Of a stretch of DNA of 64,000 nt, positions 1 to 64,000 are shown piece after piece. The DNA comes from Roseateles sp. (GTDB lineage: Bacteria > Pseudomonadota > Gammaproteobacteria > Burkholderiales > Burkholderiaceae_C). Within the stretch, counting starts at the first letter, position 1; each line of letters starts with the position of its first letter. A program made the translations under genes and the position numbers. The stretch lies in assembly GCF_019237615.1 (NCBI RefSeq), contig NZ_JAFAGT010000085.1:124001-188000 (forward strand), written 5' to 3'. The notes beneath the pieces are model-generated. The model saw nothing but the letters and a program-made list of their open reading frames with translations. It was not told the origin of the DNA and made no database searches.

Positions 1-715
1 TGAGGACGCCGTCAGGACCGAACGTCAGCGGGAAACCCGCAGCGGCCGGCGCGGCGCCATCGAAGCTGTAGTAGACATTGACGCTGTTGCTGCCGGTCTT
101 CACGTAGTACTGGCTCAACGCATGCTTGGCACCCTGCGAGTCGTAGACCACCGAGGTGACCGAGCTGTTGTAGCTGGTCGCATCGGTCATGCTGAAGGGC
201 GTCGTGGCCGGCACGCTCCAGTCCGCCGACAGGTTGCCGTTCAGGCTGAGCTTGTCGCTCGCCACGGCGCCGACCTGCGTGTTGCCCACGCGCAGGTCAC
301 CGAAGGCGCCAAGGCCGGCGCCGGCGACCGGCTGGCCGTTGGCGTCCAGCACCGCGTTGTTGCCCTGCAGCTTGCGGCCCAGCGTGTCGACGACATAGCC
401 GTCCTTGTCGACGTTGAACAGGCCCACGCGAGTGAACAGGGTCTGGCCGGAGGCGTCGCGCACGGCGAAGAAGCCGCTGCCCTGGATCATCGCGTCCATG
501 CCACCGCCGGTGTTCAGCGCGCCGCCGGACATCGCCATGCTCTGCGTCACCGACGAAACCTCGGCGCCATTGGCCTGTGTGCCGGCGTACATGGCCGAGA
601 AGTTGGCGCGGCTGCTCTTGTAGCCGTAGGTGCCGGTGTTGGCGATGTTGTGGCTGATGGTCTCCAGCGAGCCGTTGACCGCGTTGATGCCCGAACGTGC
701 GATTTCAAAACTCAT
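1..715 (-). CDS. flgE: Flagellar hook protein FlgE (3' end cut by window edge)
   Basis: Forms the extracellular hook, exported by the flagellar type III apparatus. The visible 238 residues begin MSFEIARSGINAVNGSLE, the classic N-terminal rod/hook heptad region, followed by ISHNIANTGTYGYKSSRANF, the conserved ANxxTxGYK motif of rod/hook proteins. An AGGA element about 8 nt upstream supports this ATG. It is the last visible gene of the leftward flgBCDE series, 29 nt after flgD. The C-terminal half lies outside the window, so intact length cannot be judged. FlgE rather than FlgF/G is supported by its position directly after flgD. Confidence 0.95.
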   Translation of the reverse strand, partial: MSFEIARSGINAVNGSLETISHNIANTGTYGYKSSRANFSAMYAGTQANGAEVSSVTQSMAMSGGALNTGGGMDAMIQGSGFFAVRDASGQTLFTRVGLFNVDKDGYVVDTLGRKLQGNNAVLDANGQPVAGAGLGAFGDLRVGNTQVGAVASDKLSLNGNLSADWSVPATTPFSMTDATSYNSSVTSVVYDSQGAKHALSQYYVKTGSNSVNVYYSFDGAAPAAAGFPLTFGPDGVL

Positions 716-744
716 GATGGGATCCTTGTCGCTTGAGGAGAGAG

Positions 745-1425
745 TTAGTGGGTCGTGGTCGCGGCGGCGACCTGGCCCTTGAACTGGGTGATGAGGCGCG
801 AATTGAATTCGCCCAGGCCGCCGAGCTGCACCAGCGCGCTGCCGTCGCTGGCCAGGCGCACGCCGCTGATGCGGCCGACCACTTCCGGCGTGACGCTCTG
901 CTTGGATTCGTTCAGCACTGCGATCGAGTAGCTGCCTTCGGCCAGGCCCAGGGCCTTGGGGTCCAGCTTGTAGCCATGGCTGCCCGGCGCGAGCTTGCCA
1001 AGGTCCACTTCGCGCTTGCGGCCGGCGGCGTCGGTCAGCTGGAGCGTGGCCGGCGCGGCGGCGTTGTCCAGCGTGAAAGACAGCTCGACGGGGCTGCCGT
1101 CCAGCGTCAGCTGGGCGGCGCTGACATGCACCGTGCCGCCGACCTGGCTGCCCAGGCTCAGCATCTGCAGGCTGGACAGGATGCTGTTGTTGAAGGCCGT
1201 CTGCGTCGTCAGCGCCTGCAGCGACTCGACCTGGCTGAGCTGCGACAGCTGATTGACGAACTGGCTGGCGTCGGTGGGCTCCAGCGGGTTCTGGTACTGG
1301 ATCTGCGCGACCAGCAGCTTCGTAAACAGCTGCGAGATTTGCGCCGCACCGCCGTTGGCTGCCACGGCGTCGGCACCGGACGCGTTGCCGTTGCCGGCGG
1401 TGTTGTTGTTGACGGCCGTGCTCAT
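745..1425 (-). CDS. flgD: Flagellar hook-capping scaffold protein FlgD
   Basis: Caps the growing hook and is discarded when hook assembly ends. The 226-aa product has the N-terminal signature FTKLLVAQIQYQNPLEPTD (about residues 34-52) that defines FlgD, a Ser/Gln-rich linker, and a C-terminal FlgD Ig/tudor-like region around residues 95-200. The length is normal for the family. Its ATG overlaps the flgC stop by one base (ATGA), indicating translational coupling. Confidence 0.95.
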   Translation of the reverse strand: MSTAVNNNTAGNGNASGADAVAANGGAAQISQLFTKLLVAQIQYQNPLEPTDASQFVNQLSQLSQVESLQALTTQTAFNNSILSSLQMLSLGSQVGGTVHVSAAQLTLDGSPVELSFTLDNAAAPATLQLTDAAGRKREVDLGKLAPGSHGYKLDPKALGLAEGSYSIAVLNESKQSVTPEVVGRISGVRLASDGSALVQLGGLGEFNSRLITQFKGQVAAATTTH

Positions 1426-1850
1426 CAGCCTTCTCCCAGTTTCAGCAGCGACTGCTGCATGGACTTGATCCGGCCCAGCACCTCGACGTTGGTCTCGAAG
1501 GCGCGCGAGGCGGACAGCATGTCGGTCATTTCGGCGACCGGATTGACGTTGGGGTAGAAAACCTCGCCATCCTGGTTGGCCAGCGGGTTCTCGGGCTCGT
1601 AGACGCGGCGCAGCGGCTCACCGCTCTCCACCACGTCCAGCACCTGCACGCGGCTGCCGGCAAGCTGCTCGCCGCCCAGCCCCGCGGTGGCGGGCAGCGC
1701 CGCGAACACCGGCTTCCTGGCGCGGTAGGCGCCGTCCTCGCTGCCGGCGGCCGACTGCGCGTTGGCCAGGTTGCTGGCGATGGTGTTGAGCCGCGTGGTC
1801 TGGGCCGCCATGGCCGAGCCCGCGATCTGGCTGATCTGCCTGAAGGACAT
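1425..1850 (-). CDS. flgC: Flagellar proximal rod protein FlgC
   Basis: One of the proximal rod subunits spanning the periplasm. The 141-aa protein carries the N-terminal rod motif TTRLNTIASNLANAQSA and the C-terminal helix ending in a SASRAFETNVEVLGRIKSM-type sequence typical of FlgC (family size about 135-140 aa). It lies 20 nt downstream of flgB in the same direction and is coupled to flgD. Confidence 0.95.
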   Translation of the reverse strand: MSFRQISQIAGSAMAAQTTRLNTIASNLANAQSAAGSEDGAYRARKPVFAALPATAGLGGEQLAGSRVQVLDVVESGEPLRRVYEPENPLANQDGEVFYPNVNPVAEMTDMLSASRAFETNVEVLGRIKSMQQSLLKLGEG

Positions 1851-1870
1851 CTCTGTGCTCCTGTGCTGGG

Positions 1871-2245
1871 TTACTGCCCGTTGATGGCCTTGGCCAGGCC
1901 CCTGAGCTTCATGTTCAGAAAGGTGAGGCTGGTGCCGAAGTCCTGGGCGTTCTGCGCGAACGCCGCCTGCTCCACGCCCAGCTCCACGGTGTTGCCGTCC
2001 TGCGCTGCGTGGAAGGGCACGCGGTACTGCAGATCGCCCGCATCGGTGTCGGTCAGCAGGCCGCCTTGGCCGAGCTGGGCGTCCTGGCCCAGCTGGCGCA
2101 AGGTGGCGGCAAAATCCACGTCGCGCGCCTGGTAGCCGGGCGTACTTTCATTCGCGATGTTCGAGGCCAGCACCTTGGTGCGCTCGGCACGCAGGCGCAG
2201 GGCGTCGGCGTGCTGGCCCATGGCCTTGCTGAAATCAATGCTCAT
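1871..2245 (-). CDS. flgB: Flagellar proximal rod protein FlgB
   Basis: Proximal rod subunit, 124 aa from the chosen ATG. Near residues 27-45 it has ASNIANESTPGYQARDVDF, the FlgB family motif. The frame is open further upstream, but MSIDFSKAM aligns with the usual FlgB N terminus and is preceded by a good GGAGA element 7 nt away. The start codon shares two bases (within CATG) with the start codon of the divergent flgA, so there is no intergenic DNA and the promoter must lie inside flgA. Confidence 0.95.
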   Translation of the reverse strand: MSIDFSKAMGQHADALRLRAERTKVLASNIANESTPGYQARDVDFAATLRQLGQDAQLGQGGLLTDTDAGDLQYRVPFHAAQDGNTVELGVEQAAFAQNAQDFGTSLTFLNMKLRGLAKAINGQ

Positions 2246-2942
2246 GCTTCGCTCTCCGAGAAATCTGTTGCTGTGCTTGCTGGCCCTGCTCGCGCCGGGC
2301 GCACCCGTGCTGGCCGCGAGCCTGGAAGCCCAGGTGCAGGACGCGGCCCGCCGCGCCGTGCTGGACACCGCTGACCGCGAGGGCTGGGTGGCACCCGAAC
2401 TGCAGTTCGCGCCGCTGGCTGCCCGCCCGGCACCGGCCTGTGCCGGCGGCTGGGACGTCACGGTGCAGGACACGCGCAGCCTGTCGCGGCTGCGCCTGGC
2501 CGCGCATTGCCCGGCCAGCCCGGCCCTGCCGGCGCAGAGCTTCGTGCTGCGCGCCAGCCTCAGTGCCGAGGTGCTGGTGGCCCGCCAGGCCGTCGCCAGC
2601 GGCCGTGCACTGGCTGAAGACGACGTCGAACTGCAGCGCCGCGACATCAGCCAGGCCAGCGATGCGCTGGGCCGGCTGGAGGACGCGCTGGGCCAGGCCC
2701 CGCGCAGCAGCCTGCGACCGGGTCAGATCCTGCAGAAGCGCCAGCTCACGCCGGCCCAGCTGGTGCGCCGCGGCGAGCACGTTCGCATCGTCGCGCGCAG
2801 CGAAGGCATCGAGGTGCATGGTGCCGGCGAGGCGCTGGACGCCGGCGCGCGCGACGCAGTCGTCCGCGTGCGCAACAGCGCCAGCGGCCGCGTCATCTCG
2901 GCACGCGTGCTGGACTCCGGCCTGGTTGAACCCGTACGCTGA
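2244..2942 (+). CDS. flgA: Flagellar P-ring assembly chaperone FlgA
   Basis: Periplasmic chaperone required to assemble FlgI into the P ring. The 232-aa product begins with a Sec signal peptide (hydrophobic LLLCLLALLAPGAPVLAAS, cleavage near residue 22-23) and has an SAF-like domain around residues 110-170 and a FlgA C-terminal domain with VVRVRNSASGRVISARVLDSG. Starts are possible at 2238 or 2244; neither has a good ribosome site. The gene is divergent from flgB with overlapping start codons and converges, 2 nt apart, on the glucosaminidase gene. Confidence 0.92.
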   Translation: MLRSPRNLLLCLLALLAPGAPVLAASLEAQVQDAARRAVLDTADREGWVAPELQFAPLAARPAPACAGGWDVTVQDTRSLSRLRLAAHCPASPALPAQSFVLRASLSAEVLVARQAVASGRALAEDDVELQRRDISQASDALGRLEDALGQAPRSSLRPGQILQKRQLTPAQLVRRGEHVRIVARSEGIEVHGAGEALDAGARDAVVRVRNSASGRVISARVLDSGLVEPVR

Positions 2943-2944
2943 CA

Positions 2945-3625
2945 TCAACGCCGCCCCTTGCCGATCTGTGCCGCCACGCGCGCCAGCTTGTCGGCATAGG
3001 CCGGGTCGGTGGCATAGCCGCCCTGCTGCAGCGCGCGGCCATAGGCCAGCGCGTCGCTGCCGGTACCCAAGGCACCCTGGTATCGCGGGCTGCCGCTGAG
3101 CAACTGCGAGAAATCGCGGAAGGCGCTGCCGGCATCGGCATAGCTGCGGAAGCCCGCGCGTCGCGACTGGGCTACGCCGCCCTCGTATTCGGTGGTCTGC
3201 ACATCGGCCACGTCGCCGCGCCAGGCCGGCGTAGCCTTCAGCGCGAACAGGTTGTGGCTGTCGGCGCCGGCTTCGGTGCGGATGGGCCGCTGGCCCCAGC
3301 CAGACTCCAGCGCGGCGTGTGCGGACAGCACCTCGGGCGCCACGCCCAGCGCGCGGCCGGCCTCCTCGGCCAGCGGCGCGATGCGCTCCAGCCAGGCCTG
3401 CTGCTCGGCGGAGGGGGCCTCCACGGCGCCGACCTGCAGGCGGCGCACCTGCGCCTCAGGGCTGAGGGCGCCGGCCACGTCGCCGCGCTCGATGAAGTGG
3501 TTGACCTCGGCGTTGAGCTGGCGGTAGAGGTCGCCGAAACCGGCGGCGGCGCCGTTGGCGCGCGGCGCGGCCGGCAAGGCCGGGAAGCCATCCGTGCCGC
3601 CGATACGGAAATCAGGATTCAGCAT
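2945..3625 (-). CDS. flgJ: FlgJ-type peptidoglycan hydrolase (glucosaminidase domain, no rod-cap domain)
   Basis: Predicted muramidase/glucosaminidase that would open peptidoglycan for the rod. The 226-aa protein has the FlgJ C-terminal domain from about residue 85: SAHAALESGWGQ with the catalytic-type Glu, then HNLFALKA and FRSYADAGSAFRDF. The N-terminal 80 residues do not resemble the FlgJ rod-binding/capping domain. A separate rod-cap FlgJ may exist beyond the left edge with flgF-L. It overlaps flgN by 14 nt and is the last gene of the long leftward fliE-flgN run. No signal peptide is apparent, so export through the flagellar route is likely. Confidence 0.85.
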   Translation of the reverse strand: MLNPDFRIGGTDGFPALPAAPRANGAAAGFGDLYRQLNAEVNHFIERGDVAGALSPEAQVRRLQVGAVEAPSAEQQAWLERIAPLAEEAGRALGVAPEVLSAHAALESGWGQRPIRTEAGADSHNLFALKATPAWRGDVADVQTTEYEGGVAQSRRAGFRSYADAGSAFRDFSQLLSGSPRYQGALGTGSDALAYGRALQQGGYATDPAYADKLARVAAQIGKGRR

Positions 3626-4043
3626 AAAGCCCCTCCTCCACGCCCATCACGCGGCGCATCAGCGCCTGCTGTTCCGTGATCAGCTGGCAGTTGCGCTGGT
3701 TCAACGCCTTGCATTCGCGCACCTGCTCCTCCAGCGCCGTCCAGAGACCACCCAGCGCCTGCGCCGCCGTGGTCGGCAGGCGCTGCAGCAGGCGGCTCAT
3801 GGTGGGCTCGCCCTGTGAACCCAGCAGCTTGCGCAGCAGCAGGCCGCGCTGGCGAGTGTGGGCATCCAGCTCGTCCACCAGCGCGACGATCTCGTCGGCG
3901 AGCCGCTGCAGCGGCTCTGCCTGGTGGCGCAGCGCGGCCTGGAACTGGGCTTCAAGCAGCTCGCGCAGCCGGCCGTAGCCCGCGCGGTCTGCCTGCAGGT
4001 CGCGCAGCAGCAGCGTCAGCGCCTCGGTGCTCTTGCCTTTCAC
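3612..4043 (-). CDS. flgN: Flagellar export chaperone FlgN
   Basis: Small, helical cytoplasmic chaperone for hook-associated proteins FlgK and FlgL. The 143-aa product has the FlgN-like helical pattern with a C-terminal ALNQRNCQLITEQQALMRRV segment. The size and position directly after flgM (4-nt overlap) are typical. FlgK/FlgL themselves are not in the window. Confidence 0.88.
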   Translation of the reverse strand: MKGKSTEALTLLLRDLQADRAGYGRLRELLEAQFQAALRHQAEPLQRLADEIVALVDELDAHTRQRGLLLRKLLGSQGEPTMSRLLQRLPTTAAQALGGLWTALEEQVRECKALNQRNCQLITEQQALMRRVMGVEEGLYAES

Positions 4044-4327
4044 CGGCCGGCTCCGTGGTAGCGCTGGATCAGCCGGGCCAGGCGGTCGGCATCGAAACCG
4101 ATCTCGCCGCGTGCCAGCGCCTCGCGCAGCGCATCGACCTTGGCTTGGTCGATCTCGGGCAGTGCGGCCAACGCCTCCTGGGCCGGGCCCAGCACGCGAG
4201 ACTCCAGTTCTGCGTTGACCGTTCCCAGCACCGCGGGGGCGCCGCCGCCGGTCTTCGCAACGCCGGGCTGCTCGCTGCGGGCGGTGGGCTTGTCAACGGC
4301 ATGGCCGTTGTTTGCGACGATCTTCAT
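4040..4327 (-). CDS. flgM: Anti-sigma-28 factor FlgM
   Basis: Binds and inhibits FliA until it is exported through the completed hook. The 95-aa product starts MKIVANNG and has a disordered N-terminal half and a C-terminal helix region (LPEIDQAKVDALREALARGE, then FDADRLARLI) matching the sigma-binding part of FlgM. The reading frame extends nine codons upstream, but a strong GAGGTGA element 6 nt before this ATG decides the start. It sits 33 nt after motB and overlaps flgN by 4 nt. Here it is in the same strand run as its target fliA rather than next to flgA. Confidence 0.9.
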   Translation of the reverse strand: MKIVANNGHAVDKPTARSEQPGVAKTGGGAPAVLGTVNAELESRVLGPAQEALAALPEIDQAKVDALREALARGEIGFDADRLARLIQRYHGAGR

Positions 4328-4360
4328 TCGGTCACCTCGTGTCTTGGTTCGCACGGCCGA

Positions 4361-5380
4361 TCACTCCTTCTCGGCGGGCAACGCCCGGCGCAGCTCGCGC
4401 GCGGCCTCGGCCGATTCGGCGCTCAGCGCGGCCATGCCCTGTCCGCCTGCCGCGCTGGGCGCCAGCGGCACGCTCTGCGCCGGCGCGCCGAACATCTGCG
4501 AAAGCTGCTGGGTCTGGCGGGGGGTCAGGATCATCAGTTCGATGCGGCGGTTCACCGCCGCGTAGCGGTCGTCCGGATCCAGCGGCGCGCTGTCGGCCAT
4601 GCCGCTGACCTGCATGACGCTGCTCTCGGGCATGCCCCCCTCCAGCAGATGCAACCGGGCCGACATCGCGCGATGCGTGGACAGCGCCCAGTTGGAGAAG
4701 GCACTTGGGCCGCGGTCCACGTACTGCGAAGCATCGGTGTGGCCGACGATGAGCAGCTGGTTGCGCATCTGCGCGAACACCGGCCCCAGCTTCTGCAGCA
4801 AGGCCTTGAAGCGCGGCGACGGCGCAGCGCTGCCGCGCTCGAACATGCCGCTGGAGTCCGTGTCGTGCAGCATCACGCGCAGGCCCTGCGGCGTGACCGC
4901 CATCCGCAGGTTGCCACCCAGGCCCTCGTCAGCGCTGACGCGCTCGATGACTCGGGCCAGCGCCGCCAGCTCGGCCGGTCGCTCATAGCTGGCGCGGCTG
5001 CCAGGCGCGGCGGGGCCGGGGCTGTCTATCGTCTTTTGGCTGTAGTGCGATTGGCCCTGGGCCGGCGCCTCGCCGTAGGCTGGCACCGGGTGGCGCTCGA
5101 TCATGCTGCCGCGCGAACCCGAGGCCAGCGAGTTGGTCATGCCGTTGCCTTCGTCCAGCAGGTTGGCGCCTGCGCTCTTCAGCACCACCTGCATGCGCTC
5201 GGAGTTGCGCGAAGCCAGCAGCCACATGACCAGGAACAGGCACAGCAGCGCCAGGCAGAAGTCGGCAAAGGCGACCTTCCAGGCACCACCATGCCCGTCG
5301 TCGTGCGACTTGCGCGAGACGCGCTTGACGACGGTGGGGTGCTGCCCGTCCGCGCGGCCAGGCTTGCCGTTAGGCTGCAC
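4361..5380 (-). CDS. motB: Flagellar motor stator protein MotB (lateral-type)
   Basis: Stator subunit that couples ion flow to rotation and anchors to peptidoglycan. A GTG start preceded by GGGAGAG 4-5 nt away gives 339 aa; the open frame upstream is not needed. Residues about 28-50 contain WKVAFADFCLALLCLFLVMW, the single membrane helix with the ion-binding Asp (in AFADF). The C-terminal OmpA-like domain includes LLIVGHTDASQY and NRRIELMI. The gene overlaps motA by 11 nt. It corresponds in position to lafU of lateral systems; proton versus sodium use cannot be decided. Confidence 0.93.
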   Translation of the reverse strand: MQPNGKPGRADGQHPTVVKRVSRKSHDDGHGGAWKVAFADFCLALLCLFLVMWLLASRNSERMQVVLKSAGANLLDEGNGMTNSLASGSRGSMIERHPVPAYGEAPAQGQSHYSQKTIDSPGPAAPGSRASYERPAELAALARVIERVSADEGLGGNLRMAVTPQGLRVMLHDTDSSGMFERGSAAPSPRFKALLQKLGPVFAQMRNQLLIVGHTDASQYVDRGPSAFSNWALSTHRAMSARLHLLEGGMPESSVMQVSGMADSAPLDPDDRYAAVNRRIELMILTPRQTQQLSQMFGAPAQSVPLAPSAAGGQGMAALSAESAEAARELRRALPAEKE

Positions 5381-6299
5381 TGCGCTCTCCCGGCATGCGG
5401 TCGGTCGCGCGGCGGCGCGGCGTCTCTTCCGGCTCGCCCGGATCGTTGAGCTTGTTGATCCAGCCCTCCAGCAGCGCGAAGCTGGGCTTGATGTTGAGCT
5501 GCACCAGGCGGCGACCGGCATCGATGGCCAGCAGCGGCGGCTTGCCAGCGACGTGCGTGACCAGCACCACCTTGACGGACTCCAGCGCGGCCATCTCCTC
5601 GTTAACCACCTGCTTCATCATGTTGGCCAGCGGATCGAAGAGGCCGTAGCAGAACAGGATGCCGATGAAAGTACCCACCATGGCGGCGGCCACCATCAGA
5701 GCGATCTCGCCGGTGCCGGCGCCATCAGCCACCGAGCTCATCGCCGTCACGATGCCCAGCACCGCGGCCAGGATGCCGAATCCGGGCATGGCCTCGGCGA
5801 TCTTGCCCAGCGAGCGCGCGGGCTGGCTCAGCTCCTCGTGGATGGCCTCCAGCTCCTGCTCCAGCACGCCCTCCAGCTCGTGGGCGTTGATCTTCCCCAT
5901 GGCCATCAGGCGGAAGTTGTCGACGATGAAGTGCAGCAGCTTGGGCTCGTCCAGGATCAGCGGGTAGCGCTTGAACAGCGGACTCTCGTGCGGCGCCTCG
6001 ACGTGGGCGTCCAGCGCCTTCAGGCCGCCGGCGGCAGTCTGCAGCAGCTCGTACATCAGCAGCAGAAGCTGGCGCTGGAACTCCTCGCCGTTCTTGCGAC
6101 GCGCGGCCACCTTGCGCAGTTGCAGCACCATCTCCGACAACACGTGCCTGGGGTTGCCCAGCAGGATGGCGCCGAAGCCCGCGCCCAGGATGATCAGCAA
6201 CTCGACCGGCTGCCAGATCACGGCAAAGTTGCCACCGTGGATCAGGAAGCCGCCGAAGACGCATCCGATGACGATGAGGATTCCGATAAAGGGCTGCAT
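5370..6299 (-). CDS. motA: Flagellar motor stator protein MotA (lateral-type)
   Basis: Membrane stator subunit that contacts FliG. The 309-aa protein has four predicted membrane segments: two near residues 3-52 and two near 170-215 (GFGILAAVLGIVTAMSS and MVGTFIGILFCYGLF). The cytoplasmic loop holds the conserved charged region around HESPLFKRYPLILDEPKLL. The length is near the usual 285-295 with a short basic C-terminal tail. It is transcribed between fliA and motB, as lafT is in lateral clusters. Confidence 0.94.
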   Translation of the reverse strand: MQPFIGILIVIGCVFGGFLIHGGNFAVIWQPVELLIILGAGFGAILLGNPRHVLSEMVLQLRKVAARRKNGEEFQRQLLLLMYELLQTAAGGLKALDAHVEAPHESPLFKRYPLILDEPKLLHFIVDNFRLMAMGKINAHELEGVLEQELEAIHEELSQPARSLGKIAEAMPGFGILAAVLGIVTAMSSVADGAGTGEIALMVAAAMVGTFIGILFCYGLFDPLANMMKQVVNEEMAALESVKVVLVTHVAGKPPLLAIDAGRRLVQLNIKPSFALLEGWINKLNDPGEPEETPRRRATDRMPGERSAA

Positions 6300-6316
6300 G
6301 GGATTCTTCCTCGGCT

Positions 6317-7033
6317 TCAGGCCTGCTGCAGGAAGGCTTTCATCTTCCCGAGCGCTGCCTTGTTGATCTGGGAGACGCGCGCCTCGGTGAGATCGAGCAC
6401 TGCGGCGATCTCCTTCAGGCTGGCGTCGAATTCGTAATAGAGCTGGATGACCTTCTGCTCACGCTCGTTGAGGCTCTGCAGCGCCTGGGTCAGCGAGCGC
6501 GTCACCATCAGCTGGGCCTCGGGCGTGCGCGCATCGCTGGGCAGGTTGCTCAGCTCGGCCACCATCTCGTCGAAGCTGGCCAGCTCCTCGGCCACCTCGT
6601 CCTGCTGGAAGGCCTGGTAGGCCTGCGGCGTGATCTTGAGGTTGGCCAGGATCTCGGCCTCGCTGGGTTCACGGCCCAGCTTGCGGGTCAGCGCGCGCAG
6701 CGCGTCGCGCATCTTGTGGCTCTCCTGGCGCACCGAGCGCGGCCGCCAGTCCTGGCGGCGCAGCTCGTCGAGGATGGCGCCGCGCACGCGCAGCGCAGCG
6801 AAGGCGCCGAAGGCCTCGTCCGGCTGGCCGTAGCGGCGCAGCGCCTCCAGCAGGCCCATCAGGCCGATCTGCTCCATGTCCTCGCGGTCCATCACGGCGC
6901 AGGCCTGGGCGCCGAGCTGGCGCACGATACGCTTGACCAGCGGTGCGTACTGGCGCAGCTGGGTGCGCTCGAAGTCCGGCCCCAGCAAGCTGGCGCTGGG
7001 CTGGGCGTACTCGGCGTAGGCGGCGGCGTGCAT
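6317..7033 (-). CDS. fliA: Flagellar sigma-28 factor FliA (LafS-like)
   Basis: Sigma factor for late flagellar genes. From the MHAAAYAEYA start the product is 238 aa, the expected FliA length. Region 2 includes DMEQIGLMGLLEALRRYG and region 4 has LNEREQKVIQLYYEFDASLK followed by a helix-turn-helix with LTEARVSQINKAAL. The frame is open well upstream through fliL, but this start lies 11 nt after the fliL stop. It is embedded between fliL and motA, the lafF-lafS-lafT order of lateral systems. Confidence 0.94.
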   Translation of the reverse strand: MHAAAYAEYAQPSASLLGPDFERTQLRQYAPLVKRIVRQLGAQACAVMDREDMEQIGLMGLLEALRRYGQPDEAFGAFAALRVRGAILDELRRQDWRPRSVRQESHKMRDALRALTRKLGREPSEAEILANLKITPQAYQAFQQDEVAEELASFDEMVAELSNLPSDARTPEAQLMVTRSLTQALQSLNEREQKVIQLYYEFDASLKEIAAVLDLTEARVSQINKAALGKMKAFLQQA

Positions 7034-7044
7034 GGGCGAGGCCG

Positions 7045-7521
7045 TCACTCGATGATGAGCTTGCCGATCAGCGCCTCGGCGAACGGCGCCTCGCGCCGCT
7101 CGGCGGCGTAGCTGTCGTGGTAGGCCTTGTTCAGCACGTCGGCGAACTGCGGCACCGTCATGGCGCGCGCGCCCTCCAGCGTGTAGGCCGACAAGGCCTT
7201 CACCGCCACGGTACGCAGCAAGGGCAGATGCTCCTTGGCGCGCTTCTCCTGCTCGGGCAGGGTCTTGAACACCACGTCCATCGCCAGGTAGTGCGGCACG
7301 CTGTCTCCCTCGCTGCCGCGCATCATCACCAGCACCTTCTCCAGCGTGACGTACTTGTAGTCCGGCGCAGGCTTCCCGTCGTCGGCCTGGGCCGCGCTCT
7401 CGGGTTGCTCGGCCTGCGTGGCGCGGGCGTTCATGGCCCACCAGACGGCACCGCCCGCGGCGGCGGCGGCCAGCAGGCCCACCAGCGCGATCACGGCGAT
7501 CAGTTTGAGTTTGGACTTCAT
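7045..7521 (-). CDS. fliL: Flagellar basal-body-associated protein FliL
   Basis: Single-pass inner-membrane protein that surrounds the stator. The 158-aa product has an N-terminal membrane helix (residues about 7-30, LIAVIALVGLLAAAAAGGAV), an Ala/Gln-rich linker and the periplasmic FliL domain with YVTLEKVLVMMRG and a C-terminal FAEALIGKLIIE. It lies between fliK and fliA (LafF position). Confidence 0.88.
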   Translation of the reverse strand: MKSKLKLIAVIALVGLLAAAAAGGAVWWAMNARATQAEQPESAAQADDGKPAPDYKYVTLEKVLVMMRGSEGDSVPHYLAMDVVFKTLPEQEKRAKEHLPLLRTVAVKALSAYTLEGARAMTVPQFADVLNKAYHDSYAAERREAPFAEALIGKLIIE

Positions 7522-7549
7522 GGTCTTGCTTCCGTTCCCTTGACCCGCA

Positions 7550-8764
7550 TCAGGCCTTCATGGAGGCGAGGTCGGCCGCGAAACTGGCCACCTCTGCGCC
7601 GTCCAGGCCGCGCCCCGGGCGGCGTTGCTGTTGCTGTTCCTGGCGCGCCTGCTGCTGGCCGTCGCGCGCTGCCTGCTGATGGGCGCCGCCGCGGGCCTCC
7701 GCCTCGCGGCTGGCCGCGCCGGGCTGCAGTACCTGCACGCTGACGTCGCCGCTGTGGCGCTGCACCAGGCTCTGGCGCAACTGCTCGCCAACCTGCTGGA
7801 TCTGGCGCGTGACCTCGTCGTGGCTGGCAGCGATGCGCACCTGCAGGTCGCCGGCCTGCTGGCGGATGGCGATCTCCACCTGGCCCAGCATGGGCGGCTC
7901 CAGCCGGATGACGGCCTGGTCGCTGCGCGCGGCGATCTGCAGCTGCAGCCGGTCACCCAGCGCCTGCAGCAGCGGCTGCTGCCATTGCGTGGGCTCGCCC
8001 TTGAGCGTGATTGCGGGCTGGAGCATGGCCGGCGCGGCGGCCGGGCGCAGTGGTGCGGCCATCGGAGCGGCGGCGGTCAACTCGGCGCCGGAGCCGGCAC
8101 GCTCTGCCTTCTGCGGTGCGGCTTGCGTCGTCTCATCCGCCTCGGGCGCCGGCTCTTCGGCCTTCGCGGCCGCGCTGGCCGGCACCGCTTGGGCATAGGC
8201 ATCAGCGCTTGCAGCCGGCGACGGTGAGTCCTGCGCCGGTGCGACCGGATCCGTGGCCAGGGCCGGCCGGGGCTCGCCGGACGGGGCGACTGGCACCGGC
8301 ACCGGCGCCGTCCTCGGCATGGATTCAGCCACAGGTGCAGACACCACCGTCGGCACCGCTTCGGCCACCAGTGCAGACACCACAGTCGGCACCACTTCGG
8401 CCACCGGCGCCAGCACCACGGTCGGCGCGGGCTCGGCGGCAGGCATCGCGTCGGAGCCTGTCACGGCGGGCGCCACGGCCTGCGGCGGCAGCGCCACGGC
8501 CAGCAGACCCAGAGCCGCCAGTGCAAAGGCGGATTGCGGGTCCAGCGCCTGCTGGCCGTCCGGCGTCTCGGCTGGCGCTGCGGCCTCCTGCGTCAGGGGC
8601 AACGGCACCGGCGGGACGGGCGGTTCGGCCGCGGCGTCCAGGCTGGCCACCAACGCGACGGCGAAGCCTTCGTCCGGCGACAGCGTCGTCTCGGCGTCGA
8701 CCTCAGCCAGGAAGCCGCGCTGAGGGCGCGCGGCGGGCGTGGGCAGCAGGGCTGCTGTGTTCAT
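7550..8764 (-). CDS. fliK: Flagellar hook-length control protein FliK (LafE-like)
   Basis: Secreted molecular ruler that switches export specificity through FlhB. The 404-aa protein has a long Ala/Pro/Val-rich N-terminal ruler region and a C-terminal Flg_hook domain at about residues 255-345 with VIRLEPPMLGQVEIAIRQQ and SLVQRHSGDVSVQVLQPG. The tail is Gln-rich, as in many FliK proteins. A three-unit 36-bp repeat sits in the ruler part. The gene overlaps the fliT-like gene by 4 nt. Confidence 0.9.
   Translation of the reverse strand: MNTAALLPTPAARPQRGFLAEVDAETTLSPDEGFAVALVASLDAAAEPPVPPVPLPLTQEAAAPAETPDGQQALDPQSAFALAALGLLAVALPPQAVAPAVTGSDAMPAAEPAPTVVLAPVAEVVPTVVSALVAEAVPTVVSAPVAESMPRTAPVPVPVAPSGEPRPALATDPVAPAQDSPSPAASADAYAQAVPASAAAKAEEPAPEADETTQAAPQKAERAGSGAELTAAAPMAAPLRPAAAPAMLQPAITLKGEPTQWQQPLLQALGDRLQLQIAARSDQAVIRLEPPMLGQVEIAIRQQAGDLQVRIAASHDEVTRQIQQVGEQLRQSLVQRHSGDVSVQVLQPGAASREAEARGGAHQQAARDGQQQARQEQQQQRRPGRGLDGAEVASFAADLASMKA
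8335..8442. repeat. 36-bp tandem repeat, three units, inside fliK
   Basis: Units begin at 8335, 8371 and about 8407, starting GTGCAGACACCAC in the first two and GCGCCAGCACCAC in the third. In frame they give 12-residue units rich in PTVVSA and PVAE in the ruler region of FliK. The third unit is more diverged. Gain or loss of units would lengthen or shorten the ruler by 12 residues without a frameshift. Confidence 0.75.
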
Positions 8765-9075
8765 GGCTGGTCCTCCAACTGCTGTCCGCCATGGGCGGCA
8801 TAGGCACGCCAGCGCTCTCGGCCCTCGCGCATCTGGTTCAGGGTCTGCTCCAGAGCCTGCATCTCGTCGCGGCAGAGCTGGCGCGCCTCGGCATGGGCCT
8901 CGCCCAGCGCCCGCAGTGCCTGGCGCTCCAGCTCGCTGGGCACGGTGGACGGCGTCCAGCCGCGCAGCGCGGCGCCCAGGTCGGCATCCAGGCGCTGCAG
9001 CGCCCGCCAGTCGCGGTGGCGACCGGCCTGGCGCAGGCCCTGGGCGAGACGCAGCAGCTGCATCGCCTTATCCAT
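8761..9075 (-). CDS. fliT: FliT-like flagellar chaperone (LafD position)
   Basis: Small (104 aa from MDKAMQLL) all-helical, charged protein between fliS and fliK, where lateral clusters carry lafD/fliT, the chaperone for the filament cap. No strong motif can be cited: FliT is poorly conserved, and assignment rests on size, helical heptad-like composition and context. It overlaps fliS by 8 nt and fliK by 4 nt, so translation is probably coupled. A start five codons upstream (MCRPAMDK) is also open. Confidence 0.6.
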   Translation of the reverse strand: MDKAMQLLRLAQGLRQAGRHRDWRALQRLDADLGAALRGWTPSTVPSELERQALRALGEAHAEARQLCRDEMQALEQTLNQMREGRERWRAYAAHGGQQLEDQP

Positions 9076-9454
9076 GGCGGGCCTGCACACCCTGCCAGCC
9101 TTCGCGGATCTGGCCCAGCAGACTGCGGACCTCGTCGATGATGGCCACGTCCAATTCCACGCCGGCGCGGTACAGACGCCCGGCGCAGTAGTCGTAGAGG
9201 CGGGCGAGGTTGTTCACGACCTCGCCGCCGGCGTCCATGTCCAGCGCGCTGGACATGCCGTTGATGATGCCGACGCATTTCTCCAAGCTGGCCGCCTTGA
9301 GCTCGAAGCGGCGGGCCTCGATGTGGCCGCGCGCGCGCGCCAGCTCGTCAAGCAGGCCGTCCATCAGCACCAGCACCAGCTGCACCGGCGACGCCTGCGC
9401 GGTCTGGGCCTTCAGGTTGACGGACTGGTAGCTTTGGTAGGCGTCGTAGGTCAT
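9068..9454 (-). CDS. fliS: Flagellin export chaperone FliS
   Basis: Cytoplasmic chaperone that binds the flagellin C terminus. The 128-aa product starts MTYDAYQSYQSVNL, close to the canonical FliS N terminus, followed by SPVQLVLVLMDGLLDELARA and the C-terminal helix region. The longer upstream open frame lies inside fliD and is ignored. It begins 2 nt after the fliD stop. The flagellin gene itself is not in the window. Confidence 0.93.
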   Translation of the reverse strand: MTYDAYQSYQSVNLKAQTAQASPVQLVLVLMDGLLDELARARGHIEARRFELKAASLEKCVGIINGMSSALDMDAGGEVVNNLARLYDYCAGRLYRAGVELDVAIIDEVRSLLGQIREGWQGVQARHG

Positions 9455-9456
9455 GA

Positions 9457-10830
9457 CTACTTGGATGAGAAAAGGCTGTCCAGCAGCCCGGAGGTCTTGG
9501 ACATCTGCTCCTGCATGGCCTGCAGGGCGGAAAACTGCTTCAGGTAGCGCCCGTACATCTGGTCGTAGCGGGCGTCGAGCCGGGTCTGGCGCTCGCTCAG
9601 CGCGCGCTGCTGGGCGCCGATGCCGTCCTGGCGCTTCTTCAGCAGTCCGCCGGTGCTGTTGGTCCATGGCTCGGTGGCATTGGCGAGACTGCCGAGCAGG
9701 CCGCTGCGGCTGGTCAAGGTGGCCTTGCCGAGGAAGCCGTCGAGCGCGTCGGGGGTGGTGGTCAGGGCCTTGGCGAGCTTGTCGCCGTCCAGGCTGAGCT
9801 TGCCGGCGCGGTCCAGCGAGAAGCCCAGGCCACGCAGGTTCAGGCCGCCGACGTCCTGGCGCAGCAGACTGGCGAGTCGGTCGCGCAGCGACTTCAGGCC
9901 GGAGTCGTTGGCCAACGGACCGGCCGTGCTGCCCTCGCCGCCGCTCTTCAGCAGGCTGTCCAGCGTGCCGCGCAGCGTGTTGTAGGCGTTGACGAAACCG
10001 GCAATGTTGTCCTTGGTGGCGCTGGTGTCCTGCGCCACGGCCAGCGTCATCGGGGCGCTGCCGACGGCCTGGGCGGCCTTCAGCGTCAGCGTCACGCCTT
10101 CGATGGCGGTGATGGTGTTGCTGTTCTGGCGGATCTCCAGACCCGAGCCCTTGGCGCCCAGCCAGACGATGGCGTCGCGCGCGGCGACCAGCTCCTGGGG
10201 CGGACCGTTCAGCACGGCGGCCAGCGCCGCATCGACGTTGCCATCGGCGCTGACGCTGATCTCGCCGCTGGCGCCACCCACGCCCGAACTGAAGATCAGG
10301 CTGGACTTGCCGTTGACGGTGCTGACCATGGCGGTGACCTTGCCCTGGTTGCCCTGGGCTGCATTCACGGCGCGAGCGATCTCGGCATACGACAGCGTGC
10401 CGTTGCCGTCCACGTCGGCGACGGCGAGGTCCACCTCGAAGCTCTCGCCGCTGCCCAGCGACAGCGTGATCTTGCCGGCCGCGTTGGCCGCCGTGGCGGG
10501 CAGGTCCTTGAAGGCGATCTGCTGGTTGCTCGCCAACTGCTCGACGAACAGCGAATAGCTGCCCGGCGCGGCCTTGGCGTTGGCCGTGGCGCTGGCGACA
10601 GCCGTGTCCGACGGCGTGGCACCCATCTTAAGCAGGCTGCTGGTGCTGGAGACGGAGCTGAGCGAGCCCAGTGCAGTCTGGAAGCTCGACAGCGCGCTCT
10701 GCAGCTTGGTCAACGCACTGGAAGTGCTCGTCGCGGCGGTCTTCTGGGTGTCGATCAGCGACTGCGCGGCCGCGGTGTAGGCCTTGGCCAGCGAAGTGGC
10801 GGTGCTCGTCGGGTCGTAGGTTGTGGTCAT
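9457..10830 (-). CDS. fliD: Flagellar filament cap protein FliD (HAP2)
   Basis: Forms the pentameric cap under which flagellin polymerises. The 457-aa protein has the N-terminal FliD region (Ser/Thr/Ala-rich, ALTKLQSALSSFQTALGSL), a central domain, and the C-terminal FliD domain including FVNAYNTLRGTLDSLLKSGG and RLDARYDQMYGRYLKQFSA. A GAGGAG element upstream supports the ATG. It starts the fliDST-K-L-A-motAB block, 76 nt after fliJ. That gap contains a TTAAGTTG element (minus strand) resembling a sigma-28 -35 but no convincing matching -10. Confidence 0.93.
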   Translation of the reverse strand: MTTTYDPTSTATSLAKAYTAAAQSLIDTQKTAATSTSSALTKLQSALSSFQTALGSLSSVSSTSSLLKMGATPSDTAVASATANAKAAPGSYSLFVEQLASNQQIAFKDLPATAANAAGKITLSLGSGESFEVDLAVADVDGNGTLSYAEIARAVNAAQGNQGKVTAMVSTVNGKSSLIFSSGVGGASGEISVSADGNVDAALAAVLNGPPQELVAARDAIVWLGAKGSGLEIRQNSNTITAIEGVTLTLKAAQAVGSAPMTLAVAQDTSATKDNIAGFVNAYNTLRGTLDSLLKSGGEGSTAGPLANDSGLKSLRDRLASLLRQDVGGLNLRGLGFSLDRAGKLSLDGDKLAKALTTTPDALDGFLGKATLTSRSGLLGSLANATEPWTNSTGGLLKKRQDGIGAQQRALSERQTRLDARYDQMYGRYLKQFSALQAMQEQMSKTSGLLDSLFSSK

Positions 10831-10906
10831 CGGCTGCTCCTCGGGACGGGAATGGGACTACCACCGGACAAGACGACGCGCGCCACCGACAACTTAAGAA
10901 ACCCCT

Positions 10907-11335
10907 TCATGCCCGCCCCCGCAGCCAGACCTGGCCGGCCAGATCGTCCTGACCCTTTTGTTGGCGCCGTTCGTCATCGGCCCGCAGGCGTTCGCCCACG
11001 CGGTCCAACAGTTGGCCCACGGCCTCCTGCTTGCGCGCCACGGCCAGCACGGCCTGGCGCTGGGCGGCCACGTCGGCCTCATGGACGGCCAGGTGCTGGC
11101 GCTGCTGGTCAGCCCATTGCATGACCGCCTGCTTGTAGTCGGCGCCGTTGAGGGCCAGGCTGGGGGCAGACGCACCGGTAGGGCCCAATTGCGCGTTCAG
11201 CGCCTCAAGCCGCTGCACGGCGGCGGCGCTGCGCGCGCGCAGCTGCTCCTTGGCGGCCAGCTCGGCCTGGTTGCGCTCCAGCTCGCGGCCGCGCAGGTCG
11301 ACGAGGCGGCGCAGGTTCAGCTGCAGTTGCTTCAT
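10907..11335 (-). CDS. fliJ: Flagellar export protein FliJ
   Basis: Coiled-coil central stalk of the export ATPase ring. The 142-aa product is strongly helical with heptad-like Leu/Ala/Gln spacing and starts MKQLQLNLRRLVDLRGRE, a common FliJ opening. It overlaps the fliI stop by 4 nt, the usual fliI-fliJ arrangement. Confidence 0.88.
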   Translation of the reverse strand: MKQLQLNLRRLVDLRGRELERNQAELAAKEQLRARSAAAVQRLEALNAQLGPTGASAPSLALNGADYKQAVMQWADQQRQHLAVHEADVAAQRQAVLAVARKQEAVGQLLDRVGERLRADDERRQQKGQDDLAGQVWLRGRA

Positions 11336-12642
11336 TGCACGATCTCCGCGAGGCGCTGCAGGGTCTCGTCCAGCCGTGCCGGCTCGCTGACGCCCTGGTG
11401 CAGGAAGGACTCGATCAGGGGGAACAGCCGCACGGCGCGGTCGGTCAGCGGGTCGGCGCCGGGCACGTAGGCGCCCAGCGGCATCAGCTCGCGAACCTGT
11501 TCGTACTTGGCAGCCAAGGCCTTGAGCTCGCGCGCCGCCTGCTGGTGGCCCCTGCCCGCCACCAGGGCCATGCAGCGGCTGATGGATTGCGACACGTCGA
11601 TGGCGGGGTAATGGCCACGCTCGGCCAGCGCGCGCGACAGCACGATGTGGCCGTCCAGGATGGCGCGCGCGGTGTCCACGACCGGGTCCTGCTGGTCATC
11701 ACCCTCGGCCAGCACGGTGTAGATGGCGCTCATGCTGCCCTCGGTGTGCTCGCCGTTGCCGGCGCTCTCCACCAGCTCAGGCAGCACGGAGAACACCGAC
11801 GGCGGGTAGCCGCGCGTGGCCGGCGGCTCGCCCAGCGCCAGCGCGACCTCGCGCCTGGCCATCGCGTAGCGGGTCAGCGAATCGACCAGCAGCAGCACAT
11901 GCTGGCCCTGGTCGCGGTAATGGGCGGCGATGGTGTGACACAGCTCGGTGGCGCGCATGCGCATCAGCGGCGACTCGTCGGCCGGCGCCACGACGACGAC
12001 AGCGCGCGCCAGACCCGCCTCGCCCAGGCTGAGGTCGATGAACTCGCGCACCTCGCGGCCGCGCTCGCCGATCAAGCCCACGACAACCACGTCGGCAACG
12101 GTCTGGCGCGTGATCAGGCCCAGCAGCACGCTCTTGCCCACGCCCGAGCCGGCCATCAGGCCCACGCGCTGGCCACGGCCCAGCGTCAACAGGCCATTGA
12201 TGGCTCGCACGCCCACGTCCAGCGGCTCGTGCACCGGCGTCTTCTTCAGCGGGTTGACCTTGGGCGGGCGGCTCGGCAGCGGATGCTCGCCGGTCAGCCG
12301 GCCCAGGCCGTCAATGGGCTCGCCCAGGCCGTTGACGATGCGGCCCAGCCAGGCCGGGCCGATCATGGGGGCGCGCTGCTCCGGCGCGGGCAGCACGCGG
12401 GCGCCGGTGCAGAGGCCCTCGGGCTTCTTGAACGGCATCAGGTAGGAAACCTCCTCGCGGAAACCCACCACCTGCGCCGCGATCCATTCGTCGCCGGCGC
12501 CCTCGATCATGCAGCGCTGACCGGTGCGCAGCGCGCAGCCGACGCTCTCCAGCAGCAGCCCGGAGGCTCCCACCAGCCGGCCTGTTGGCGTGGCCACCGG
12601 CACCTCGTCCAGCTCGACCCGGCGCAGCGCCGCCGCGATCAT
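11332..12642 (-). CDS. fliI: Flagellar type III export ATPase FliI
   Basis: ATPase that drives or primes export of flagellar substrates. The 436-aa protein has Walker A GSGVGKSVLL near residue 170, the VVVVGLIGERGREVREF segment typical of FliI/F1-type ATPases, and Walker B LLLVDSLTRYAMARREVALA. The length equals the family norm. It overlaps fliH and fliJ by 4 nt each, so fliHIJ is a coupled unit. Confidence 0.96.
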   Translation of the reverse strand: MIAAALRRVELDEVPVATPTGRLVGASGLLLESVGCALRTGQRCMIEGAGDEWIAAQVVGFREEVSYLMPFKKPEGLCTGARVLPAPEQRAPMIGPAWLGRIVNGLGEPIDGLGRLTGEHPLPSRPPKVNPLKKTPVHEPLDVGVRAINGLLTLGRGQRVGLMAGSGVGKSVLLGLITRQTVADVVVVGLIGERGREVREFIDLSLGEAGLARAVVVVAPADESPLMRMRATELCHTIAAHYRDQGQHVLLLVDSLTRYAMARREVALALGEPPATRGYPPSVFSVLPELVESAGNGEHTEGSMSAIYTVLAEGDDQQDPVVDTARAILDGHIVLSRALAERGHYPAIDVSQSISRCMALVAGRGHQQAARELKALAAKYEQVRELMPLGAYVPGADPLTDRAVRLFPLIESFLHQGVSEPARLDETLQRLAEIVQ

Positions 12643-13313
12643 TGCGCGCTCTCCGCAGCCGGGTCCAGCATCTGCGCCTTGACCTGGTCCATGCAGGCCT
12701 CCAGGCGCTGGCGGCAGCCGGCATCGGCCTCATGGCCACCGGCCAGCAGTCGGCACTCGCCGCTTTCCAGCTTGGCGTCCGGCACCAGCGTCCAGGTCTG
12801 GGCGCGCTCGGGCGCCAGGTCCTGGATGCGACGCAGGTCCTCCGGGTTGAGGAACACCTCCACGCCCTCGCGGCGAACCGGCATGCTGGCCAGCGTCTCG
12901 TCGACCAGGGCCAGCAGCTGCGTCGGCTGCAGCGTCAGCTCGGCGCGTATGACCTGACGCGCGACCTTCTCGACCAGGTCCACCACCTCCTTGCGCAGCG
13001 CCGACTGGTAGTCGTGCTGCAGCTGGCGCAGCTCGGCCAGCAGCGCGTCCACGGGGCGCGCCAGCGTGGCGAAGCGCTCCTGCGCCTCGCGCCGGCCCTG
13101 CTCGCGGCCTTCCTCCCGGCCTATCGCCTGGGCGGCCTCGCGGCCGGCGGCCAGGCCGCTGGCATGGCCTTCCTCGTAGCCCTTGGCCAGGCCTTCCTGG
13201 AAGCCCTGGGCCAGCACCTGCTGCAGCTGGGCCGGCGAGCTGCCGGCCAGCTCGCGAGCGGCGCTGAGCTGGGCCAGCGGCGGGAAGCGGTGGGGACGCA
13301 GCACGGGCTTCAC
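12639..13313 (-). CDS. fliH: Flagellar assembly protein FliH
   Basis: Cytoplasmic regulator that links FliI to the C ring. A GTG start overlapping the fliG stop (GTGA) gives 224 aa beginning MKPVLRPHRFPPLAQL. Residues about 45-75 contain several Gly/Ala-spaced GxxxG-like repeats (EGLAKGYEEGHASGLAAGRE), characteristic of FliH, followed by the FliH domain with LRKEVVDLVEKVARQVIRAE. The much longer open frame upstream runs antisense-like through fliG and is rejected. Confidence 0.92.
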   Translation of the reverse strand: MKPVLRPHRFPPLAQLSAARELAGSSPAQLQQVLAQGFQEGLAKGYEEGHASGLAAGREAAQAIGREEGREQGRREAQERFATLARPVDALLAELRQLQHDYQSALRKEVVDLVEKVARQVIRAELTLQPTQLLALVDETLASMPVRREGVEVFLNPEDLRRIQDLAPERAQTWTLVPDAKLESGECRLLAGGHEADAGCRQRLEACMDQVKAQMLDPAAESAQ

Positions 13314-14338
13314 TCGACGGTCGCCTCGGCAAACAGCTGCACCTGGATCTCGCCGGCGTCGACCAGACCCTTGACCAGCGTCATGACCTCGTTGCGAGAC
13401 TGCTCGGCACGCGACAGCGGAATGGGGCCGCTGCGGCGGATCAGGTCCTCGAAGCTCTGCGCCTGGCGGCGCGGCATCGCGGCCAGGATGGCCTTGCGCA
13501 CCGCGGGCTCGGCACCCTTGAGCGCCACCGCCCACAGCTCGATGGGCACCTCCTCGATGATGCGGGTCAGCACCGCCTCGCTCTGGCGCGACAGGATGAA
13601 GAAGTCGTACATGCTGACTTCGATCTCGCTGACGACGTCGGGGTCCTGCGCACGCAGCAGCTCCACCATCTGCTGGCGCTGGTCCGGCAGGCGGTTCAGG
13701 ATCTCCGCCACCTGGCGCACGCCCTCGACGTTGGCGCCCTGGTGGCCCAGTCCAACCAGGCAGCGCTCGACAAGCTGCTCCAGCTCGGCCAGCAGGTCGG
13801 CGTCCACCTCGGACAGGCGCGCCACGTTGAGCAGCACCTGGTCGCGACCGGCGGCCGGCAGCGCGCCCAGCACGTCGCTGGCCAACGTGGGCGGCAGGAA
13901 AGCCAGGAACACGGCCTGCATGCGCACATGCTCGTCGGCGATGTGGTCGGCCAGCCATTTGGGCGAGGCCCATTGCAGGCGCTGCATCTTGGGGCGGATG
14001 GCATCACCGTAGATGTTGTTCAGCACGCTGTTGGCGATGTCGCCGCCCAGCGCCATGTCCAGCGAGCGCTTCAGGTAGCTGCGCGACGCGCCGTGCACGC
14101 CGCTTTGCTCGCGGTAGTCGTCGAAGAAGCCCTGCAGCGCAGTCTTGACCCAGTCGACCTTGATGCCGCTCATGCGCGACATCACCTGCGTCACGTCCAG
14201 CAGCTCATCGCGCGACAGGCAGCGCAGCACCGCCGCGGCGGGCTCCTCGCCCATGCTCAGCAGCACGATGGCGGCGCGCTCAACCGGCGTCAGGCCTTCG
14301 GCCGTGGTGGCGGGGATGAATTCGGTGGCCTCAGGCAT
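13310..14338 (-). CDS. fliG: Flagellar motor switch protein FliG
   Basis: Rotor protein contacting MotA. The 342-aa product has the N-terminal FliG domain (LTPVERAAIVLLSMGEEPAA), a middle domain, and a C-terminal domain with the charged torque helix region (ALKGAEPAVRKAILAAMPRR, SFEDLIRRSGPIPLSRAE). Acidic and basic positions equivalent to the key MotA-interacting charges appear present. It overlaps fliF by 8 nt. Confidence 0.95.
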   Translation of the reverse strand: MPEATEFIPATTAEGLTPVERAAIVLLSMGEEPAAAVLRCLSRDELLDVTQVMSRMSGIKVDWVKTALQGFFDDYREQSGVHGASRSYLKRSLDMALGGDIANSVLNNIYGDAIRPKMQRLQWASPKWLADHIADEHVRMQAVFLAFLPPTLASDVLGALPAAGRDQVLLNVARLSEVDADLLAELEQLVERCLVGLGHQGANVEGVRQVAEILNRLPDQRQQMVELLRAQDPDVVSEIEVSMYDFFILSRQSEAVLTRIIEEVPIELWAVALKGAEPAVRKAILAAMPRRQAQSFEDLIRRSGPIPLSRAEQSRNEVMTLVKGLVDAGEIQVQLFAEATVE

Positions 14339-16019
14339 TTTTCTTCTGCACCCATTGCTTCACCACCTCGGCGACGCGCTCCGGCTCCTTGGAGGCGAGG
14401 ATCTTCAGGTGGTCGACCAGGACATCCACCGGCGAGCCGGGGGGCGGCAGTTCATAGTTCTCCAGCAGCGGCACCACGGACATCGGGCGCGCAGCGCCAG
14501 CCTGAGCACCCGGCGCCGGCAGCGCGGCGCTGGCGGCTGACCCACCCAGCTCACCGACTGCGGCGCCGGCCAGTGCCGCCTGCTCGTGCGGCTCCAACTG
14601 GCCCGGCGCCAGCGCGCGACGCTGCGTCACCGACTGCTGAGCCAGACGCAGCAGCGGGCGGGCCAGCAGCAGATAGCCCAGCAAGGCGGCCAGCGCCCAG
14701 CCGACCCAGCCGCCGATGTCGATCAGCGTGTCGCGCTGCTCGTACCAGGGCGAGGCCGGCGCAGGCGTGGGGAAGTTCAGCGTCGAGACGACCAGCGTGT
14801 CGCCGCGCTCCGTGTGGATACCCAGGCCGTTGTGCAGCAGCTTCTCGACCTTGGCGATGTCGTCCGGCGTCCAGGCCTTGGCGCCGCCCGGCGCGACACC
14901 GTTGTTCAGCACCACGGCCACCGACAGCCGCGCCAGCCGGCCGCGGCTCTTCTTGACCTGTGTGATGCTGCGGTCGTAGGCGTACTGGCGCGTCGAGGCG
15001 TTCTTGTGCGCCTGCGTCGCATTGCCGTCGCCGGGCGCCGACGCGGCCGGGTTGGGCGCGTTGACTGGGCGATTGGACAGCGAGCCCGGGATGCCCAGCG
15101 CCAGCTGGCCACGATCCTGCTCCTCGCGCATCGCCTCGTTGGTCAGGCGCGGCGCGTCGCCGTACTGCTCGCGCGTCTCCTGGACACGGTCGTTGTCGAC
15201 TTCGGCCGTCACGGAGACGCGGTAATTCTCGTCACCCAGCACCGGTGCCAGCAGGTCGCGCGCGTTGCGACGCGCCTCGTCCTGGAAATGCTTGGCAGCG
15301 TCCGTGACCTGACTGGCTTCGAAGCCCTCGCTGAGGTCCACGCGCGAAGACAGCAGGTTGCCGGCCTGATCCACCAGGCTGACGCGCGCCGGGTCCAGGC
15401 TAGCGACGCTGCCGGCCACCAGGTTGATGGCGGCGGCGATCTGCTCGTTGCCCAGCGTGCGGCCGGGCTTGAGTGTCAGCACGACGGAGGCGGAACTCTT
15501 CTGGCCGTCCGCCAGCACGAAGGATGAGGACTTGGCGATGGACAGGTGCACGCGCGCCGACTCCACCGCGTCCAGGCTCATCATGCTCTGCGCGAGCTCG
15601 CCCTCCAGGCCGCGGCGAAAGCGCACGTCCTGCACGAACTGGCTGACGCCCAGCGGATCGTTGCGATCCATCAACTCCAACCCGGCGGGCAGCTTGGCGA
15701 CGACGCCCTTGGCCGCCAGCAGCATGCGCACCCGGCCCAGCTGCGACTCGGGCACCAGCACCTGGCCGGTCTCGGGATGCAGCCGATAGCCGACGCGCTC
15801 GGCATCCAGCACCGCCAGCATCTCGGCCGTGGCGACGCGCTCGCGCTGGCCGAACACCGGCTTGTAGCCGGCCTGGTCGCGCCACATCAGCATCAGCGCC
15901 AGCGCGGTGCCGGCCAGGGCCAGCCCCACCACGGGCAGCAGGCCGCGCGCCAGCCCGTTTGGCATGCTCGGGAGGCGGTTCCAGGTGGGGCCCAGCCGGG
16001 CCGTCAGGGCTTTCATCAT
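14331..16019 (-). CDS. fliF: Flagellar MS-ring protein FliF
   Basis: Inner-membrane base of the flagellum. The 562-aa protein has two membrane segments (near residues 27-47 and 437-460), ring-building motifs in the periplasmic part (GQVLVPESQLGRVRMLLAAK, LEGELAQSMMSLDAVESARV), and a C-terminal tail with KEPERVAEVVKQWVQ that binds FliG. The length is typical. It lies 7 nt downstream of fliE. Confidence 0.96.
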   Translation of the reverse strand: MMKALTARLGPTWNRLPSMPNGLARGLLPVVGLALAGTALALMLMWRDQAGYKPVFGQRERVATAEMLAVLDAERVGYRLHPETGQVLVPESQLGRVRMLLAAKGVVAKLPAGLELMDRNDPLGVSQFVQDVRFRRGLEGELAQSMMSLDAVESARVHLSIAKSSSFVLADGQKSSASVVLTLKPGRTLGNEQIAAAINLVAGSVASLDPARVSLVDQAGNLLSSRVDLSEGFEASQVTDAAKHFQDEARRNARDLLAPVLGDENYRVSVTAEVDNDRVQETREQYGDAPRLTNEAMREEQDRGQLALGIPGSLSNRPVNAPNPAASAPGDGNATQAHKNASTRQYAYDRSITQVKKSRGRLARLSVAVVLNNGVAPGGAKAWTPDDIAKVEKLLHNGLGIHTERGDTLVVSTLNFPTPAPASPWYEQRDTLIDIGGWVGWALAALLGYLLLARPLLRLAQQSVTQRRALAPGQLEPHEQAALAGAAVGELGGSAASAALPAPGAQAGAARPMSVVPLLENYELPPPGSPVDVLVDHLKILASKEPERVAEVVKQWVQKKNA

Positions 16020-16026
16020 GTCGGCC

Positions 16027-16380
16027 TCAGAGCGGCAGCTTGATCAGCTCGTCCACCGCGCCAACGACCTTGTTGCGCACCTGCATGAGCATGGAGAACG
16101 ACAGGCTGGCCTGCTGGCTGGCGAGCATGGCGCCGACAAGATCGTCGCTCTCGCCGGTCTCGACCGCAGCCATGCGCTGCGCGGCGTCCTGGTCCAGGCC
16201 GTCCACGCCGCGCAGCGCCTGCACCATGCTGTCGGCGAAACCGCCCGCGCCAGCGGCGGCACCGGGCGCCTGCATCGGCTCGATGTTGGCGGCCAGGCGC
16301 TGCGCGTCCTGATCCAGGCGAGCCACTTCGGCCAGCATGCCCGAGGTCAGCGGAGGCGCCATGGAGGCGTTGACGGCCAT
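16027..16380 (-). CDS. fliE: Flagellar hook-basal body protein FliE
   Basis: Links the MS ring to the rod. The 117-aa protein has the conserved C-terminal region SQQASLSFSMLMQVRNKVV (given here from AS-QQASLSF) and ends DELIKLPL. AAGGAA six nt upstream supports the ATG. It is the first gene of the leftward fliEFGHIJ run and faces a long intergenic region shared with the divergent fliM. Confidence 0.93.
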   Translation of the reverse strand: MAVNASMAPPLTSGMLAEVARLDQDAQRLAANIEPMQAPGAAAGAGGFADSMVQALRGVDGLDQDAAQRMAAVETGESDDLVGAMLASQQASLSFSMLMQVRNKVVGAVDELIKLPL

Positions 16381-17355
16381 TTTCTATTCCTTCGCGTCAA
16401 AGGGCTGGCCCACAGCAGGCAAAACCACCCCCTGCCCGGTCAAGGGCATATTTTGTTCGGCTTAGATTTGGATTTTCGGACCGGCCCTTGACTCGATTAC
16501 CGGCCGAGATTCCCTCGGAACTATCTTTGCGAGAAGCGTAGCATCATCAACACCCCCTCAACTGCCGCTTCCAGCATCGTTTTCTAATATTTTTATAATG
16601 CAATCCAAAGATTCATGACTTGTATTCGGAGTCGGGCAACACGGCGGATCGACCGGGACATGCGGCGAACGACATCCAGCGCCCGCTCGGCCCGGCCGGC
16701 AGCGCAAGGAGGGTGAAGAGGTTCGGCTCGCTCATGGTCGCAATCTCCAACGGGTGAGTCGGCGGCGAACCCGGCGATAGCCAGCAGGTCACAACGGGCC
16801 GCAAGATGCGACCCGGCAGACGAGAGCACGACGACCACGCGACGCGTGGCACGACAGACTTCAGGCCTGGCAACCCCGCTATCGTGATGCACGACCTGCG
16901 CCGCGCATGGTAGACCGGAGGCTTTGCGACCCCGACTTTCGCTCGGGTGTGCCCTGATGGAACGGACTGTAGCCAGCCCCCACGGTTGGATACAAGTTCT
17001 TTTGCTGCACCGCGGCGCAGCACTATCCGCGAGCGTGATTTTGTGCACATGTCGCGCACAGCAAAAGGCATGCCTCGCATTTATAGCCGGCAGCCTGGTC
17101 ACGCATGAGGCGCCGCAAGCATCAAGTTCAATGGCGGCTCTGGAAACCAGGACGACCGGCCGGGCGACTGACTTAAATTCGACACAAAGCGGCGTCGCGT
17201 GATTTTTTTCGCGGCGGTGCTTCGCGTATTTTCCAGATGACCGCCACCCTCTTTGCCGGACTATAAAACTTCGCCAAAATCCGCACACCCCAATACCCGG
17301 CCAACCTGCCCGAATATGCGCAGGCCCGCGCCGTTTTGATACTCATCCAACGCCC
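16381..17355. other. 975-bp non-coding region between divergent fliE and fliM
   Basis: Clearly AT-richer than its surroundings (runs such as TTTCTAATATTTTTATAATG near 16580-16600 and the TTTTTTTC at 17203-17210). It must hold the promoters of both the fliE and fliM runs. Open frames exist on the minus strand (16593-17288 and 16613-17080) but show no recognisable family and atypical composition. A small hairpin CCGAG/CTCGG lies at about 16503-16517, and a 10-bp direct repeat GCGTGATTTT at 17033 and 17197. In lateral flagellar clusters this position normally holds lafK; nothing resembling a sigma-54 activator is visible. Confidence 0.6.
16613..16735 (-). CDS. Possible small ORF (40 aa) upstream of fliE
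   Basis: Starts MSEPNLFTLLALPAG and ends DSEYKS, with a GGAG element 8-9 nt before the ATG. It lies in the fliE-fliM intergenic region on the same strand as fliE. No family is recognised, and no membrane segment or domain is clear. A chance frame in regulatory DNA is an equally good explanation. Confidence 0.2.
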   Translation of the reverse strand: MSEPNLFTLLALPAGPSGRWMSFAACPGRSAVLPDSEYKS

Positions 17356-18180
17356 ATGAGCCCCCCTGCCCCCCCCACTGCCCCAGCCGTGCTGGACCCG
17401 CGCACGCTGGGCCGGCCGGTGCACCTGCTGCCGCAGTTCACCGGGCAGTTGCGCGAGGCCCTGGGCGACCTGCTGCGCCAGCACAACCGCCGCTATCGCG
17501 CCCACTACCAGGTCGGCGAGGTCAGCCTCGCCCCCGGCCAGGGCGAGGCCGGCCGCTGGCTGGTCAGCGACTCTGCACAAGGCCGCATGAGCTGCCTGCT
17601 GGAGCGCAGCCTGGTGCAGAGCCTGATGGCTCACCGCTACGGCGCCACACCGACCGCTGTGGCAAACGCACAGCAAACCGCCACCGAGGAGCGCCTGCAG
17701 GCGCTGCTGTGCCGGCAGATGCTGGGTTGCGCGCAACAGGCGCTGGGCCAGCCCGCGACGGACCTCGCGCTGCACCACAGCCCGTTGCCGGGCCTGGCGC
17801 CCGGCAGCTGGATGGTGCGGGCCGCCATCAGTGAACCCGGGCAGGGCCTGGCCAGCACCGTCCTCATCGGCCTGGACAGTGCCTGCATGGACCGGCTGCT
17901 CAGGCGCCTGGCAGATGAGCAGCCGCCGCGCGCTCCGCGACCGCGCACCGCGCCGCCCCAGGCCCTGGCGCGCCGGCTCGACGTGAAGCTGCAGGCCCGG
18001 CTGCTGCAGCAGACCCTGTCGCTGGGCGAGCTGCTGGACCTGCGGCCCGGCGACCTCGTGCCCGTACGCCTGAACGCCAAGGCCACGCAGGTGCTGGTCG
18101 ACGGCTCATGCCTGTTCACCGCCTCGGTGGCCGAGCACCAGGGCAAGCTGTGCCTGACTTCTTTTGCGGACGCCGACTGA
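17356..18180 (+). CDS. fliM: Flagellar motor switch protein FliM, short form lacking the CheY-binding motif
   Basis: C-ring protein. The 274-aa product is about 50 residues shorter than typical FliM. Its N terminus (MSPPAPPTAPAVLDPRTLGR) has no LSQxEIDALL-like CheY-binding segment. The C-terminal SpoA-like domain (LLDLRPGDLVPVRL, then VLVDGSCLFTASVAEHQGKL) is intact. Lateral FliM proteins are short and lack the CheY site in the same way. Assignment rests on the SpoA domain and position before fliN; the middle domain is diverged. It is 1 nt from fliN. Confidence 0.85.
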   Translation: MSPPAPPTAPAVLDPRTLGRPVHLLPQFTGQLREALGDLLRQHNRRYRAHYQVGEVSLAPGQGEAGRWLVSDSAQGRMSCLLERSLVQSLMAHRYGATPTAVANAQQTATEERLQALLCRQMLGCAQQALGQPATDLALHHSPLPGLAPGSWMVRAAISEPGQGLASTVLIGLDSACMDRLLRRLADEQPPRAPRPRTAPPQALARRLDVKLQARLLQQTLSLGELLDLRPGDLVPVRLNAKATQVLVDGSCLFTASVAEHQGKLCLTSFADAD

Positions 18181-18181
18181 C

Positions 18182-18559
18182 ATGAGCAACCCGATGAACA
18201 TGAACGACAACCAAGCCATCGAGGCGCTGCTGAACGAGTTCCCCGAGCAGGACCTGGCGCTGCCCGCCGAAGCCCAGCCCGCCGCCCCTGCGGCGCCGGC
18301 GCGAGACCTGCCCAAGCTGATGCGCAAGATCCCGGTCACGCTGACGCTGGAAGTGGGCGAGGCCAAGCTGTCGCTGTACGACCTGGCAAACCTGCAGGCC
18401 GACAGCGTGGTGGAGCTGGACAGTCTGGCCGGCGAGCCGCTGACCATCAAGGTCAACGGCACCGCCATCGGCCGCGCCGAGGTCGTCGTCAGCGGGGAGA
18501 ACTACGGCCTGAAGATCATCGAGATCGACGGGCTGGACCTGGATTCGCTGCAGTCATGA
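18182..18559 (+). CDS. fliN: Flagellar motor switch protein FliN
   Basis: C-ring subunit that supports rotor assembly and export. The 125-aa product from MSNPMNMNDNQ has a variable Ala/Pro-rich N-terminal part and the SpoA domain IPVTLTLEVGEAKLSLYDLA, VNGTAIGRAEVVV. An internal ATG at 18194 is also possible. Its stop overlaps the fliP start (ATGA). There is no fliO between fliN and fliP. Confidence 0.92.
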   Translation: MSNPMNMNDNQAIEALLNEFPEQDLALPAEAQPAAPAAPARDLPKLMRKIPVTLTLEVGEAKLSLYDLANLQADSVVELDSLAGEPLTIKVNGTAIGRAEVVVSGENYGLKIIEIDGLDLDSLQS

Positions 18560-19311
18560 AACGCTTTCGCGCCCTGGGTCTGACGGCCCTGGGCCTGGGC
18601 CTGACGCTGCTGCACCACCCGGTGCTGGCGCAGACCCTCAAGATCGCCGGCGCCCAGTCGGGCGGCGCCGCGGGCGAGTTCACGGTCAAGACGCAAGTCC
18701 TGATCATCATGACCCTGCTGGGGCTGCTGCCCTCGCTGGTGCTCATGATGACCAGCTTCACGCGCTTCGTCATCGTGCTGTCGCTGCTGCGCCAGGCGCT
18801 GGGCCTGCAGCAGGGCCTGCCCAACCGGCTCATCACGGGCGTGGCGCTGATCCTCACGCTCCTGGTCATGCGGCCCATAGGCACGCAGATCTGGAACGAG
18901 GCCTTCGTGCCCTACGACGCCGAGAAGATCACACTCACGCAGGCATTGCAGGTGGCCGAGGCGCCGCTGTCGCGCTTCATGCTGGCCCAGACCAGCAAGA
19001 CCGCGCTGGCGCAGGTGGCCAAGCTGGCCGGCGAGGACGGCGTCGACCAGCCCGCAGCACACAGCTTCCCGGTCAAGCTCTCGGCCTTCGTGCTGTCGGA
19101 GCTGAAGACCGCGTTCCAGATCGGCTGCATGCTGTTCATCCCCTTCCTGGTCATCGACTTGGTCGTCGCCTCCGTGCTGATGGCCATGGGCATGATGATG
19201 CTCAGCCCGCTGGTGATCTCGCTGCCGCTCAAGCTGCTGCTGTTCGTGCTGGTGGACGGCTGGACGCTGACCGTCAACACGCTGGTGTCCAGCGTCAGGA
19301 TGGTGAACTGA
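18556..19311 (+). CDS. fliP: Flagellar export gate protein FliP
   Basis: Core membrane component of the export gate. The 251-aa product has a cleavable signal peptide (LGLGLTLLHHPVLAQ), then membrane helices with LIIMTLLGLLPSLVLMMTSF, and the C-terminal signature FIPFLVIDLVVASVLMAMGM followed by SLPLKLLLFVLVDGW. The length fits the family. It is coupled to fliN and overlaps fliQ by one base. Confidence 0.96.
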   Translation: MKRFRALGLTALGLGLTLLHHPVLAQTLKIAGAQSGGAAGEFTVKTQVLIIMTLLGLLPSLVLMMTSFTRFVIVLSLLRQALGLQQGLPNRLITGVALILTLLVMRPIGTQIWNEAFVPYDAEKITLTQALQVAEAPLSRFMLAQTSKTALAQVAKLAGEDGVDQPAAHSFPVKLSAFVLSELKTAFQIGCMLFIPFLVIDLVVASVLMAMGMMMLSPLVISLPLKLLLFVLVDGWTLTVNTLVSSVRMVN

Positions 19312-19580
19312 TGAGCCCAGATGTCGCCGTCGACCTGATGGGCGAGGCCGTGCACATCGTCATGCTGCTGGCCCTCGTGCTGGTGCTGCCCGGGCTGCTG
19401 GTGGGCCTGCTGGTGAGCCTGTTCCAGGCCGCCACGCAGATCACCGAGCAGACGCTGTCCTTCCTGCCCAAGCTGCTGGTGACGCTGCTGGCAGTGACGC
19501 TGACCGGACGCTGGATCGTCGGCTACCTGATGGACTTCTGCGTCTCGATCTTCGAGCGCGCCGCTTCCTTGGTTGGGTGA
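19311..19580 (+). CDS. fliQ: Flagellar export gate protein FliQ
   Basis: The 89-aa protein has two membrane helices. The central motif VSLFQAATQITEQTLSFLPK is the FliQ signature. It overlaps fliP and fliR by a few bases, the standard fliPQR order. Confidence 0.96.
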   Translation: MSPDVAVDLMGEAVHIVMLLALVLVLPGLLVGLLVSLFQAATQITEQTLSFLPKLLVTLLAVTLTGRWIVGYLMDFCVSIFERAASLVG

Positions 19581-20371
19581 TGGAGCTCGTCTTCCCGCAG
19601 TTGCTGGCGCTGCTGAGCGGGCTGTGGTGGCCGTTCTGCCGCACGCTGGCGATGCTCAGCGCCGCACCGTCCATCGGCGAGGCCCTGGTACCGGTCAGCG
19701 TGCGGGTGCTGCTGTCGCTGGTGCTGGCAGTGGTGCTGCTGCCGGTGTCGCAGAGCACCGCCGTCGCCGGCATCACGCCATGGTCGCTGCAGGGCGTGGC
19801 CGCAGCTGCCGAGCAGGCGGTGCTGGGCTTCGCGCTGGGCCTGGCCTTCCACTTCGCGATGGCCGCGATCACGGTGCTTGGCTACCTGCTGTCGTCGCAG
19901 CTGGGCCTGGCGATGGCGGTCATGAACGACCCGCTCAACGGCAGCTCGTCGGACGTGATCTCGGCACTGCTCAGCGTGATGTGCATGCTGGTGTTCTTCA
20001 GCGTGGACGGCCACCTGCTGCTGCTGGGCGTGCTGGGGCAGAGCTTCAAGGCCTGGCCGGTGGGCTCGGGCCTGCTGGCCATCTCGCTGGAGACGCTGGC
20101 CTACAACGTGGCCTGGGTGTTCTCGGCCGCGCTGCTGCTGGCGCTGCCGGTGGTGCTGTCCACCTTTGTCGTGCAGATGGGGCTGGGCCTGCTGAACCGC
20201 GTGGCGCCGACACTGAACCTGTTCTCGCTGGGCTTCGCGGTGGTGACGCTGTTCGGCCTCTTCATGCTGTCGCAGATGCTCAGCTTCGTGCCGGGCCATT
20301 ACCTGCGCATGACCGATCGCGTGCTGGAAATGATAGGCCAGGGTCTGCGCAGCGGGGCCGGCCATGTCTGA
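19577..20371 (+). CDS. fliR: Flagellar export gate protein FliR
   Basis: The 264-aa polytopic membrane protein has six or more predicted helices and FliR-typical segments such as LAMLSAAPSIGEALVPVSVR and PVVLSTFVVQMGLGLLNRVA. The length is normal. It overlaps both fliQ (4 nt) and flhB (8 nt). Confidence 0.95.
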   Translation: MMELVFPQLLALLSGLWWPFCRTLAMLSAAPSIGEALVPVSVRVLLSLVLAVVLLPVSQSTAVAGITPWSLQGVAAAAEQAVLGFALGLAFHFAMAAITVLGYLLSSQLGLAMAVMNDPLNGSSSDVISALLSVMCMLVFFSVDGHLLLLGVLGQSFKAWPVGSGLLAISLETLAYNVAWVFSAALLLALPVVLSTFVVQMGLGLLNRVAPTLNLFSLGFAVVTLFGLFMLSQMLSFVPGHYLRMTDRVLEMIGQGLRSGAGHV

Positions 20372-21503
20372 CGACAGCAGCGGCGACAAGACCGAGAAGC
20401 CCTCAGAACAGAAGCTGCGCAAGGCGCGAGAGAAGGGCCAGGTGCCGCGCTCGCGCGACCTGCCGATGGCGGTGGGCGTGCTGCTGGGCTTCAAGCTCAT
20501 CACGCTGATGATGCCGCTGTACCTGGACGACTTTCGCCAGCTGTTCACGCTGGGCTTCGCGCTGCTGGACGCCGACGGCGCGCAGGACAACGTCTGGTCG
20601 GCCAGCTTCTTCCACGTGATGGGCATGCTGGCCAAGATGTGCCTGCCACTGCTGGTGCTGCCGGCGGTGGCCATGCTGGCGGCCGTGATGCCCGGCGGGC
20701 TGCTGTTCAGCACCTCGCGCTGGCTGCCGGACTTCTCCCGCCTGTCGCCGCTGTCCAACCTGGGGCGGCTTTTCAGCGCCAAGCATTACAGCGAGCTGGC
20801 CATCTCCATCGGCAAGGTGGCCTGCGTGCTGGCGCTGCTGGTGCACATGAGTCGCCGCCTCGGCCCCGACTACCTGGCGCTGCAGGGCCTGAGCCTGGAC
20901 CAGGCCCTGCTCAACGGCACCGGGCTGATGCTGGACGCGCTGCTGTCCCTGGCCGGCGTGCTGCTGCTGTTCGCGCTGATCGACGCTCCGCTGCAGCACT
21001 TCTTCTTCATGCGCGGCCAGCGCATGAGCAAGCAGGAAGTCAAGGACGAGCACAAGCAGCAGGAGGGCAGGCCCGAGGTGCGCCAGCGCATGCGCCAGCT
21101 GCAACGCGCGCTGGCACAGCGCGCCGTGCGCAAGACCGTGCCGCAGGCCGACGTCGTCATCGTCAACCCCGAGCATTACGCCGTCGCGCTGCGCTATGAC
21201 GACAAGCGCGCCGAGGCCCCCTACGTGCTCGCCAAGGGCGTGGACGAGATGGCCTTCTACATCCGCGAGATTGCCCGCCAGCATGGCGTTCAGACGCTGA
21301 CGCTGCCGCCGCTGGCGCGCGCCCTCTACAACAGCTCCCAGGTGCAGCAGCAGATCCCGGCGTCGCTGTACCAGGCGGTGGCCCAGGTGCTGAGCTATGT
21401 GATGCAGCTCAAGGCCTTCCAGACCGGCAAGCGCCGCAGCGCCCCGCCGCCGCCCACTGATTTGCCGGTGCCCCCGCACCTCTCGGACCCGCAGACCCCA
21501 TGA
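20364..21503 (+). CDS. flhB: Flagellar export switch protein FlhB (NPEH cleavage motif)
   Basis: Membrane protein with a self-cleaving cytoplasmic domain that governs substrate switching. The 379-aa product starts with the typical acidic/basic DKTEKPSEQKLRKAREKG, has four membrane segments up to about residue 210, and a cytoplasmic domain with VIVNPEHYAVALRYDD. The autocleavage motif is NPEH instead of the usual NPTH; the Asn-Pro bond needed for cleavage is kept. The C-terminal tail is Pro-rich and slightly long. Confidence 0.95.
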   Translation: MSDDSSGDKTEKPSEQKLRKAREKGQVPRSRDLPMAVGVLLGFKLITLMMPLYLDDFRQLFTLGFALLDADGAQDNVWSASFFHVMGMLAKMCLPLLVLPAVAMLAAVMPGGLLFSTSRWLPDFSRLSPLSNLGRLFSAKHYSELAISIGKVACVLALLVHMSRRLGPDYLALQGLSLDQALLNGTGLMLDALLSLAGVLLLFALIDAPLQHFFFMRGQRMSKQEVKDEHKQQEGRPEVRQRMRQLQRALAQRAVRKTVPQADVVIVNPEHYAVALRYDDKRAEAPYVLAKGVDEMAFYIREIARQHGVQTLTLPPLARALYNSSQVQQQIPASLYQAVAQVLSYVMQLKAFQTGKRRSAPPPPTDLPVPPHLSDPQTP

Positions 21504-23599
21504 ATTTCCTCAGCCGACTCCAGGCCCAGCTGGGCTCCTATCGCGTCGCCGCGCCGCTGTTCCTGCTGGCCATCCTCGGCATGGTCATCCTGCCACTGCC
21601 GCCGGTGCTGCTGGATGCGCTGTTCACGTTCAACATCGTGCTGGCGCTGGTGGTCATCCTCGTCAGCGTGAACAGCAAGCGGCCGCTGGACTTCTCGGTG
21701 TTCCCGAGCATCATCCTGGCCACGACGCTGCTGCGGCTGTCGCTGAACGTGGCGTCCACGCGCGTCGTGCTGCTGCAAGGCCACGAGGGCACGCATGCGG
21801 CCGGTCAGGTCATCGAGAGTTTCGGCAACGTCGTCATCGGCGGCAACTTCGTCGTCGGCCTGGTCGTGTTCGTGATCCTGATGGTGGTGAACTTCATCGT
21901 CGTCACCAAGGGTGCGGAGCGCATCTCGGAGGTGTCGGCCCGCTTCACGCTGGACGCCCTGCCCGGCAAGCAGATGGCCATCGACGCCGACCTGAACGCC
22001 GGCCTCATCAATCAGGAAAAAGCGCAGCAACGCCGCAAGGAGGTAGGCGCGGAGGCCGACTTCTACGGCGCCATGGACGGCGCCAGCAAGTTCGTGCGCG
22101 GCGACGCAATCGCGTCCATCCTGATCCTGCTGATCAACATGATCGGCGGCGTCGCCATCGGCGCGCTGATGCATGACCTCAGCCTGGGCGAGGCCTTCCG
22201 CACCTATGCGCTGCTGACCATCGGCGACGGGTTGGTCGCGCAGATCCCGGCGCTGCTGCTGTCCGCAGCGGCGGCCATCATCGTCACGCGCGTCAGCGAC
22301 TCGGGCGACACCGACGGCGCCTTCGAAGCCCAGATCGGCCAGCAGCTGCTGGCCTCTCCGCAGGTGCTCTACAGCGCCGCCGGCGTCATGACCACGCTGG
22401 CACTGATCCCGGGCATGCCCACGCTGCCCTTCCTGGGCTTCGCCGCGGCGCTGGCCTATGCCGGCTGGCGCATGGCGCAGCGCTCCGCGCCGGACATCAA
22501 GCCGGCAGCCCCCATCGAGGCCGCGCTGCTGACCGGCCAGCCGCCCGAGCTGGACTGGCACGCCCTGCCCGCCGTAGAGCCGCTTTCGGTGACGCTGGGC
22601 TACAAGCTGGTGGGCCTGATCGCGCCGGAGCACGGTGCGCCGCTGCAGCAGCGCGTGCGCGGCATGCGCCAGAGCCTCAGCGAGGGCATGGGGCTGCTGC
22701 TGCCGACCATCCAGGTACGCGACGACCTGACGCTCAAGCCCGGCCAGTACGCTCTCTTGCTGGACGGCCAGGTGCTGGCCCAGGCCGAGGTGCAAGCAGA
22801 CCGGCTGATGGCCATCGCGTCGCCCCAGGTCTACGGCGAACTGGACGGCGTCCCGGGCACCGACCCCGCCTATGGCCTGCCCGTCACCTGGATCGAGCCC
22901 CAGCACAAGGCACACGCACTGGGACTGGGCTACCAGGTGGTGGACGTGGCCAGCACCATCGCCACCCATCTCTCCAAGGTCGTGCGCGAGCAGCTGCCAG
23001 AGCTGCTGCGCTTCGACGACATCACGGCACTGCAGGAACGCCTGGCCGCCCAGGCGCCCAAGCTGGCTGCTGCGCTGGACAAGGCTTACAACCATGCCCA
23101 GTTGCTGAAAATCCTGCGCCTGCTACTGGCCGAGGGCGTGTCCATCAAGGACATCGTGCCCATCGCCAGCACGCTGGTGGAGCATGCCGAAACCACCAAG
23201 GACCCCATCCTGCTCGCCGCCGAAGTGCGCTGCACGCTGCGCCGTCAGTTGGTGGGCCAGCTGGGCGGCCCCACCGGCGCGCTGCGCGTCTTCAATCTCG
23301 GCAGCGAGCTGGAGAACCTGCTGCTGGCCGCGCTGAACCAGGCCCGCCAGGGCAATGCCAAGGTCCCACTGGACAGCTATCCCGTCGACCCGCAGTTGCT
23401 GGCCCAGCTGCAGTTGCACATGCCGGGCGCGCGCGACCAACTCAAGGCCCAGGGCGCGTCACCGGTGTTGCTGGTGATGCCGCAGATACGTCCGCTGCTG
23501 GCCCGCTACGCACGGCTATTCGCTCCGGGGCTGGCCGTGCTGTCCTACAACGAGGTGCCGGAGCAACGCGAGATCGCGGTGCTGGGCTCGCTGGGCTGA
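21500..23599 (+). CDS. flhA: Flagellar export gate protein FlhA
   Basis: Largest export-gate component, 699 aa. The N-terminal half has about eight membrane helices and the FHIPEP signature region (RLSLNVASTRVVLLQGHEG, FVVTKG-type loop, SEVSARFTLDALPGKQMAID). The C-terminal cytosolic domain includes AHALGLGYQVVDVASTIATH and ILRLLLAEGVSIKDI. It overlaps flhB by 4 nt and ends the rightward fliM-flhA run. No flhF or flhG follows it, unlike primary polar clusters. Confidence 0.96.
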   Translation: MNFLSRLQAQLGSYRVAAPLFLLAILGMVILPLPPVLLDALFTFNIVLALVVILVSVNSKRPLDFSVFPSIILATTLLRLSLNVASTRVVLLQGHEGTHAAGQVIESFGNVVIGGNFVVGLVVFVILMVVNFIVVTKGAERISEVSARFTLDALPGKQMAIDADLNAGLINQEKAQQRRKEVGAEADFYGAMDGASKFVRGDAIASILILLINMIGGVAIGALMHDLSLGEAFRTYALLTIGDGLVAQIPALLLSAAAAIIVTRVSDSGDTDGAFEAQIGQQLLASPQVLYSAAGVMTTLALIPGMPTLPFLGFAAALAYAGWRMAQRSAPDIKPAAPIEAALLTGQPPELDWHALPAVEPLSVTLGYKLVGLIAPEHGAPLQQRVRGMRQSLSEGMGLLLPTIQVRDDLTLKPGQYALLLDGQVLAQAEVQADRLMAIASPQVYGELDGVPGTDPAYGLPVTWIEPQHKAHALGLGYQVVDVASTIATHLSKVVREQLPELLRFDDITALQERLAAQAPKLAAALDKAYNHAQLLKILRLLLAEGVSIKDIVPIASTLVEHAETTKDPILLAAEVRCTLRRQLVGQLGGPTGALRVFNLGSELENLLLAALNQARQGNAKVPLDSYPVDPQLLAQLQLHMPGARDQLKAQGASPVLLVMPQIRPLLARYARLFAPGLAVLSYNEVPEQREIAVLGSLG

Positions 23600-23717
23600 G
23601 GCCCCTCGCGCGATCCGGCCTCGCTGATATGCGGCAAGCGCATGCGCTGCTGCGAATCGCTTCGTTCCGCCGCATGGCGCCACCGCGCACACTGGTCTCT
23701 CCCACACAGGAGTGACC

Positions 23718-23936
23718 ATGAGCATCACCGCCATCAATGTCCGCAACCAGTTCCGCGGCACCATCAAGGAAATCATCGAGGGCCCGGTCGTCTCCGAGGT
23801 CGATGTCGTCACGCGCCACGGCGACGTCGTCACCTCGGTCATCACGACGCGCTCGGTCAAGGACCTGGGCCTGGAGGTGGGACGCGAGGTCGTCGCCCTC
23901 GTCAAGTCCACGGAAGTGTCGATCGCGACGCTCTGA
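23718..23936 (+). CDS. Mop/TOBE-type molybdate-binding protein (molbindin)
   Basis: The 72-aa product is a single Mop domain (SARNQFRGTI-type opening, here NVRNQFRGTIKEI, and a C-terminal SVKDLGLEVGREVVALVKST). Such proteins bind molybdate or tungstate in the cytoplasm as storage or buffering proteins. AGGAG sits just before this ATG; an in-frame GTG two codons upstream is less likely. It is 3 nt from the following hydrolase gene. No other molybdenum gene is in the window. Confidence 0.85.
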   Translation: MSITAINVRNQFRGTIKEIIEGPVVSEVDVVTRHGDVVTSVITTRSVKDLGLEVGREVVALVKSTEVSIATL

Positions 23937-23939
23937 GCC

Positions 23940-24527
23940 ATGGCCTACCAGCCGCCGCGCGTCCTCATCATCCCGGGCCTGCACGACAGCGGCCCGGCGC
24001 ATTGGCAGACCTGGCTGCAAGGCCAGTACCGCGACGCCCGTCGCGTCACGCAGCGCGATCCCAGTTGCCCCGAGCTGGAGCGCTGGGCCGAGCGCATCCA
24101 GCGCACGTTGGAGGTTGCGGGCGACGGTGAATGGCTGGCCGTCGCGCACAGCTTCGGCTGCCTGGCCCTGGCCCGGCATCTGGCGGACCGCCCCGGCTCC
24201 CCCATCCGCGAAGCCCTCTTCGTCGCGCCGGCCGAGCCGGACAAGTTCGGCATCGCCGAAGCCCTGCCCCACCAGCGCCTGCCGCGGCGCGCGCGACTGA
24301 TCGCCAGCAGCAACGACCCCTGGATGAGCGCCGCCAGCGCCGCGCGCTGGGCCCACCGCTGGGGCGCCAGCTACAGCAATCTTGGCGATGTCGGCCACAT
24401 CAATGCGGAAGCCGGCTTCGGGCCTCTCCCGCTCGCCAAGGCCTGGATCGAAGCTGCGCGGGAGCGCGCGGCGGCCGAGCAGCGGCCGCGCCACGCGGAG
24501 TTCCGGGAATGGAGCTTCGCGGTCTAG
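23940..24527 (+). CDS. RBBP9/YdeN-family serine hydrolase
   Basis: Small alpha/beta hydrolase, 195 aa. It has PRVLIIPGLHDSGPAHWQTW at the N terminus, nucleophile motif AHSFG around residue 70, ASSNDPW with the acid, and GDVGHINAEAGFGPLP with the catalytic His near residue 150. These are the family landmarks; substrates are generally unknown. It may be co-transcribed with the Mop gene. Its TAG stop falls in the same CTAG palindrome as the stop of the opposing tpsB gene. Confidence 0.88.
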   Translation: MAYQPPRVLIIPGLHDSGPAHWQTWLQGQYRDARRVTQRDPSCPELERWAERIQRTLEVAGDGEWLAVAHSFGCLALARHLADRPGSPIREALFVAPAEPDKFGIAEALPHQRLPRRARLIASSNDPWMSAASAARWAHRWGASYSNLGDVGHINAEAGFGPLPLAKAWIEAARERAAAEQRPRHAEFREWSFAV

Positions 24528-26221
24528 AAACGCGACACCAGGTTGAACCAGGCCATGGGCTGGCCCTGGCGCATGTCCGATCGCACCGGACCGCCCTGGG
24601 TCCGCCAGGCCAGGCTGAGGTCGGCGCTGACGCCGCGCAGTTGCCAGCGCAGCCCCAGGCCGGCGCCGGCCAGGCTGCGGTGGTTCTCGGCTTGGTCCCA
24701 GGGCTTGGCATTGATGGTGACACGGCCGGCGTCGTAGAAGCCCACCAGACTGGTGCCGGGGTTCAGCGCATAGCGGAGTTCCAGCTGGGCCAGCAGGCCG
24801 CGATCGCCAAACCCTTCGCTGGTCGGGTAGGCGCGCACACCGGCCGGGCCGCCGAGGCCGAAGTCCTCCGAGGAGTCCAGGTTGCCCGTGCTCCACTGCG
24901 CACCCACATGGCCGTAGAAACCGAAGTCGCCCGCCAGGGACTGGATACGGTGCAGGTCCAGCGACAGCTTGTCGAAGCGGCCCTGGCTGTTGGCGGTCAG
25001 CGCATCGGCGGCGCGCGCGGCCGCATCCAGGCGCAACCGGCCCGGGACCCAGCTCAGGCTGCCATAGCTGATGCCGCCACCGCCAAGACCGTCGCGCCGG
25101 TCGAACTGCAGCGCCACCGTCACGCTGTCGCTGCGCTTGGCACTGCGGGTCTGCAGCACATCCTGGTGGTCTTGCAAGTCCTTGTGCTGGTAGCTGGCGC
25201 TGAAAGTGACATTGCTCAGCCGGGTGCGTTGCAACGGGTAGCTCAGCCCCAGGCTGGCGACCTTGGCGGTGCCGCCGGCCTGCAGCGCGGCGAACTGGTG
25301 GCCCAGCTCGTATGAGGTATGGGCATAGCCGATGCGGCCGCGCCAACCGTCCGCGCCCAGCGGCAGGCTGTAGTCCAGCGAGCCAAGCTGCAGCGCGGCG
25401 TCGCTGGTCATGGCGCGCAGCTGCAGCTGGTCGCCGAAGTCGAAGGGACTGTCGATCTGCAGCAGCAGGCGGGCACGATAGATGCCGTTGTAGCGGCTGC
25501 CATGGTTGTCCAGCGCGGCCTCCGCACCGACGCTGCGCACGCGCTCCACCGGCACCTGCAGATCTCCGCTGCCCCCCGCTTCTCCGGGACGCACCAGCGG
25601 GTGGTTGGTGACGCCGGGCAGGTCCGACAGCAGCAGCAGCGCGCGCTCCAGCGGCGCCTGCGCAATCAGCGCGCCTCCCTGCAGCGGCGCCAGATAGGCC
25701 TGGGCGGCGGCCTGCACCGCCGGGTCGTCGCTGCGGGCCCGCACCTGGCCCCAGCGGCCTTCGATCACCTCGATCTGCAGCCGCCCACCGGCCAGTGGCT
25801 GGGCGGGCAGCAGGGCCCGGGCAAAGGGATAGCCGGCGCCCTGGTAATGGGCGGTGATGTGCGCCGCCAGGCCGCGCAGGCCGGCCAGGTCGAAGCGTCG
25901 GCCGCTCAGCTCGCCCAGCACGGCGCGTAGCTGCTCCTCGCTGAACACGGTGTTGCCGCGAAAGCTCACCGATTGCAGCTCGACCTGGGGACCGCCCGGC
26001 GCGACGGCCTGGCCGGCGTCGGCGGGCAGGATATCCAGCGTCTGGGGCGGCTTGGGCGGCTCGACGGGTGGGTTCAGCTCGCGCAGGGTGCGGCCGGCAT
26101 CCGGCAGGGACTGGGCCAGCACGCCGCTGCTGCCCAGCAGGGCGACAAGGGCCAGCGCGATCACGCCGGGGCGGTGGGGAACGAAGGACTTCAAGGTGAT
26201 CAAGTGCTTGGAACGGTTCAT
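24524..26221 (-). CDS. Two-partner secretion outer-membrane transporter TpsB (ShlB/FhaC/HecB family)
   Basis: Omp85-type pore that exports the adjacent TpsA. The 565-aa product from MNRSKHLITL has a signal peptide ending near LLGSSGVLAQ, a Pro-rich linker, a POTRA domain with VSFRGNTVFSEEQLRAVLGE, a second POTRA-like part with SDLPGVTNHPLVRP, and a C-terminal beta barrel containing GPAGVRAYPTSEGFGDRG (the VRGY-like lid-lock motif region) and ending in LVSRF with terminal Phe. No clear ribosome site precedes the ATG. It lies 31 nt after tpsA, so the two are probably one operon. Confidence 0.92.
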   Translation of the reverse strand: MNRSKHLITLKSFVPHRPGVIALALVALLGSSGVLAQSLPDAGRTLRELNPPVEPPKPPQTLDILPADAGQAVAPGGPQVELQSVSFRGNTVFSEEQLRAVLGELSGRRFDLAGLRGLAAHITAHYQGAGYPFARALLPAQPLAGGRLQIEVIEGRWGQVRARSDDPAVQAAAQAYLAPLQGGALIAQAPLERALLLLSDLPGVTNHPLVRPGEAGGSGDLQVPVERVRSVGAEAALDNHGSRYNGIYRARLLLQIDSPFDFGDQLQLRAMTSDAALQLGSLDYSLPLGADGWRGRIGYAHTSYELGHQFAALQAGGTAKVASLGLSYPLQRTRLSNVTFSASYQHKDLQDHQDVLQTRSAKRSDSVTVALQFDRRDGLGGGGISYGSLSWVPGRLRLDAAARAADALTANSQGRFDKLSLDLHRIQSLAGDFGFYGHVGAQWSTGNLDSSEDFGLGGPAGVRAYPTSEGFGDRGLLAQLELRYALNPGTSLVGFYDAGRVTINAKPWDQAENHRSLAGAGLGLRWQLRGVSADLSLAWRTQGGPVRSDMRQGQPMAWFNLVSRF

Positions 26222-26252
26222 GAAACGGGCTGTCAACGGGGTGGGCCGGGCC

Positions 26253-29200
26253 TTAGGGAGCCGCAGCACCGCGCGACTCGACGGGGGCGGAGGCCAGAGC
26301 CGGCAGGCGCAGGCCGCCGTCCACCACCAGCACGCGCAGCGCGCCGCCGATGTCGCGGCCACCACCGGCCATGGCCGCGGCCACGCCGCCGGCGCTGACT
26401 GGCACGAGGTTCAGGCTGCTGCTGTCCTGCAGCTGCGGTCGGCTGGCGGCGGCGGCGTAGACGGGCGCTGTCGGCATGCTCACGCGCGCGCCGCTGGACT
26501 GCGCGGTCTGCAGCGCGGCCGTGCCGGCAGCAGGGTGGATGATGCTCAGCCGGCCGTCGACCGCCGTGATGAGGTAGTTGCCATTGGCCAGCGCCGAGGC
26601 ATCGATCTTGTAGCTGCCGATGTCCTCACCCGGCGCGCGGGTCAGCACGCCGGCCAGGCTGTCGCCTGCCACCAGGCTGCCGGACGTAACGCGCCAACTC
26701 AGCCTGGGGTCGGCATCGCCGCGGATCTTGCTGAGGTCGTCGGCCGTCACCGTGATGGCGCGCGGCGTGATGCTCAGCTGGCCGTTGACCGCCGTGATGA
26801 CGTAGTTGCCATTGGCCAGCGCCGAGGCATCGATCTTGTAGCTCCCGACGTTCTCGCCGGCCACCCGGGTCAGCACGCCGGCCAGGCTGTCACCCCGGAC
26901 CAGGCTGCCGGACGTGACGCGCCAGGCCAGCGTCGGATCTGCCTCGCCGTAGACCTTGCCGAGGTTGTCAGCCGTCACCGTGATGGCACGCGGCGTGATG
27001 CTCAGCTGGCCGTCGACCGCCGTGATGGCGTAGTTGCCATTGGCCAGCGCCGAGGCATCGATCTTGTAGCTGCCGACGTTCTCGCCGGCCACCCGCGTCA
27101 GCGCGCCGGCCAGGCTGTCGCCCTGGACCAGGCTGCCGTTGGTGACGCGATAGGCCAGCCTGGGGTCGGCCTCGCCGTAGACCTTGCCGGCGTTGTCTGC
27201 CGTCACCGTGATGGCACGCGGCGTGATGCTCAGCACGCCGTCGACCGCCGTGATGGCGTAGTTGCCGTTGGCCAGCGCCGAGGCATCGATCTTGTAGCTG
27301 CCGACGTTCTCGCCCGCCACGCGCGTCAACGCGCCGGCCAAGCTGTCGCCCTGGACCAGGCTGCCGTTGGTGACGCGATAGGCCAGCCTGGGGTCGGCCT
27401 CGCCATAGACCTTGCTTGCGTTGTCTGCCGTCACCGTGATGGCACGCGGCATGATGCTCAGCACGCCGTCGACCGCCGTGATGGCGTAGTTGCCATTGGC
27501 CAGCGCCGAGGCGTCGATCTTGTAGCTGCCGACGTTCTCGCCCGCCACCCGCGTCAGCGCGCCGGCCAGGCTGTCGCCCTGGACCAGGCTGCCGTTGGTG
27601 ACGCGATAGGCCAGCCTGGGGTCCGCGTTGCCATAGACCTTGCCGGCGTTGTCGGCCATCACCGTGATGGCGCGCGGCGCGATGGCCAGGCTGCCGGGCA
27701 CATAACTGATGGCGTAGTTGCCGGAACTCAGGCCCCCCACCGTCAGCACATAGCTGCCGGCATTGCTCGCGCCCTGGCTGCTGCCGCCGTAGACCAGGCT
27801 GCCGCCCAGCACGGCCATCGTCTCGCCGTTGACGAAGCCGCTGTAGCCGACGCCGTTGCCTCCCGTCCAGCCCAGGCCGTCATAGGTCTTGCCGGCGTTG
27901 TTTGCGGTGATGACGAGCGGCGCGGCACCGATGGTGGCGCTGAGGTCGGCCGGCGCCATCAGCAGGTAGTTGCCGGCCTGGGCGCCGCTGAGGGTCAGCC
28001 CAGTGAGGAACACGGCCTTGCCGGAGCCGGCGTTGGCGTCGACGAATTGCCCGGACAGCGTTCCACCCGCACTGACCGCATCCCCGGCCAGCACGCCGCT
28101 CAGACTGGCCGTGCCGCCGATGCTGGCGCTGGCGCTGCCGTCATAGACCTTGTCGGCCACCGTCAGGCCGTTCACGGTGAGCACGGCCTTGTTGATGGTC
28201 AGCGTGCCAGGCACGTAGCTGATGGCGTAGTTGCCCGAGCTCAGGCCGCCCGGCACCAGCACATAGCTGCCGGCATTCACCGCGCCTTGGCCGTTGCCGC
28301 CGTAAACCAGGCTGCCCCCAAGCACAGCCGCTGTCTCGCCGTTAACGAAGCCGCTGTAGCTGATGCCGTTGCCGCCCGACCAGCCCAGACGGTCATAGGT
28401 CTTGCTGGCATCGTTGGCGCTGATGGTGAGCGGTGCGGCGCTGATGGTGGCGCTGAAGCCGGTCGTCCCCGTCACGCTGTAGTTGCCGGCATCCGCGCCG
28501 CCCAGGCTCAGGCCGCTGATGACCACCGTCTTGTTGCTGCCCGCATTGGCGTCTGCAAACTGGCCCGTGACGGGCCCGCTCAGGTTGACCACGTCGCCAG
28601 CCAGCGCGCCGCTGAGGGTCGCCGTGCCGGTAAGACTGGCAGCGACGCCGCCGTCATAGACCTTGTTTGCCGCCACCAGGCCACTCAGCGTGAGGGCGAG
28701 CTTGCTGATGGTCAGCGCACCGTTGACATAGCTGATGGCGTAGTTGCCCGAACTCAGGCCGCCCGGCGTCAGCACATAGCTGCCGGCGTTGCGGGCGCCC
28801 TGGCTGTTGCCGCCATAGACCAGGCTGCCGCCCAGCACGGCTGACGTCTCGCCGTTGACAAAGCCGCCGTAGCTCACGCCGTCGCCGCCCGTCCAGCCCA
28901 GACCGTCATAGGTCTTGCCGGCGTTGTTGGCCGTGATGACGAGCGGGGCCTTGTCGATGGTTAGCGCGCCGGGCACATAGTGGATGGCGTAGTTGGCCGC
29001 GCTCAGGCCGCCCGCCGTCAGCGCATAGCTGCCGGCGTTGCGGGCGCCCTGGCTGTTACCGCCATAGGTCAGCGTGCCGCCCAGCACTGCAGCGGTCTCG
29101 CCATTGACGAAGCCGCTGTAGTTCACGCCATTGCCGCCCAACCAGCCCAGGCCGTCATAGGTCTTGCCCGCGTCGTTGGCGGTGATGGTCAGCGGGGCCT

Positions 29201-32200
29201 TGTTGATGGTGAACGTGGCACCCGGCTGCAAGGCCACGACATAGTTGCTGCTGAACTGGAGGCCCGCCAGGCTGAACGTGTAGATGCCGGCATTCTCTCC
29301 GGCGCTGCGCGTGATGCTGCCAGAGACGCTGTCGCCACTCACCATGCTGCCGGAGGTGGTCTGCCAGGTCAGGATCGGGTCGGCCTGGCCATAGACCTTG
29401 CTCTGGCTGTCGGCACCGACCGTGATCAGCCGGGGCTTGATGAGCGACAGCGCACCGGCATTGACCAGCACGCTCGTGTCACCGTCTGCGGCCCGCAGGC
29501 CGCTAAGGAACAGCGTGCTGGCATCGCCCGCGGCGCCACCCGTCTTGGCTTGGGTGGCGCTGAGAAAAGTGCCCTCCACCACAGCGTCGCCCGTCACGTC
29601 GGCCAGGCTGCCGCCCAACACCTTGAGGTGCCCGGCGGCAGCGGCGGCCGAGTAGACCTGGCCGTCGTAGTACTTGAGCATCGGCTCGCTGTAGGCGACG
29701 AGCATGTGCTTGAGCTTGGGCGTGCTGCCCGGAGGCTGGCCACCCAGGTCGCCCAACAGCCAGTCGCCCCAGGTATTGCTGTCTGCATAGTTGGCCGGAT
29801 CCAGCAGCTGGGCCGCAGTCTTGGCGACCACGTTCTGCATCACAAGCCGAGCGCCCGCGCCGTCGTTGTAGACGCCGTCCAAAAACCGCAGAGCCGAGCC
29901 GGAGTTCGTCCAGTAGGAGTTCTGGATGCTGGCCATCCCGGACTCGGAACCGACCAGACCGGCGCTGAAAGCCCGGCTGGAGTCGTAGTTGGCGGCCAGA
30001 TCCATCGTCAGCCGGAACTTGGCGATGGACGCATCGACGATGGCCCCCCCCTGCCCGTACATCGCCCCGAACAGGCCACCGAAGTACAGATAGCTGTTGA
30101 GCGGCGCCGTCGACAACGACGCACTGATGTTGAAGTCACCCCGGCTGATCAGGTCATACGCAGTGAAGACGGTGCCGGAATTGCCCCCCACCTGCCCGGC
30201 GATGCCGCCCACGTAGGTACGCCCGGCCGCAGCAACGCTGATGGTGCCGCTGTTTTCGGCATGCCGGATCGTGGTGGCGTTGGCCGCCTGGCCGACAATG
30301 CCACCGACGATGACGTAACGGCCGGCAGAGGGCGTCGACGTGGCGAACTGCGCGTCGATATTGCCGTGGTTCTGCACATCGAACAGCTGGGAATTGTTGG
30401 CGCTATTGACGATGCCGCCCACGCCGTGACCGAACGTGTCTTCAACAAGCGGCGTGCCCTTCACCAGGATGTCGCCGTAGTTGCGCACGCCGTACAGGCT
30501 GGAGCCATACATCGAGCCGACGATGCCGCCCACGCCTTGCGAGTTGCTTCCCACGTGCAGGGTGCCGCGGTTCTCGACGTTGATCATCACGCCGTAGTCG
30601 AACTGGCCGACCAGGCCGCCACCGTCATTGAAGGGATAGTCGGTGAACCTGATGTCGGCCTTGTTGAGCACGTTCTCGATGACGCTGTTGCTGGCCCGGT
30701 TCACCAGCGCACCGCCACGCGTCGTCAGCACAATGCTGTTGCTGGCGTCGAGGGTCAGGTTCTTCAGGATGGCCCCCTCGAGGGTGCCGAAAAGGCCCGA
30801 GCCGCCGATCTTGATGTTGGAGATGGTGTGGCCATCACCGTCAAAGACGCCGCGGAAAGTCCCCCCCCTCATCTCGGGGAGCGAGTTGCCGGCACCAGGG
30901 TCGATGTCACGGCCCAGGGCCACGAACGTATAGCCGCTGGTGAACATGGTCGAGCGGAGGAAGTTGCTGAGATCGTCACCGGTGTTGATCAGCATGTAGG
31001 GCGCCAGCGCCCCGCCGCCCATGGCGATGTTCTTGTCGAAGCTCGTCGGGCTCGAGTACTTGGCCCAGCCGCTGCCCAGGGGGTTGTAGTACAGCTTGAT
31101 GTTGCCGTCCGAGCCGGTGAAGTCGATGTAGCGCGTCGCGGCGCTGGCGAACTTGACGGCACCCGTGCCATCCGCATTGCTGTCGCTGCGCAGGATCAGA
31201 TCGCCCGTGCCCGCGGCATGGCGGATCTGCTGGTTGATCTGGATATCGCGCTCCGCCTTCAGCGTCAGGGTATTGCCGCCGCTCCAGTCGATGCGATCGT
31301 TGACCAGGATGTCGCCGTTGCCGCCCGCCGTACCCTGGCTGGTCGTGGCGATGGTCACATTGGTGCTGGCCAGATCGGCGGACAGCTGGGCGCCGGTGAT
31401 GTCCCCACCGCTGGCCGCGATGGTGTAGTCGTTGGGGTCGATCAGCCAGGTACCGGTCTTGCCGGCAGACGCCAGGGTGTTGATCCTGCGACCATCGGCC
31501 AGGTGCACCCGTGCCGCGCTGGTCTCGATGAAGCCCCCGTCGCCGCCGGATGGGGCGCTGGCGTCCAGCTTGCCGCCGACCAGGATGCTGTCGCGGGCCA
31601 GGTCGCCCAGAAGATAGATCTCGCCCTTGGCACCGCTGGCCAGGGTGCGGGCCTCGCTGGTGCCGGTGTGCTTGATGACACTGCCGGAGATCTCGCCGGC
31701 GCTCCTGGCCGTCAGATAGATCAGGCCGCCGTCGGCGCGGATCGCACCGCCCTGCTCGATCAGCGCGTTGAGCGCGCCCTCTTCCACCTCCAGCTTGGCC
31801 GGGCCGCCCAGGTCCAGCAGCACGCGCCGGCCGGCCCCCAGCTGCACGCGGCCCGCGTCGCCGGTGGCGATGCTGCCGCTGTTGCTGATGCGCGCGGCAA
31901 TCAGTGCCACGTTGCCGCCCGCTGCGGCCTGGATGCTGCCGGCGTTGACGACGCTGGCAGCACTGTCGCCGCTGAAGCGGTAGCGGCCGGCCATGAAGTC
32001 CGCATCGCTGAGGTTCAGCGTGGACGCCACCAGCCCGCCAACGTTGACCTGGGCAGTGGACGTGAACAACACGCCGTTGGGGTTGACCAGGAAGACCTGG
32101 CCGTTGGCATTGAGGGCGCCCTGGATGGTCGAGACATCCGAGCCCAGCACACGGTTCAGCGCGATGGCACTGCTGCCGGGCTGGACGAAGTTGACGCTCT

Positions 32201-32486
32201 GGCCGGCGCCGATGGAGAAGCTCTGCCAGTTGGCGGCCAGCTTGTCGCTGGTCTGGGTGATGGTCAGCGTGTTGCCGTTCTGGGCAATGCTGCCGCTGCC
32301 GGCAACGATCTGGCCACCGCTGGGCAGGGCTTGCGCCTGCACGGCGCCGGCGGCCAACAGGGCCAGGCTCAGGGCCGCCAGGCGCAGGGTTCCACCGCCG
32401 CGCTTGCCGCGCGCACGTGCGCCCTCGGGGGCGGGCACCCAGCTTTGGCTGAGTTCGTTCCAGATCAGTCGGTAGGTCTTGTTCAT
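26253..32486 (-). CDS. Secreted filamentous-haemagglutinin-family protein TpsA with MBG/YDG repeats
   Basis: Large surface or released exoprotein (2077 aa from MNKTYRLIWNELSQSWV). The N terminus is an extended signal peptide region (ESPR), then a hydrophobic core and AQA cleavage site. The TPS haemagglutination domain follows (about residues 50-300) with FVQPGSSAIALNRVLG and VFLVNPNGVLF. The middle (about 600-860) has GLUG-like GGIVGQ/GGLFGA repeats. About residues 1010-1985 carry 12 MBG/YDG-like domains; the C-terminal tail is Ala-rich with LRVLVVDGGLRLPA. No covalent anchor is seen. An adhesin or biofilm role is inferred from the family. Confidence 0.9.
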   Translation of the reverse strand: MNKTYRLIWNELSQSWVPAPEGARARGKRGGGTLRLAALSLALLAAGAVQAQALPSGGQIVAGSGSIAQNGNTLTITQTSDKLAANWQSFSIGAGQSVNFVQPGSSAIALNRVLGSDVSTIQGALNANGQVFLVNPNGVLFTSTAQVNVGGLVASTLNLSDADFMAGRYRFSGDSAASVVNAGSIQAAAGGNVALIAARISNSGSIATGDAGRVQLGAGRRVLLDLGGPAKLEVEEGALNALIEQGGAIRADGGLIYLTARSAGEISGSVIKHTGTSEARTLASGAKGEIYLLGDLARDSILVGGKLDASAPSGGDGGFIETSAARVHLADGRRINTLASAGKTGTWLIDPNDYTIAASGGDITGAQLSADLASTNVTIATTSQGTAGGNGDILVNDRIDWSGGNTLTLKAERDIQINQQIRHAAGTGDLILRSDSNADGTGAVKFASAATRYIDFTGSDGNIKLYYNPLGSGWAKYSSPTSFDKNIAMGGGALAPYMLINTGDDLSNFLRSTMFTSGYTFVALGRDIDPGAGNSLPEMRGGTFRGVFDGDGHTISNIKIGGSGLFGTLEGAILKNLTLDASNSIVLTTRGGALVNRASNSVIENVLNKADIRFTDYPFNDGGGLVGQFDYGVMINVENRGTLHVGSNSQGVGGIVGSMYGSSLYGVRNYGDILVKGTPLVEDTFGHGVGGIVNSANNSQLFDVQNHGNIDAQFATSTPSAGRYVIVGGIVGQAANATTIRHAENSGTISVAAAGRTYVGGIAGQVGGNSGTVFTAYDLISRGDFNISASLSTAPLNSYLYFGGLFGAMYGQGGAIVDASIAKFRLTMDLAANYDSSRAFSAGLVGSESGMASIQNSYWTNSGSALRFLDGVYNDGAGARLVMQNVVAKTAAQLLDPANYADSNTWGDWLLGDLGGQPPGSTPKLKHMLVAYSEPMLKYYDGQVYSAAAAAGHLKVLGGSLADVTGDAVVEGTFLSATQAKTGGAAGDASTLFLSGLRAADGDTSVLVNAGALSLIKPRLITVGADSQSKVYGQADPILTWQTTSGSMVSGDSVSGSITRSAGENAGIYTFSLAGLQFSSNYVVALQPGATFTINKAPLTITANDAGKTYDGLGWLGGNGVNYSGFVNGETAAVLGGTLTYGGNSQGARNAGSYALTAGGLSAANYAIHYVPGALTIDKAPLVITANNAGKTYDGLGWTGGDGVSYGGFVNGETSAVLGGSLVYGGNSQGARNAGSYVLTPGGLSSGNYAISYVNGALTISKLALTLSGLVAANKVYDGGVAASLTGTATLSGALAGDVVNLSGPVTGQFADANAGSNKTVVISGLSLGGADAGNYSVTGTTGFSATISAAPLTISANDASKTYDRLGWSGGNGISYSGFVNGETAAVLGGSLVYGGNGQGAVNAGSYVLVPGGLSSGNYAISYVPGTLTINKAVLTVNGLTVADKVYDGSASASIGGTASLSGVLAGDAVSAGGTLSGQFVDANAGSGKAVFLTGLTLSGAQAGNYLLMAPADLSATIGAAPLVITANNAGKTYDGLGWTGGNGVGYSGFVNGETMAVLGGSLVYGGSSQGASNAGSYVLTVGGLSSGNYAISYVPGSLAIAPRAITVMADNAGKVYGNADPRLAYRVTNGSLVQGDSLAGALTRVAGENVGSYKIDASALANGNYAITAVDGVLSIMPRAITVTADNASKVYGEADPRLAYRVTNGSLVQGDSLAGALTRVAGENVGSYKIDASALANGNYAITAVDGVLSITPRAITVTADNAGKVYGEADPRLAYRVTNGSLVQGDSLAGALTRVAGENVGSYKIDASALANGNYAITAVDGQLSITPRAITVTADNLGKVYGEADPTLAWRVTSGSLVRGDSLAGVLTRVAGENVGSYKIDASALANGNYVITAVNGQLSITPRAITVTADDLSKIRGDADPRLSWRVTSGSLVAGDSLAGVLTRAPGEDIGSYKIDASALANGNYLITAVDGRLSIIHPAAGTAALQTAQSSGARVSMPTAPVYAAAASRPQLQDSSSLNLVPVSAGGVAAAMAGGGRDIGGALRVLVVDGGLRLPALASAPVESRGAAAP
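26539..27678. repeat. 228-bp tandem repeat, five units, coding for MBG-like domains
   Basis: Equivalent bases (GTCACCGTGATGGC) recur at 26746, 26974, 27202, 27430 and about 27658, an exact 228-bp period. Each unit encodes 76 residues, from PRAITVTADN through KVYGEADP and GSYKIDASALANGNY to LSIT. The three N-terminal units are nearly identical; the two C-terminal ones have diverged (for example KIRGDADP in the last). This indicates recent tandem duplication and a site where repeat number can change. Confidence 0.9.
27679..29450. repeat. Interleaved MBG and YDG-type domain repeats in tpsA
   Basis: Reading in protein order, one diverged MBG unit (PRLITVGADSQSKVYGQADP) is followed by two units with KTYDGLGW and VNGET motifs, one unit with NKVYDGG, another KTYDRLGW unit, one with DKVYDGSA, and a last KTYDGLGW unit. 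Each is about 80 residues. The alternation of two domain types suggests duplication of a two-domain block. Boundaries are approximate. Confidence 0.75.
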
Positions 32487-32680
32487 GTCGAGGTGGTGGG
32501 GCGAGAGCCGCGCTGCGCTTGCGGCATGCGGCGGCACGGCCCGCAATACACGGGCCGATCAAGGGAGGAGCGGAAGGGGCAGCCGGACCGGTATCAGCCC
32601 TCGGGCGCGAGGACCCGATGGAGGGGGCGATACGGATTTGCTGTCATGCCACCAGCGTAAGCGCGGGCCGCCAGATGAAA

Positions 32681-32696
32681 CTGAGCGTGTCTGAGC
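32681..32696. promoter_or_regulatory. Possible OmpR-type regulator site upstream of tpsA
   Basis: CTGAGC occurs at 32681 and again at 32691, a direct repeat with an exact 10-bp period, as many OmpR/PhoB-family regulators recognise. It lies in the 261-bp gap between the response-regulator gene and tpsA, about 195 bp before the tpsA start. Binding is inference only. Confidence 0.35.
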
Positions 32697-32747
32697 AGCG
32701 CGGCCGCGGCTCCGCCAGCTGTGTCCTATTTCACGCCGGCTGCGGGC

Positions 32748-33482
32748 TCAGGGCCGTATCAGCGCGCGGGCGTGGAAGCGGTAGCCGGCGTTGCGCGCGG
32801 TGTTGATCGGCAGCTCCAGGCCCGTGGCCTCGCTGACCTTGCGGCGCAGACGGCGCATCTGGGTGTCCAGGCGTCTATGGTCGTAGCTGAGGAAGTCCTC
32901 GCCCAGCGACTCGATGATCTGTTGCCGGCTGGCGATGCTGCCGGCCTCGCGCATCAACTCGTTGAGCACCCGCAGATCCTGCTCCGACAGCGCGATGGTC
33001 GCATGGCCGGGCGGCGTCAGCCGGCGCACGCCCAACTCCAGCACCCAGGTGTCGCGCGGCGCGCTCAGCGGCTCCTCGGCGATGCGGCGCGACATCGCCG
33101 CCAGCGTGGCGGCCAGCTCGTCCAGGTCCGCGGTCTTGGGCAGGTAGTAGTCGGCGCCGATGTTCAAGCCCTCGACGCGATCGCGCGTGGCGCCGCGCGC
33201 GGTCAGCACGACGATGCCCAGCGGGCGGCCCTGGGCGCGCAGCTCGCTCACCAGGGTCAGGCCATCGCCGTCGGGCAGACCCAGGTCGAGCAGGGCAATG
33301 CCATGGCGTTCCGGGTCGTAGAGCCGCCTGAACTCCTGCAGCGAGGCGGCGGCATCGACGCGGTAGCCGGCGGCACCGAGGAAGTCACCCAGTTCCTCGC
33401 GCAGCACCGCCTCGTCTTCCAGCAGGATCAGATCTCTCAAGGGATGGAGGTTGGGCTGGGGTGGTCGCACGAATCTGAACAT
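32748..33482 (-). CDS. OmpR/PhoB-family response regulator
   Basis: The 244-aa product from MFRFVRPPQPN has a receiver domain with the acidic pocket LLEDEAV, phospho-acceptor Asp about residue 66 in ALLDLGLPDGDG, switch Thr in VVLTARG and Lys in YYLPKTAD, then a winged-helix DNA-binding domain from about residue 140 (ALSEQDLRVLNELMREAG, DTQMRRLRRKV, GYRFHA). The frame is open further upstream but there encodes the Ala-Arg-Pro product of the 9-bp repeat. It is divergent from the sensor kinase and lies directly upstream of tpsA on the same strand. Confidence 0.92.
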   Translation of the reverse strand: MFRFVRPPQPNLHPLRDLILLEDEAVLREELGDFLGAAGYRVDAAASLQEFRRLYDPERHGIALLDLGLPDGDGLTLVSELRAQGRPLGIVVLTARGATRDRVEGLNIGADYYLPKTADLDELAATLAAMSRRIAEEPLSAPRDTWVLELGVRRLTPPGHATIALSEQDLRVLNELMREAGSIASRQQIIESLGEDFLSYDHRRLDTQMRRLRRKVSEATGLELPINTARNAGYRFHARALIRP

Positions 33483-33497
33483 GTCCGGGTGTCCCGC

Positions 33498-33533
33498 GGG
33501 GCGCGCGGGGCGCGCGGGGCGCGCGGGGCGCGC
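33498..33533. repeat. 9-bp tandem repeat (GGGGCGCGC x4) between divergent regulator and kinase
   Basis: Four perfect units with GGGG at 33498, 33507, 33516 and 33525. They sit in the 86-bp gap between the start of the response regulator (33482) and that of the kinase (33569), so a change in copy number would alter spacing in the shared promoter region. Confidence 0.9.
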
Positions 33534-33568
33534 ATTGTCACTGAACCGCGCCGGGATAATTTGCGTCG

Positions 33569-35629
33569 ATGAACGTTCTCGCGCGCCGCTTTGCGGCCCC
33601 ACTGTGGTCCCTGTTCCTGCCGCTCCTGTCACTCGCGCTGCTCCTGTCCCGGCCCGCCGCCGCCGCGCCACTGCAGCTCGACCCCCAATCAGCCGTCCAT
33701 GCCAGCGGCCACCTGCAGATGCTGCGCGATCCGCAGGCGCGCCTGGATGCGCCGATGGCCAGCGCCTCGCTGGGCTGGCATGCCCTGCCAGGCGCCATCA
33801 ATGCCGGCTACACCACCGACACGCTGTGGGTGCGGATGGAGGTTCAGCGCCCGACCGCGGCGTCGCCACGCTGGCTGCTGCAGTTCGGCCATGCCCTGCT
33901 GGACGATGTGCAGCTTTACCGGCGCGATGCGGCGGGCCACTGGCAGCTGCAGCAGCATTCGGGCGAAGACGTCGGCCGCGAGCACTGGGTGGTCGATGCG
34001 CGCAACGTCCTGCTGCCGCTGACGCTGGACAGCGACCGGCCCGTCGAGCTGCTGCTGCGCCTGCAGAGCAAAAACGCGATGTCCACCACGGTCAGCCTGC
34101 TGACGCCGGAGGTCTACGGCAGCGCATCCCGGCGCGAGTACCTGTTCTACGGCCTGGGCCTGGGTTTCGGCCTGCTGCTGATCGCCTTCCACGCGCTGTT
34201 CTGGCTGATGACGCGCGACCGTCTGAGCGGCTGGTACCTGGCCTATGTCAGCAATGCGCTGGCGGTGGAGGCGCTGACCGCCGGTCTGCCACAGCAACTG
34301 CTGGCCATGCCGGTAGCCTGGTCCGACCCCCTGCTGGGCCTTTGCATGTGCGCCGGGCTGACGATAGGCATCCGCTTCGCCGCGATGCAACTGGGCATAG
34401 ACCGGCGCTGGCCGCGTCCGATGCGCATGGTCTTCCTGGCCATGCTGCTGCTGGGCCTTGCGGCCGGTGCGCTGGTTCTGAGCGGCCACAACGGCCTTGG
34501 CATGCTGGCGATGCAGCCCGCCGCGATGCTCAGCATCGTCGGCCTGCTCGGCTCGGCGTTATGGCTGCTGCGGCGCGACGACGGGCAGGCGCGCGCCTTC
34601 TTGCTGATCTTCGGCATCTACTACGCCGGAGTGGCGCTGAGTTTCGTACGCAACCTGGGCTATGTGCCGACCAATGTCTGGACCAACAATGCCGCGGCGC
34701 TGGGAACGCTGCTGCACATGGTGCTGATGAGCATGAGGCTGAATCGCCAGTACGACGCGCTGCGACGCGAAAAGGAGGCGGTGCAGGCGCGCCTCATGCA
34801 AGTCGTGGGCCGTCACAACGAGCGGCTGGAGCATGAGGTACGGGTGCGTACCGTGGACCTGCACCAGGAGATCGAACAACGCCGGCGCCTGGAGGTCGAG
34901 CTGCGGGCGGCGCTGGAGACCGAGCGGCGCGCCAAGCAGTCGCAGTCGGACTTCGTGGCCATGGTGTCGCACGAGTTCCGCACGCCGCTGGCCATCATCA
35001 GCACCACGGCCCAGCAAATCGCCAGGAATCTGGGCGCCGCGCGCGAGAAGACCCTGGCCCGCTGCGCCAACCTGCGTGCTGCCGCTCAGCGCATGGCGGC
35101 GCTGGTGGACGAGTACCTGACAGCCGACCGAATGGACACCGGGCAGGCCCCGTTCCAGCCACGAGATTGCCAGCAGGTGGAAATCCGGGAGATGCTCGAC
35201 GAGCTGGTCGAGGAATGGCCGCAAGGACGCATCCGGCTGCTGCTCGACCAGTTGCCCGCGCATTGGTGCTGCGACCTCGGCCTGCTGCGCGTGGCGCTGC
35301 GCAACCTGCTGGCCAATGCCGACCGCCACACCGCCCCCGACCACCCGATCGAGCTGCAGGTCGGCTGCCTGTCGGCTGACAAGCTGAGCTTCAGAGTCAG
35401 CAATCCCGGCGACGAGGTTCCCGCCGACGAGGTGCCGCGCCTCTTCGAGAAATACTTCCGCGGCCGGAAGGCGCAGCACTCGCCAGGTGCCGGCCTGGGC
35501 CTGTACCTGGTACATCAGATCGCCGAGATGCATGCCGGCCACGCGCGACTGGAGAGCGCCGGGCGCGGCGAACCGGTGCGTTTCCGGCTGGAACTGCCCG
35601 CGCAGCCCCAGCAGCTGCGAATCGCATAA
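33569..35629 (+). CDS. Sensor histidine kinase with 7TMR-DISM input module
   Basis: The 686-aa protein has a signal peptide (to about residue 33), a periplasmic 7TMR-DISMED2-like beta domain (about 35-165, with TLWVRMEVQRP), seven membrane helices (about 185-390), a coiled coil (about 400-455), HisKA with the phospho-acceptor His at residue 468 in MVSHEFRTPLAII, and HATPase_c with LRNLLANADRH and GAGLGLYLVHQ. DISMED2 domains are thought to bind carbohydrates or related ligands. Its partner is the divergent OmpR-type regulator. Confidence 0.93.
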   Translation: MNVLARRFAAPLWSLFLPLLSLALLLSRPAAAAPLQLDPQSAVHASGHLQMLRDPQARLDAPMASASLGWHALPGAINAGYTTDTLWVRMEVQRPTAASPRWLLQFGHALLDDVQLYRRDAAGHWQLQQHSGEDVGREHWVVDARNVLLPLTLDSDRPVELLLRLQSKNAMSTTVSLLTPEVYGSASRREYLFYGLGLGFGLLLIAFHALFWLMTRDRLSGWYLAYVSNALAVEALTAGLPQQLLAMPVAWSDPLLGLCMCAGLTIGIRFAAMQLGIDRRWPRPMRMVFLAMLLLGLAAGALVLSGHNGLGMLAMQPAAMLSIVGLLGSALWLLRRDDGQARAFLLIFGIYYAGVALSFVRNLGYVPTNVWTNNAAALGTLLHMVLMSMRLNRQYDALRREKEAVQARLMQVVGRHNERLEHEVRVRTVDLHQEIEQRRRLEVELRAALETERRAKQSQSDFVAMVSHEFRTPLAIISTTAQQIARNLGAAREKTLARCANLRAAAQRMAALVDEYLTADRMDTGQAPFQPRDCQQVEIREMLDELVEEWPQGRIRLLLDQLPAHWCCDLGLLRVALRNLLANADRHTAPDHPIELQVGCLSADKLSFRVSNPGDEVPADEVPRLFEKYFRGRKAQHSPGAGLGLYLVHQIAEMHAGHARLESAGRGEPVRFRLELPAQPQQLRIA

Positions 35630-35685
35630 CGATATGGCAAATGGTTCGACGACAGGACCGGCCGCCCTTTGCAGAATTGCTGCGC

Positions 35686-36645
35686 ATGAATTTCCAGCAG
35701 CTCCGCTCCGTCCGCGAGGCCCAGCGCCGCGGCTTCAACCTGACCGAGGTGGCCCAGGCCCTGCACACGTCGCAGCCGGGCGTCAGCCGCCAGATTCGCG
35801 AGCTGGAGGAGGAACTGGGCATCGAGCTCTTCGTGCGCGTCGGCAAGCGGCTGACCGGGCTGACCGAACCTGGCGAGCAGGTGCTGCCCGTCATCGAACG
35901 CCTGCTGCTGGAGGCCGAGAACCTCAGGCGCGCGGCTGACGACTTCGCCAGCGCCGGCAGCGGCCGGCTTCGCATCGCCGCCACCCACAGCCAGGCACGC
36001 TACGCGCTGCCACCGGCAGTTCGCGACTTCCGCACCCATCACCCCGACGTCAGCCTGCACCTGCAGCAGGGCTCGCCGCAGCAGATCGCCCGCCTGCTGC
36101 TGGACGGTGAGGCGGACGTGGGCATCGCTACCGAGGCGCTGGCGCAGTACCCCGAGCTCGTGGCCCTGCCCTGCTACCGCTGGACGCACTCGGTCGTCGT
36201 GCCGCCGGGCCACCCGCTGCTGGACGGCCCGCTGACGCTGGCCCGCGTTGCGCAGTTCCCCATCGTCACCTACGAGCCCGGCTACACCGGCCGCTCCCAC
36301 ATCGACGACGCCTTCGCCGCCGCCCAGCTCACGCCCCAGATCGTGCTCAGCGCGATGGACGCCGACGTCATCAAGACCTATGTGGAACTGGGCCTGGGCG
36401 TGGGCATCGTCGCGGCCATCGCCTTCGACGAGGAGCGCGACCGCCATCTGCGCGCCATCGACGCCCGCCACCTGTTCGCCGACAACATGACGCGCCTGGC
36501 CGTACGGCGCAGCGCCTACCTGCGCGACTACGTCTACGAGTTCATCCAGACCTTTGCCTCGCCGCTCAAGCGTGAGGTCGTCGACGCCGCCCGCCACGAG
36601 GCGCCGCCGGCGGCGCCTGTGCTGGCCTGGTCGCAGGCCGCATGA
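35686..36645 (+). CDS. CysB/Cbl-type LysR regulator of sulfur metabolism
   Basis: The 319-aa product from [12 protein letters not shown] has the LysR helix-turn-helix ([20 protein letters not shown]) and the CysB-like effector domain with TTHTQARYALP-type sequence (here [15 protein letters not shown]), [13 protein letters not shown], and [19 protein letters not shown]. CysB responds to N-acetylserine and Cbl to adenylylsulfate; which one this is cannot be told. An upstream ATG at 35641 is open but lacks homology. The following sulfate-binding protein gene supports the role. Confidence 0.9.
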
Positions 36646-36721
36646 GCTTGCACGTTCTTCTTCTTTGCATCCGCCAGTCCACCTCCCTAGAGTGAGCCGC
36701 TCCCTCCCCAACGCGAAGACC

Positions 36722-37717
36722 ATGCGCAGCCTTCTCACCGCCCTCTCCCTCGCCGCAGCCGCCACCGGCGCGTTCGCTCAAACCTCCCTGCTCAACGTCT
36801 CCTACGACCCGACGCGCGAGCTGTACCAGGACTTCAACAAGGCCTTTGCCACCAGCTGGAAGGCCCAGTCCGGCGAGACCATCAACATCAAGGCGTCGCA
36901 TGGCGGCTCCGGCAAGCAGGCCCGCTCGGTCATCGACGGCCTGGAGGCCGACGTCGTGACACTGGCACTGGCCTACGACATCGACGCGCTGGCCGACCAC
37001 AAGCTGCTGGGGCTGGACTGGCAGAAGAAGCTGCCCAACAACTCCACCCCCTATACGTCCACCATCGTCTTCCTGGTGCGCAAGGGCAACCCCAAGCACA
37101 TCAACAACTGGCCGGACCTGGCACGGTCGGGCGTGGAAGTCATCACACCCAACCCCAAGACCAGCGGCGGCGCGCGCTGGAACTACTTGGCGGCCTGGGC
37201 CTTCGCGCTGAAGCAACCGGGCGGCACCGCCGACTCGGCCAAGGCCTTCGTCAAGCGCATCTACGGCAACACCAAGGTGCTGGACTCCGGCGCCCGGGGC
37301 GCAACGACCACCTTCGTCGAGCGCGGCATCGGCGACGTGCTGATTGCCTGGGAGAACGAGGCCTACCTGGCCGTGAAGGAACTCGGCAAGGACAGGTTCG
37401 AGATCGTCACCCCGTCCATCTCCATCCTGGCCGAACCGCCGGTGGCCGTCGTCGACAAGGTCGTGGACAAGCGTGGCACGCGCAAGCAGGCCCAGGCCTA
37501 CCTGGAATACCTGTACAGCCCCGAGGGCCAGGAGATCGCAGCACGCAACTTCTACCGCCCGCGCGATCCCAAGGTCGCCGCCAAGTACGCCAGGCAGTTC
37601 GCCAACGTGAAGCTCTTCACCATCGACGAGGCCTTCGGTGGCTGGCGCCAGGCGCAGAAGACACATTTCGACGACGGCGGCGTGTTCGACCAGATCTACA
37701 CACCGGGCGCGAAGTAA
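36722..37717 (+). CDS. sbp: Periplasmic sulfate/thiosulfate-binding protein
   Basis: Solute-binding component of a sulfate ABC importer. The 331-aa product has a signal peptide ending in TGAFAQ and family motifs [37 protein letters not shown], and LAYDIDAL, with later [17 protein letters not shown]. The length fits Sbp. The ABC permease and ATPase genes are not adjacent on the right. It is preceded by the CysB-like regulator 76 nt upstream. Confidence 0.94.
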
Positions 37718-37811
37718 CGCGACGCCTGGCCGGCCCGCCATGTGAAGTCTTGTTGCGCCGGTCATCCCGGCCTCGACAATGAGCGTTTAGCGGCTTCATC
37801 ATGAGGCCACC

Positions 37812-39332
37812 ATGAGAAACCTCGCGCTCAACACCGCTCTCCTCCTCGGTCTGGCCGGCTGCGCCAGCATGCCGCCGCCGGCCGCGCCGGCCCATGCGCC
37901 AGCCCAAGACGCACTCTGGCTGGATCGCCTAACCTGGGGCGCCAGCAGCGCCGACCTCGCCGCGCTGCGCAGCCAGGGCCGGGCGGCCTGGCTGGATGCC
38001 CAGCTCCAGCCGACGGGCACGGCGCCGCTGCCGGAGGCCGCCCGGGCCCAGGTCCAGGCCTTCTCCATCACGCAGCAGGACCTGCCGCCACTGGTACAGG
38101 CCATGGAGGCCCAGCGCAAGGCGGCCGACGCGCTGACCGACGACGCGGCCAAGGCCGAGGCGCAGAAGAACTACCAGCAGGCCCTCACCAAGCTGGCCCG
38201 CGAGGCCTCGGCGCGGCAGTTGCTGAACGCGCTGTACTCGCCGAGCCAGGTCCGCGAGCAGATGACCTGGTTCTGGTTCAACCACTTCAACATCCACCAG
38301 TACAAGGCGAACCTGCGCGTCATGGTGGGTGACTACGAGCAGGGCCTGCGCGAGCGATCGCTGGGGCGCTTCCGCGACCTGCTGGGCTACACGGCCCACC
38401 ACCCGGCCATGCTGCGCTACCTCGACAACGAGCAGAACGCGGCCAACCGCATCAACGAGAACTACGCCCGCGAGCTGCTGGAGCTGCACACGCTGGGCAT
38501 AGGCGGTGGCTACAGCCAGCGCGACGTGCAGGAGCTGGCCCGCGTGCTGACCGGCCTGGGCGTGAACCTGACCGACAGCAAACCCAAGCTCAAGCCCGCC
38601 CAGGAAGCCCAGTACCACCGCACGGGTCTGATGGAGTTCAACCCGGCGCGGCATGACTTCGGCGACAAGACGCTGCTGGGCATCACCGTGAAGGGCCGCG
38701 GCTATGCCGAGCTGGACCAGGTGCTGGACCTGCTGGCCCGACACCCCAGCACGGCCCGCTTCGTTTCGCGCAAGCTCGCGCAGTACTTCGTCGCCGACGA
38801 GCCGCCCCCGGCGCTGGTGGAACGCATGGCCGAGCGCTGGCAGCAGACCGACGGCAGCATCGCCGAGGTGCTGCGCGCGATGGTGGGCTCGCCGGAGTTC
38901 GAGGCGTCTCTCGGCCGCAAGTTCAAGGACCCGACGCACTACGTCGTCTCGGCCGTTCGCCTGGCCTATGCCGACAAGGTGGTGCTGAACACCGGCCCCA
39001 TGATCGGCTGGCTCTACCGCCTCGGCCAGGCACCCTACAACCGCCAGACGCCCGACGGCTACCCGCTGGACGAGAGCGCCTGGGCAGGCCCCGGCCAGAT
39101 GACGACGCGCTTCGAGATCGCGCGCGCCATCGGCAGTGGCAGCGCCGGCCTCTTCAAGGTGGAGGGTGAGGCCAAGGACAGGCCAGCCTTCCCGCAGATC
39201 GCTCAGCCGCTGTACTACGACGGCATCGCGCCCCGCCTGGCATCCGCCACGCAGCAGGCCCTGACCCAGGCCACGTCGCCGCAGGAATGGAACACCTATC
39301 TGCTCGCTTCCCCCGACTTCATGTACAGGTGA
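37812..39332 (+). CDS. DUF1800-family lipoprotein
   Basis: The 506-aa protein has a lipoprotein signal peptide (LLLGLAGCAS, lipobox Cys about residue 17). It contains DUF1800 landmarks: LDRLTWGASSADLAAL, MTWFWFNHFNIHQ, NENYARELLELHTLGIGGGY and ELARVLTGLGV. Function of the family is unknown. It is followed 4 nt later by a DUF1501 gene, a very common pairing in proteobacteria, so the two probably work together in the cell envelope. Confidence 0.9.
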   Translation: MRNLALNTALLLGLAGCASMPPPAAPAHAPAQDALWLDRLTWGASSADLAALRSQGRAAWLDAQLQPTGTAPLPEAARAQVQAFSITQQDLPPLVQAMEAQRKAADALTDDAAKAEAQKNYQQALTKLAREASARQLLNALYSPSQVREQMTWFWFNHFNIHQYKANLRVMVGDYEQGLRERSLGRFRDLLGYTAHHPAMLRYLDNEQNAANRINENYARELLELHTLGIGGGYSQRDVQELARVLTGLGVNLTDSKPKLKPAQEAQYHRTGLMEFNPARHDFGDKTLLGITVKGRGYAELDQVLDLLARHPSTARFVSRKLAQYFVADEPPPALVERMAERWQQTDGSIAEVLRAMVGSPEFEASLGRKFKDPTHYVVSAVRLAYADKVVLNTGPMIGWLYRLGQAPYNRQTPDGYPLDESAWAGPGQMTTRFEIARAIGSGSAGLFKVEGEAKDRPAFPQIAQPLYYDGIAPRLASATQQALTQATSPQEWNTYLLASPDFMYR

Positions 39333-39336
39333 TGCC

Positions 39337-40521
39337 ATGAAACGCCGCCATCTGCTCCAACTCGGCCTCGGTGCCACCGCGCTGCCGCTGCAGCTTTGGG
39401 CCGCGTCACCCGACGCGCCGCGCCTGCTGGTCGTCTTCCTGCGCGGCGCCTACGACGCTGCCAACCTGCTGGTACCGACCGCATCGAGCTTCTACTACGA
39501 GGCCCGGCCCAACATCGCCATCGCCAAGACGGCGGCCCTGCCGCTGGACGCGAACTGGGGCCTGGCTCCCGCGCTGGCCGACTCCATACACCCGCTGTGG
39601 CTGAAGAACCAAGCCGCCTTCGTGCCCTTCGCCGGCACCAACGACGTCTCGCGCAGCCATTTCGAGACCCAGGACCACATCGAGCTGGGCCAGCCCGACG
39701 AGGGCAGCCGCGACTTCCGCAGCGGCTTCATGAACCGGCTGGCCGGCGTGCTGGGCGCGGGCGGGGTCGCCAGCTCGCGGCTGGAGGCCATGGCCTTCAC
39801 TGACCAGGTGCCGCTGATCCTGCGCGGCGAACTGCCGGTGGCCAACCAGGCCTTGCGCGACCTCGGCAAGCCGGCCATCAGCGCAGCGCAGGCCCAGGTC
39901 ATCGCCGGCATGTACGCCAACACCCGCCTGGCCGGCACGGTCAGTGGTGGCTTCGAGGTGCGCGACGAGGTCTCGCGCGAGATGGCCGGCGAGATGGAGG
40001 CTGCCAGCCGCGGCGCCATCGCAGCCAAGGGCTTTGCGCTGGAGGCCCGCCGTGTCGCGCGGCTGATGCGCGAGCGCGTGACGCTGGGCTTCATCGACGT
40101 GGGTGGCTGGGACACCCATGTCGGCGAGGGCGGTGCGACGGGCCAGCTCGCCACCAAGCTGGGCGAGCTGGGCAAGGGCCTGGCGCTGTTCGCCGACGAG
40201 ATGGGGCCGCAGTGGAACAACACCGTGGTGGTTGTGGTCAGCGAGTTCGGCCGCACCTTCCGCGAGAACGGCAACCGCGGCACCGACCATGGCCACGGCA
40301 GCGCCTACTGGGTGCTGGGCGGCGGCGTGCAGGGCGGGCGTATCGCCGGCGAGCAGGTGGAGGTCAAGGCCGCCACGCTGTTCCAGAACCGCGACTACCC
40401 GGTGCTCAACGAGTACCGCGCGCTGTTCGGGGGCCTGATGCGTCGCATGTACGGCCTGAACGACGCGCAACTGGCCAAGGTCTTCCCCGGAGCCAGCGCG
40501 CGCGATATCGGCCTGGTTTAG
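39337..40521 (+). CDS. DUF1501-family exported protein
   Basis: The 394-aa protein begins MKRRHLLQLGLGATALPLQL, a twin-arginine-like signal in shortened form, then LLVVFLRGAYDAANLLVP typical of DUF1501 (sulfatase-like fold). Other landmarks are GGWDTHVGEGGATGQLATKL, VVSEFGRTFRENGNRGTDHG and YWVLGGGVQGGRI. The acidic/His positions expected of an alkaline-phosphatase-like site are present. It is the partner of the DUF1800 lipoprotein, and its end overlaps the convergent wrbA-like gene by 4 nt. Confidence 0.9.
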   Translation: MKRRHLLQLGLGATALPLQLWAASPDAPRLLVVFLRGAYDAANLLVPTASSFYYEARPNIAIAKTAALPLDANWGLAPALADSIHPLWLKNQAAFVPFAGTNDVSRSHFETQDHIELGQPDEGSRDFRSGFMNRLAGVLGAGGVASSRLEAMAFTDQVPLILRGELPVANQALRDLGKPAISAAQAQVIAGMYANTRLAGTVSGGFEVRDEVSREMAGEMEAASRGAIAAKGFALEARRVARLMRERVTLGFIDVGGWDTHVGEGGATGQLATKLGELGKGLALFADEMGPQWNNTVVVVVSEFGRTFRENGNRGTDHGHGSAYWVLGGGVQGGRIAGEQVEVKAATLFQNRDYPVLNEYRALFGGLMRRMYGLNDAQLAKVFPGASARDIGLV

Positions 40522-41090
40522 GCGGACCTCACCCAGCGGTCGACGACCGCCTTCACGCGCTCGCCGAAGTAGCGGGCCGTCGCCAGGTCGCCCGGCACCA
40601 TCTCCTCGGCGGAAGCGTCGCTGGGCGTCTGCGTGATGAGGCCGGCGTAGCCGCCGAGGTTGTTGATGTCGTCGCGCGTGGCGGCCTTGTGGTTGGGCGC
40701 CTTCGTGCCCATGCCCACCCAGATCATGCCGTGCTGCTGACTCAGCGTGTGCAGGTACTGCATCGTGCCTTGCTTGTCGCCGTTGAGCGTGGCCGAGTTT
40801 GTGAAGCCGGCGGCGATCTTGTCCTTCCACAGCTGGGCGTACCACGGCTTGCTGCTGGCGTCGGCCACCTTCTTGAACTGCCAGCTCACGCCGCCCATGT
40901 ACGTGGGCGTGCCGAAGACGATGGCGTCGGCCCCCGCCAGCGTGGCCCAGTCGCCTTCGGAGATGTTGCCCTCGGCGTCGATGGGCATCAGCTGCGCGCC
41001 GGCCGTGCCGGCGATGGCCTCGGCGACCTTCCTGGTGTGGCCATAGCCGGAGTGGTAGAGAACGACGATCTTGCTCATGGGCTGTTTCAT
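40518..41090 (-). CDS. WrbA-like flavodoxin-fold NAD(P)H:quinone oxidoreductase
   Basis: FMN-binding protein, 190 aa from MKQPMSKIVVLYHSGYGHT. The phosphate-binding loop YHSGYGHTRKVAEA, the FGTPTYMGGVSWQFKK segment and FTNSATLNGDKQ are typical of the flavodoxin/WrbA family. A start at the second ATG (MSKIVV) is equally likely, as neither has a good ribosome site. Likely reduces quinones in the cytoplasm. Confidence 0.8.
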   Translation of the reverse strand: MKQPMSKIVVLYHSGYGHTRKVAEAIAGTAGAQLMPIDAEGNISEGDWATLAGADAIVFGTPTYMGGVSWQFKKVADASSKPWYAQLWKDKIAAGFTNSATLNGDKQGTMQYLHTLSQQHGMIWVGMGTKAPNHKAATRDDINNLGGYAGLITQTPSDASAEEMVPGDLATARYFGERVKAVVDRWVRSA

Positions 41091-41211
41091 TCGGAGAAGG
41101 GTGAACCGGGAACTTGCGGGCACGGCGCCGGGCCGCGCCCGAGCCGGCTCGAGATAGGGATGGACCGGCCTCACCCGCGAGCAGCGGGGCGAGGCCGGGG
41201 TGGAGCGCCGG

Positions 41212-41934
41212 TCAGGCGGCCAGGTCGAACACCAGCACTTCGGCGTCGCGGCCGGCCGTCAGGGTCAAGCGCGATGTCTGGCGAACCTGCAGGGCATCGC
41301 CGGCCGTCAGCTCCTGCCCGTTCACGCTGAGCGCGCCGCGCACCAGGTGCACATAGGCCAGGCGGCCCGGCGCCAGGTCCAGCTCGGCGGTCTCGTCGCC
41401 GTCGAACAGGCCGGCATACAGACGCGCGTCGGCATGAAGGGTGACGGCACCGCCCGCGCCGTCGCTGGCCGCCACGAGGCGCAACTGGCCGCGCTTGGAG
41501 GCGGCGTCGAAGTGCTTTTGCTCGTAGCTCGGCGCGATGCCGCGCGCATCCGGCTGGATCCAGATCTGCAGGAAGTGCGTGGTCTGGTCCTTGGCGTGGT
41601 TGAACTCGCTGTGCATGACGCCGCTGCCCGCGCTCATGCGCTGCACGTCGCCGGGACGGATCACGCCCGAGTTGGCGGCGCCTGTCTCGCCGTTGCCCAT
41701 GCTGTCCTTGTGCGCCAGCTCGCCGGAGAGCACGTAGCTGATGATCTCCATGTCGCGGTGGCCATGCGTGCCGAAGCCGGTGCCCGGGGCGATTCTGTCC
41801 TCGTTGATGACGCGCAGCGCGCCGAAGCCCATGCGGGCCGGATCGTAGTAGTCGGCGAAGGAGAAGCTGTGGAAGGACTTCAGCCAGCCATGGTCGGCAT
41901 AGCCACGGTCGGCGGACTTGATCAGTTGCAGCAT
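41212..41934 (-). CDS. Pirin-family protein (YhhW/YhaK-like)
   Basis: The 240-aa bicupin has the N-terminal pirin motif FHSFSFADYYDPARMGFGAL, the metal-binding HGHRDMEIISYVLSGEL and MSAGSGVMHSEFN with His/Glu ligands. Some relatives cleave quercetin. AGGAGA precedes the ATG. It is divergent from a YhaJ-like LysR regulator 100 nt away, the yhaK/yhaJ-type pairing seen in enterobacteria. Confidence 0.9.
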   Translation of the reverse strand: MLQLIKSADRGYADHGWLKSFHSFSFADYYDPARMGFGALRVINEDRIAPGTGFGTHGHRDMEIISYVLSGELAHKDSMGNGETGAANSGVIRPGDVQRMSAGSGVMHSEFNHAKDQTTHFLQIWIQPDARGIAPSYEQKHFDAASKRGQLRLVAASDGAGGAVTLHADARLYAGLFDGDETAELDLAPGRLAYVHLVRGALSVNGQELTAGDALQVRQTSRLTLTAGRDAEVLVFDLAA

Positions 41935-42034
41935 GTTCGGTCTCCTTTTCCGGTTGCGATGGAGCCAATGTAGGAGCCCTGGGCAAGGCCATCGATGAGG
42001 CGTCTGCGAGGCATCATTCAAATAGACTGAACAC

Positions 42035-43006
42035 ATGTCGACCTCCCAAGAGAAGCGCCGCGCCCTCACCCCAGAGGCCCTGTCCATGATGGACACCATC
42101 GCGCGCACCGGCAGCTTCGCCGCCGCCGCGCGCGAGATGGGCCGTGTGCCCTCGGCGCTGACCTATTCCGTACGCCAGCTGGAGGATGCGCTGGACGTGC
42201 TGCTGTTCGACCGCAGCTCGCGCCAGGCCGTGCTGACCACGGCCGGCCACGAGCTGCTGCTGGAGGGGCGGCGCCTGCTGCAGGAGCTGGACGCCGTCGC
42301 CAACCGCGTGCGCCGCATCGCCACCGGCTGGGAGAGCGAGCTGACGCTGGCTGTCGACGACGCCATCGCCCGCCGCGCGCTGTTCGACCTGATGGAGGCC
42401 TTCTACGCCCAGACCATAGACGGCGGCGGCCCGCCGCCGACCCGGCTCAAGCTGCGCGTTGAGGTGCTGGCCGGCACCTGGGAAGCCCTGCTGCATGGCC
42501 AGGCCGACGTGGCCATCGGCGTGCCGACGCAGCAGCTGCCCAGCAGCAGCATCCATTGCGAGCCCGGCGGTGAGCTGGAGTTCGCCTTCTGCATCGCCCC
42601 CCACCACCCGCTCGCCGCCCTGCCCGAGCCCCTGAGCGCCAGCCAGATCGCCGAGCACCGCATCATCGCCGTCGCCGACAGCGCGCGCCTGCTCCCGCCC
42701 CTGACCGTCGGCCTGCTGCCGGGTCAGGACGTGCTGACCGTGCCGTCGCTGGCCACCAAGCTGGAGGCCATGATGCGCGGCCTGGGCTGCGGCTCGCTGC
42801 CCGTGCCCATGGTGAGGCGGCACATCGAGGCAGGCCGCCTGGTGCGCAAGGCCACCTACGAAGGCCGGCGCGCCGGGCAGATGCATTACGCCTGGCGCGA
42901 CACGGGCCAGGCGCCCGGCAAGGCGCTGGCCTGGTGGATAGACAAGCTGCGCGGCCCCGCCACACAGCGGGCCCTGCTGGAACAGCACGAAGGCCTGCTG
43001 CTGTGA
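42035..43006 (+). CDS. LysR-family regulator, YhaJ-like
   Basis: The 323-aa protein has an N-terminal winged helix with [20 protein letters not shown] and [20 protein letters not shown], closely resembling YhaJ, and an effector domain with [20 protein letters not shown]. YhaJ in E. coli responds to aromatic compounds. Divergence from pirin suggests it controls that gene. Its stop overlaps the gluQ GTG start (GTGA). Confidence 0.88.
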
Positions 43007-43878
43007 CGCCGTACCGGGGCCGCTTCGCCCCCTCACCCACCGGCCCGCTGCACGCCGGCTCGCTGGTGGCCGCGCTGGCCAGTTGGCTGGACGCCCGCGC
43101 CCATGGCGGCTGCTGGCTCGTACGCATCGAGGACGTCGATGGTCCGCGCTGCCCGCCGGGCATGGATGAGCTCATCCTGGGGCAGCTTGCCGCGCTGGGC
43201 TTGCTGCCCGACGAGCCCCCCGTCTGGCAATCCCGCCGCGGCAGCCTCTACGAGGCCGCGCTGGACCGCCTCATCGCCGCCGGCCATGCCTACGGCTGCG
43301 CCTGCACGCGCGCCGAGATCGCCGCCGCGGTAGGGCCGCGCGCCAAGCATGGCGAGCTGGTCTACCCCGGCACCTGCCGCCACGGCACCCTCGGCCGGCC
43401 GGTGCGCGCCTGGCGCTTGCGCGTCCAGGGACGGGTGGACTGGCTGGATCGCCGCCTGGGCCCGCAGTCGCAGGACCTCGAGGCCGAAGTCGGCGACTTC
43501 GTGTTGAAGCGCGCCGACGGCCTCTGGGCTTACCAGCTCGCCGTCGTCGTCGACGATGCCGAGCAGGGCATCACCGACATCGTCCGCGGCGAGGACCTGG
43601 CCGACAACACGCCGCGCCAGATCGCGCTGCAACGGTGTCTGGACCTGCCCACGCCGCGCCATCTGCACACGCCGCTGGTGCTGGCGGCGGACGGGCACAA
43701 GCTGTCCAAGCAGAACGGCGCGGCGGCGCTGGACCTGGCCGACCCGGCGGCGCGGCTGCGGGAGGCAGCTCTGCGGCTGAATCTGGCGCCGGGGCCGGCC
43801 GCGTCGACACCTGGCGAAGTGCTGGCCGCCGCGGTCGCGCAATGGACGGCGCAATGGACGGCGCAATGCCCGCCATGA
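43003..43878 (+). CDS. gluQ: Glutamyl-Q tRNA(Asp) synthetase GluQ
   Basis: Attaches glutamate to queuosine in tRNA(Asp); a truncated GluRS without anticodon-binding domain. The 291-aa product from a GTG coupled to the preceding stop has [19 protein letters not shown] (HIGH-type motif), [19 protein letters not shown], a zinc-type cluster [10 protein letters not shown] with later YPGTCRHG, and [11 protein letters not shown] (KMSKS-type). The length matches the family. Confidence 0.93.
43837..43868. repeat. 12-bp tandem repeat at the 3' end of gluQ
   Basis: GCGCAATGGACG at 43837 and 43849, plus a partial GCGCAATG at 43861, encoding repeated AQWT near the C terminus. A minor in-frame duplication. 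Confidence 0.7.
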
Positions 43879-44083
43879 CGCGGGGCGGTCCCGGCTGAGG
43901 GGCAAATGCCCCGCCGAATACCCCCAGTTCGGCCCGCGTGACGCCTTGTCCACGTCCGCCCTCCTCGGTTAGATTCATTTGGCCTTGCGTCGGCAGCGGC
44001 GGCGCAAGCCCATCCCCGCAAGCGGCCTCTCGCCAAGCCCGGTTGCGCCCGCCAACGCCGGCCCACCGGCACCAGGAGATGAC

Positions 44084-44659
44084 ATGGCCCAGTACAAGGT
44101 TGCCTACTTCGTCGGAAGCCTCGCTTCGAACTCCATCAATCGCCTGCTCGCCAAGGCACTGGTCCGGCTGGCGCCGCCCGAGCTGGTATTGAGCGAGATC
44201 CCCATCAGGGATCTGCCGCTCTACAGCGCGGACTACGACGCCGACTACCCGCCGGTGGCGCGCGCTTTCAAGCAGGCCATCGCGGATGCGGATGCGGTGC
44301 TGTTCGTCACCCCCGAATACAACCGCTCGATTCCCGGCGGCTTGAAGAACGCCATCGACTGGGCCAGCCGGCCCTGGGGCACGAACTCCTTCGCGCGCAA
44401 GCCCTCCGGCGTGATCGGCACCTCGCCGGGCGCCATCGGTACCGCGGTGGCGCAGCAGAGCCTGCGCGGCGTGCTGTGCTTCTGCAATTCGCCGCTGATG
44501 AACACCGTAGAGGCCTACATCCAGTTCAAGCCCGGCCTCATCGGCGCGGATGGCGAGGTCACGGACGACGGCACGCGGCAGTTCCTGCAGAACTACATGA
44601 CCGAGTTCCACGCCTTCATCGTGCGCGTCCTCACCGTGCTGCCGCGCAGCGGCAGCTGA
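44084..44659 (+). CDS. NADPH-dependent FMN reductase (ChrR/SsuE-like fold)
   Basis: The 191-aa flavodoxin-like protein begins MAQYKVAYFVGSLASNSINR (the GSxRxxS-type FMN loop) and has VLFVTPEYNRSIPGGLKNAI, the hallmark of the family. AGGAGA lies 4 nt before the ATG. Probably reduces quinones or flavin; the substrate is not predictable. Confidence 0.9.
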   Translation: MAQYKVAYFVGSLASNSINRLLAKALVRLAPPELVLSEIPIRDLPLYSADYDADYPPVARAFKQAIADADAVLFVTPEYNRSIPGGLKNAIDWASRPWGTNSFARKPSGVIGTSPGAIGTAVAQQSLRGVLCFCNSPLMNTVEAYIQFKPGLIGADGEVTDDGTRQFLQNYMTEFHAFIVRVLTVLPRSGS

Positions 44660-44746
44660 TCCCGCACCCGCCGCCCATGCGGGCGGCGGCCTTGCCATGG
44701 GCCAGCGGCGACAATCGCCCGATTTCCCCAACAGCAAGGATTTCCC

Positions 44747-45469
44747 ATGAACACCACGCCTTCCGGCCTGCAGTTCGAGGACACCGTCGTCGGCGACGGC
44801 AAGACCGCCCAGGCAGGCCAGGACGTCACCGTCCACTACACCGGCTGGCTCTGGGTCGACGGCACCCGCACGACCAAGTTCGACTCCAGCAAGGACCGCG
44901 GCGATCCCTTCGAGTTCGAGCTGGGCGCCGGCATGGTCATCCGCGGCTGGGACGAGGGCGTGCAGGGCATGAACATCGGCGGCAAGCGCACGCTGATCAT
45001 CCCGGCCCAGCTCGGCTACGGCGCGCGCGGCGCCGGCGGCGTCATCCCGCCCAATGCCACGCTGTGCTTCGAGGTCGAGCTGCTGGGGCTGGCCGGCGGT
45101 CCCGAGCCGGTGGAGCTGAACCTGCACACGACATCCAGCGGCCTGCAGCACGAGGATGTCGTCGTCGGTGAAGGCGCCGAGGCCACCAAGGGCCAGCGCG
45201 TGTCGGTGCACTACACCGGCTGGCTCTACAAGGACGGCATGCGCGGCAAGAAGTTCGACTCCAGCAAGGACCGCGGCCAGCCCTTCAAGTTCAGCCTCGG
45301 CGGCGGCGAGGTCATCGCCGGCTGGGACGAGGGCGTGCAGGGCATGAAGGTGGGCGGCCGACGCATGCTGGTGCTGCCGCCCGAGCTGGGCTATGGTGCC
45401 CATGGCGCCGGCGGCGTCATTCCGCCGAACGCGACGCTGCTGTTCGAGGTCGAATTGCTGGCGGTCTGA
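44747..45469 (+). CDS. Tandem FKBP-type peptidyl-prolyl isomerase
   Basis: The 240-aa protein consists of two complete FKBP domains (about residues 1-115 and 125-240). Each has the VxVHYTGWL strand, FDSSKDRG, VIxGWDEGVQGM and PPNATLxFEVELL signatures. No signal peptide is seen, so it is cytoplasmic. Most bacterial FKBPs of this type are single-domain (about 115 aa), so this looks like an internal gene duplication. Confidence 0.92.
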   Translation: MNTTPSGLQFEDTVVGDGKTAQAGQDVTVHYTGWLWVDGTRTTKFDSSKDRGDPFEFELGAGMVIRGWDEGVQGMNIGGKRTLIIPAQLGYGARGAGGVIPPNATLCFEVELLGLAGGPEPVELNLHTTSSGLQHEDVVVGEGAEATKGQRVSVHYTGWLYKDGMRGKKFDSSKDRGQPFKFSLGGGEVIAGWDEGVQGMKVGGRRMLVLPPELGYGAHGAGGVIPPNATLLFEVELLAV

Positions 45470-45479
45470 CGCCTGAAAG

Positions 45480-45503
45480 AACCCCGCCGGGAGGCGGGGC
45501 GTC
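45480..45503. terminator. Probable intrinsic terminator shared by convergent genes
   Basis: CCCCGCC at 45482-45488 pairs with GGCGGGG at 45493-45499 around a GGGA loop, 11 nt after the FKBP stop, followed by GTCTTCTCC. The T-run is weak. It lies between convergent genes and could serve both. Confidence 0.55.
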
Positions 45504-45542
45504 TTCTCCTGGGGCCTGACGGCCCCGGGCGAGGTGCTGGTG

Positions 45543-47465
45543 TCAGGGCTTGATCATCAGCTTCTGGATCACCATCGTGCCGCTGGTATTGGTGTTGGAC
45601 AGGCGCAGCAGCACCGGCTGGATGATGGGCGCGGTCGCCGTGAACGAGGTGGTGCTCGCGGGCTGCGTGGTCATCACATTGCTCTCGGTACAGACATTGC
45701 CTGCACAGGCCGCGCGCGACGGCGACGTTGTGACGATGTTGCGCCAGGTGCTGCCGTCGGTCGAATAGTCCAATTGGTAGCCGTTGGAGCCGGCGCGGAA
45801 GTACTCGAAGCTGAACTGGCTGAGGCTGCGCAGGTTGAACATCACGAAGCCCGCGTTGGTGCCGGCCTTGGAGATCTGGATGTTGGCCGCGAGGCTGGAG
45901 CCACTGGCCACGGTGGACGAGTACTTGACCGCGGAACTGGCGCCCGTCGCTCCGCTGTCGTTCTGGCTGGCGCAGATGAACTGCTGGCCGGAGGCCGCCA
46001 CCATCGTGCCGAAGCCGGGACCATTGACGGCGCCGGGCCAGCTCTCGAAGGTGGCCGTGGTGCCGGTGGCGGACAAGCCCGCGAGGTAGGCGCTGGTGTT
46101 GTTGCTGCCGGTCGCAGTGTTGCCCAGCGCGGCCAGGTCGACCAGCGTGCCGCTCGCGCCGCCGAAGCTGGCGTTCAGCGTGGCGGCGTCGATCATGACG
46201 CCGCAGGAGCCGGCGATCTGCGCCGCCCCGCCCAGAACGGTCGTGCTGGTGGTGCAGGCCGCGCCGCTGGTGCAGCTGGCACCGGCGCCGGGCGTGACGG
46301 TGCTGGTGAGCGCGCCCGCGGCCGTGGTGTTGGCCGAGATCAGCACGGTGGCCTTGCCGCCGCTCGCGGCCAGGCCGGCGGGGATGCTGCAGTTCAGCGT
46401 CGCGCCGGTGATCGGGCTGCACGTGGCACCCGTGGGCGTGACCGTGAACGCGCCGACGCCGCTGGCCGGCAGCACCGTCGTCAGCGTGACGGGCGCGGTC
46501 GTCGCGCCGGTCCCCTGGTTGGTGGCCGTGACGGTCCACTGGACCTTGTCGCCTATCGACGCGCTGGCGAGGTTGACGGCAGCGCCGACCTTGACGTCGG
46601 CCGCGGCCGCGGCGGCCACGGCCGTCGTCGTCGTGCAACTGGCCGTGGAGGCGCAGCTCGCACCGGTGCCGGGCGCCACGGTGTTGACCAGATTGCCCGC
46701 CGCGGTGGCCGGTGCGGCGATGACCACGGTGGCCGTGCCGGTGTTGGCAGCCAGGCCCGCCGGGATGGTGCAGCTCAGCGTGTTGCCGACCACCGCGCCG
46801 CAGTTGGCGCCCGTGGGCGTGACGGTGACGGCGCCGATGCCGGCGGCCGGCAGCGTGTCGGTCAGCGTGATGGGCGCGGTCGTCACGCCGCCGGTGTTGA
46901 CGGCCGTGAGGGTCCACTTGACGGTGCCCCCGACGCTGGTGGAGGTGGCGTCCACGGCGGCGCTGACCGTGACGTTGGGCGGCACTGGGCGCGTGCTGAC
47001 GACGGTGGTGGAGCTGCAGTCGGCCGCCGAGCTGCAGCCCTTCACGCCGGCGCCGGAGGGCTTGACGGTGCTGGTCAGCGAGCCGGTGGCGGTGGTGGTG
47101 GCCGACAGCAGCACGGTGGCGGTCTTGCCGGGGGGCAGTCCCGCGCCTATGGTGCAGGTCAGCGTGCTGACGGAAGGGCCGCAGCTGGCGCCGCTGGACA
47201 CGACGGACACCGCGCTCAGGCTACTGGGCACGTCGATGAGCAGCGTGGTGGTGTCGCTGCTGGCAGCGTTGCCGGCGTTGGTGACGGTGACGGTCCAGGT
47301 GACGCGGTCACCGGCAAAGACCGAGGCGCTGTCGACGGTCTGCGTGACGGACAGCGCGGCCTGCGCGGCGGGCGCCGGGTCCGACGCGTCGTTGCCGCCA
47401 CCGCAGCCGGCCAGCCAGGCCGGCAGCAGCAATGCGGCAGCCAGATGCAGGGAAGAGAATTTCAT
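45543..47465 (-). CDS. Lipoprotein with DUF11-like repeats, next to polygalacturonase
   Basis: The 640-aa protein has a lipoprotein signal (LLLPAWLAGCGGG). Residues about 35-415 hold three DUF11-like repeats, each with VxWTVTxTNxG, TLPAxG and CTIPAGLAA-type segments, plus paired Cys. The C-terminal part (about 430-640) is an unassigned beta-rich domain with FSFEYFRAGSNGYQLDYSTD and STDGSTWRNIV, reminiscent of discoidin/carbohydrate-binding sandwiches. It is 27 nt downstream of the pectinase gene, so a joint outer-surface role is inferred; a catalytic motif is not seen. Confidence 0.75.
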   Translation of the reverse strand: MKFSSLHLAAALLLPAWLAGCGGGNDASDPAPAAQAALSVTQTVDSASVFAGDRVTWTVTVTNAGNAASSDTTTLLIDVPSSLSAVSVVSSGASCGPSVSTLTCTIGAGLPPGKTATVLLSATTTATGSLTSTVKPSGAGVKGCSSAADCSSTTVVSTRPVPPNVTVSAAVDATSTSVGGTVKWTLTAVNTGGVTTAPITLTDTLPAAGIGAVTVTPTGANCGAVVGNTLSCTIPAGLAANTGTATVVIAAPATAAGNLVNTVAPGTGASCASTASCTTTTAVAAAAAADVKVGAAVNLASASIGDKVQWTVTATNQGTGATTAPVTLTTVLPASGVGAFTVTPTGATCSPITGATLNCSIPAGLAASGGKATVLISANTTAAGALTSTVTPGAGASCTSGAACTTSTTVLGGAAQIAGSCGVMIDAATLNASFGGASGTLVDLAALGNTATGSNNTSAYLAGLSATGTTATFESWPGAVNGPGFGTMVAASGQQFICASQNDSGATGASSAVKYSSTVASGSSLAANIQISKAGTNAGFVMFNLRSLSQFSFEYFRAGSNGYQLDYSTDGSTWRNIVTTSPSRAACAGNVCTESNVMTTQPASTTSFTATAPIIQPVLLRLSNTNTSGTMVIQKLMIKP

Positions 47466-47491
47466 TTTGTCTCCTGTTGATTCACGCCGTC

Positions 47492-49258
47492 TCAGCGGAC
47501 GGACATCGGTGCATTGGCCGCCGGGAAGTCGACGAACGCGGCGCTGCAGTCATAGGGCGCCGACGTGGCCGAGCGCAGGTCGAAGACCTTGAACTGGTTG
47601 CTGTCCTTGGCGGCCAGCAGCGTGCTGGCGAACGACACGGGGCCCGGGCCCATCGTCAGCTCGGCGTAGGACGGCACCGGCGTGCTGAGCTTGGTGGACA
47701 CCCAGCCGGGCGTCGAGTCATAGACGACGTTGTCCAGCGTGATGCCGTACAGGTAGTTGAACTGGCCCTGCGACTGGTAGCCGCGGAACAGCAGCAGCGC
47801 GCCCGTGCCGTTGTAGATCGAACCCGGCGTGTCCAGGTAGCGGAAGTTGCGCACCGTGACGTGGTGGATGTTGGGGAACTGCCTGGTCGAGGAGCCCGAT
47901 GCGTCGCCGTAGTAGGTGTCGATCGCGATGGGCTGCTGCACACGACGCGCGCACATGCCGTCCACCGTGATGTTCTGCACCTCGCCGCCGCGGCTGTCGT
48001 CCGTCTTGATGCGGAAGCCGCTGGTGGAGTTCATGTCGAAGCCATCGATGGCCAGGTCGCGGATCGTCACGCCGTTGACGCCGCTGTCCGTCTCGCTGCC
48101 GATGGACATGCCATGCGTGAAGTAGAGGCGGTTGTGCAGGATCTGCACGTTGCTGACCGGTCCGGTGGTGCTGTTGTGCGACTTGATCGCGATACCGTCG
48201 TCGCCGGTGCTGATGTGGTTGAACGCGATCAGCAGGTTCTGCGACTGGCCGGGATCGAAGCCGTCGGTGTTCTTGATCGTGGCCGGCGTGAAGCAGGTGC
48301 TGGGGCGGCTGACGTTGGCCGTGCCGGAGATCACCGGCGTCGAGCCGGCATCGCACTTGTAGCCTGCCACCGAGTACTCCAGCGACGGCGACAACAGCTT
48401 GGTGCCCCAGACAGTGATGCCGTTGACGCCGCTGGAGACGGCGTGGAACTTGGGCGCGTTCTGCAGCGTGATGCGGTGCAGCGTGAAGTTGCTGCCGGCG
48501 TTGATCTGCAGCAGCCGCGGGTTGTTCTGGTTGGCGTTGCTGAGCGTCTTGGTCAACGCACCCACGTCCCACCAGGTCAGCTTGCCGGCGTAAAGGCCCG
48601 AGGTCAGCACGGCGCCGCCGCGGCCGTCGATGACGCCGTCACCCACCACGCCATTGCCGTTGGGCGCGGTCGTGATCAGCGCCGAGCAGCCGTTGTCGCT
48701 GGACGCGGTCTCGCCGCAGTTGTTCTTGCCGGCGATCTGGTAATCGGCCGGACGGCGCGAACCGAACAGCGTCACGCCCTTGTCGATCCACAGCGTCACC
48801 GTGCCGGCGAGGTTCAAGGGCCCGGACAGGAAGGCGTTCTCGCCCTGGGCGCCCGTTGCCAGCTTGACGGCTTGGCCCGTCGGGCAGGCGTTGATGGCGG
48901 CCTGGATGCGTGCGGCGTCGGGCTGCGAGTTGCCGGCCGCGGCGTCCACCGCGTCGTCCAGCAGACCTGCGGCGTTCTTCTTCAGCGTGGCGGTCAGCGT
49001 CGCGCAGACGGTCTTGGGCAGGGTCGGCTCCCTGCCCCGCAGCGCCGGGTCGGTCAGCGCCGCCGTCGGCCAGGTGCCGCCACCGGCGTCGACCGGGGGC
49101 GGGTTGCTGCCGGAACTGCTGCCATTGCTGGGCGTGCCGCTGTCCGCGACCACCGCCGTTGAGCCGCCGCCGCCGCAGCCGGCCAGCGCCGCCATGGACG
49201 CCAGCACCAGCATGCGCAAACCGCCGCGACGCGCTCGGGAGGGTCCCAACTTCTTCAT
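47492..49258 (-). CDS. GH28 polygalacturonase, lipoprotein
   Basis: Hydrolyses pectic polygalacturonan. From MKKLGPSRARRGG the product is 588 aa, with a lipobox LAGC and Gly/Ser-rich linker to about residue 75. GH28 catalytic motifs are all visible: NTDGFDP, STGDDGIAIKS, THGMSIGSETD and FRIKTDD. The length exceeds the plain catalytic domain because of the linker. AGGAGA precedes the start. Likely an outer-membrane-anchored depolymerase acting outside the cell. Confidence 0.93.
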   Translation of the reverse strand: MKKLGPSRARRGGLRMLVLASMAALAGCGGGGSTAVVADSGTPSNGSSSGSNPPPVDAGGGTWPTAALTDPALRGREPTLPKTVCATLTATLKKNAAGLLDDAVDAAAGNSQPDAARIQAAINACPTGQAVKLATGAQGENAFLSGPLNLAGTVTLWIDKGVTLFGSRRPADYQIAGKNNCGETASSDNGCSALITTAPNGNGVVGDGVIDGRGGAVLTSGLYAGKLTWWDVGALTKTLSNANQNNPRLLQINAGSNFTLHRITLQNAPKFHAVSSGVNGITVWGTKLLSPSLEYSVAGYKCDAGSTPVISGTANVSRPSTCFTPATIKNTDGFDPGQSQNLLIAFNHISTGDDGIAIKSHNSTTGPVSNVQILHNRLYFTHGMSIGSETDSGVNGVTIRDLAIDGFDMNSTSGFRIKTDDSRGGEVQNITVDGMCARRVQQPIAIDTYYGDASGSSTRQFPNIHHVTVRNFRYLDTPGSIYNGTGALLLFRGYQSQGQFNYLYGITLDNVVYDSTPGWVSTKLSTPVPSYAELTMGPGPVSFASTLLAAKDSNQFKVFDLRSATSAPYDCSAAFVDFPAANAPMSVR

Positions 49259-49573
49259 GTCTTGTCTCCTGCTCTTGCTCTGTGTCAAACGCGTATCGAC
49301 CGGCCACTGCAACGTTCCGGCGTATCGCGATCCGCCGGCGTCAATGGACGCCAGGGTGAATCTGATATGTCGAGTGATGTATCAAATAAAGATATTGATA
49401 TATCAGCAATGGCGAGTTTTTACCAACACGACCGACATGCCGTCAATGCGGTCAACCCGTAGACCACGGCATGACGCCGCAGCACCATGAGCGGCGGCGC
49501 ACCAACCCGCTTCACTTCGATGTCACCCGCGCATGGTCTGCTTGCGCGAAAATCCTCAAACAAGGAGCCCCCT
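49259..49573. other. Intergenic region between polygalacturonase and PilZ genes
   Basis: Holds the promoters for both divergent genes. The centre (49360-49430) is AT-rich with several TGATA/TATCA half sites, described separately. No gene is seen. Confidence 0.6.
49363..49405. promoter_or_regulatory. Candidate operator: TGAT-n-ATCA palindromes upstream of the polygalacturonase gene
   Basis: TGATATATCA at 49396-49405 is a perfect palindrome, and TGATGTATCA at 49375-49384 is near perfect; their centres are 21 bp apart, two helical turns. A third TGATATGTCG lies at 49363. Such an arrangement suggests a dimeric repressor. The regulator gene is not in the window. Confidence 0.45.
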
Positions 49574-50005
49574 GTGAGCGACCTCCACTCCGGCGCCGAC
49601 CAGCGCCGCTTCCCCCGCGTCGAGTTCTTCCTCGTGCCCGACGAGCACGAGCAGTTGCCGGTCTGGGTCATCAAGCCCGAGGGTTTGTCGACGGCGCGTG
49701 GTGGTGTCGTCGTCAACCTCAGCGAGGCCGGCCTGCAAATCCTCGCCTCGGCCGAGCCGCCACTGGACGCCCTGCATTACGAGATGCGCCTGCTGCTCGG
49801 CGAGGACGAGGGCGTGCCGCTGTTCAGCGCCGACGTGCGCCGGGTCTGGAGCCGGCCGCTGAGCCGCATCGTGCAGCTCTGCGGCTTCGAATTCGAGACT
49901 CCCAACTCCGAGGCCGAGGAGTTCCTGCTCGCGCAGACGGTACAGATCACCGCGCGCAAATGGGTGCGCTGCGTGCTCGTCGAGCGGATGACGGCGCTGG
50001 CCTAG
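49574..50005 (+). CDS. PilZ-domain c-di-GMP receptor protein
   Basis: The 143-aa product starts at a GTG with AAGGAG upstream. The domain has the RxxxR-type motif (RRFPRVEFFLVP) and the NxSxxG-type motif (VVNLSEAGLQIL), so it likely binds cyclic di-GMP. There is no other domain. Such single-domain proteins often act on motility or surface structures; the target is unknown. Confidence 0.9.
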   Translation: MSDLHSGADQRRFPRVEFFLVPDEHEQLPVWVIKPEGLSTARGGVVVNLSEAGLQILASAEPPLDALHYEMRLLLGEDEGVPLFSADVRRVWSRPLSRIVQLCGFEFETPNSEAEEFLLAQTVQITARKWVRCVLVERMTALA

Positions 50006-50079
50006 GGCCGCTGGCGCCAGGCGGGGAACTGGGTTAGCGTGTGTGCGGGGCCGGCTGGGCCTCGCCTGCCATCCCCTCC

Positions 50080-50829
50080 ATGATCGAACCCGAGCAGTTG
50101 CTGCGCTACTGGACCCTGTCGCAATGGCAGGCGAACCTGCTGGTGCTGATGCACCTCGTCGGCGCAGGGCTGCTGGGCCTCATGCTGGGCTACGAGCGCG
50201 CCTTCCATGGCCGCGCGGCCGGCATGCGAACCTACGCCCTCGTCTGCATGGCCTCCACGGCCGTCATCGTGCTGCTGGGCCTGCCCCACCAATGGTTCGG
50301 CGGCAGCGAAGCTGCCATCGTCCCGCCGCTCATGGACCCGACGCGCGTCATCCAGGGCGTCGTCACCGGCATCGGCTTCCTGTGTGCCGGCGTCATCATG
50401 CGCGAAGGCATGAACATCTCCGGCCTGACGACGGCGGCCTCGCTCTGGGCAGCCTCGGCCATCGGCATCCTGCTGGGCATGGGCTTCTATTTCGCGGCCA
50501 TCGCGCTGACGCTGCTGTGCGCCTCGCTGATGATGTGGGGCGCCAGGCTGGAAGCCGCCCTGCCCTCCCATCCGGCCATCGCGGTGCAACTGCAGGGCCA
50601 GTCGGGACGCCGCTTCGAGCAGGCCGAGCAGGTCGCCTTTGCCGCGGCGCTGGGCTACGACTTCGCGCCGGGCTCGGTCAGCATCGAGTGCACGGACGAG
50701 CGCCAGGAGTGGCGCTTCGTCTGCACCGCGCAGCACAACTACCACGGCGAGACGCTGTCGCGTTTCGCGAGCCGGCTGCCGGAGCTGCCCGGCCTGGCCA
50801 GCTACCGCGTCACGCACGCGCGCAACTGA
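50080..50829 (+). CDS. MgtC/SapB-family membrane protein
   Basis: The 249-aa protein from MIEPEQLLRYW has about four to five N-terminal membrane segments with the MgtC signature GLLGLMLGYERAFHGRAAGM, RTYALVCMASTAVIVLLG and FLCAGVIMREGMNISGLTTA. A C-terminal ACT-like soluble domain (about 165-249) follows. No clear ribosome site; an upstream start is possible. It may modulate ATP synthase or Mg-linked physiology, as family members do. Confidence 0.88.
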   Translation: MIEPEQLLRYWTLSQWQANLLVLMHLVGAGLLGLMLGYERAFHGRAAGMRTYALVCMASTAVIVLLGLPHQWFGGSEAAIVPPLMDPTRVIQGVVTGIGFLCAGVIMREGMNISGLTTAASLWAASAIGILLGMGFYFAAIALTLLCASLMMWGARLEAALPSHPAIAVQLQGQSGRRFEQAEQVAFAAALGYDFAPGSVSIECTDERQEWRFVCTAQHNYHGETLSRFASRLPELPGLASYRVTHARN

Positions 50830-50845
50830 GGCGGTTCGGACCGTG

Positions 50846-51253
50846 ATGCGCTTCCCCGCAGCCGTGGGCCGGGATGTCGCCGTGCAGCAATGGCTGGACG
50901 CCGGCGAAGGTGAGCTGGCTGCGCTGGCACGCACCTGGTTCGCGGCCTTGCGCCGCAGCGGCACCGACGTGACCGAGCTTCTGCACGACGGCATGCCCAC
51001 CGCCTGCGTGGGCGACGCGGCCTTCGCCTACGTCAACACCTTCAAGGCCCATGTCAACGTCGGCTTCTTCTGCGGCGCCGAGCTGCCGGACCCGGCGGTC
51101 CTGCTGCAGGGCACGGGCAAGTTCATGCGCCACGTCAAGCTCAGGCCCGGCACGCCGGTCGACGCCGCCGCGCTGCAGGCGCTGATCGACGCGGCCTATG
51201 CCGACGTGAAGGTACGCCTGCGGGCCGAGGCCGCTCAGGCGATGGCCGGGTAG
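50846..51253 (+). CDS. DUF1801-like protein
   Basis: The 135-aa protein has ELLHDGMPTACVGDAAFAYV and FKAHVNVGFFCGAELPDP, then KLRPGTPVDAAALQALIDAA, as in DUF1801/YdhG-like proteins. Function is unknown. The ATG at 50846 is preceded by an in-frame GTG. Its end overlaps the convergent map gene by 19 nt. Confidence 0.75.
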   Translation: MRFPAAVGRDVAVQQWLDAGEGELAALARTWFAALRRSGTDVTELLHDGMPTACVGDAAFAYVNTFKAHVNVGFFCGAELPDPAVLLQGTGKFMRHVKLRPGTPVDAAALQALIDAAYADVKVRLRAEAAQAMAG

Positions 51254-52026
51254 TCGCCCAGGCCGTCCGGCCAGGGCGTCAGGATCTCGAAGCCATCGGC
51301 CGTCACCGCCACCATGTGCTCCCACTGCGCGGAGAGGGAGTGGTCGCGCGTGACCACCGTCCAGCCATCGCTCAGCTCGCGGATGGCTGCGCCGCCCGCA
51401 TTGATCATGGGCTCGATCGTGAAGATCATGCCCTCCTGCAGCTTCAAACCTTCACCGGGCCGTCCGAAGTGGTTGACGTGCGGGTCGTCGTGATAGACGT
51501 CGCCGATGCCGTGGCCACCGTATTCGCGCACCACGCTGAAGCCGGCCGCATGCGCCACCTTCTGGATGGCATGCCCCACGTCGCCCAGCGTCGCGCCCGG
51601 GCGCACCTGGCGGATGCCGGCGCGCAAGGCCTCATAGGTCGTCATCACCAGCCGGCGCGCCAGCACGTTGGCCTCGCCGACGATGAACATGCGGCTGCTG
51701 TCGCCGAACCAGCCGTCCTTGGTCAGCGTGACGTCCACGTTGACGATGTCGCCCTTCTTCAGCCGCTTGTCCCTGGACGGGATGCCATGGCAGACGACGT
51801 GGTTGGGCGAGATGCAGGCCGTCTTCGGATAGCCGTGGTAGCCGACGTTGGACGGGATGCACTTCAGCGTGTTGACGATGTAGTCGCGGCAGAGGTCGTC
51901 CAGCTCCTCGGTCGTCACACCGGGCACCACATGGGGCTTCAGCATGGCCAGCACCTCGGCGATCAGATGCCCGGCCTCGCGGGCCTTGGCCACCTCGGCG
52001 GGCGTGCGCAGCTTGAGGCCCTTCAT
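51235..52026 (-). CDS. map: Methionine aminopeptidase, type I
   Basis: Removes N-terminal Met. The 263-aa protein has the metal ligands in VNVDVTLTKDGWFGDSSRMF (two Asp), the His in REYGGHGIG, Glu in IFTIEPMINAGG and Glu in SAQWEHM. It is type I without zinc-finger extension. The genes usually beside housekeeping map, such as rpsB, are absent, so this is possibly an additional copy. It overlaps the ParD-like gene by 4 nt. Confidence 0.93.
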   Translation of the reverse strand: MKGLKLRTPAEVAKAREAGHLIAEVLAMLKPHVVPGVTTEELDDLCRDYIVNTLKCIPSNVGYHGYPKTACISPNHVVCHGIPSRDKRLKKGDIVNVDVTLTKDGWFGDSSRMFIVGEANVLARRLVMTTYEALRAGIRQVRPGATLGDVGHAIQKVAHAAGFSVVREYGGHGIGDVYHDDPHVNHFGRPGEGLKLQEGMIFTIEPMINAGGAAIRELSDGWTVVTRDHSLSAQWEHMVAVTADGFEILTPWPDGLGDYPAIA

Positions 52027-52271
52027 GCCGCCGCCCCTTTGGCCCTGGCCGGCTGAACCCAGCCGGTCAGCCGCGCCAGATCCAGCCCGCCCTCCTGCTC
52101 GGCGCGGATCAGCAACTGGCAGATCTCGCTGTGCGACAGCTGCGGATGCAACTCGGCCAGCATGCCGATGCGCATCCAGTGCTCGGCCTGCGCGTTGATG
52201 GAACGCGACAAGGCCTGGCTGGCAACGCGCAGGCTCTCATGCAACGGATCGGAGATTTTGACGATTCCCAT
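52023..52271 (-). CDS. ParD-like antitoxin-family protein
   Basis: The 82-aa product begins MGIVKISDPLHESLRVASQA and has SRSINAQAEHWMRIG, matching the ParD_like family (ribbon-helix-helix-type DNA binder). No ParE-type toxin is next to it; instead it is coupled to map. A perfect inverted repeat 10 nt upstream is a likely autoregulatory operator. Confidence 0.8.
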   Translation of the reverse strand: MGIVKISDPLHESLRVASQALSRSINAQAEHWMRIGMLAELHPQLSHSEICQLLIRAEQEGGLDLARLTGWVQPARAKGAAA

Positions 52272-52280
52272 GCGGCAACT

Positions 52281-52308
52281 ATATACGATTCATATACGAA
52301 TCGTATAT
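52281..52308. promoter_or_regulatory. Perfect 11-bp inverted repeat upstream of the ParD-like gene
   Basis: ATATACGATTC (52281-52291) and GAATCGTATAT (52298-52308) flank a 6-nt spacer ATATAC. It lies 10 nt before the ParD-like start and touches the thioesterase stop codon (52308-52310), so it fills the whole intergenic gap. Its AT-rich content contrasts with the neighbouring genes. Probable operator, possibly overlapping the promoter. Confidence 0.75.
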
Positions 52309-52754
52309 CAACATGCCCGGCAAACCACCGCCGCTTCGTAGATGCTGAGGAACTCCGCCGGCATGCGCCGCGGCCTGCCGCCGCTGATGTCGATGCAGAT
52401 CAAGGCCCAGCGCCCGCGCATCAGCGTGACGCCATCCCCGGTGCGGCGCAACTGGAAGCGCCGCTCCATCGTCAGCCTGCCGTCGCTGGCCGTCAGCCAG
52501 GTGCCCAGTTGCAGCGCATCGCCCTCGAAGGACGGCAGCAGATAGTCGTAATGCCCCTCGCGGATCGCCATCGCGCGGTCCATACGGCGATAGTCCGCCA
52601 GGCTCAGGCCCAGCGCCTCGGAATGCGCCCAGCCGGCCTGCTCGCACCACTGCACGTAGACGGCATTGTTGGTGTGGCCCAGGCCGTCGATGTCGCCCGG
52701 CCGGGGCGACAGCGCCAGCAGGAAGGGCGACGCATGGTCCCAGCCTTCGGTCAT
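52308..52754 (-). CDS. Hot-dog acyl-CoA thioesterase (4HBT-type), coupled to jetD
   Basis: The 148-aa protein from MTEGWDHASPFLLAL has the 4HBT-type DxDxxGHxNNAxYxxW pattern (DIDGLGHTNNAVYVQWCEQA), with the active-site Asp. It hydrolyses a thioester; the substrate is not predictable. Its ATG overlaps the jetD stop (ATGA), so it is read with the Wadjet-like cassette. It may be a fellow-traveller or an accessory factor. Confidence 0.85.
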   Translation of the reverse strand: MTEGWDHASPFLLALSPRPGDIDGLGHTNNAVYVQWCEQAGWAHSEALGLSLADYRRMDRAMAIREGHYDYLLPSFEGDALQLGTWLTASDGRLTMERRFQLRRTGDGVTLMRGRWALICIDISGGRPRRMPAEFLSIYEAAVVCRAC

Positions 52755-53923
52755 CACAGCCAGCCCTCCTGTTCGGCCTTCACGCCGCGTTCGTTCAGCG
52801 CATCGCGCAAGGCCGCCAGTTCGGGCGGCAACACCTGCCCGGCAAGTCGGTCCAGCAGCGCGCGGTCGTAGCGGCCCAAGGCCGGCAGGCCGACACGCGA
52901 TAGCCGCCCGGGCTCCATCCCGACCGCGGCCCAGGCCAGGCCGGCATCCACCCAGGGCTGAGCGGCGGCCAGCGCGATCTCTATGCCGGCAGGGTCGGCA
53001 TCGGCACTGACGGCGGCCGGCGCCGGCGCGACCGCCAGCAGCCGGGCCATGGCCTGCGCCCAGGCCCGCGTCGGGCGGCCGGCGATCCACACCAGCGCAT
53101 CGCCGGGTGCACGACGAGTCGCCTGCTTCTCGAAGCTGGCGCGGTTCTCGATCAACCACCAGCGCGCGGGCGGCGTCGCGCCTTGCAAGTTGGCGAGCGC
53201 GTCGACCGGCAGCGTGATGAAGGCCGCCGCCCCCAGGTCCAGCCGTTGCCCGCCCGGCCATTGCAGGCCCAGGTCGCCCGCCAGCGTCAACGTCGGGGCG
53301 AAGGCCGCAATGCCGAGTGCCGGAAGGTCGAAATGCCGCTCCAGCCACTGCCACTCGCCATCGGCAATCGCCTTGGTGTGGCCCAGGCGCAGCGCGAAGT
53401 CGCGACGCAACCCCTGCTCGCCGGCACTCGTCCATGCAAGCAAGGCGTCCAGCAGCGCCGCCCGCGCCTCGGCCGCTGCCGTGGCCATGCGCGACTCGGC
53501 CAGCGCCTGCGCCGCCTCGCCCACCAGTGCGCTCGCCATCAACGCTTCCAGCCGCGCGGCCAGGGCCTCGCGGCGGGCCTCACGCTGGCTGCGCGTCGCC
53601 AGGCCCAGCGCGGCCTGCAGCGCTTCCAGCTCGACCCATTGCAGGGCCGTGCGCTGCCAGCGTCCGCGCGCGAAGCGCTCGGTCACGGTACACAGGCCGG
53701 CCGTCAGCGCCCTGTCGGCCAGGCGCTCTGCCAGTTCGATGCGGACCGGGCCGGCCGCTTCGAGCAAGGCCTGCCAGCGGCGACTTTCGGTGCTGCCGCG
53801 CAGCCAGTCGGCCAGCAGCTCGCGCTCGTCCACGTCCAACGCGGGCAACGCGGCAGGCCAGACCGCCGCGGACGCCCCGCGTTGGCGGCGGTCGCGGCCG
53901 GAGCTCAGCTCACGCGTACTCAC
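52754..53923 (-). CDS. jetD: JetD-like Toprim nuclease subunit (Wadjet-type)
   Basis: The 389-aa protein has an N-terminal helical/winged-helix arm region (about 1-230) and a C-terminal Toprim-type domain. The conserved Glu appears in WWLIENRASFEK (about residue 258) and the Asp-x-Asp in SADADPAGIEIALAAA (about 305). These are the positions expected for a metal-dependent DNA cleavage site. In Wadjet, JetD cuts plasmid DNA after loop extrusion. It is the fourth gene after the SMC complex, with a 14-nt overlap with jetC. Assignment rests strongly on context; the type within Wadjet is not resolved. Confidence 0.75.
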   Translation of the reverse strand: MSTRELSSGRDRRQRGASAAVWPAALPALDVDERELLADWLRGSTESRRWQALLEAAGPVRIELAERLADRALTAGLCTVTERFARGRWQRTALQWVELEALQAALGLATRSQREARREALAARLEALMASALVGEAAQALAESRMATAAAEARAALLDALLAWTSAGEQGLRRDFALRLGHTKAIADGEWQWLERHFDLPALGIAAFAPTLTLAGDLGLQWPGGQRLDLGAAAFITLPVDALANLQGATPPARWWLIENRASFEKQATRRAPGDALVWIAGRPTRAWAQAMARLLAVAPAPAAVSADADPAGIEIALAAAQPWVDAGLAWAAVGMEPGRLSRVGLPALGRYDRALLDRLAGQVLPPELAALRDALNERGVKAEQEGWL

Positions 53924-56726
53924 TGACCTCCGGCCTGCGCGCCAGCACCGCGATCGGCGGCGCCCAGCGCTCGCCGCGCGGCTTCTTGCTCGTCACCAGC
54001 GTGATCTCGCTGGGCTCGAAGACCTCGACGTTGTGCGTGATGGGCGTCGTCAGCAGGTACTGGGCCCGCGTCGAGCGCAGAAAGTGGCCCACCAGCTGGA
54101 TGTTGCGCACGTCCAGGTGGGCAAAAGGCTCGTCGATGAAGACGAAGCCGCCGGGCGTCTCGTCGTCCTTCATCAGGCCCACGAGCAGGATCAGGCTCTT
54201 CAGCACCTGCTGGCCACCCGAAGCCTCGCCGTCGTTCAGGCCCACCTCGCCCTTGCCGTCGAAGTTGAACTTCACGTGCAGGCCGGCCTGGGCCAGCACG
54301 GTGTCGTCGTTGTCCAGATGGGGCAGTTGCGCCTCGGCGACGACGCCGGCCAGTTCACCCAGCTCGGCAACGTTCTTCTTGTAGCGCCGCACCGTGGCCT
54401 TGAGCACGTCGATGTAGCGCTCTCGGGCATTGCTTGCGGCCGTGGCAGCCAGCGCGTTGCTGGCCTTGCGGTCGGACAGCTGGTGAGCCTGTTCGCGCAC
54501 CTGCAGGTCCATGCGGGTGTGGCGGTCGACGACGCTGGCGTCGGTCTCCCAAACCCCGCTGGCCAGCTCCTGGTCGACGTGATGCGAGCGAATCTCGGCC
54601 TGGCGGGCGTTCTCGAACTCGTTGCACAGCGCCGCGAGGGCGATGGCCGTGATCCAGCGCGGCGGGAACTTGGCGCCGGCCTCGCGCGACGCAGCGGCGG
54701 CCTGACTCAGCGCGATGCGGCGGGCCGCATGGTCGCGTGCGGTCTGGGCCTGGCGGGCCTCGCCGTCGGCCAGCTCCTGCTGGGCGCGGTTGTAGCCGTC
54801 CTCGCTGCGCGCCGATGCCTTGACGAGGCGGTCATGCTCGGCCTCCAGCCCCTGCATGCGCGTCGACGCCTCGGCCCGGGCCTGCTTCAGCGCCGGCAGG
54901 CGGGCACGCGCCTCGGCAAACTCGTCGGCGCGCTCGGACAGCTCCTGGGCGGCCTTGTGGCCCTGGGCGGCACGCTGGGCGTCCTTCAGCTGCCGGTCCA
55001 CCTCGCCCTGGGCCTTGACGACACGGGTCAGCTCGGCGTCCAGCCGCAGCAGCTCCCCCTCCAGCGACTGGCGCCGTGCGGCCACCGCGTTGGCGCCGAA
55101 CTGGTGGTCGGCGGGCGAGATGAAGACGCTCCGCCCGCCGCGACCGTCGCGGTAGTAGGCGTCGGCGGTGATCCATTCGCCGCCCACGCCCGAGCCCTCC
55201 TCGGTGCTGGCCACGCAGCGTATGCCGTCGAGCTGGCGCGCCAGCCAGGTCGGCAGCGGAGCGCTGACCTTCAGCGCGGCCAGCAGCGAACCGGGCCGGG
55301 CCTGGGTGACCGGCGCGGCATCGGAGACGACGTAATGGCGGTACTTCTGCTTGGACGCGATGGCGAATGCTCGCGCCTCGTCGCTGCGCTGCTTCAGCAC
55401 CACGACCCAGCGCGAGCCGCGCAGCACGCCCTCGGCGGCTGCGCGCCACTGCTCATCGGCGATGTCTATGCTGTCGGCCACGACATGGTGCGCGATGCCG
55501 GCCTCGTCCAGCGCGCGGCGCAGCGGCGCCACCTCGGGCGGAGGCGGCGGCAGGCGCTTGTCCTTCAGCTCGGCGATCAGGCCCTGCACATGCTTGAGCT
55601 TGTCGTCGGCGCGGGTGTACTCGCCACGCAGCCTGTCCTTGTCAGCCGCCAGCGCCTGGGTGCGCGCAGCCAGCGCGGCGGCATCGGCCTCCACGTCGGC
55701 CAGCGCCTTCAGCTCGTCCTCGCGCTTGACCGCCAGCTCTACCGGCTTCTCGGCCTCGCGGGCTGCGTCGAAGGCGCTGCGGGCGTCGCGGCGCTGCGTG
55801 TCCAGCTCGATGAGGCGAGCCTTGGTGGCCTCATGCTCGGCGAACAGCTCGTGCAGCCTGGCGCGCTTGCCGGACAGCGCGCGCGCGTCGGCGCTGGCGA
55901 ACAGGCGGGCGCGGTGCAGTTCGCGGCCGTCGCGCGCCAGCTTCTCGCGCGACTCGCTCCACTGCATGACCGGCAGCACCTCGGTGGCCAGGCGCTCGCG
56001 CTCCGCGATCCTGAGCTGCCACTGGCGGTGACTGGTCACGCGGTTGGCCAGCTCGCTGAGCTGCGCCTGGGTGCGGGCCAGCTCACCCTCGGCCGCCTCC
56101 ACCTCCTTGGCCAGTTGCTGCTGGTGCGAACGCGCCTGCTCGTAGCGATCCAGCACCTCCTGGTCGCCGAACACCTCGAAGACGAGGCGCAGCAGCTCGC
56201 GCGGGTTGAGGTCGCAGAGCTTGTCGGTCTGCCCCTGCTCCAGTGCCAACACCTTGCCGATGGCCCGCGTCAGGCCCGCGGCCTCAAGCCGGCGGCGCCA
56301 GGCCTCGATGCCCAGCCACTCGCGCTCGCTCTTCTCGGCCAGCTGCTCGATTTCGTGCACACCGTCCAGCATCAGGTAGCGACGCGTCCAGTCTCCGCCC
56401 TGGCGCTCGATGCGGCAGGCCAGCGTCACCTGGTCGGCGTAGAGCAGCGAGGACGCGAACGGCCGGCTGCTGTTCTGCCGGCCGCGCGGACGGTTGTCCA
56501 CCAGCGCGCGCAGCCAGGCCGTCTCGGCGTTGGCGTGGCGGGCATAGGTGCGGAATGTGCGACCGCCCGAGCACTCCAGGCCCAGCAGCGTCCGCAGCGC
56601 GTCCAGGAGCGTCGTCTTGCCCGAGCCGTTGGGACCGGCAATGGTGATGATGGCACCGTCCAGCGGCAGGCTCACGCGCTGGCAGTAGTCCCAGTGCAGC
56701 AGTTCAAGGGTTTGCAGGTGGAACAT
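53910..56726 (-). CDS. jetC: JetC-like SMC ATPase (Wadjet-type, MukB/MksB-related)
   Basis: ATPase of an SMC-like loop-extruding complex. The 938-aa protein has Walker A GPNGSGKTTLLD (residues 31-42), long coiled coils (about 205-420 and 500-760) around a hinge-like centre, the ABC signature ASGGQQVLKSLILLVGL (about 830) and Walker B GFVFIDEPFAHLD (about 858). It is shorter than many JetC/MukB proteins (about 1100 or more). The start overlaps the jetB stop (ATGA). Alternatively a chromosome-maintaining MksB, but the JetD gene favours Wadjet. Confidence 0.82.
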   Translation of the reverse strand: MFHLQTLELLHWDYCQRVSLPLDGAIITIAGPNGSGKTTLLDALRTLLGLECSGGRTFRTYARHANAETAWLRALVDNRPRGRQNSSRPFASSLLYADQVTLACRIERQGGDWTRRYLMLDGVHEIEQLAEKSEREWLGIEAWRRRLEAAGLTRAIGKVLALEQGQTDKLCDLNPRELLRLVFEVFGDQEVLDRYEQARSHQQQLAKEVEAAEGELARTQAQLSELANRVTSHRQWQLRIAERERLATEVLPVMQWSESREKLARDGRELHRARLFASADARALSGKRARLHELFAEHEATKARLIELDTQRRDARSAFDAAREAEKPVELAVKREDELKALADVEADAAALAARTQALAADKDRLRGEYTRADDKLKHVQGLIAELKDKRLPPPPPEVAPLRRALDEAGIAHHVVADSIDIADEQWRAAAEGVLRGSRWVVVLKQRSDEARAFAIASKQKYRHYVVSDAAPVTQARPGSLLAALKVSAPLPTWLARQLDGIRCVASTEEGSGVGGEWITADAYYRDGRGGRSVFISPADHQFGANAVAARRQSLEGELLRLDAELTRVVKAQGEVDRQLKDAQRAAQGHKAAQELSERADEFAEARARLPALKQARAEASTRMQGLEAEHDRLVKASARSEDGYNRAQQELADGEARQAQTARDHAARRIALSQAAAASREAGAKFPPRWITAIALAALCNEFENARQAEIRSHHVDQELASGVWETDASVVDRHTRMDLQVREQAHQLSDRKASNALAATAASNARERYIDVLKATVRRYKKNVAELGELAGVVAEAQLPHLDNDDTVLAQAGLHVKFNFDGKGEVGLNDGEASGGQQVLKSLILLVGLMKDDETPGGFVFIDEPFAHLDVRNIQLVGHFLRSTRAQYLLTTPITHNVEVFEPSEITLVTSKKPRGERWAPPIAVLARRPEVSEYA

Positions 56727-57436
56727 CAGTCTTCGCTCGGCTCTTCTGGTTCCTGGCGGGCGGCCTGGATTTCGGCCAGGGCGGGCGCAGCCAGCGGGTC
56801 GGTGGCGCGGGCCAGCACATCGGCCAGCGCGCCGTCGAGGATGCGCGGCGCGAGCTGGTCGTAGTCCAGCAGCAGGTCCAGCAGCGGTCCCTCGACGATG
56901 TCCTCGCCGCGACGCTGGATGAAGCCGTGACGCTCCAGCAGCTTGAGGTTGGCGTCGATGCGCAGCTTCTTGCCGAGCTGGTCACCGAAGTCGGCCAGCA
57001 GGCTTCGGTAGCTCAGGGAGGGCGACACGCTGGCTGCGGCCGGTACCGGCTTGTCCTTGGCGAACATCTCGCCCTGGTCGTCGCCCGCCGCGTCGCTGCG
57101 GTTGATCTGGCGCTGGCGCTTGGGCAGCACGATGAGGCTCCACAGCACCACCAGCAGCGACACGCCGTCGCGCGGCAGCTCCAGGTTGTTGTTGGCGTTC
57201 AGCCCCACTTCGCCGAAGACGGCGCTCTCGGCCGGGCGCAGCAGCGCGACGCTGACCTGGTCCGCATAGACGTTGTCGACCACCCGCAGGCCCACGCCCG
57301 AGAGGCGCCGGCCCAGTTCTTCCCACAGCTCGGCGTCGATCAGCGCCCGTTTCATCAGCGGGTGGCTGCGCGGCAGCCAGCGCCGCGCCAGCAGTTGGGC
57401 CGCGAGGCTCGCGGCATCGTCCAGCGTGGAGTTCAT
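56726..57436 (-). CDS. jetB: JetB-like KITE subunit (MksE-related)
   Basis: The 236-aa protein, mostly winged-helix-like, from MNSTLDDAASLAAQLL. It shows LNANNNLELPRDGVSLLVVL (a segment typical of the MksE/DUF4194 group) and SYRSLLADFGDQLGKKLRID. It would bind the kleisin next to the SMC heads. It overlaps jetA by 4 nt (ATGA) and jetC by 1 nt. The acidic C-terminal tail is unremarkable. Confidence 0.78.
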   Translation of the reverse strand: MNSTLDDAASLAAQLLARRWLPRSHPLMKRALIDAELWEELGRRLSGVGLRVVDNVYADQVSVALLRPAESAVFGEVGLNANNNLELPRDGVSLLVVLWSLIVLPKRQRQINRSDAAGDDQGEMFAKDKPVPAAASVSPSLSYRSLLADFGDQLGKKLRIDANLKLLERHGFIQRRGEDIVEGPLLDLLLDYDQLAPRILDGALADVLARATDPLAAPALAEIQAARQEPEEPSED

Positions 57437-58734
57437 TCGGTGTCGGTCTCGGAAAGGGTGTGCAGTTCGCCGCGGCTCATCCACGCGACGAATTCGTCAT
57501 CGATGGCGCCCTGCTCGGCGCTCCAGCGCACCCGCCAGGGCTGGCGCGCCATGTCGCCGGTGGCGCCTTTCAGGTGGCGGGCCTGGGCGTCGCCCAGCAG
57601 CGGCAGCAGCTGCGCGCGGTAGGCGGCTGACGCGTAGCTGCCGCCCAGCACGGCCGGGCCGACGGGCTGCGTGCCCTGACCCTCGGCCGTCCAGCCGTTC
57701 AGCAGCGCCTGCAGCGCGTCCAGCTCGGGCGGCAGGCTCAGCACCTCCAGCCGGCCATCGGGCGCGGAGCGGGCCTGCGGCAGGCCGGCGGCCTCGGGCT
57801 TGGCCGGACGGTCACGCTCGAACTCGGCCTCGGCGCCATCCACCAGTTCCTGGGCCGCCACCATGACGGGCTGCACGCCGGTGGACAAGGCCTCGCCCAG
57901 CAGCGCGTGCAGCTCCGGGACCCGCTGCAGCCATTGCCGCACGTCGGTCGTCGTCACGCCCGTGGAGCCCAGTGTGACGCGCTGGCGGTCGGCCTGCTGC
58001 AAGGCGCGGTTGAACTGGCTGGCCATGACCAGCAGCCCCGCCTGGGCATGGCCCAGCTCTCGCGCCAGCCGCTCCAGCCGGCCATCGCCCTGGGCCTGCT
58101 CAATGATGGCCTTGAGCGCCTCGCCGGCCCGGTCCACCAGCGCCAGCGCGCGCTCGAAGCGGGTGCGCGCGCGGCGCAGCTGAAACTCGCTGCCGCTGGC
58201 CATCGCGTCGGCGAACTCCTCGCGCAACCGCTGCAACTGGGCCTGCAGATGGCGCAGCTGCTGGGGCTGCAGCAGGCCCAATTGGTGGGCGCCGGCCACG
58301 CCGGCCAACAGCGCCCCGAGGTCGGCGTCCTCGCCGGCGTCCTCGGCAGTGAGCGGCTGCAGCATGCCGGCCAGCTGCTGGGCCAGCGACGTGATCGCAT
58401 AAGTCTGCGTGGAGGCGTCCCAGCTCAGCAGCTCAGCCTCGCGCAGGCGCTTCAGCACCGTCTCCAGCGCGTCTTCGCGCAGCTGGTGGAAGGCCTGGTT
58501 CAAGGCCTCGCGCGTCAGCCGCGCGGCCGGCAGCGCCATCAGCTCCAGGAAAACCCAGACGCGCAGCCTGACCCAGCCGGCCTCGCCGCCGAACAGCGCA
58601 CGCTGGGCGGCGATCAGCGCCTCCTGGCGCTCCAGCTGCCACCACAGCAGCGAATCGGCCGGCGCGGCGCCGTCGCGGAAGAACTCGTCAGCCGGGCGCG
58701 GCTCGTCGGGGGCGTTGGGGCGGTGCTCGGACAT
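57433..58734 (-). CDS. jetA: JetA-like kleisin subunit (MksF-related)
   Basis: The 433-aa protein from MSEHRPNAPDEPRPADEF. It has an N-terminal winged-helix-like region, a helical middle (about 120-260, with coiled-coil-like spacing) and a C-terminal winged helix near TGDMARQPWRVRWSAEQGAI. No catalytic motif. It is the first gene of the cassette, as in jetABCD. Sequence identity to known JetA is likely low; the call leans on the gene order and the neighbouring JetB, C and D. Confidence 0.7.
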   Translation of the reverse strand: MSEHRPNAPDEPRPADEFFRDGAAPADSLLWWQLERQEALIAAQRALFGGEAGWVRLRVWVFLELMALPAARLTREALNQAFHQLREDALETVLKRLREAELLSWDASTQTYAITSLAQQLAGMLQPLTAEDAGEDADLGALLAGVAGAHQLGLLQPQQLRHLQAQLQRLREEFADAMASGSEFQLRRARTRFERALALVDRAGEALKAIIEQAQGDGRLERLARELGHAQAGLLVMASQFNRALQQADRQRVTLGSTGVTTTDVRQWLQRVPELHALLGEALSTGVQPVMVAAQELVDGAEAEFERDRPAKPEAAGLPQARSAPDGRLEVLSLPPELDALQALLNGWTAEGQGTQPVGPAVLGGSYASAAYRAQLLPLLGDAQARHLKGATGDMARQPWRVRWSAEQGAIDDEFVAWMSRGELHTLSETDTE

Positions 58735-58897
58735 GGGGCGCGGATTATCGACGCCCTTCCCCACTCGATAGCTAGGGATGTCGGAGACCTTGACAATCGC
58801 CCACCGAACGCGCCGTTACATGGCCTACCCCCATGGGACCGCGGCGGTGCTGGCATCGAATGTGCATGGCCCATTGCCTCAATCGGAGGAACCCGAG

Positions 58898-59773
58898 ATG
58901 CCCCATCGCACATTGCTCGCCGCCGCCGCGCTCGCGATCGCAGCCATCGTCCCCCATCAGGCCAGGGCCGGCATCGTCATCAACTACGCCAGCGGCTTCA
59001 GCGGCGCCTGCGGCAGCGGCCTGACCTGCGTGGGCAACGCGGCGGTGAACGGCAGCGCGCTGCGCCTGACGCCGGCCGCCCAGAGCCAGGCCGGCGCTGG
59101 CTACAGCACCACGGCCATCACGCTGGGCGCCGGCGCCACCTTCAGCACGAGCTTCCAGTTCCAGCTGACCCAGCCCGGCGGCATCGCCCCCGCCGACGGC
59201 CTGACCTTCGTGCTGGCCCAGGGCACATCGGGCCTGGGGAGCGCCGGAGGCGGCATGGGTTACCAAGGCGTGGGCAACAGCGTCGCCATCGAGTTCGACA
59301 CCTACTGGAACAGCTTCGACCCCAACAGCAACCATGTCGGCGTGGACACCAATGGCTCGTTGAGCAGCCTGATCACCGTCAACCCCTACGGCGTCGCCTT
59401 CTGCGACTTCACTGCCAACAGCTACGCCGGCGACGGCTGCATGAGCAACGGCAAGGTCTGGTCGGCCTTCATCACCTACGACGGCAGCACCCAGAAGCTC
59501 AGCGTCAGCGTGCAGCAGCAGGGCATGGCGCTGATCCAGCTGATCAACGACTACAGCATAGACATTGCCGGCATCCTGGGCGCCACCGACGCCTATGTCG
59601 GCTTCACGGCCGCGACGGGCGCCGGCGTGGAGAATCACGACATCCTGAGCTGGCAACTGGCCAACGACACCTCCATCGTCGCCCCCGAAAACGAGCTGCC
59701 CGAGCCGGCCAGCCTGGCCCTGCTGGGCCTGGCCGGCGTCGCGTCGCTGCGGGCAGGCCGCCGCCGCGCCTGA
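58898..59773 (+). CDS. PEP-CTERM-anchored legume-lectin-like secreted protein
   Basis: The 291-aa product has a signal peptide (to about residue 24) and an L-type lectin-like beta domain: PADGLTFVLAQGTSGLG, NSVAIEFDTYWNS, and NHVGVDTNGSLSSL resemble the metal- and sugar-binding strands of bacterial legume-like lectins. The C terminus has the PEP-CTERM signal LPEPASLALLGLAGVASLRA with a basic RRRA tail for exosortase processing. GGAGGA precedes the ATG at 58898; the longer upstream frame lacks homology. A TTGACA box at 58790-58795 may be a -35 element. Sugar specificity is unknown. Confidence 0.88.
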   Translation: MPHRTLLAAAALAIAAIVPHQARAGIVINYASGFSGACGSGLTCVGNAAVNGSALRLTPAAQSQAGAGYSTTAITLGAGATFSTSFQFQLTQPGGIAPADGLTFVLAQGTSGLGSAGGGMGYQGVGNSVAIEFDTYWNSFDPNSNHVGVDTNGSLSSLITVNPYGVAFCDFTANSYAGDGCMSNGKVWSAFITYDGSTQKLSVSVQQQGMALIQLINDYSIDIAGILGATDAYVGFTAATGAGVENHDILSWQLANDTSIVAPENELPEPASLALLGLAGVASLRAGRRRA

Positions 59774-59847
59774 CGTTCGGTTTTTGCGAATGCCGACGTC
59801 AAGCCGGCTGAAACCAGGCCCGCGCAAGCGGGCCTAATCTTGTGGGC

Positions 59848-60648
59848 ATGCAAATCCCTCGCCTGCCCACCTTCTTCGTCTCCCACGGCGGCGGCCCCTG
59901 GCCGTTCATGGAGGGCGACTACCGCCGCGCCCACGCCAAGCTGGAAGCCTCGCTGCAGGCCTTGCCGGCCTCGCTGCCAGCGAGGCCCCAGGCCATCCTG
60001 ATGATCTCGGCGCACTGGGAGGAGTCCGCCTTCACGGTGATGAACTCGCCCGCGCCGAGCATGCTGTACGACTACGGCGGCTTCCCGGCCCACACCTACG
60101 AGGTGGTCTATCCCGCGCCGGGCGACCCGGTGCTGGCCGAGCGCGTCGTCGCCCTGATCCAGGCCGCAGGGCTGCCCGCCGCGCGGGACGCCAAGCGCGG
60201 CTACGACCATGGCGCGTTCTGCACCCTGGTCCCCATGTACCCGGGCGCCGACGTGCCGGTGGTTCAGCTGTCGCTCAAGCGCGGCCTTGACCCGGCCGAC
60301 CACCTGGCGCTGGGCCGTGCGCTCAGCCCCCTGCGCGACGAGGGCGTGCTCATACTCGGCAGCGGCTTCAGCTTCCACAACCTGCGCCTGTACGGCCCGG
60401 CCGGCCGCGAGCCGTCCGCCGCCTTCGACGCCTGGCTGCAGGGCGTCCTGCCCGCACCGGAGGGCCGCGCCGAACGCTTGCTGGCCTGGGCCCAGGCGCC
60501 CGCCGCCCGACTGGCCCACCCGCGCGAGGAACACCTGCTGCCACTGATGGTGGCCGCCGGCGCCGCCGAGGGTGAGGCCGCGACCTGCAGCTATCACGAG
60601 ACCGATTTCCTCGGCGGCGTGACGGCGTCCAGCTTCAGGTTCGGCTGA
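59848..60648 (+). CDS. DODA-type extradiol dioxygenase (YgiD-like)
   Basis: The 266-aa class III extradiol ring-cleavage enzyme has TFFVSHGGGPWPFMEG, LMISAHWEES, YDYGGFP and the GYDHGAFCTLVPMYP active-site His region, as in 4,5-DOPA dioxygenase. LILGSGFSFHNLR is also typical. The substrate may be an ortho-diphenol. Convergent with the next gene, 7 nt apart. An in-frame GTG two codons upstream is possible. Confidence 0.9.
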   Translation: MQIPRLPTFFVSHGGGPWPFMEGDYRRAHAKLEASLQALPASLPARPQAILMISAHWEESAFTVMNSPAPSMLYDYGGFPAHTYEVVYPAPGDPVLAERVVALIQAAGLPAARDAKRGYDHGAFCTLVPMYPGADVPVVQLSLKRGLDPADHLALGRALSPLRDEGVLILGSGFSFHNLRLYGPAGREPSAAFDAWLQGVLPAPEGRAERLLAWAQAPAARLAHPREEHLLPLMVAAGAAEGEAATCSYHETDFLGGVTASSFRFG

Positions 60649-60655
60649 CCCGGGC

Positions 60656-61585
60656 TCAGACCTGGTGGGGCGCCACGATGCGGCGCTCGCCAATCAGGAA
60701 GGCGTCGGCCACCAGTTGGAACGGGCGCCAGTCGACCTGGGAGCGGCCGGCCGCGCAGAGCTCGGCGAAGCGGGCGTAGAGCCGCGGGTACTCACCCGCC
60801 AGCGCCGCATCGGTCGCCATGGGCTGGCCGTCGATCTCCAGCACGCCGCCGCCCTGGGACAGGCGCAGGCGGCCGGCCGTCGTGACCAGCTCGATGTCCC
60901 AGGTCTGCTCGCCCTTCTGGCGGAAGTCGAACGCCGCCTCCACGCTGACGCCAGCCGGCGTGCGCAAGTCCAGCCGGGCGGCGATGGGCGCCTGCTGGTT
61001 CTCGGGAAACTCCAGCACGGCCTTGTGGACGAAGGCTTCTTCCGCCAGGACCTCGGTCAGCACCGACAGGGCGTTGATGCCCGGGTCGAACACGCCCAGG
61101 CCACCGGCCTCCCAGATCCACTGCTGCCCCGGGTGCCAGTGGTGCACGTCTTCCTTCCAGCTGATGCTGCCGCCGCTGAGCGTGCGGCCGCACAGCCAGT
61201 CGCGCGCCGCGTCCACGCCCGCGGCGAAACGCGAGTGCCAGGTCTGGAACAGCGTGCGGCCCTGTCGGGCCGCCTCGGCCTGCAGCAGCGCGATCTGCCG
61301 CGTCGTCGCCGCGGGCGGCTTCTCCAGCATGACATGCTTTCCGGCCCGCAGGGCCGCGACGGCGGCATCGAAGTGCGCCTGCGGCGGCGTGCAGATGGAG
61401 ATGGCGTCCAGCTCCGGCAACTCGGCAAGCATGGCCTCGACGCTCGTGAAGCCGGCCACGCCGGCCACACGCGCATTGCGGCTTGCCGTTGCCACCAGCT
61501 CGAAGCGCGGATCGGCGGCCAGCGCCGGAATGTGCTGATCACGGGCGATCTTGCCGATGCCCACCAAGCCCAACTTCAATGCCAT
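60656..61585 (-). CDS. Gfo/Idh/MocA dehydrogenase, probable D-galactose/L-arabinose 1-dehydrogenase
   Basis: Oxidises an aldose at C1 using NAD(P). The 309-aa protein has the Rossmann motif GLVGIGKIARDQHIPAL, the EKPP motif in KHVMLEKPPAATTRQI, and the TWHSRFA and SWKEDVHHWHPGQQWIWE segments that are characteristic of bacterial L-arabinose/D-galactose 1-dehydrogenases. Start MALKLGL is chosen over the longer upstream frame. It is divergent from a FAH/MhpD-type gene, which would suit an oxidative sugar-acid route. Confidence 0.85.
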   Translation of the reverse strand: MALKLGLVGIGKIARDQHIPALAADPRFELVATASRNARVAGVAGFTSVEAMLAELPELDAISICTPPQAHFDAAVAALRAGKHVMLEKPPAATTRQIALLQAEAARQGRTLFQTWHSRFAAGVDAARDWLCGRTLSGGSISWKEDVHHWHPGQQWIWEAGGLGVFDPGINALSVLTEVLAEEAFVHKAVLEFPENQQAPIAARLDLRTPAGVSVEAAFDFRQKGEQTWDIELVTTAGRLRLSQGGGVLEIDGQPMATDAALAGEYPRLYARFAELCAAGRSQVDWRPFQLVADAFLIGERRIVAPHQV

Positions 61586-61639
61586 GCTGTTCCCGGACAA
61601 TGCTGCCGTCGCCGCGCCACGCACGACGACGTCCTGGTG

Positions 61640-61660
61640 AGCGCCGGGCCGATTGCCCGG
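61640..61660. promoter_or_regulatory. Inverted repeat between divergent sugar dehydrogenase and hydratase genes
   Basis: CGCCGGGC (61640-61647) and GCCCGGCG (61653-61660) flank CGATT. It lies in the 129-nt gap, 55 nt from each start codon. Possible operator or a simple GC-rich hairpin. Confidence 0.35.
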
Positions 61661-61714
61661 CGGCGCCGTCATCTTAGGGTCCGGTGACGCGGACATCGCT
61701 GCCCCAGCCCCCTC

Positions 61715-62422
61715 ATGGCCTCAACGATCGCCACCTTGATTCAAATCCTCGCCGCCAGCCACCGCGACGGCCGCCGGCTGCGGGCCGCCGACTGCGGCGA
61801 CGTCGTGCGCAATGAGGCCGACGCCTATGCCGTGCAGGAGGGCGTGGCTCAGGCACTGGGCTGGCGCCTGGACCGCTGGAAGTCGGGCGGCGCCAGCCCG
61901 AAGGGGCCGTTCAGCCATTCGCCGGTGAACCCGGTGGCCGGCAAGGCGCTGCTGGGCGTTGAGGCCGAGGTGGCACTGCGCATAGCCCGTGACGTGCGCG
62001 CCGGGGACGCGCTGGACGGCGTCGTCGACGCGATGTGCATCGCCGTCGAGCTGGTCGCCTCGCGCTGGGAGGAGGGCCTTGCCGCGCCGGAGCTGCTGCG
62101 CATGGCCGACTTCCAGAGCAACGCCGGCCTGCTGCTGGGGGCATGGCAGCCGTTCCGGGCGCTGGACTGGGCGCAGCTCGAATGGTGTCTCGCGCTGCCC
62201 GGTCAGCCCGACATCGTGCGCCGCGGCGGCCATTCGCTGGCCGACCCGGCCGGCGTGCTGCACGCCTGGCTGCGCCACGCCACCCGGCAAGGCGCCACCG
62301 TGAAGGCCGGCACCGTCGTCACGACAGGCGCCTGGGGCGGCCTGCACCCTTGCGCGGGCGAGGTCCGCGGCACGCTGGCCATCGAGGGGCTGGGCGAGTT
62401 CAGCTTTTCAGCAGCGGCGTGA
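61715..62422 (+). CDS. FAH/MhpD-family 2-keto-4-pentenoate hydratase-like protein
   Basis: The 235-aa protein has ADAYAVQEGVAQALGWRLDR, KSGGASPKGPFSHSPV, and GVEAEVALRIARDV (the E-x-E-type metal-binding region of the family), then AIEL-type AVELVASRWEEG and DFQSNAGLLLGAW. It hydrates or decarboxylates a 2-oxo acid, possibly a sugar-acid derivative given the divergent sugar dehydrogenase. It ends with a 23-nt overlap with the convergent gene. Confidence 0.85.
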   Translation: MASTIATLIQILAASHRDGRRLRAADCGDVVRNEADAYAVQEGVAQALGWRLDRWKSGGASPKGPFSHSPVNPVAGKALLGVEAEVALRIARDVRAGDALDGVVDAMCIAVELVASRWEEGLAAPELLRMADFQSNAGLLLGAWQPFRALDWAQLEWCLALPGQPDIVRRGGHSLADPAGVLHAWLRHATRQGATVKAGTVVTTGAWGGLHPCAGEVRGTLAIEGLGEFSFSAAA

Positions 62423-62984
62423 ACGCCGCGACAAAGACGGTGACGTTGACCGCCACGGTTGCCCAGTAGAGCCGCCGGAACGCCGGCTTCACGCTCTTGT
62501 GGCGCAGCAGCCGCTGGGCCAGCAACGCTCCCGGCCAGCCGCAGGCCAGCGACAGCCCGTGCAGCGTCACCTCAGGAACGCGCCAGTCGCCGCGCATGGC
62601 GGCGCGCTTGTCCAGTGCATAGGTGATGAAGGTGGCCAGGCTCATCGCCGAGTAGATGCCCCACAGCCAGTTGGGCAGGCCCCAGAGCAGATGGACGGCC
62701 AGCACCAACCCGGCGAAGGCAGGGATCAGGAGCAGCACGCGGCCACCGTCGGGCCGCGCGATTGCCGGCGGTGTGGCCCGTGGCGCGAGGCTCTGCACGC
62801 CTTGCGCGCGGCGCTTGCCCTGCGAGTCTTGGCCTTCGCGGTAACTCAACCGCTCGCCGACGAAGGGCCGGTGCGGCCGCAGCCCGAACGCCTTCGCGTG
62901 GACGAAGATCCTGGCACCGCCGCCGTCGGGCGTGATGAAGCCATAGCCCTTGACCTCGTCCCATTGCGTCAGCGTGCCCCTCAC
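62400..62984 (-). CDS. Cold-shock domain/DUF1294 membrane protein
   Basis: The 194-aa fusion has an N-terminal cold-shock-like domain (MRGTLTQWDEVKGYGFITPD with the RNP1 KGYGFI motif) and, from about residue 90, a DUF1294 membrane domain (AVHLLWGLPNWLWGIYSAMS, TYALDKRAAMRGDWRVPE). The combination is common in proteobacteria. Function is unknown. It is coupled to the upstream LysR gene by a 4-nt overlap. Confidence 0.9.
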   Translation of the reverse strand: MRGTLTQWDEVKGYGFITPDGGGARIFVHAKAFGLRPHRPFVGERLSYREGQDSQGKRRAQGVQSLAPRATPPAIARPDGGRVLLLIPAFAGLVLAVHLLWGLPNWLWGIYSAMSLATFITYALDKRAAMRGDWRVPEVTLHGLSLACGWPGALLAQRLLRHKSVKPAFRRLYWATVAVNVTVFVAAFTPLLKS

Positions 62985-63856
62985 CCCGGTGCTCCCAGAT
63001 GGGCTTTCAGCGCCGCGATCGCATGGCGCACCTTGGCGGGCTGGGCGTCGCGTTGCGGCGTCATGGCCCAGATGGGCAGGTCGGGCAGCACCAGCGTGGT
63101 GGCCAGGCGCAGCAGCCGGCCGGCGGCCACGGCTTCGGCCACGTCCTCGTCGCCCAGCGCCGCCAGGCCCAGGCCGGCCTCGCAGAGCTGCTGCAAGGTC
63201 AGCTGGTTGTTGCTGGTGTGGCGCGGCTTCACGCTCAGCTCACTGCCGGGAAGGCGGCGCGCATGGTCCGTGCCGTCCTGCAGCATCAGCCAGTCGCCCT
63301 CGCGCAGGGCGTCGGTGGTAGCGGGCACGCCGCGCTGTGCGAGGTAGGCCGGCGCCGCGTAGAGGCTGGTGTGCACGGCGCCGATGCGCTGGGCCACCCA
63401 CTGGCTGTCGGGCAGCCGGCCGAAACGGATGGCGAGGTCGATGCGGTGCGCCACCAGGTCGGTGAAACCGTCCTCCACCTGCAGGTGCAGCCGCAGCCCC
63501 GGGTGAGCCGCCAGCAACGGCGCCAGCGCCGGGCCGATGTGCCGGCCGAAGCCCATCGTCATCGCGATGCGCAGCTCGCCCTCGGGCGCATCGCGCAGCT
63601 GCAGCAACTGGGCCTGCGCGGCCTCGGCCGCGGCCACCATGGCCGCGCAGCCGGCGTGAAAGCGTTCGCCGGCCGGCGTCAGGCTGAGCTTGCGCGTCGA
63701 GCGATGCAGCAGCGTGACGCCCATGTCCTTCTCCAGCGCCCTCACCTGCTGGCTAACGGCCGAGGTGCTGGTGCGCAGTTGCCGGGCAGCGGCGGCGAAG
63801 CTGCCATGCCGCACCACGGCGGCCAGAACGGCCATGCGTTTGAGCTGGTCGAGCAT
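62981..63856 (-). CDS. LysR-family regulator
   Basis: The 291-aa protein has an N-terminal winged helix with [20 protein letters not shown] and VRALEKDMGVTLLHRSTRKL, and an effector domain with GELRIAMTMGFGRHIGPAL and IDLAIRFGRLPDSQW. It is divergent from the truncated NAD(P)-binding gene at the right edge, its probable target, with a 96-bp gap. Confidence 0.9.
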   Translation of the reverse strand: MLDQLKRMAVLAAVVRHGSFAAAARQLRTSTSAVSQQVRALEKDMGVTLLHRSTRKLSLTPAGERFHAGCAAMVAAAEAAQAQLLQLRDAPEGELRIAMTMGFGRHIGPALAPLLAAHPGLRLHLQVEDGFTDLVAHRIDLAIRFGRLPDSQWVAQRIGAVHTSLYAAPAYLAQRGVPATTDALREGDWLMLQDGTDHARRLPGSELSVKPRHTSNNQLTLQQLCEAGLGLAALGDEDVAEAVAAGRLLRLATTLVLPDLPIWAMTPQRDAQPAKVRHAIAALKAHLGAPG

Positions 63857-63952
63857 GAAGTTTTTCTAAACAGTCTGCGCGGCGTATGCCGGCTTATCGC
63901 GGCATTGTGAAGTCGAAACAATGTCCTCATCACAAACCCGTTGGAGCATTCC

Positions 63953-64000
63953 ATGAACATCGCCCTGATCGGCGCCACCGGCTTCGTCGGCGCCGCCCTG
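63953..64000 (+). CDS. NAD(P)-binding Rossmann protein, 5' end only
   Basis: Only 16 residues are in the window: MNIALIGATGFVGAAL, containing the GxxGxxG dinucleotide-binding motif typical of NmrA/atypical SDR proteins. It runs off the right edge. A GGAG element lies 7 nt upstream. Confidence 0.75.
   Translation, partial: MNIALIGATGFVGAAL

What the first reader, a model, noticed from the sequence alone, without database searches (positions are those of the whole stretch)
52308..58734. Wadjet-like (JetABCD) cassette with a translationally coupled thioesterase
Four overlapping genes encode a kleisin-like, KITE-like, SMC-like ATPase (Walker A, signature and Walker B all visible) and a Toprim-type protein with Glu and Asp-x-Asp motifs. 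This is the layout of Wadjet anti-plasmid systems. The SMC protein is short (938 aa), and the JetA part is diverged, so it may be an unusual subtype. A hot-dog thioesterase is attached by an ATGA overlap.
Basis: partly seen in the sequence, partly recalled or inferred. Interest (0 to 1): 0.75.

Follow-up and report, generated by a model that had tools for sequence, protein, structure and literature searches.

The report
SMC complex with optional plasmid-cutting nuclease
Four bacterial genes encode a ring-shaped DNA motor joined to a DNA-cutting enzyme that probably destroys plasmids; many relatives keep the motor but lack the cutter, which makes the link between plasmid defence and chromosome folding testable.

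Summary
In detail: on the minus strand, overlapping genes encode a kleisin-like (A), KITE-like (B) and SMC protein (C) and a Toprim protein (D). D's best fold matches are topoisomerase VI-A/Spo11, and its catalytic Glu and DxD are invariant in 22 rows. This is a MksBEFG/Wadjet-type operon whose A, B and D fall below Pfam and NCBIfam cut-offs. The thioesterase is probably not a component: it lies near C in 15 of 150 loci, all from this genus.

The main result is that D is optional. A, B and C share a locus in 147 of 150, but D is intact or cut only by a contig end in 38, broken in 2, absent in 106, unknown in 4; the C tree needs 17 changes of D status. D and C trees mostly agree, suggesting an old four-gene operon that often lost its nuclease, though D was also exchanged at least once. 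A, B and C stay under purifying selection without D. Five near-complete genomes of one genus have A-B-C, no D, and no detectable Smc, ScpA or ScpB, so this complex may be their only condensin.

Best reading: a Burkholderiales MksBEF condensin with a detachable plasmid nuclease, attached here. A published review proposes such a loss for Pseudomonas. No function was tested.

The parts
57433..58734 (-). Gene A, MksF/JetA-like kleisin (433 aa)
   Evidence: No PADLOC or NCBIfam family, and only three unrelated Pfam matches below cut-off. AlphaFold model pLDDT 82; the top three Foldseek matches are chains of MukE-MukF or MukBEF entries, by length probably MukF, best E 0.0075 and TM 0.11-0.18, weak. 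Found with B and C in 147 of 150 loci.
56726..57436 (-). Gene B, MksE/JetB-like KITE (236 aa)
   Evidence: Weak PADLOC JetB1 E 0.0078 and DUF4194 E 0.028, below cut-off; 4-nt overlap with A; conserved in 29 rows.
53910..56726 (-). Gene C, MksB/JetC-like SMC ATPase (938 aa)
   Evidence: SMC_N E 3e-14; PADLOC mad3 1.2e-22 and JetC1 2.7e-21; NCBIfam SMC_prok_B 1.1e-19, below cut-off. The profile hits JetC in PDB (8dk2 E 1.1e-07) with its best stretch around Walker A, and SMC1 equally well. C in 20 of 20 genus genomes.
56610..56636 (-). Walker A of C (GPNGSGKTT, residues 31-39)
   Evidence: Read from the sequence; invariant in 8 rows.
54207..54221 (-). ABC signature of C (SGGQQ, residues 836-840)
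   Evidence: Read from the sequence; invariant in 8 rows.
54126..54149 (-). Walker B of C (GFVFIDEP, residues 860-867)
   Evidence: Read from the sequence; invariant in 8 rows.
52754..53923 (-). Gene D, MksG/JetD-like CAP-Toprim nuclease (389 aa, GTG start)
   Evidence: PADLOC JetD1 E 9.1e-11 over residues 200-320; AlphaFold pLDDT 91, pTM 0.57; Foldseek topoisomerase VI-A 1d3y E 9.6e-09 and Spo11 8urq E 2.6e-07, TM to the model 0.34-0.39 in the nine best rows. Optional: 38 of 150 loci.
53147..53149 (-). Predicted catalytic Glu259 of the D Toprim
   Evidence: Invariant in 22 rows; follows model strand 254-258.
52994..53002 (-). Predicted metal-binding Asp308-x-Asp310 of the D Toprim
   Evidence: Invariant in 22 rows; follows model strand 303-306.
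52308..52754 (-). 4HBT thioesterase: adjacent, judged not part of the system
   Evidence: 4HBT_2 E 1e-12; within 4 kb downstream of C in 15 of 150 loci, all from the window's genus, D present or absent.

Best explanation
This is a MksBEFG (Wadjet-type) operon of a Burkholderiales MksBEF family that the curated Wadjet profiles barely reach. Proteins A, B and C probably form a MukBEF-like SMC complex that moves along DNA with ATP. In this genome D is a Toprim nuclease that the complex probably switches on when it meets small circular DNA, restricting plasmids. The A-B-C core has a second role that does not need D, most likely chromosome organisation or segregation. D is therefore a detachable effector on a condensin and has probably been lost many times. 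Shown here: gene content and motifs, a predicted fold for D, patchy D among orthologous loci, broad D-C co-inheritance, purifying selection without D, and lack of detectable Smc-ScpAB in five A-B-C-bearing genomes. Inferred: motor activity, plasmid cutting, chromosome role and the direction of change.
For: A and B are in the same locus as C in 147 of 150 loci; D is in 38, broken in 2, absent in 106 and unknown in 4 (labels, with L183, cut by a contig end, set to present by hand). The C tree of 151 rows needs 17 changes of D status, at least 15 forced by well-supported branches. In 7 of 12 compared pairs with and without D, downstream genes are shared; in L070/L071 the first 2 kb differ by a 1,201-bp shift. 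D and C trees of 38 rows (37 loci and the window): Mantel r 0.85, 25 of 35 splits shared; 23 splits in each supported at 95 or more, 18 shared, 0 in conflict. A genome outside the order has A-B-C-D (L200). dN/dS of A, B and C in 12 D-less pairs: medians 0.068, 0.058 and 0.054. G039, G304, G364, G401 and G418 have C, A and B (G039; the others), and no D, Smc, ScpB or ScpA. D fold.
Against: No function was tested. A type III Wadjet in another Burkholderiales host, Cupriavidus necator, showed no plasmid phenotype when deleted (PMC12645576, passages), so an intact operon need not restrict plasmids. No solved JetD chain was found by sequence or in the 50 fold rows shown. C is no closer to JetC than to SMC1 in PDB. 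D ancestral with no regain costs 29-30 losses against 17 changes if gains are allowed. D and C conflict at support 80: the window's C is 95% identical to that of G010 = L033 but its D only 75%, and L033's D groups elsewhere, so D has probably been exchanged at least once. 5 of 12 compared pairs share no downstream genes, and L120 has other sequence in place of D. L126 has C and D but no A or B in the 3.4 kb upstream. G000 keeps Smc, ScpA and ScpB. C was found in 72 of 399 genomes of the order, so the core is not generally essential. No column of A, B or C tracked D status in up to 17 hand-chosen pairs.
Confidence: 0.7

Rival explanations
1. A purely defensive Wadjet system. A-B-C-D restricts plasmids, and the D-less loci are decaying or use another nuclease.
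For: Four-gene layout and JetD1 match; known JetABCD systems cleave circular DNA (PMC10586767, passages). Two loci show what look like broken D genes: L023 and, from a short weak match, L149.
Against: A, B and C remain under strong purifying selection in 12 D-less pairs. No D elsewhere in 11 D-less genus genomes by profile (in which only part of the first-look candidates of many genomes were scored). No PADLOC hit among 10 flanking proteins. 2 of 72,556 plasmid records hold a match, both partial. Five genomes with the core lack detectable Smc-ScpAB.
Confidence: 0.15
2. A purely chromosomal MksBEF condensin. D is a topoisomerase-like or processing factor for chromosome work and not a defence effector.
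For: Fixed chromosomal locus in the genus; topoisomerase VI-A/Spo11-like fold; D absent from 106 of 150 loci.
Against: The JetD/MksG relatives are nucleases tied to plasmid restriction (PMC10123090, passages). D's median dN/dS (0.169) exceeds that of A and C (0.105, 0.081) and is near that of B (0.16) in 9 D-bearing pairs, and D is often absent, as expected of a defence effector. No tyrosine is invariant in 22 rows.
Confidence: 0.12
3. D was gained or exchanged repeatedly by condensins (bolt-on defence), rather than mainly lost.
For: 17 changes with free gain and loss against 29-30 losses if D is never regained. D of the window and L033 differ far more than their C (75% against 95% identical), and L033's D groups with L053 and L055 (support 98/88).
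Against: No conflict between D and C trees where both are supported at 95 or more. D lies just after C on the same strand in 38 of 38 D-bearing loci. Remnants are seen. Whole-operon transfer would also give agreement, so gain is not excluded.
Confidence: 0.25

Closest known systems
MksBEFG / Wadjet (JetABCD), nearest type I by PADLOC names
   Same: Same gene order kleisin-KITE-SMC-Toprim; JetC1 and JetD1 profile matches; D has a topoisomerase VI-A-like fold, as described for JetD/MksG (PMC10123090, passages).
   Different: No JetA match and JetB only E 0.008; no Pfam match above cut-off for A, B or D. Profiles of A, B and D hit no PDB chain by sequence up to E 1; that of C hits JetC with its best stretch around Walker A. 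106 of 150 orthologous loci lack D.
MksBEF of Pseudomonas aeruginosa (condensin without nuclease)
   Same: Nuclease-less kleisin-KITE-SMC complex beside Smc-ScpAB; [quoted passage not shown]
   Different: Its sequence was not compared here. In the class sample the window's C family appears, at E 1e-30, in 2 of 377 genomes, one of them the window's own. Here D is present or absent among orthologues.
MukBEF
   Same: A's best fold matches, weak, are chains of MukBEF or MukE-MukF entries. MukBEF is a known case of a complex that replaced Smc-ScpAB (PMC10586767, passage).
   Different: MukB N-terminal profile below cut-off (E 0.056); the SMC is much shorter than MukB (MukB length recalled).

Membership tests
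Wadjet / MksBEFG | Four-gene operon kleisin-KITE-SMC-Toprim nuclease in this order | tested here: met
   overlapping genes 58734-52754. The kleisin and KITE labels rest on weak matches and on position.
Wadjet / MksBEFG | SMC head with Walker A, signature and Walker B | tested here: met
Wadjet / MksBEFG | JetD-type nuclease with catalytic Glu and DxD in a Toprim domain | tested here: met
   Solved JetD chains were not among the matches shown.
Wadjet / MksBEFG | JetA and JetB recognised by Wadjet or Pfam profiles | tested here: not met
   A: no family above cut-off. B: JetB1 E 0.0078 and DUF4194 below cut-off. PADLOC's own system rules were not run.
Wadjet / MksBEFG | JetA kleisin and JetB KITE folds | tested here: inconclusive
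   A resembles chains of MukBEF entries only weakly; B was not modelled.
Wadjet / MksBEFG | Restriction of circular plasmids | not testable with these tools
   Needs transformation or cleavage assays.
Wadjet as a mobile defence-island system | Neighbourhood of other defence genes | tested here: not met
   0 of 10 flanking proteins hit PADLOC at E 0.001; several neighbours recur in the genus. The rest of the window was not scanned.
MksBEF condensin | Kleisin, KITE and short-armed SMC encoded together on the chromosome | tested here: met
   147 of 150 loci; 2 of 72,556 plasmid records, partial. Kleisin and KITE labels rest on weak matches.
MksBEF condensin | Role in chromosome organisation | tested here: inconclusive
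   Indirect: selection without D; five genomes lack detectable Smc, ScpA and ScpB. No phenotype tested.
MukBEF | MukB N-terminal domain above cut-off | tested here: not met
   PF04310 13.6 bits against cut-off 23.

The most novel reading that the evidence does not exclude
One orthologous SMC complex is both a chromosome condensin and a plasmid-restriction sensor, and the nuclease is a detachable part lost more than a dozen times within one bacterial order. In one genus the nuclease-free form has replaced Smc-ScpAB and is the only condensin, so a defence machine turned into a housekeeping chromosome organiser within a traceable lineage.
Probability: 0.4. Interest if true: 0.82.

Novelty: new variant of a known kind. 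Interest (0 to 1): 0.62.

Why it matters
[quoted passage not shown] These loci give close natural pairs with and without the nuclease at the same chromosomal place, including species of one genus. They also give five genomes of one genus in which the nuclease-free complex may be the only condensin. That allows a direct test of whether defence and chromosome folding are one activity, and of what JetABC does on the chromosome.

Tried and rejected
Thioesterase as a fifth component: rejected (15 of 150 loci).

Defence island: 10 flanking proteins scanned with PADLOC, 0 hits; not supported. The rest of the window was not scanned.

D supplied from elsewhere in D-less genomes: profile A4 over 60 genomes found D-like matches in 12: nine genus genomes (eight full, G016 cut by a contig end) and G023 (full) at the locus, G029 in pieces, and G031 with a diverged copy beside a different SMC (L201). 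None of the 11 D-less genus genomes had one. A divergent nuclease, or one among unscored candidates, could be missed.

Residues of A, B or C tracking D status: 16 pairs for A and B, 17 for C, hand-chosen and not all strictly independent; best columns 5-6 pairs to 0-1 among 1,676 columns; no signal.

PDB sequence searches with profiles of A, B and D: no matches up to E 1. Single-sequence phmmer of D: none. The viral structure library, viral contigs and phage records were not searched.

dN/dS used hand-picked close pairs, some sharing members, and Nei-Gojobori with high dS in some pairs; read it as strong constraint, not as exact numbers. Five mixed pairs (with against without D) gave medians 0.112, 0.15 and 0.076 for A, B and C. 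The C trees used the quick method without the mixture model, and long branches were flagged.

To offset this, 58 of the 72 C-positive loci of the order sample were fetched and added. Of the 29 loci L023-L051, 12 went into the trees; of the other 17, L030-L032 carry canonical smc, L028 (G011) and L029 (G001) are cut, and L034-L036, L038-L040, L044-L047, L050 and L051 repeat named loci, judged by equal contig lengths. G011 (83% complete) has 5.3 kb after a partial C with neither D nor E and was not counted. D was called absent where no match was found and at least 1,300 bases followed C. L183 was first labelled as broken and set to present because its contig ends inside D.

Zero strong conflicts between the D and C trees was rechecked, because the first script could have failed to read support labels; it had not.

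Literature: five searches. I saw listings with starts of abstracts, and passages of six papers, and found no account of this Burkholderiales pattern. Petrushenko et al. 2011, the founding MksBEF paper, is not held and may already describe families with and without MksG, so priority is not claimed.
Full report
WHAT IS THERE. A is 58734-57433 (433 aa), B 57436-56726 (236 aa), C 56726-53910 (938 aa), D 53923-52754 (389 aa, GTG start) and the thioesterase E 52754-52308. A and B overlap by ATGA, B and C by 1 nt, C and D by 14 nt, and D and E by 1 nt (TGATG, not ATGA). The window is G000:C29:124001-188000 of a draft genome; its named neighbours in the C tree are Pelomonas and Roseateles.

FAMILIES. 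C is an SMC-type ATPase: SMC_N E 3e-14, PADLOC mad3 1.2e-22 and JetC1 2.7e-21, NCBIfam SMC_prok_B 1.1e-19 but far below its cut-off. Its profile hits a solved JetC chain (8dk2, 1.1e-07) with its best stretch around Walker A, and an SMC1 chain equally well (1w1w, 1.2e-07), so C alone does not say Wadjet. D matches PADLOC JetD1 at 9.1e-11 over residues 200-320 but no Pfam family above cut-off. B has only weak JetB1 (0.0078) and DUF4194 (0.028) matches. A has three unrelated Pfam matches below cut-off and nothing else. None of A, B or D has an NCBIfam match. E is a 4HBT thioesterase (1e-12). The filing under MksBEFG/Wadjet therefore rests on gene order plus D.

FOLDS. D modelled at pLDDT 91, pTM 0.57. 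Its nine PDB matches with E at or below 0.001 are all topoisomerase VI or Spo11 chains (1d3y 9.6e-09; 8urq 2.6e-07; for 2zbk the title says only type II topoisomerase), with TM to the model of 0.34-0.39. That kinship is the one described for JetD/MksG (PMC10586767 and PMC10123090, passages). Solved JetD chains did not appear in the 50 rows shown, nor by sequence. Glu259 and Asp308-x-Asp310 are invariant in 22 rows and no tyrosine is. A modelled at pLDDT 82; its top three matches are chains of MukE-MukF or MukBEF entries, by length probably MukF, but weak (best E 0.0075, none at 0.001, TM 0.11-0.18). So A as a MukF-like kleisin is likely, not proven. B was not modelled.

A FIXED LOCUS OF THE GENUS. 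C was found in 20 of 20 genomes of the genus, two of them only in part at contig ends. The flanking dioxygenase, thioesterase, ParD-like and methionine aminopeptidase genes recur around it in many of these genomes. Ten flanking proteins gave no PADLOC hit. Among 72,556 plasmid records only two Variovorax records matched, each over 49% of C. This is not the usual setting of a mobile defence island.

D IS OPTIONAL. In the genus, D is at the locus in 9 of 20 genomes (one cut by a contig end); the other 11 show no D by profile. In 9 of those 11 the thioesterase follows C directly; in G011, a fragmentary assembly, 5.3 kb after C hold neither D nor E; in G001 the contig ends inside C. I then took 80 named loci, 12 other relatives and 58 loci from the order sample, 150 in all. 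A and B matches lie in the same locus as C in 147. The three misses are L103 and L105, near contig ends, and L126, which has C and D but no A or B in the 3.4 kb upstream. D is intact or cut only by a contig end in 38, broken in 2, absent in 106 and undecidable in 4. On the C tree of these and the window (151 rows) D status changes at least 17 times, 15 of them forced by branches with strong support. In 7 of 12 compared pairs with and without D, downstream genes are shared. The cleanest is Roseateles toxinivorans (L070, with D) against L071 (without): genes in the first 2 kb are shifted by 1,201 bp. In L120 other sequence stands where L123 has D. Five pairs share no downstream gene.

LOSS OR GAIN. 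D and C trees for 38 rows (37 loci and the window) broadly agree: Mantel r 0.85 (0 of 999 permutations as high), 25 of 35 splits shared. Of 23 splits in each tree supported at 95 or more by both measures, 18 are shared and none conflict; at 80 there are two conflicting pairs. Both involve where L033's D goes: its C is 95% identical to the window's, its D only 75%, and its D groups with L053 and L055. So D has probably been exchanged at least once inside the genus. D lies just after C on the same strand in 38 of 38. Remnants of D remain at L023 and, from a short weak match, L149. A genome outside the order carries A-B-C-D (L200). On balance this favours an old four-gene operon with repeated loss. 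Against it, losses alone number 29-30, D seems able to move by itself, and transfer of whole operons would also make the trees agree.

THE CORE STAYS CONSTRAINED WITHOUT D. In 12 D-less pairs median dN/dS is 0.068 for A, 0.058 for B and 0.054 for C. In 9 D-bearing pairs it is 0.105, 0.16 and 0.081, and 0.169 for D itself; in 5 mixed pairs 0.112, 0.15 and 0.076. The pairs were hand-picked and come from different lineages, so only the strong constraint is to be read from them.

POSSIBLE SOLE CONDENSIN. Of 399 genomes of the order, 72 carry C, and 13 of these 72 hold a match to D, one of them (G187) only a short remnant. Canonical Smc is missing at E 1e-60 from 5 of the 72, all of genus g21: G039, G304, G364, G401 and G418, 99-100% complete. 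The same five lack ScpB and ScpA. Five genomes of other genera in the same family (G086, G324, G158, G125 and G260) have both and also have Smc. The MukB N-terminal profile gives only short partial hits in the five g21 genomes, among them the family's own C; one hit in G401, inside a 521-codon frame, just passes the cut-off. Other unrecognised condensins cannot be excluded, and g21 has no name in these tools.

HOW IT MOST LIKELY WORKS. Known JetABC complexes sense small circular DNA and trigger JetD to cut (PMC10586767, passages). In this genome the intact four-gene set most likely does the same. The kept core in D-less relatives most likely folds or segregates the chromosome, as reported for MksBEF in P. 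aeruginosa (same review, and PMC7485682, passages). A warning: a type III Wadjet in Cupriavidus necator gave no plasmid phenotype when deleted (PMC12645576, passages). This host also keeps Smc-ScpAB, so a chromosome role here may be minor.

WHAT IS NEW. The review already proposes that P. aeruginosa MksBEF arose by loss of JetD and calls the origin of Wadjet unresolved. What this window adds is a distinct family, found mostly in Burkholderiales here (72 of 399 genomes of the order; 2 of 377 in the class sample), in which presence and absence of the nuclease can be seen among orthologues, down to species of one genus, and five genomes in which the core may stand in for Smc-ScpAB. The five searches showed no account of this in what I saw, but the founding MksBEF paper could not be read.

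Noticed in passing
genome G043 (no window coordinates): A 100% complete 1.9 Mb genome of the same order lacks detectable Smc over cut-off (best E 3e-5), ScpA, ScpB, MukB and this MksB family.
   Followed up: partly
genome G245, C1:113811-117280: Canonical smc matches as two adjacent pieces in separate open frames, so it may be split or broken in a genome that also carries the MksBEF family.
   Followed up: no
L201 (G031 C83): A different, more distant SMC-like gene followed by a JetD-like gene on a short contig of a family member in which the window's MksB family was not found.
   Followed up: partly
L033 against the window, gene D: D proteins are 75% identical although the C proteins are 95% identical, and L033's D groups with other lineages: D seems to have been swapped at this locus.
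   Followed up: partly
L126: C and D are adjacent, but no A or B match lies in the 3.4 kb upstream on the contig.
   Followed up: partly
window 51235-52271: A ParD-like antitoxin gene directly precedes and overlaps a methionine aminopeptidase gene, with no toxin gene noted beside it; both genes are found in 13 of 19 genus loci read.
   Followed up: partly
window 58892-59773: A legume-lectin-domain protein with a C-terminal stretch that looks like a PEP-CTERM sorting signal (my reading) is divergent from gene A.
   Followed up: no
plasmids NZ_LR594663.1 and NZ_LR594690.1: Two large Variovorax plasmids carry partial matches to C at 55% identity covering 49% of it.
   Followed up: no
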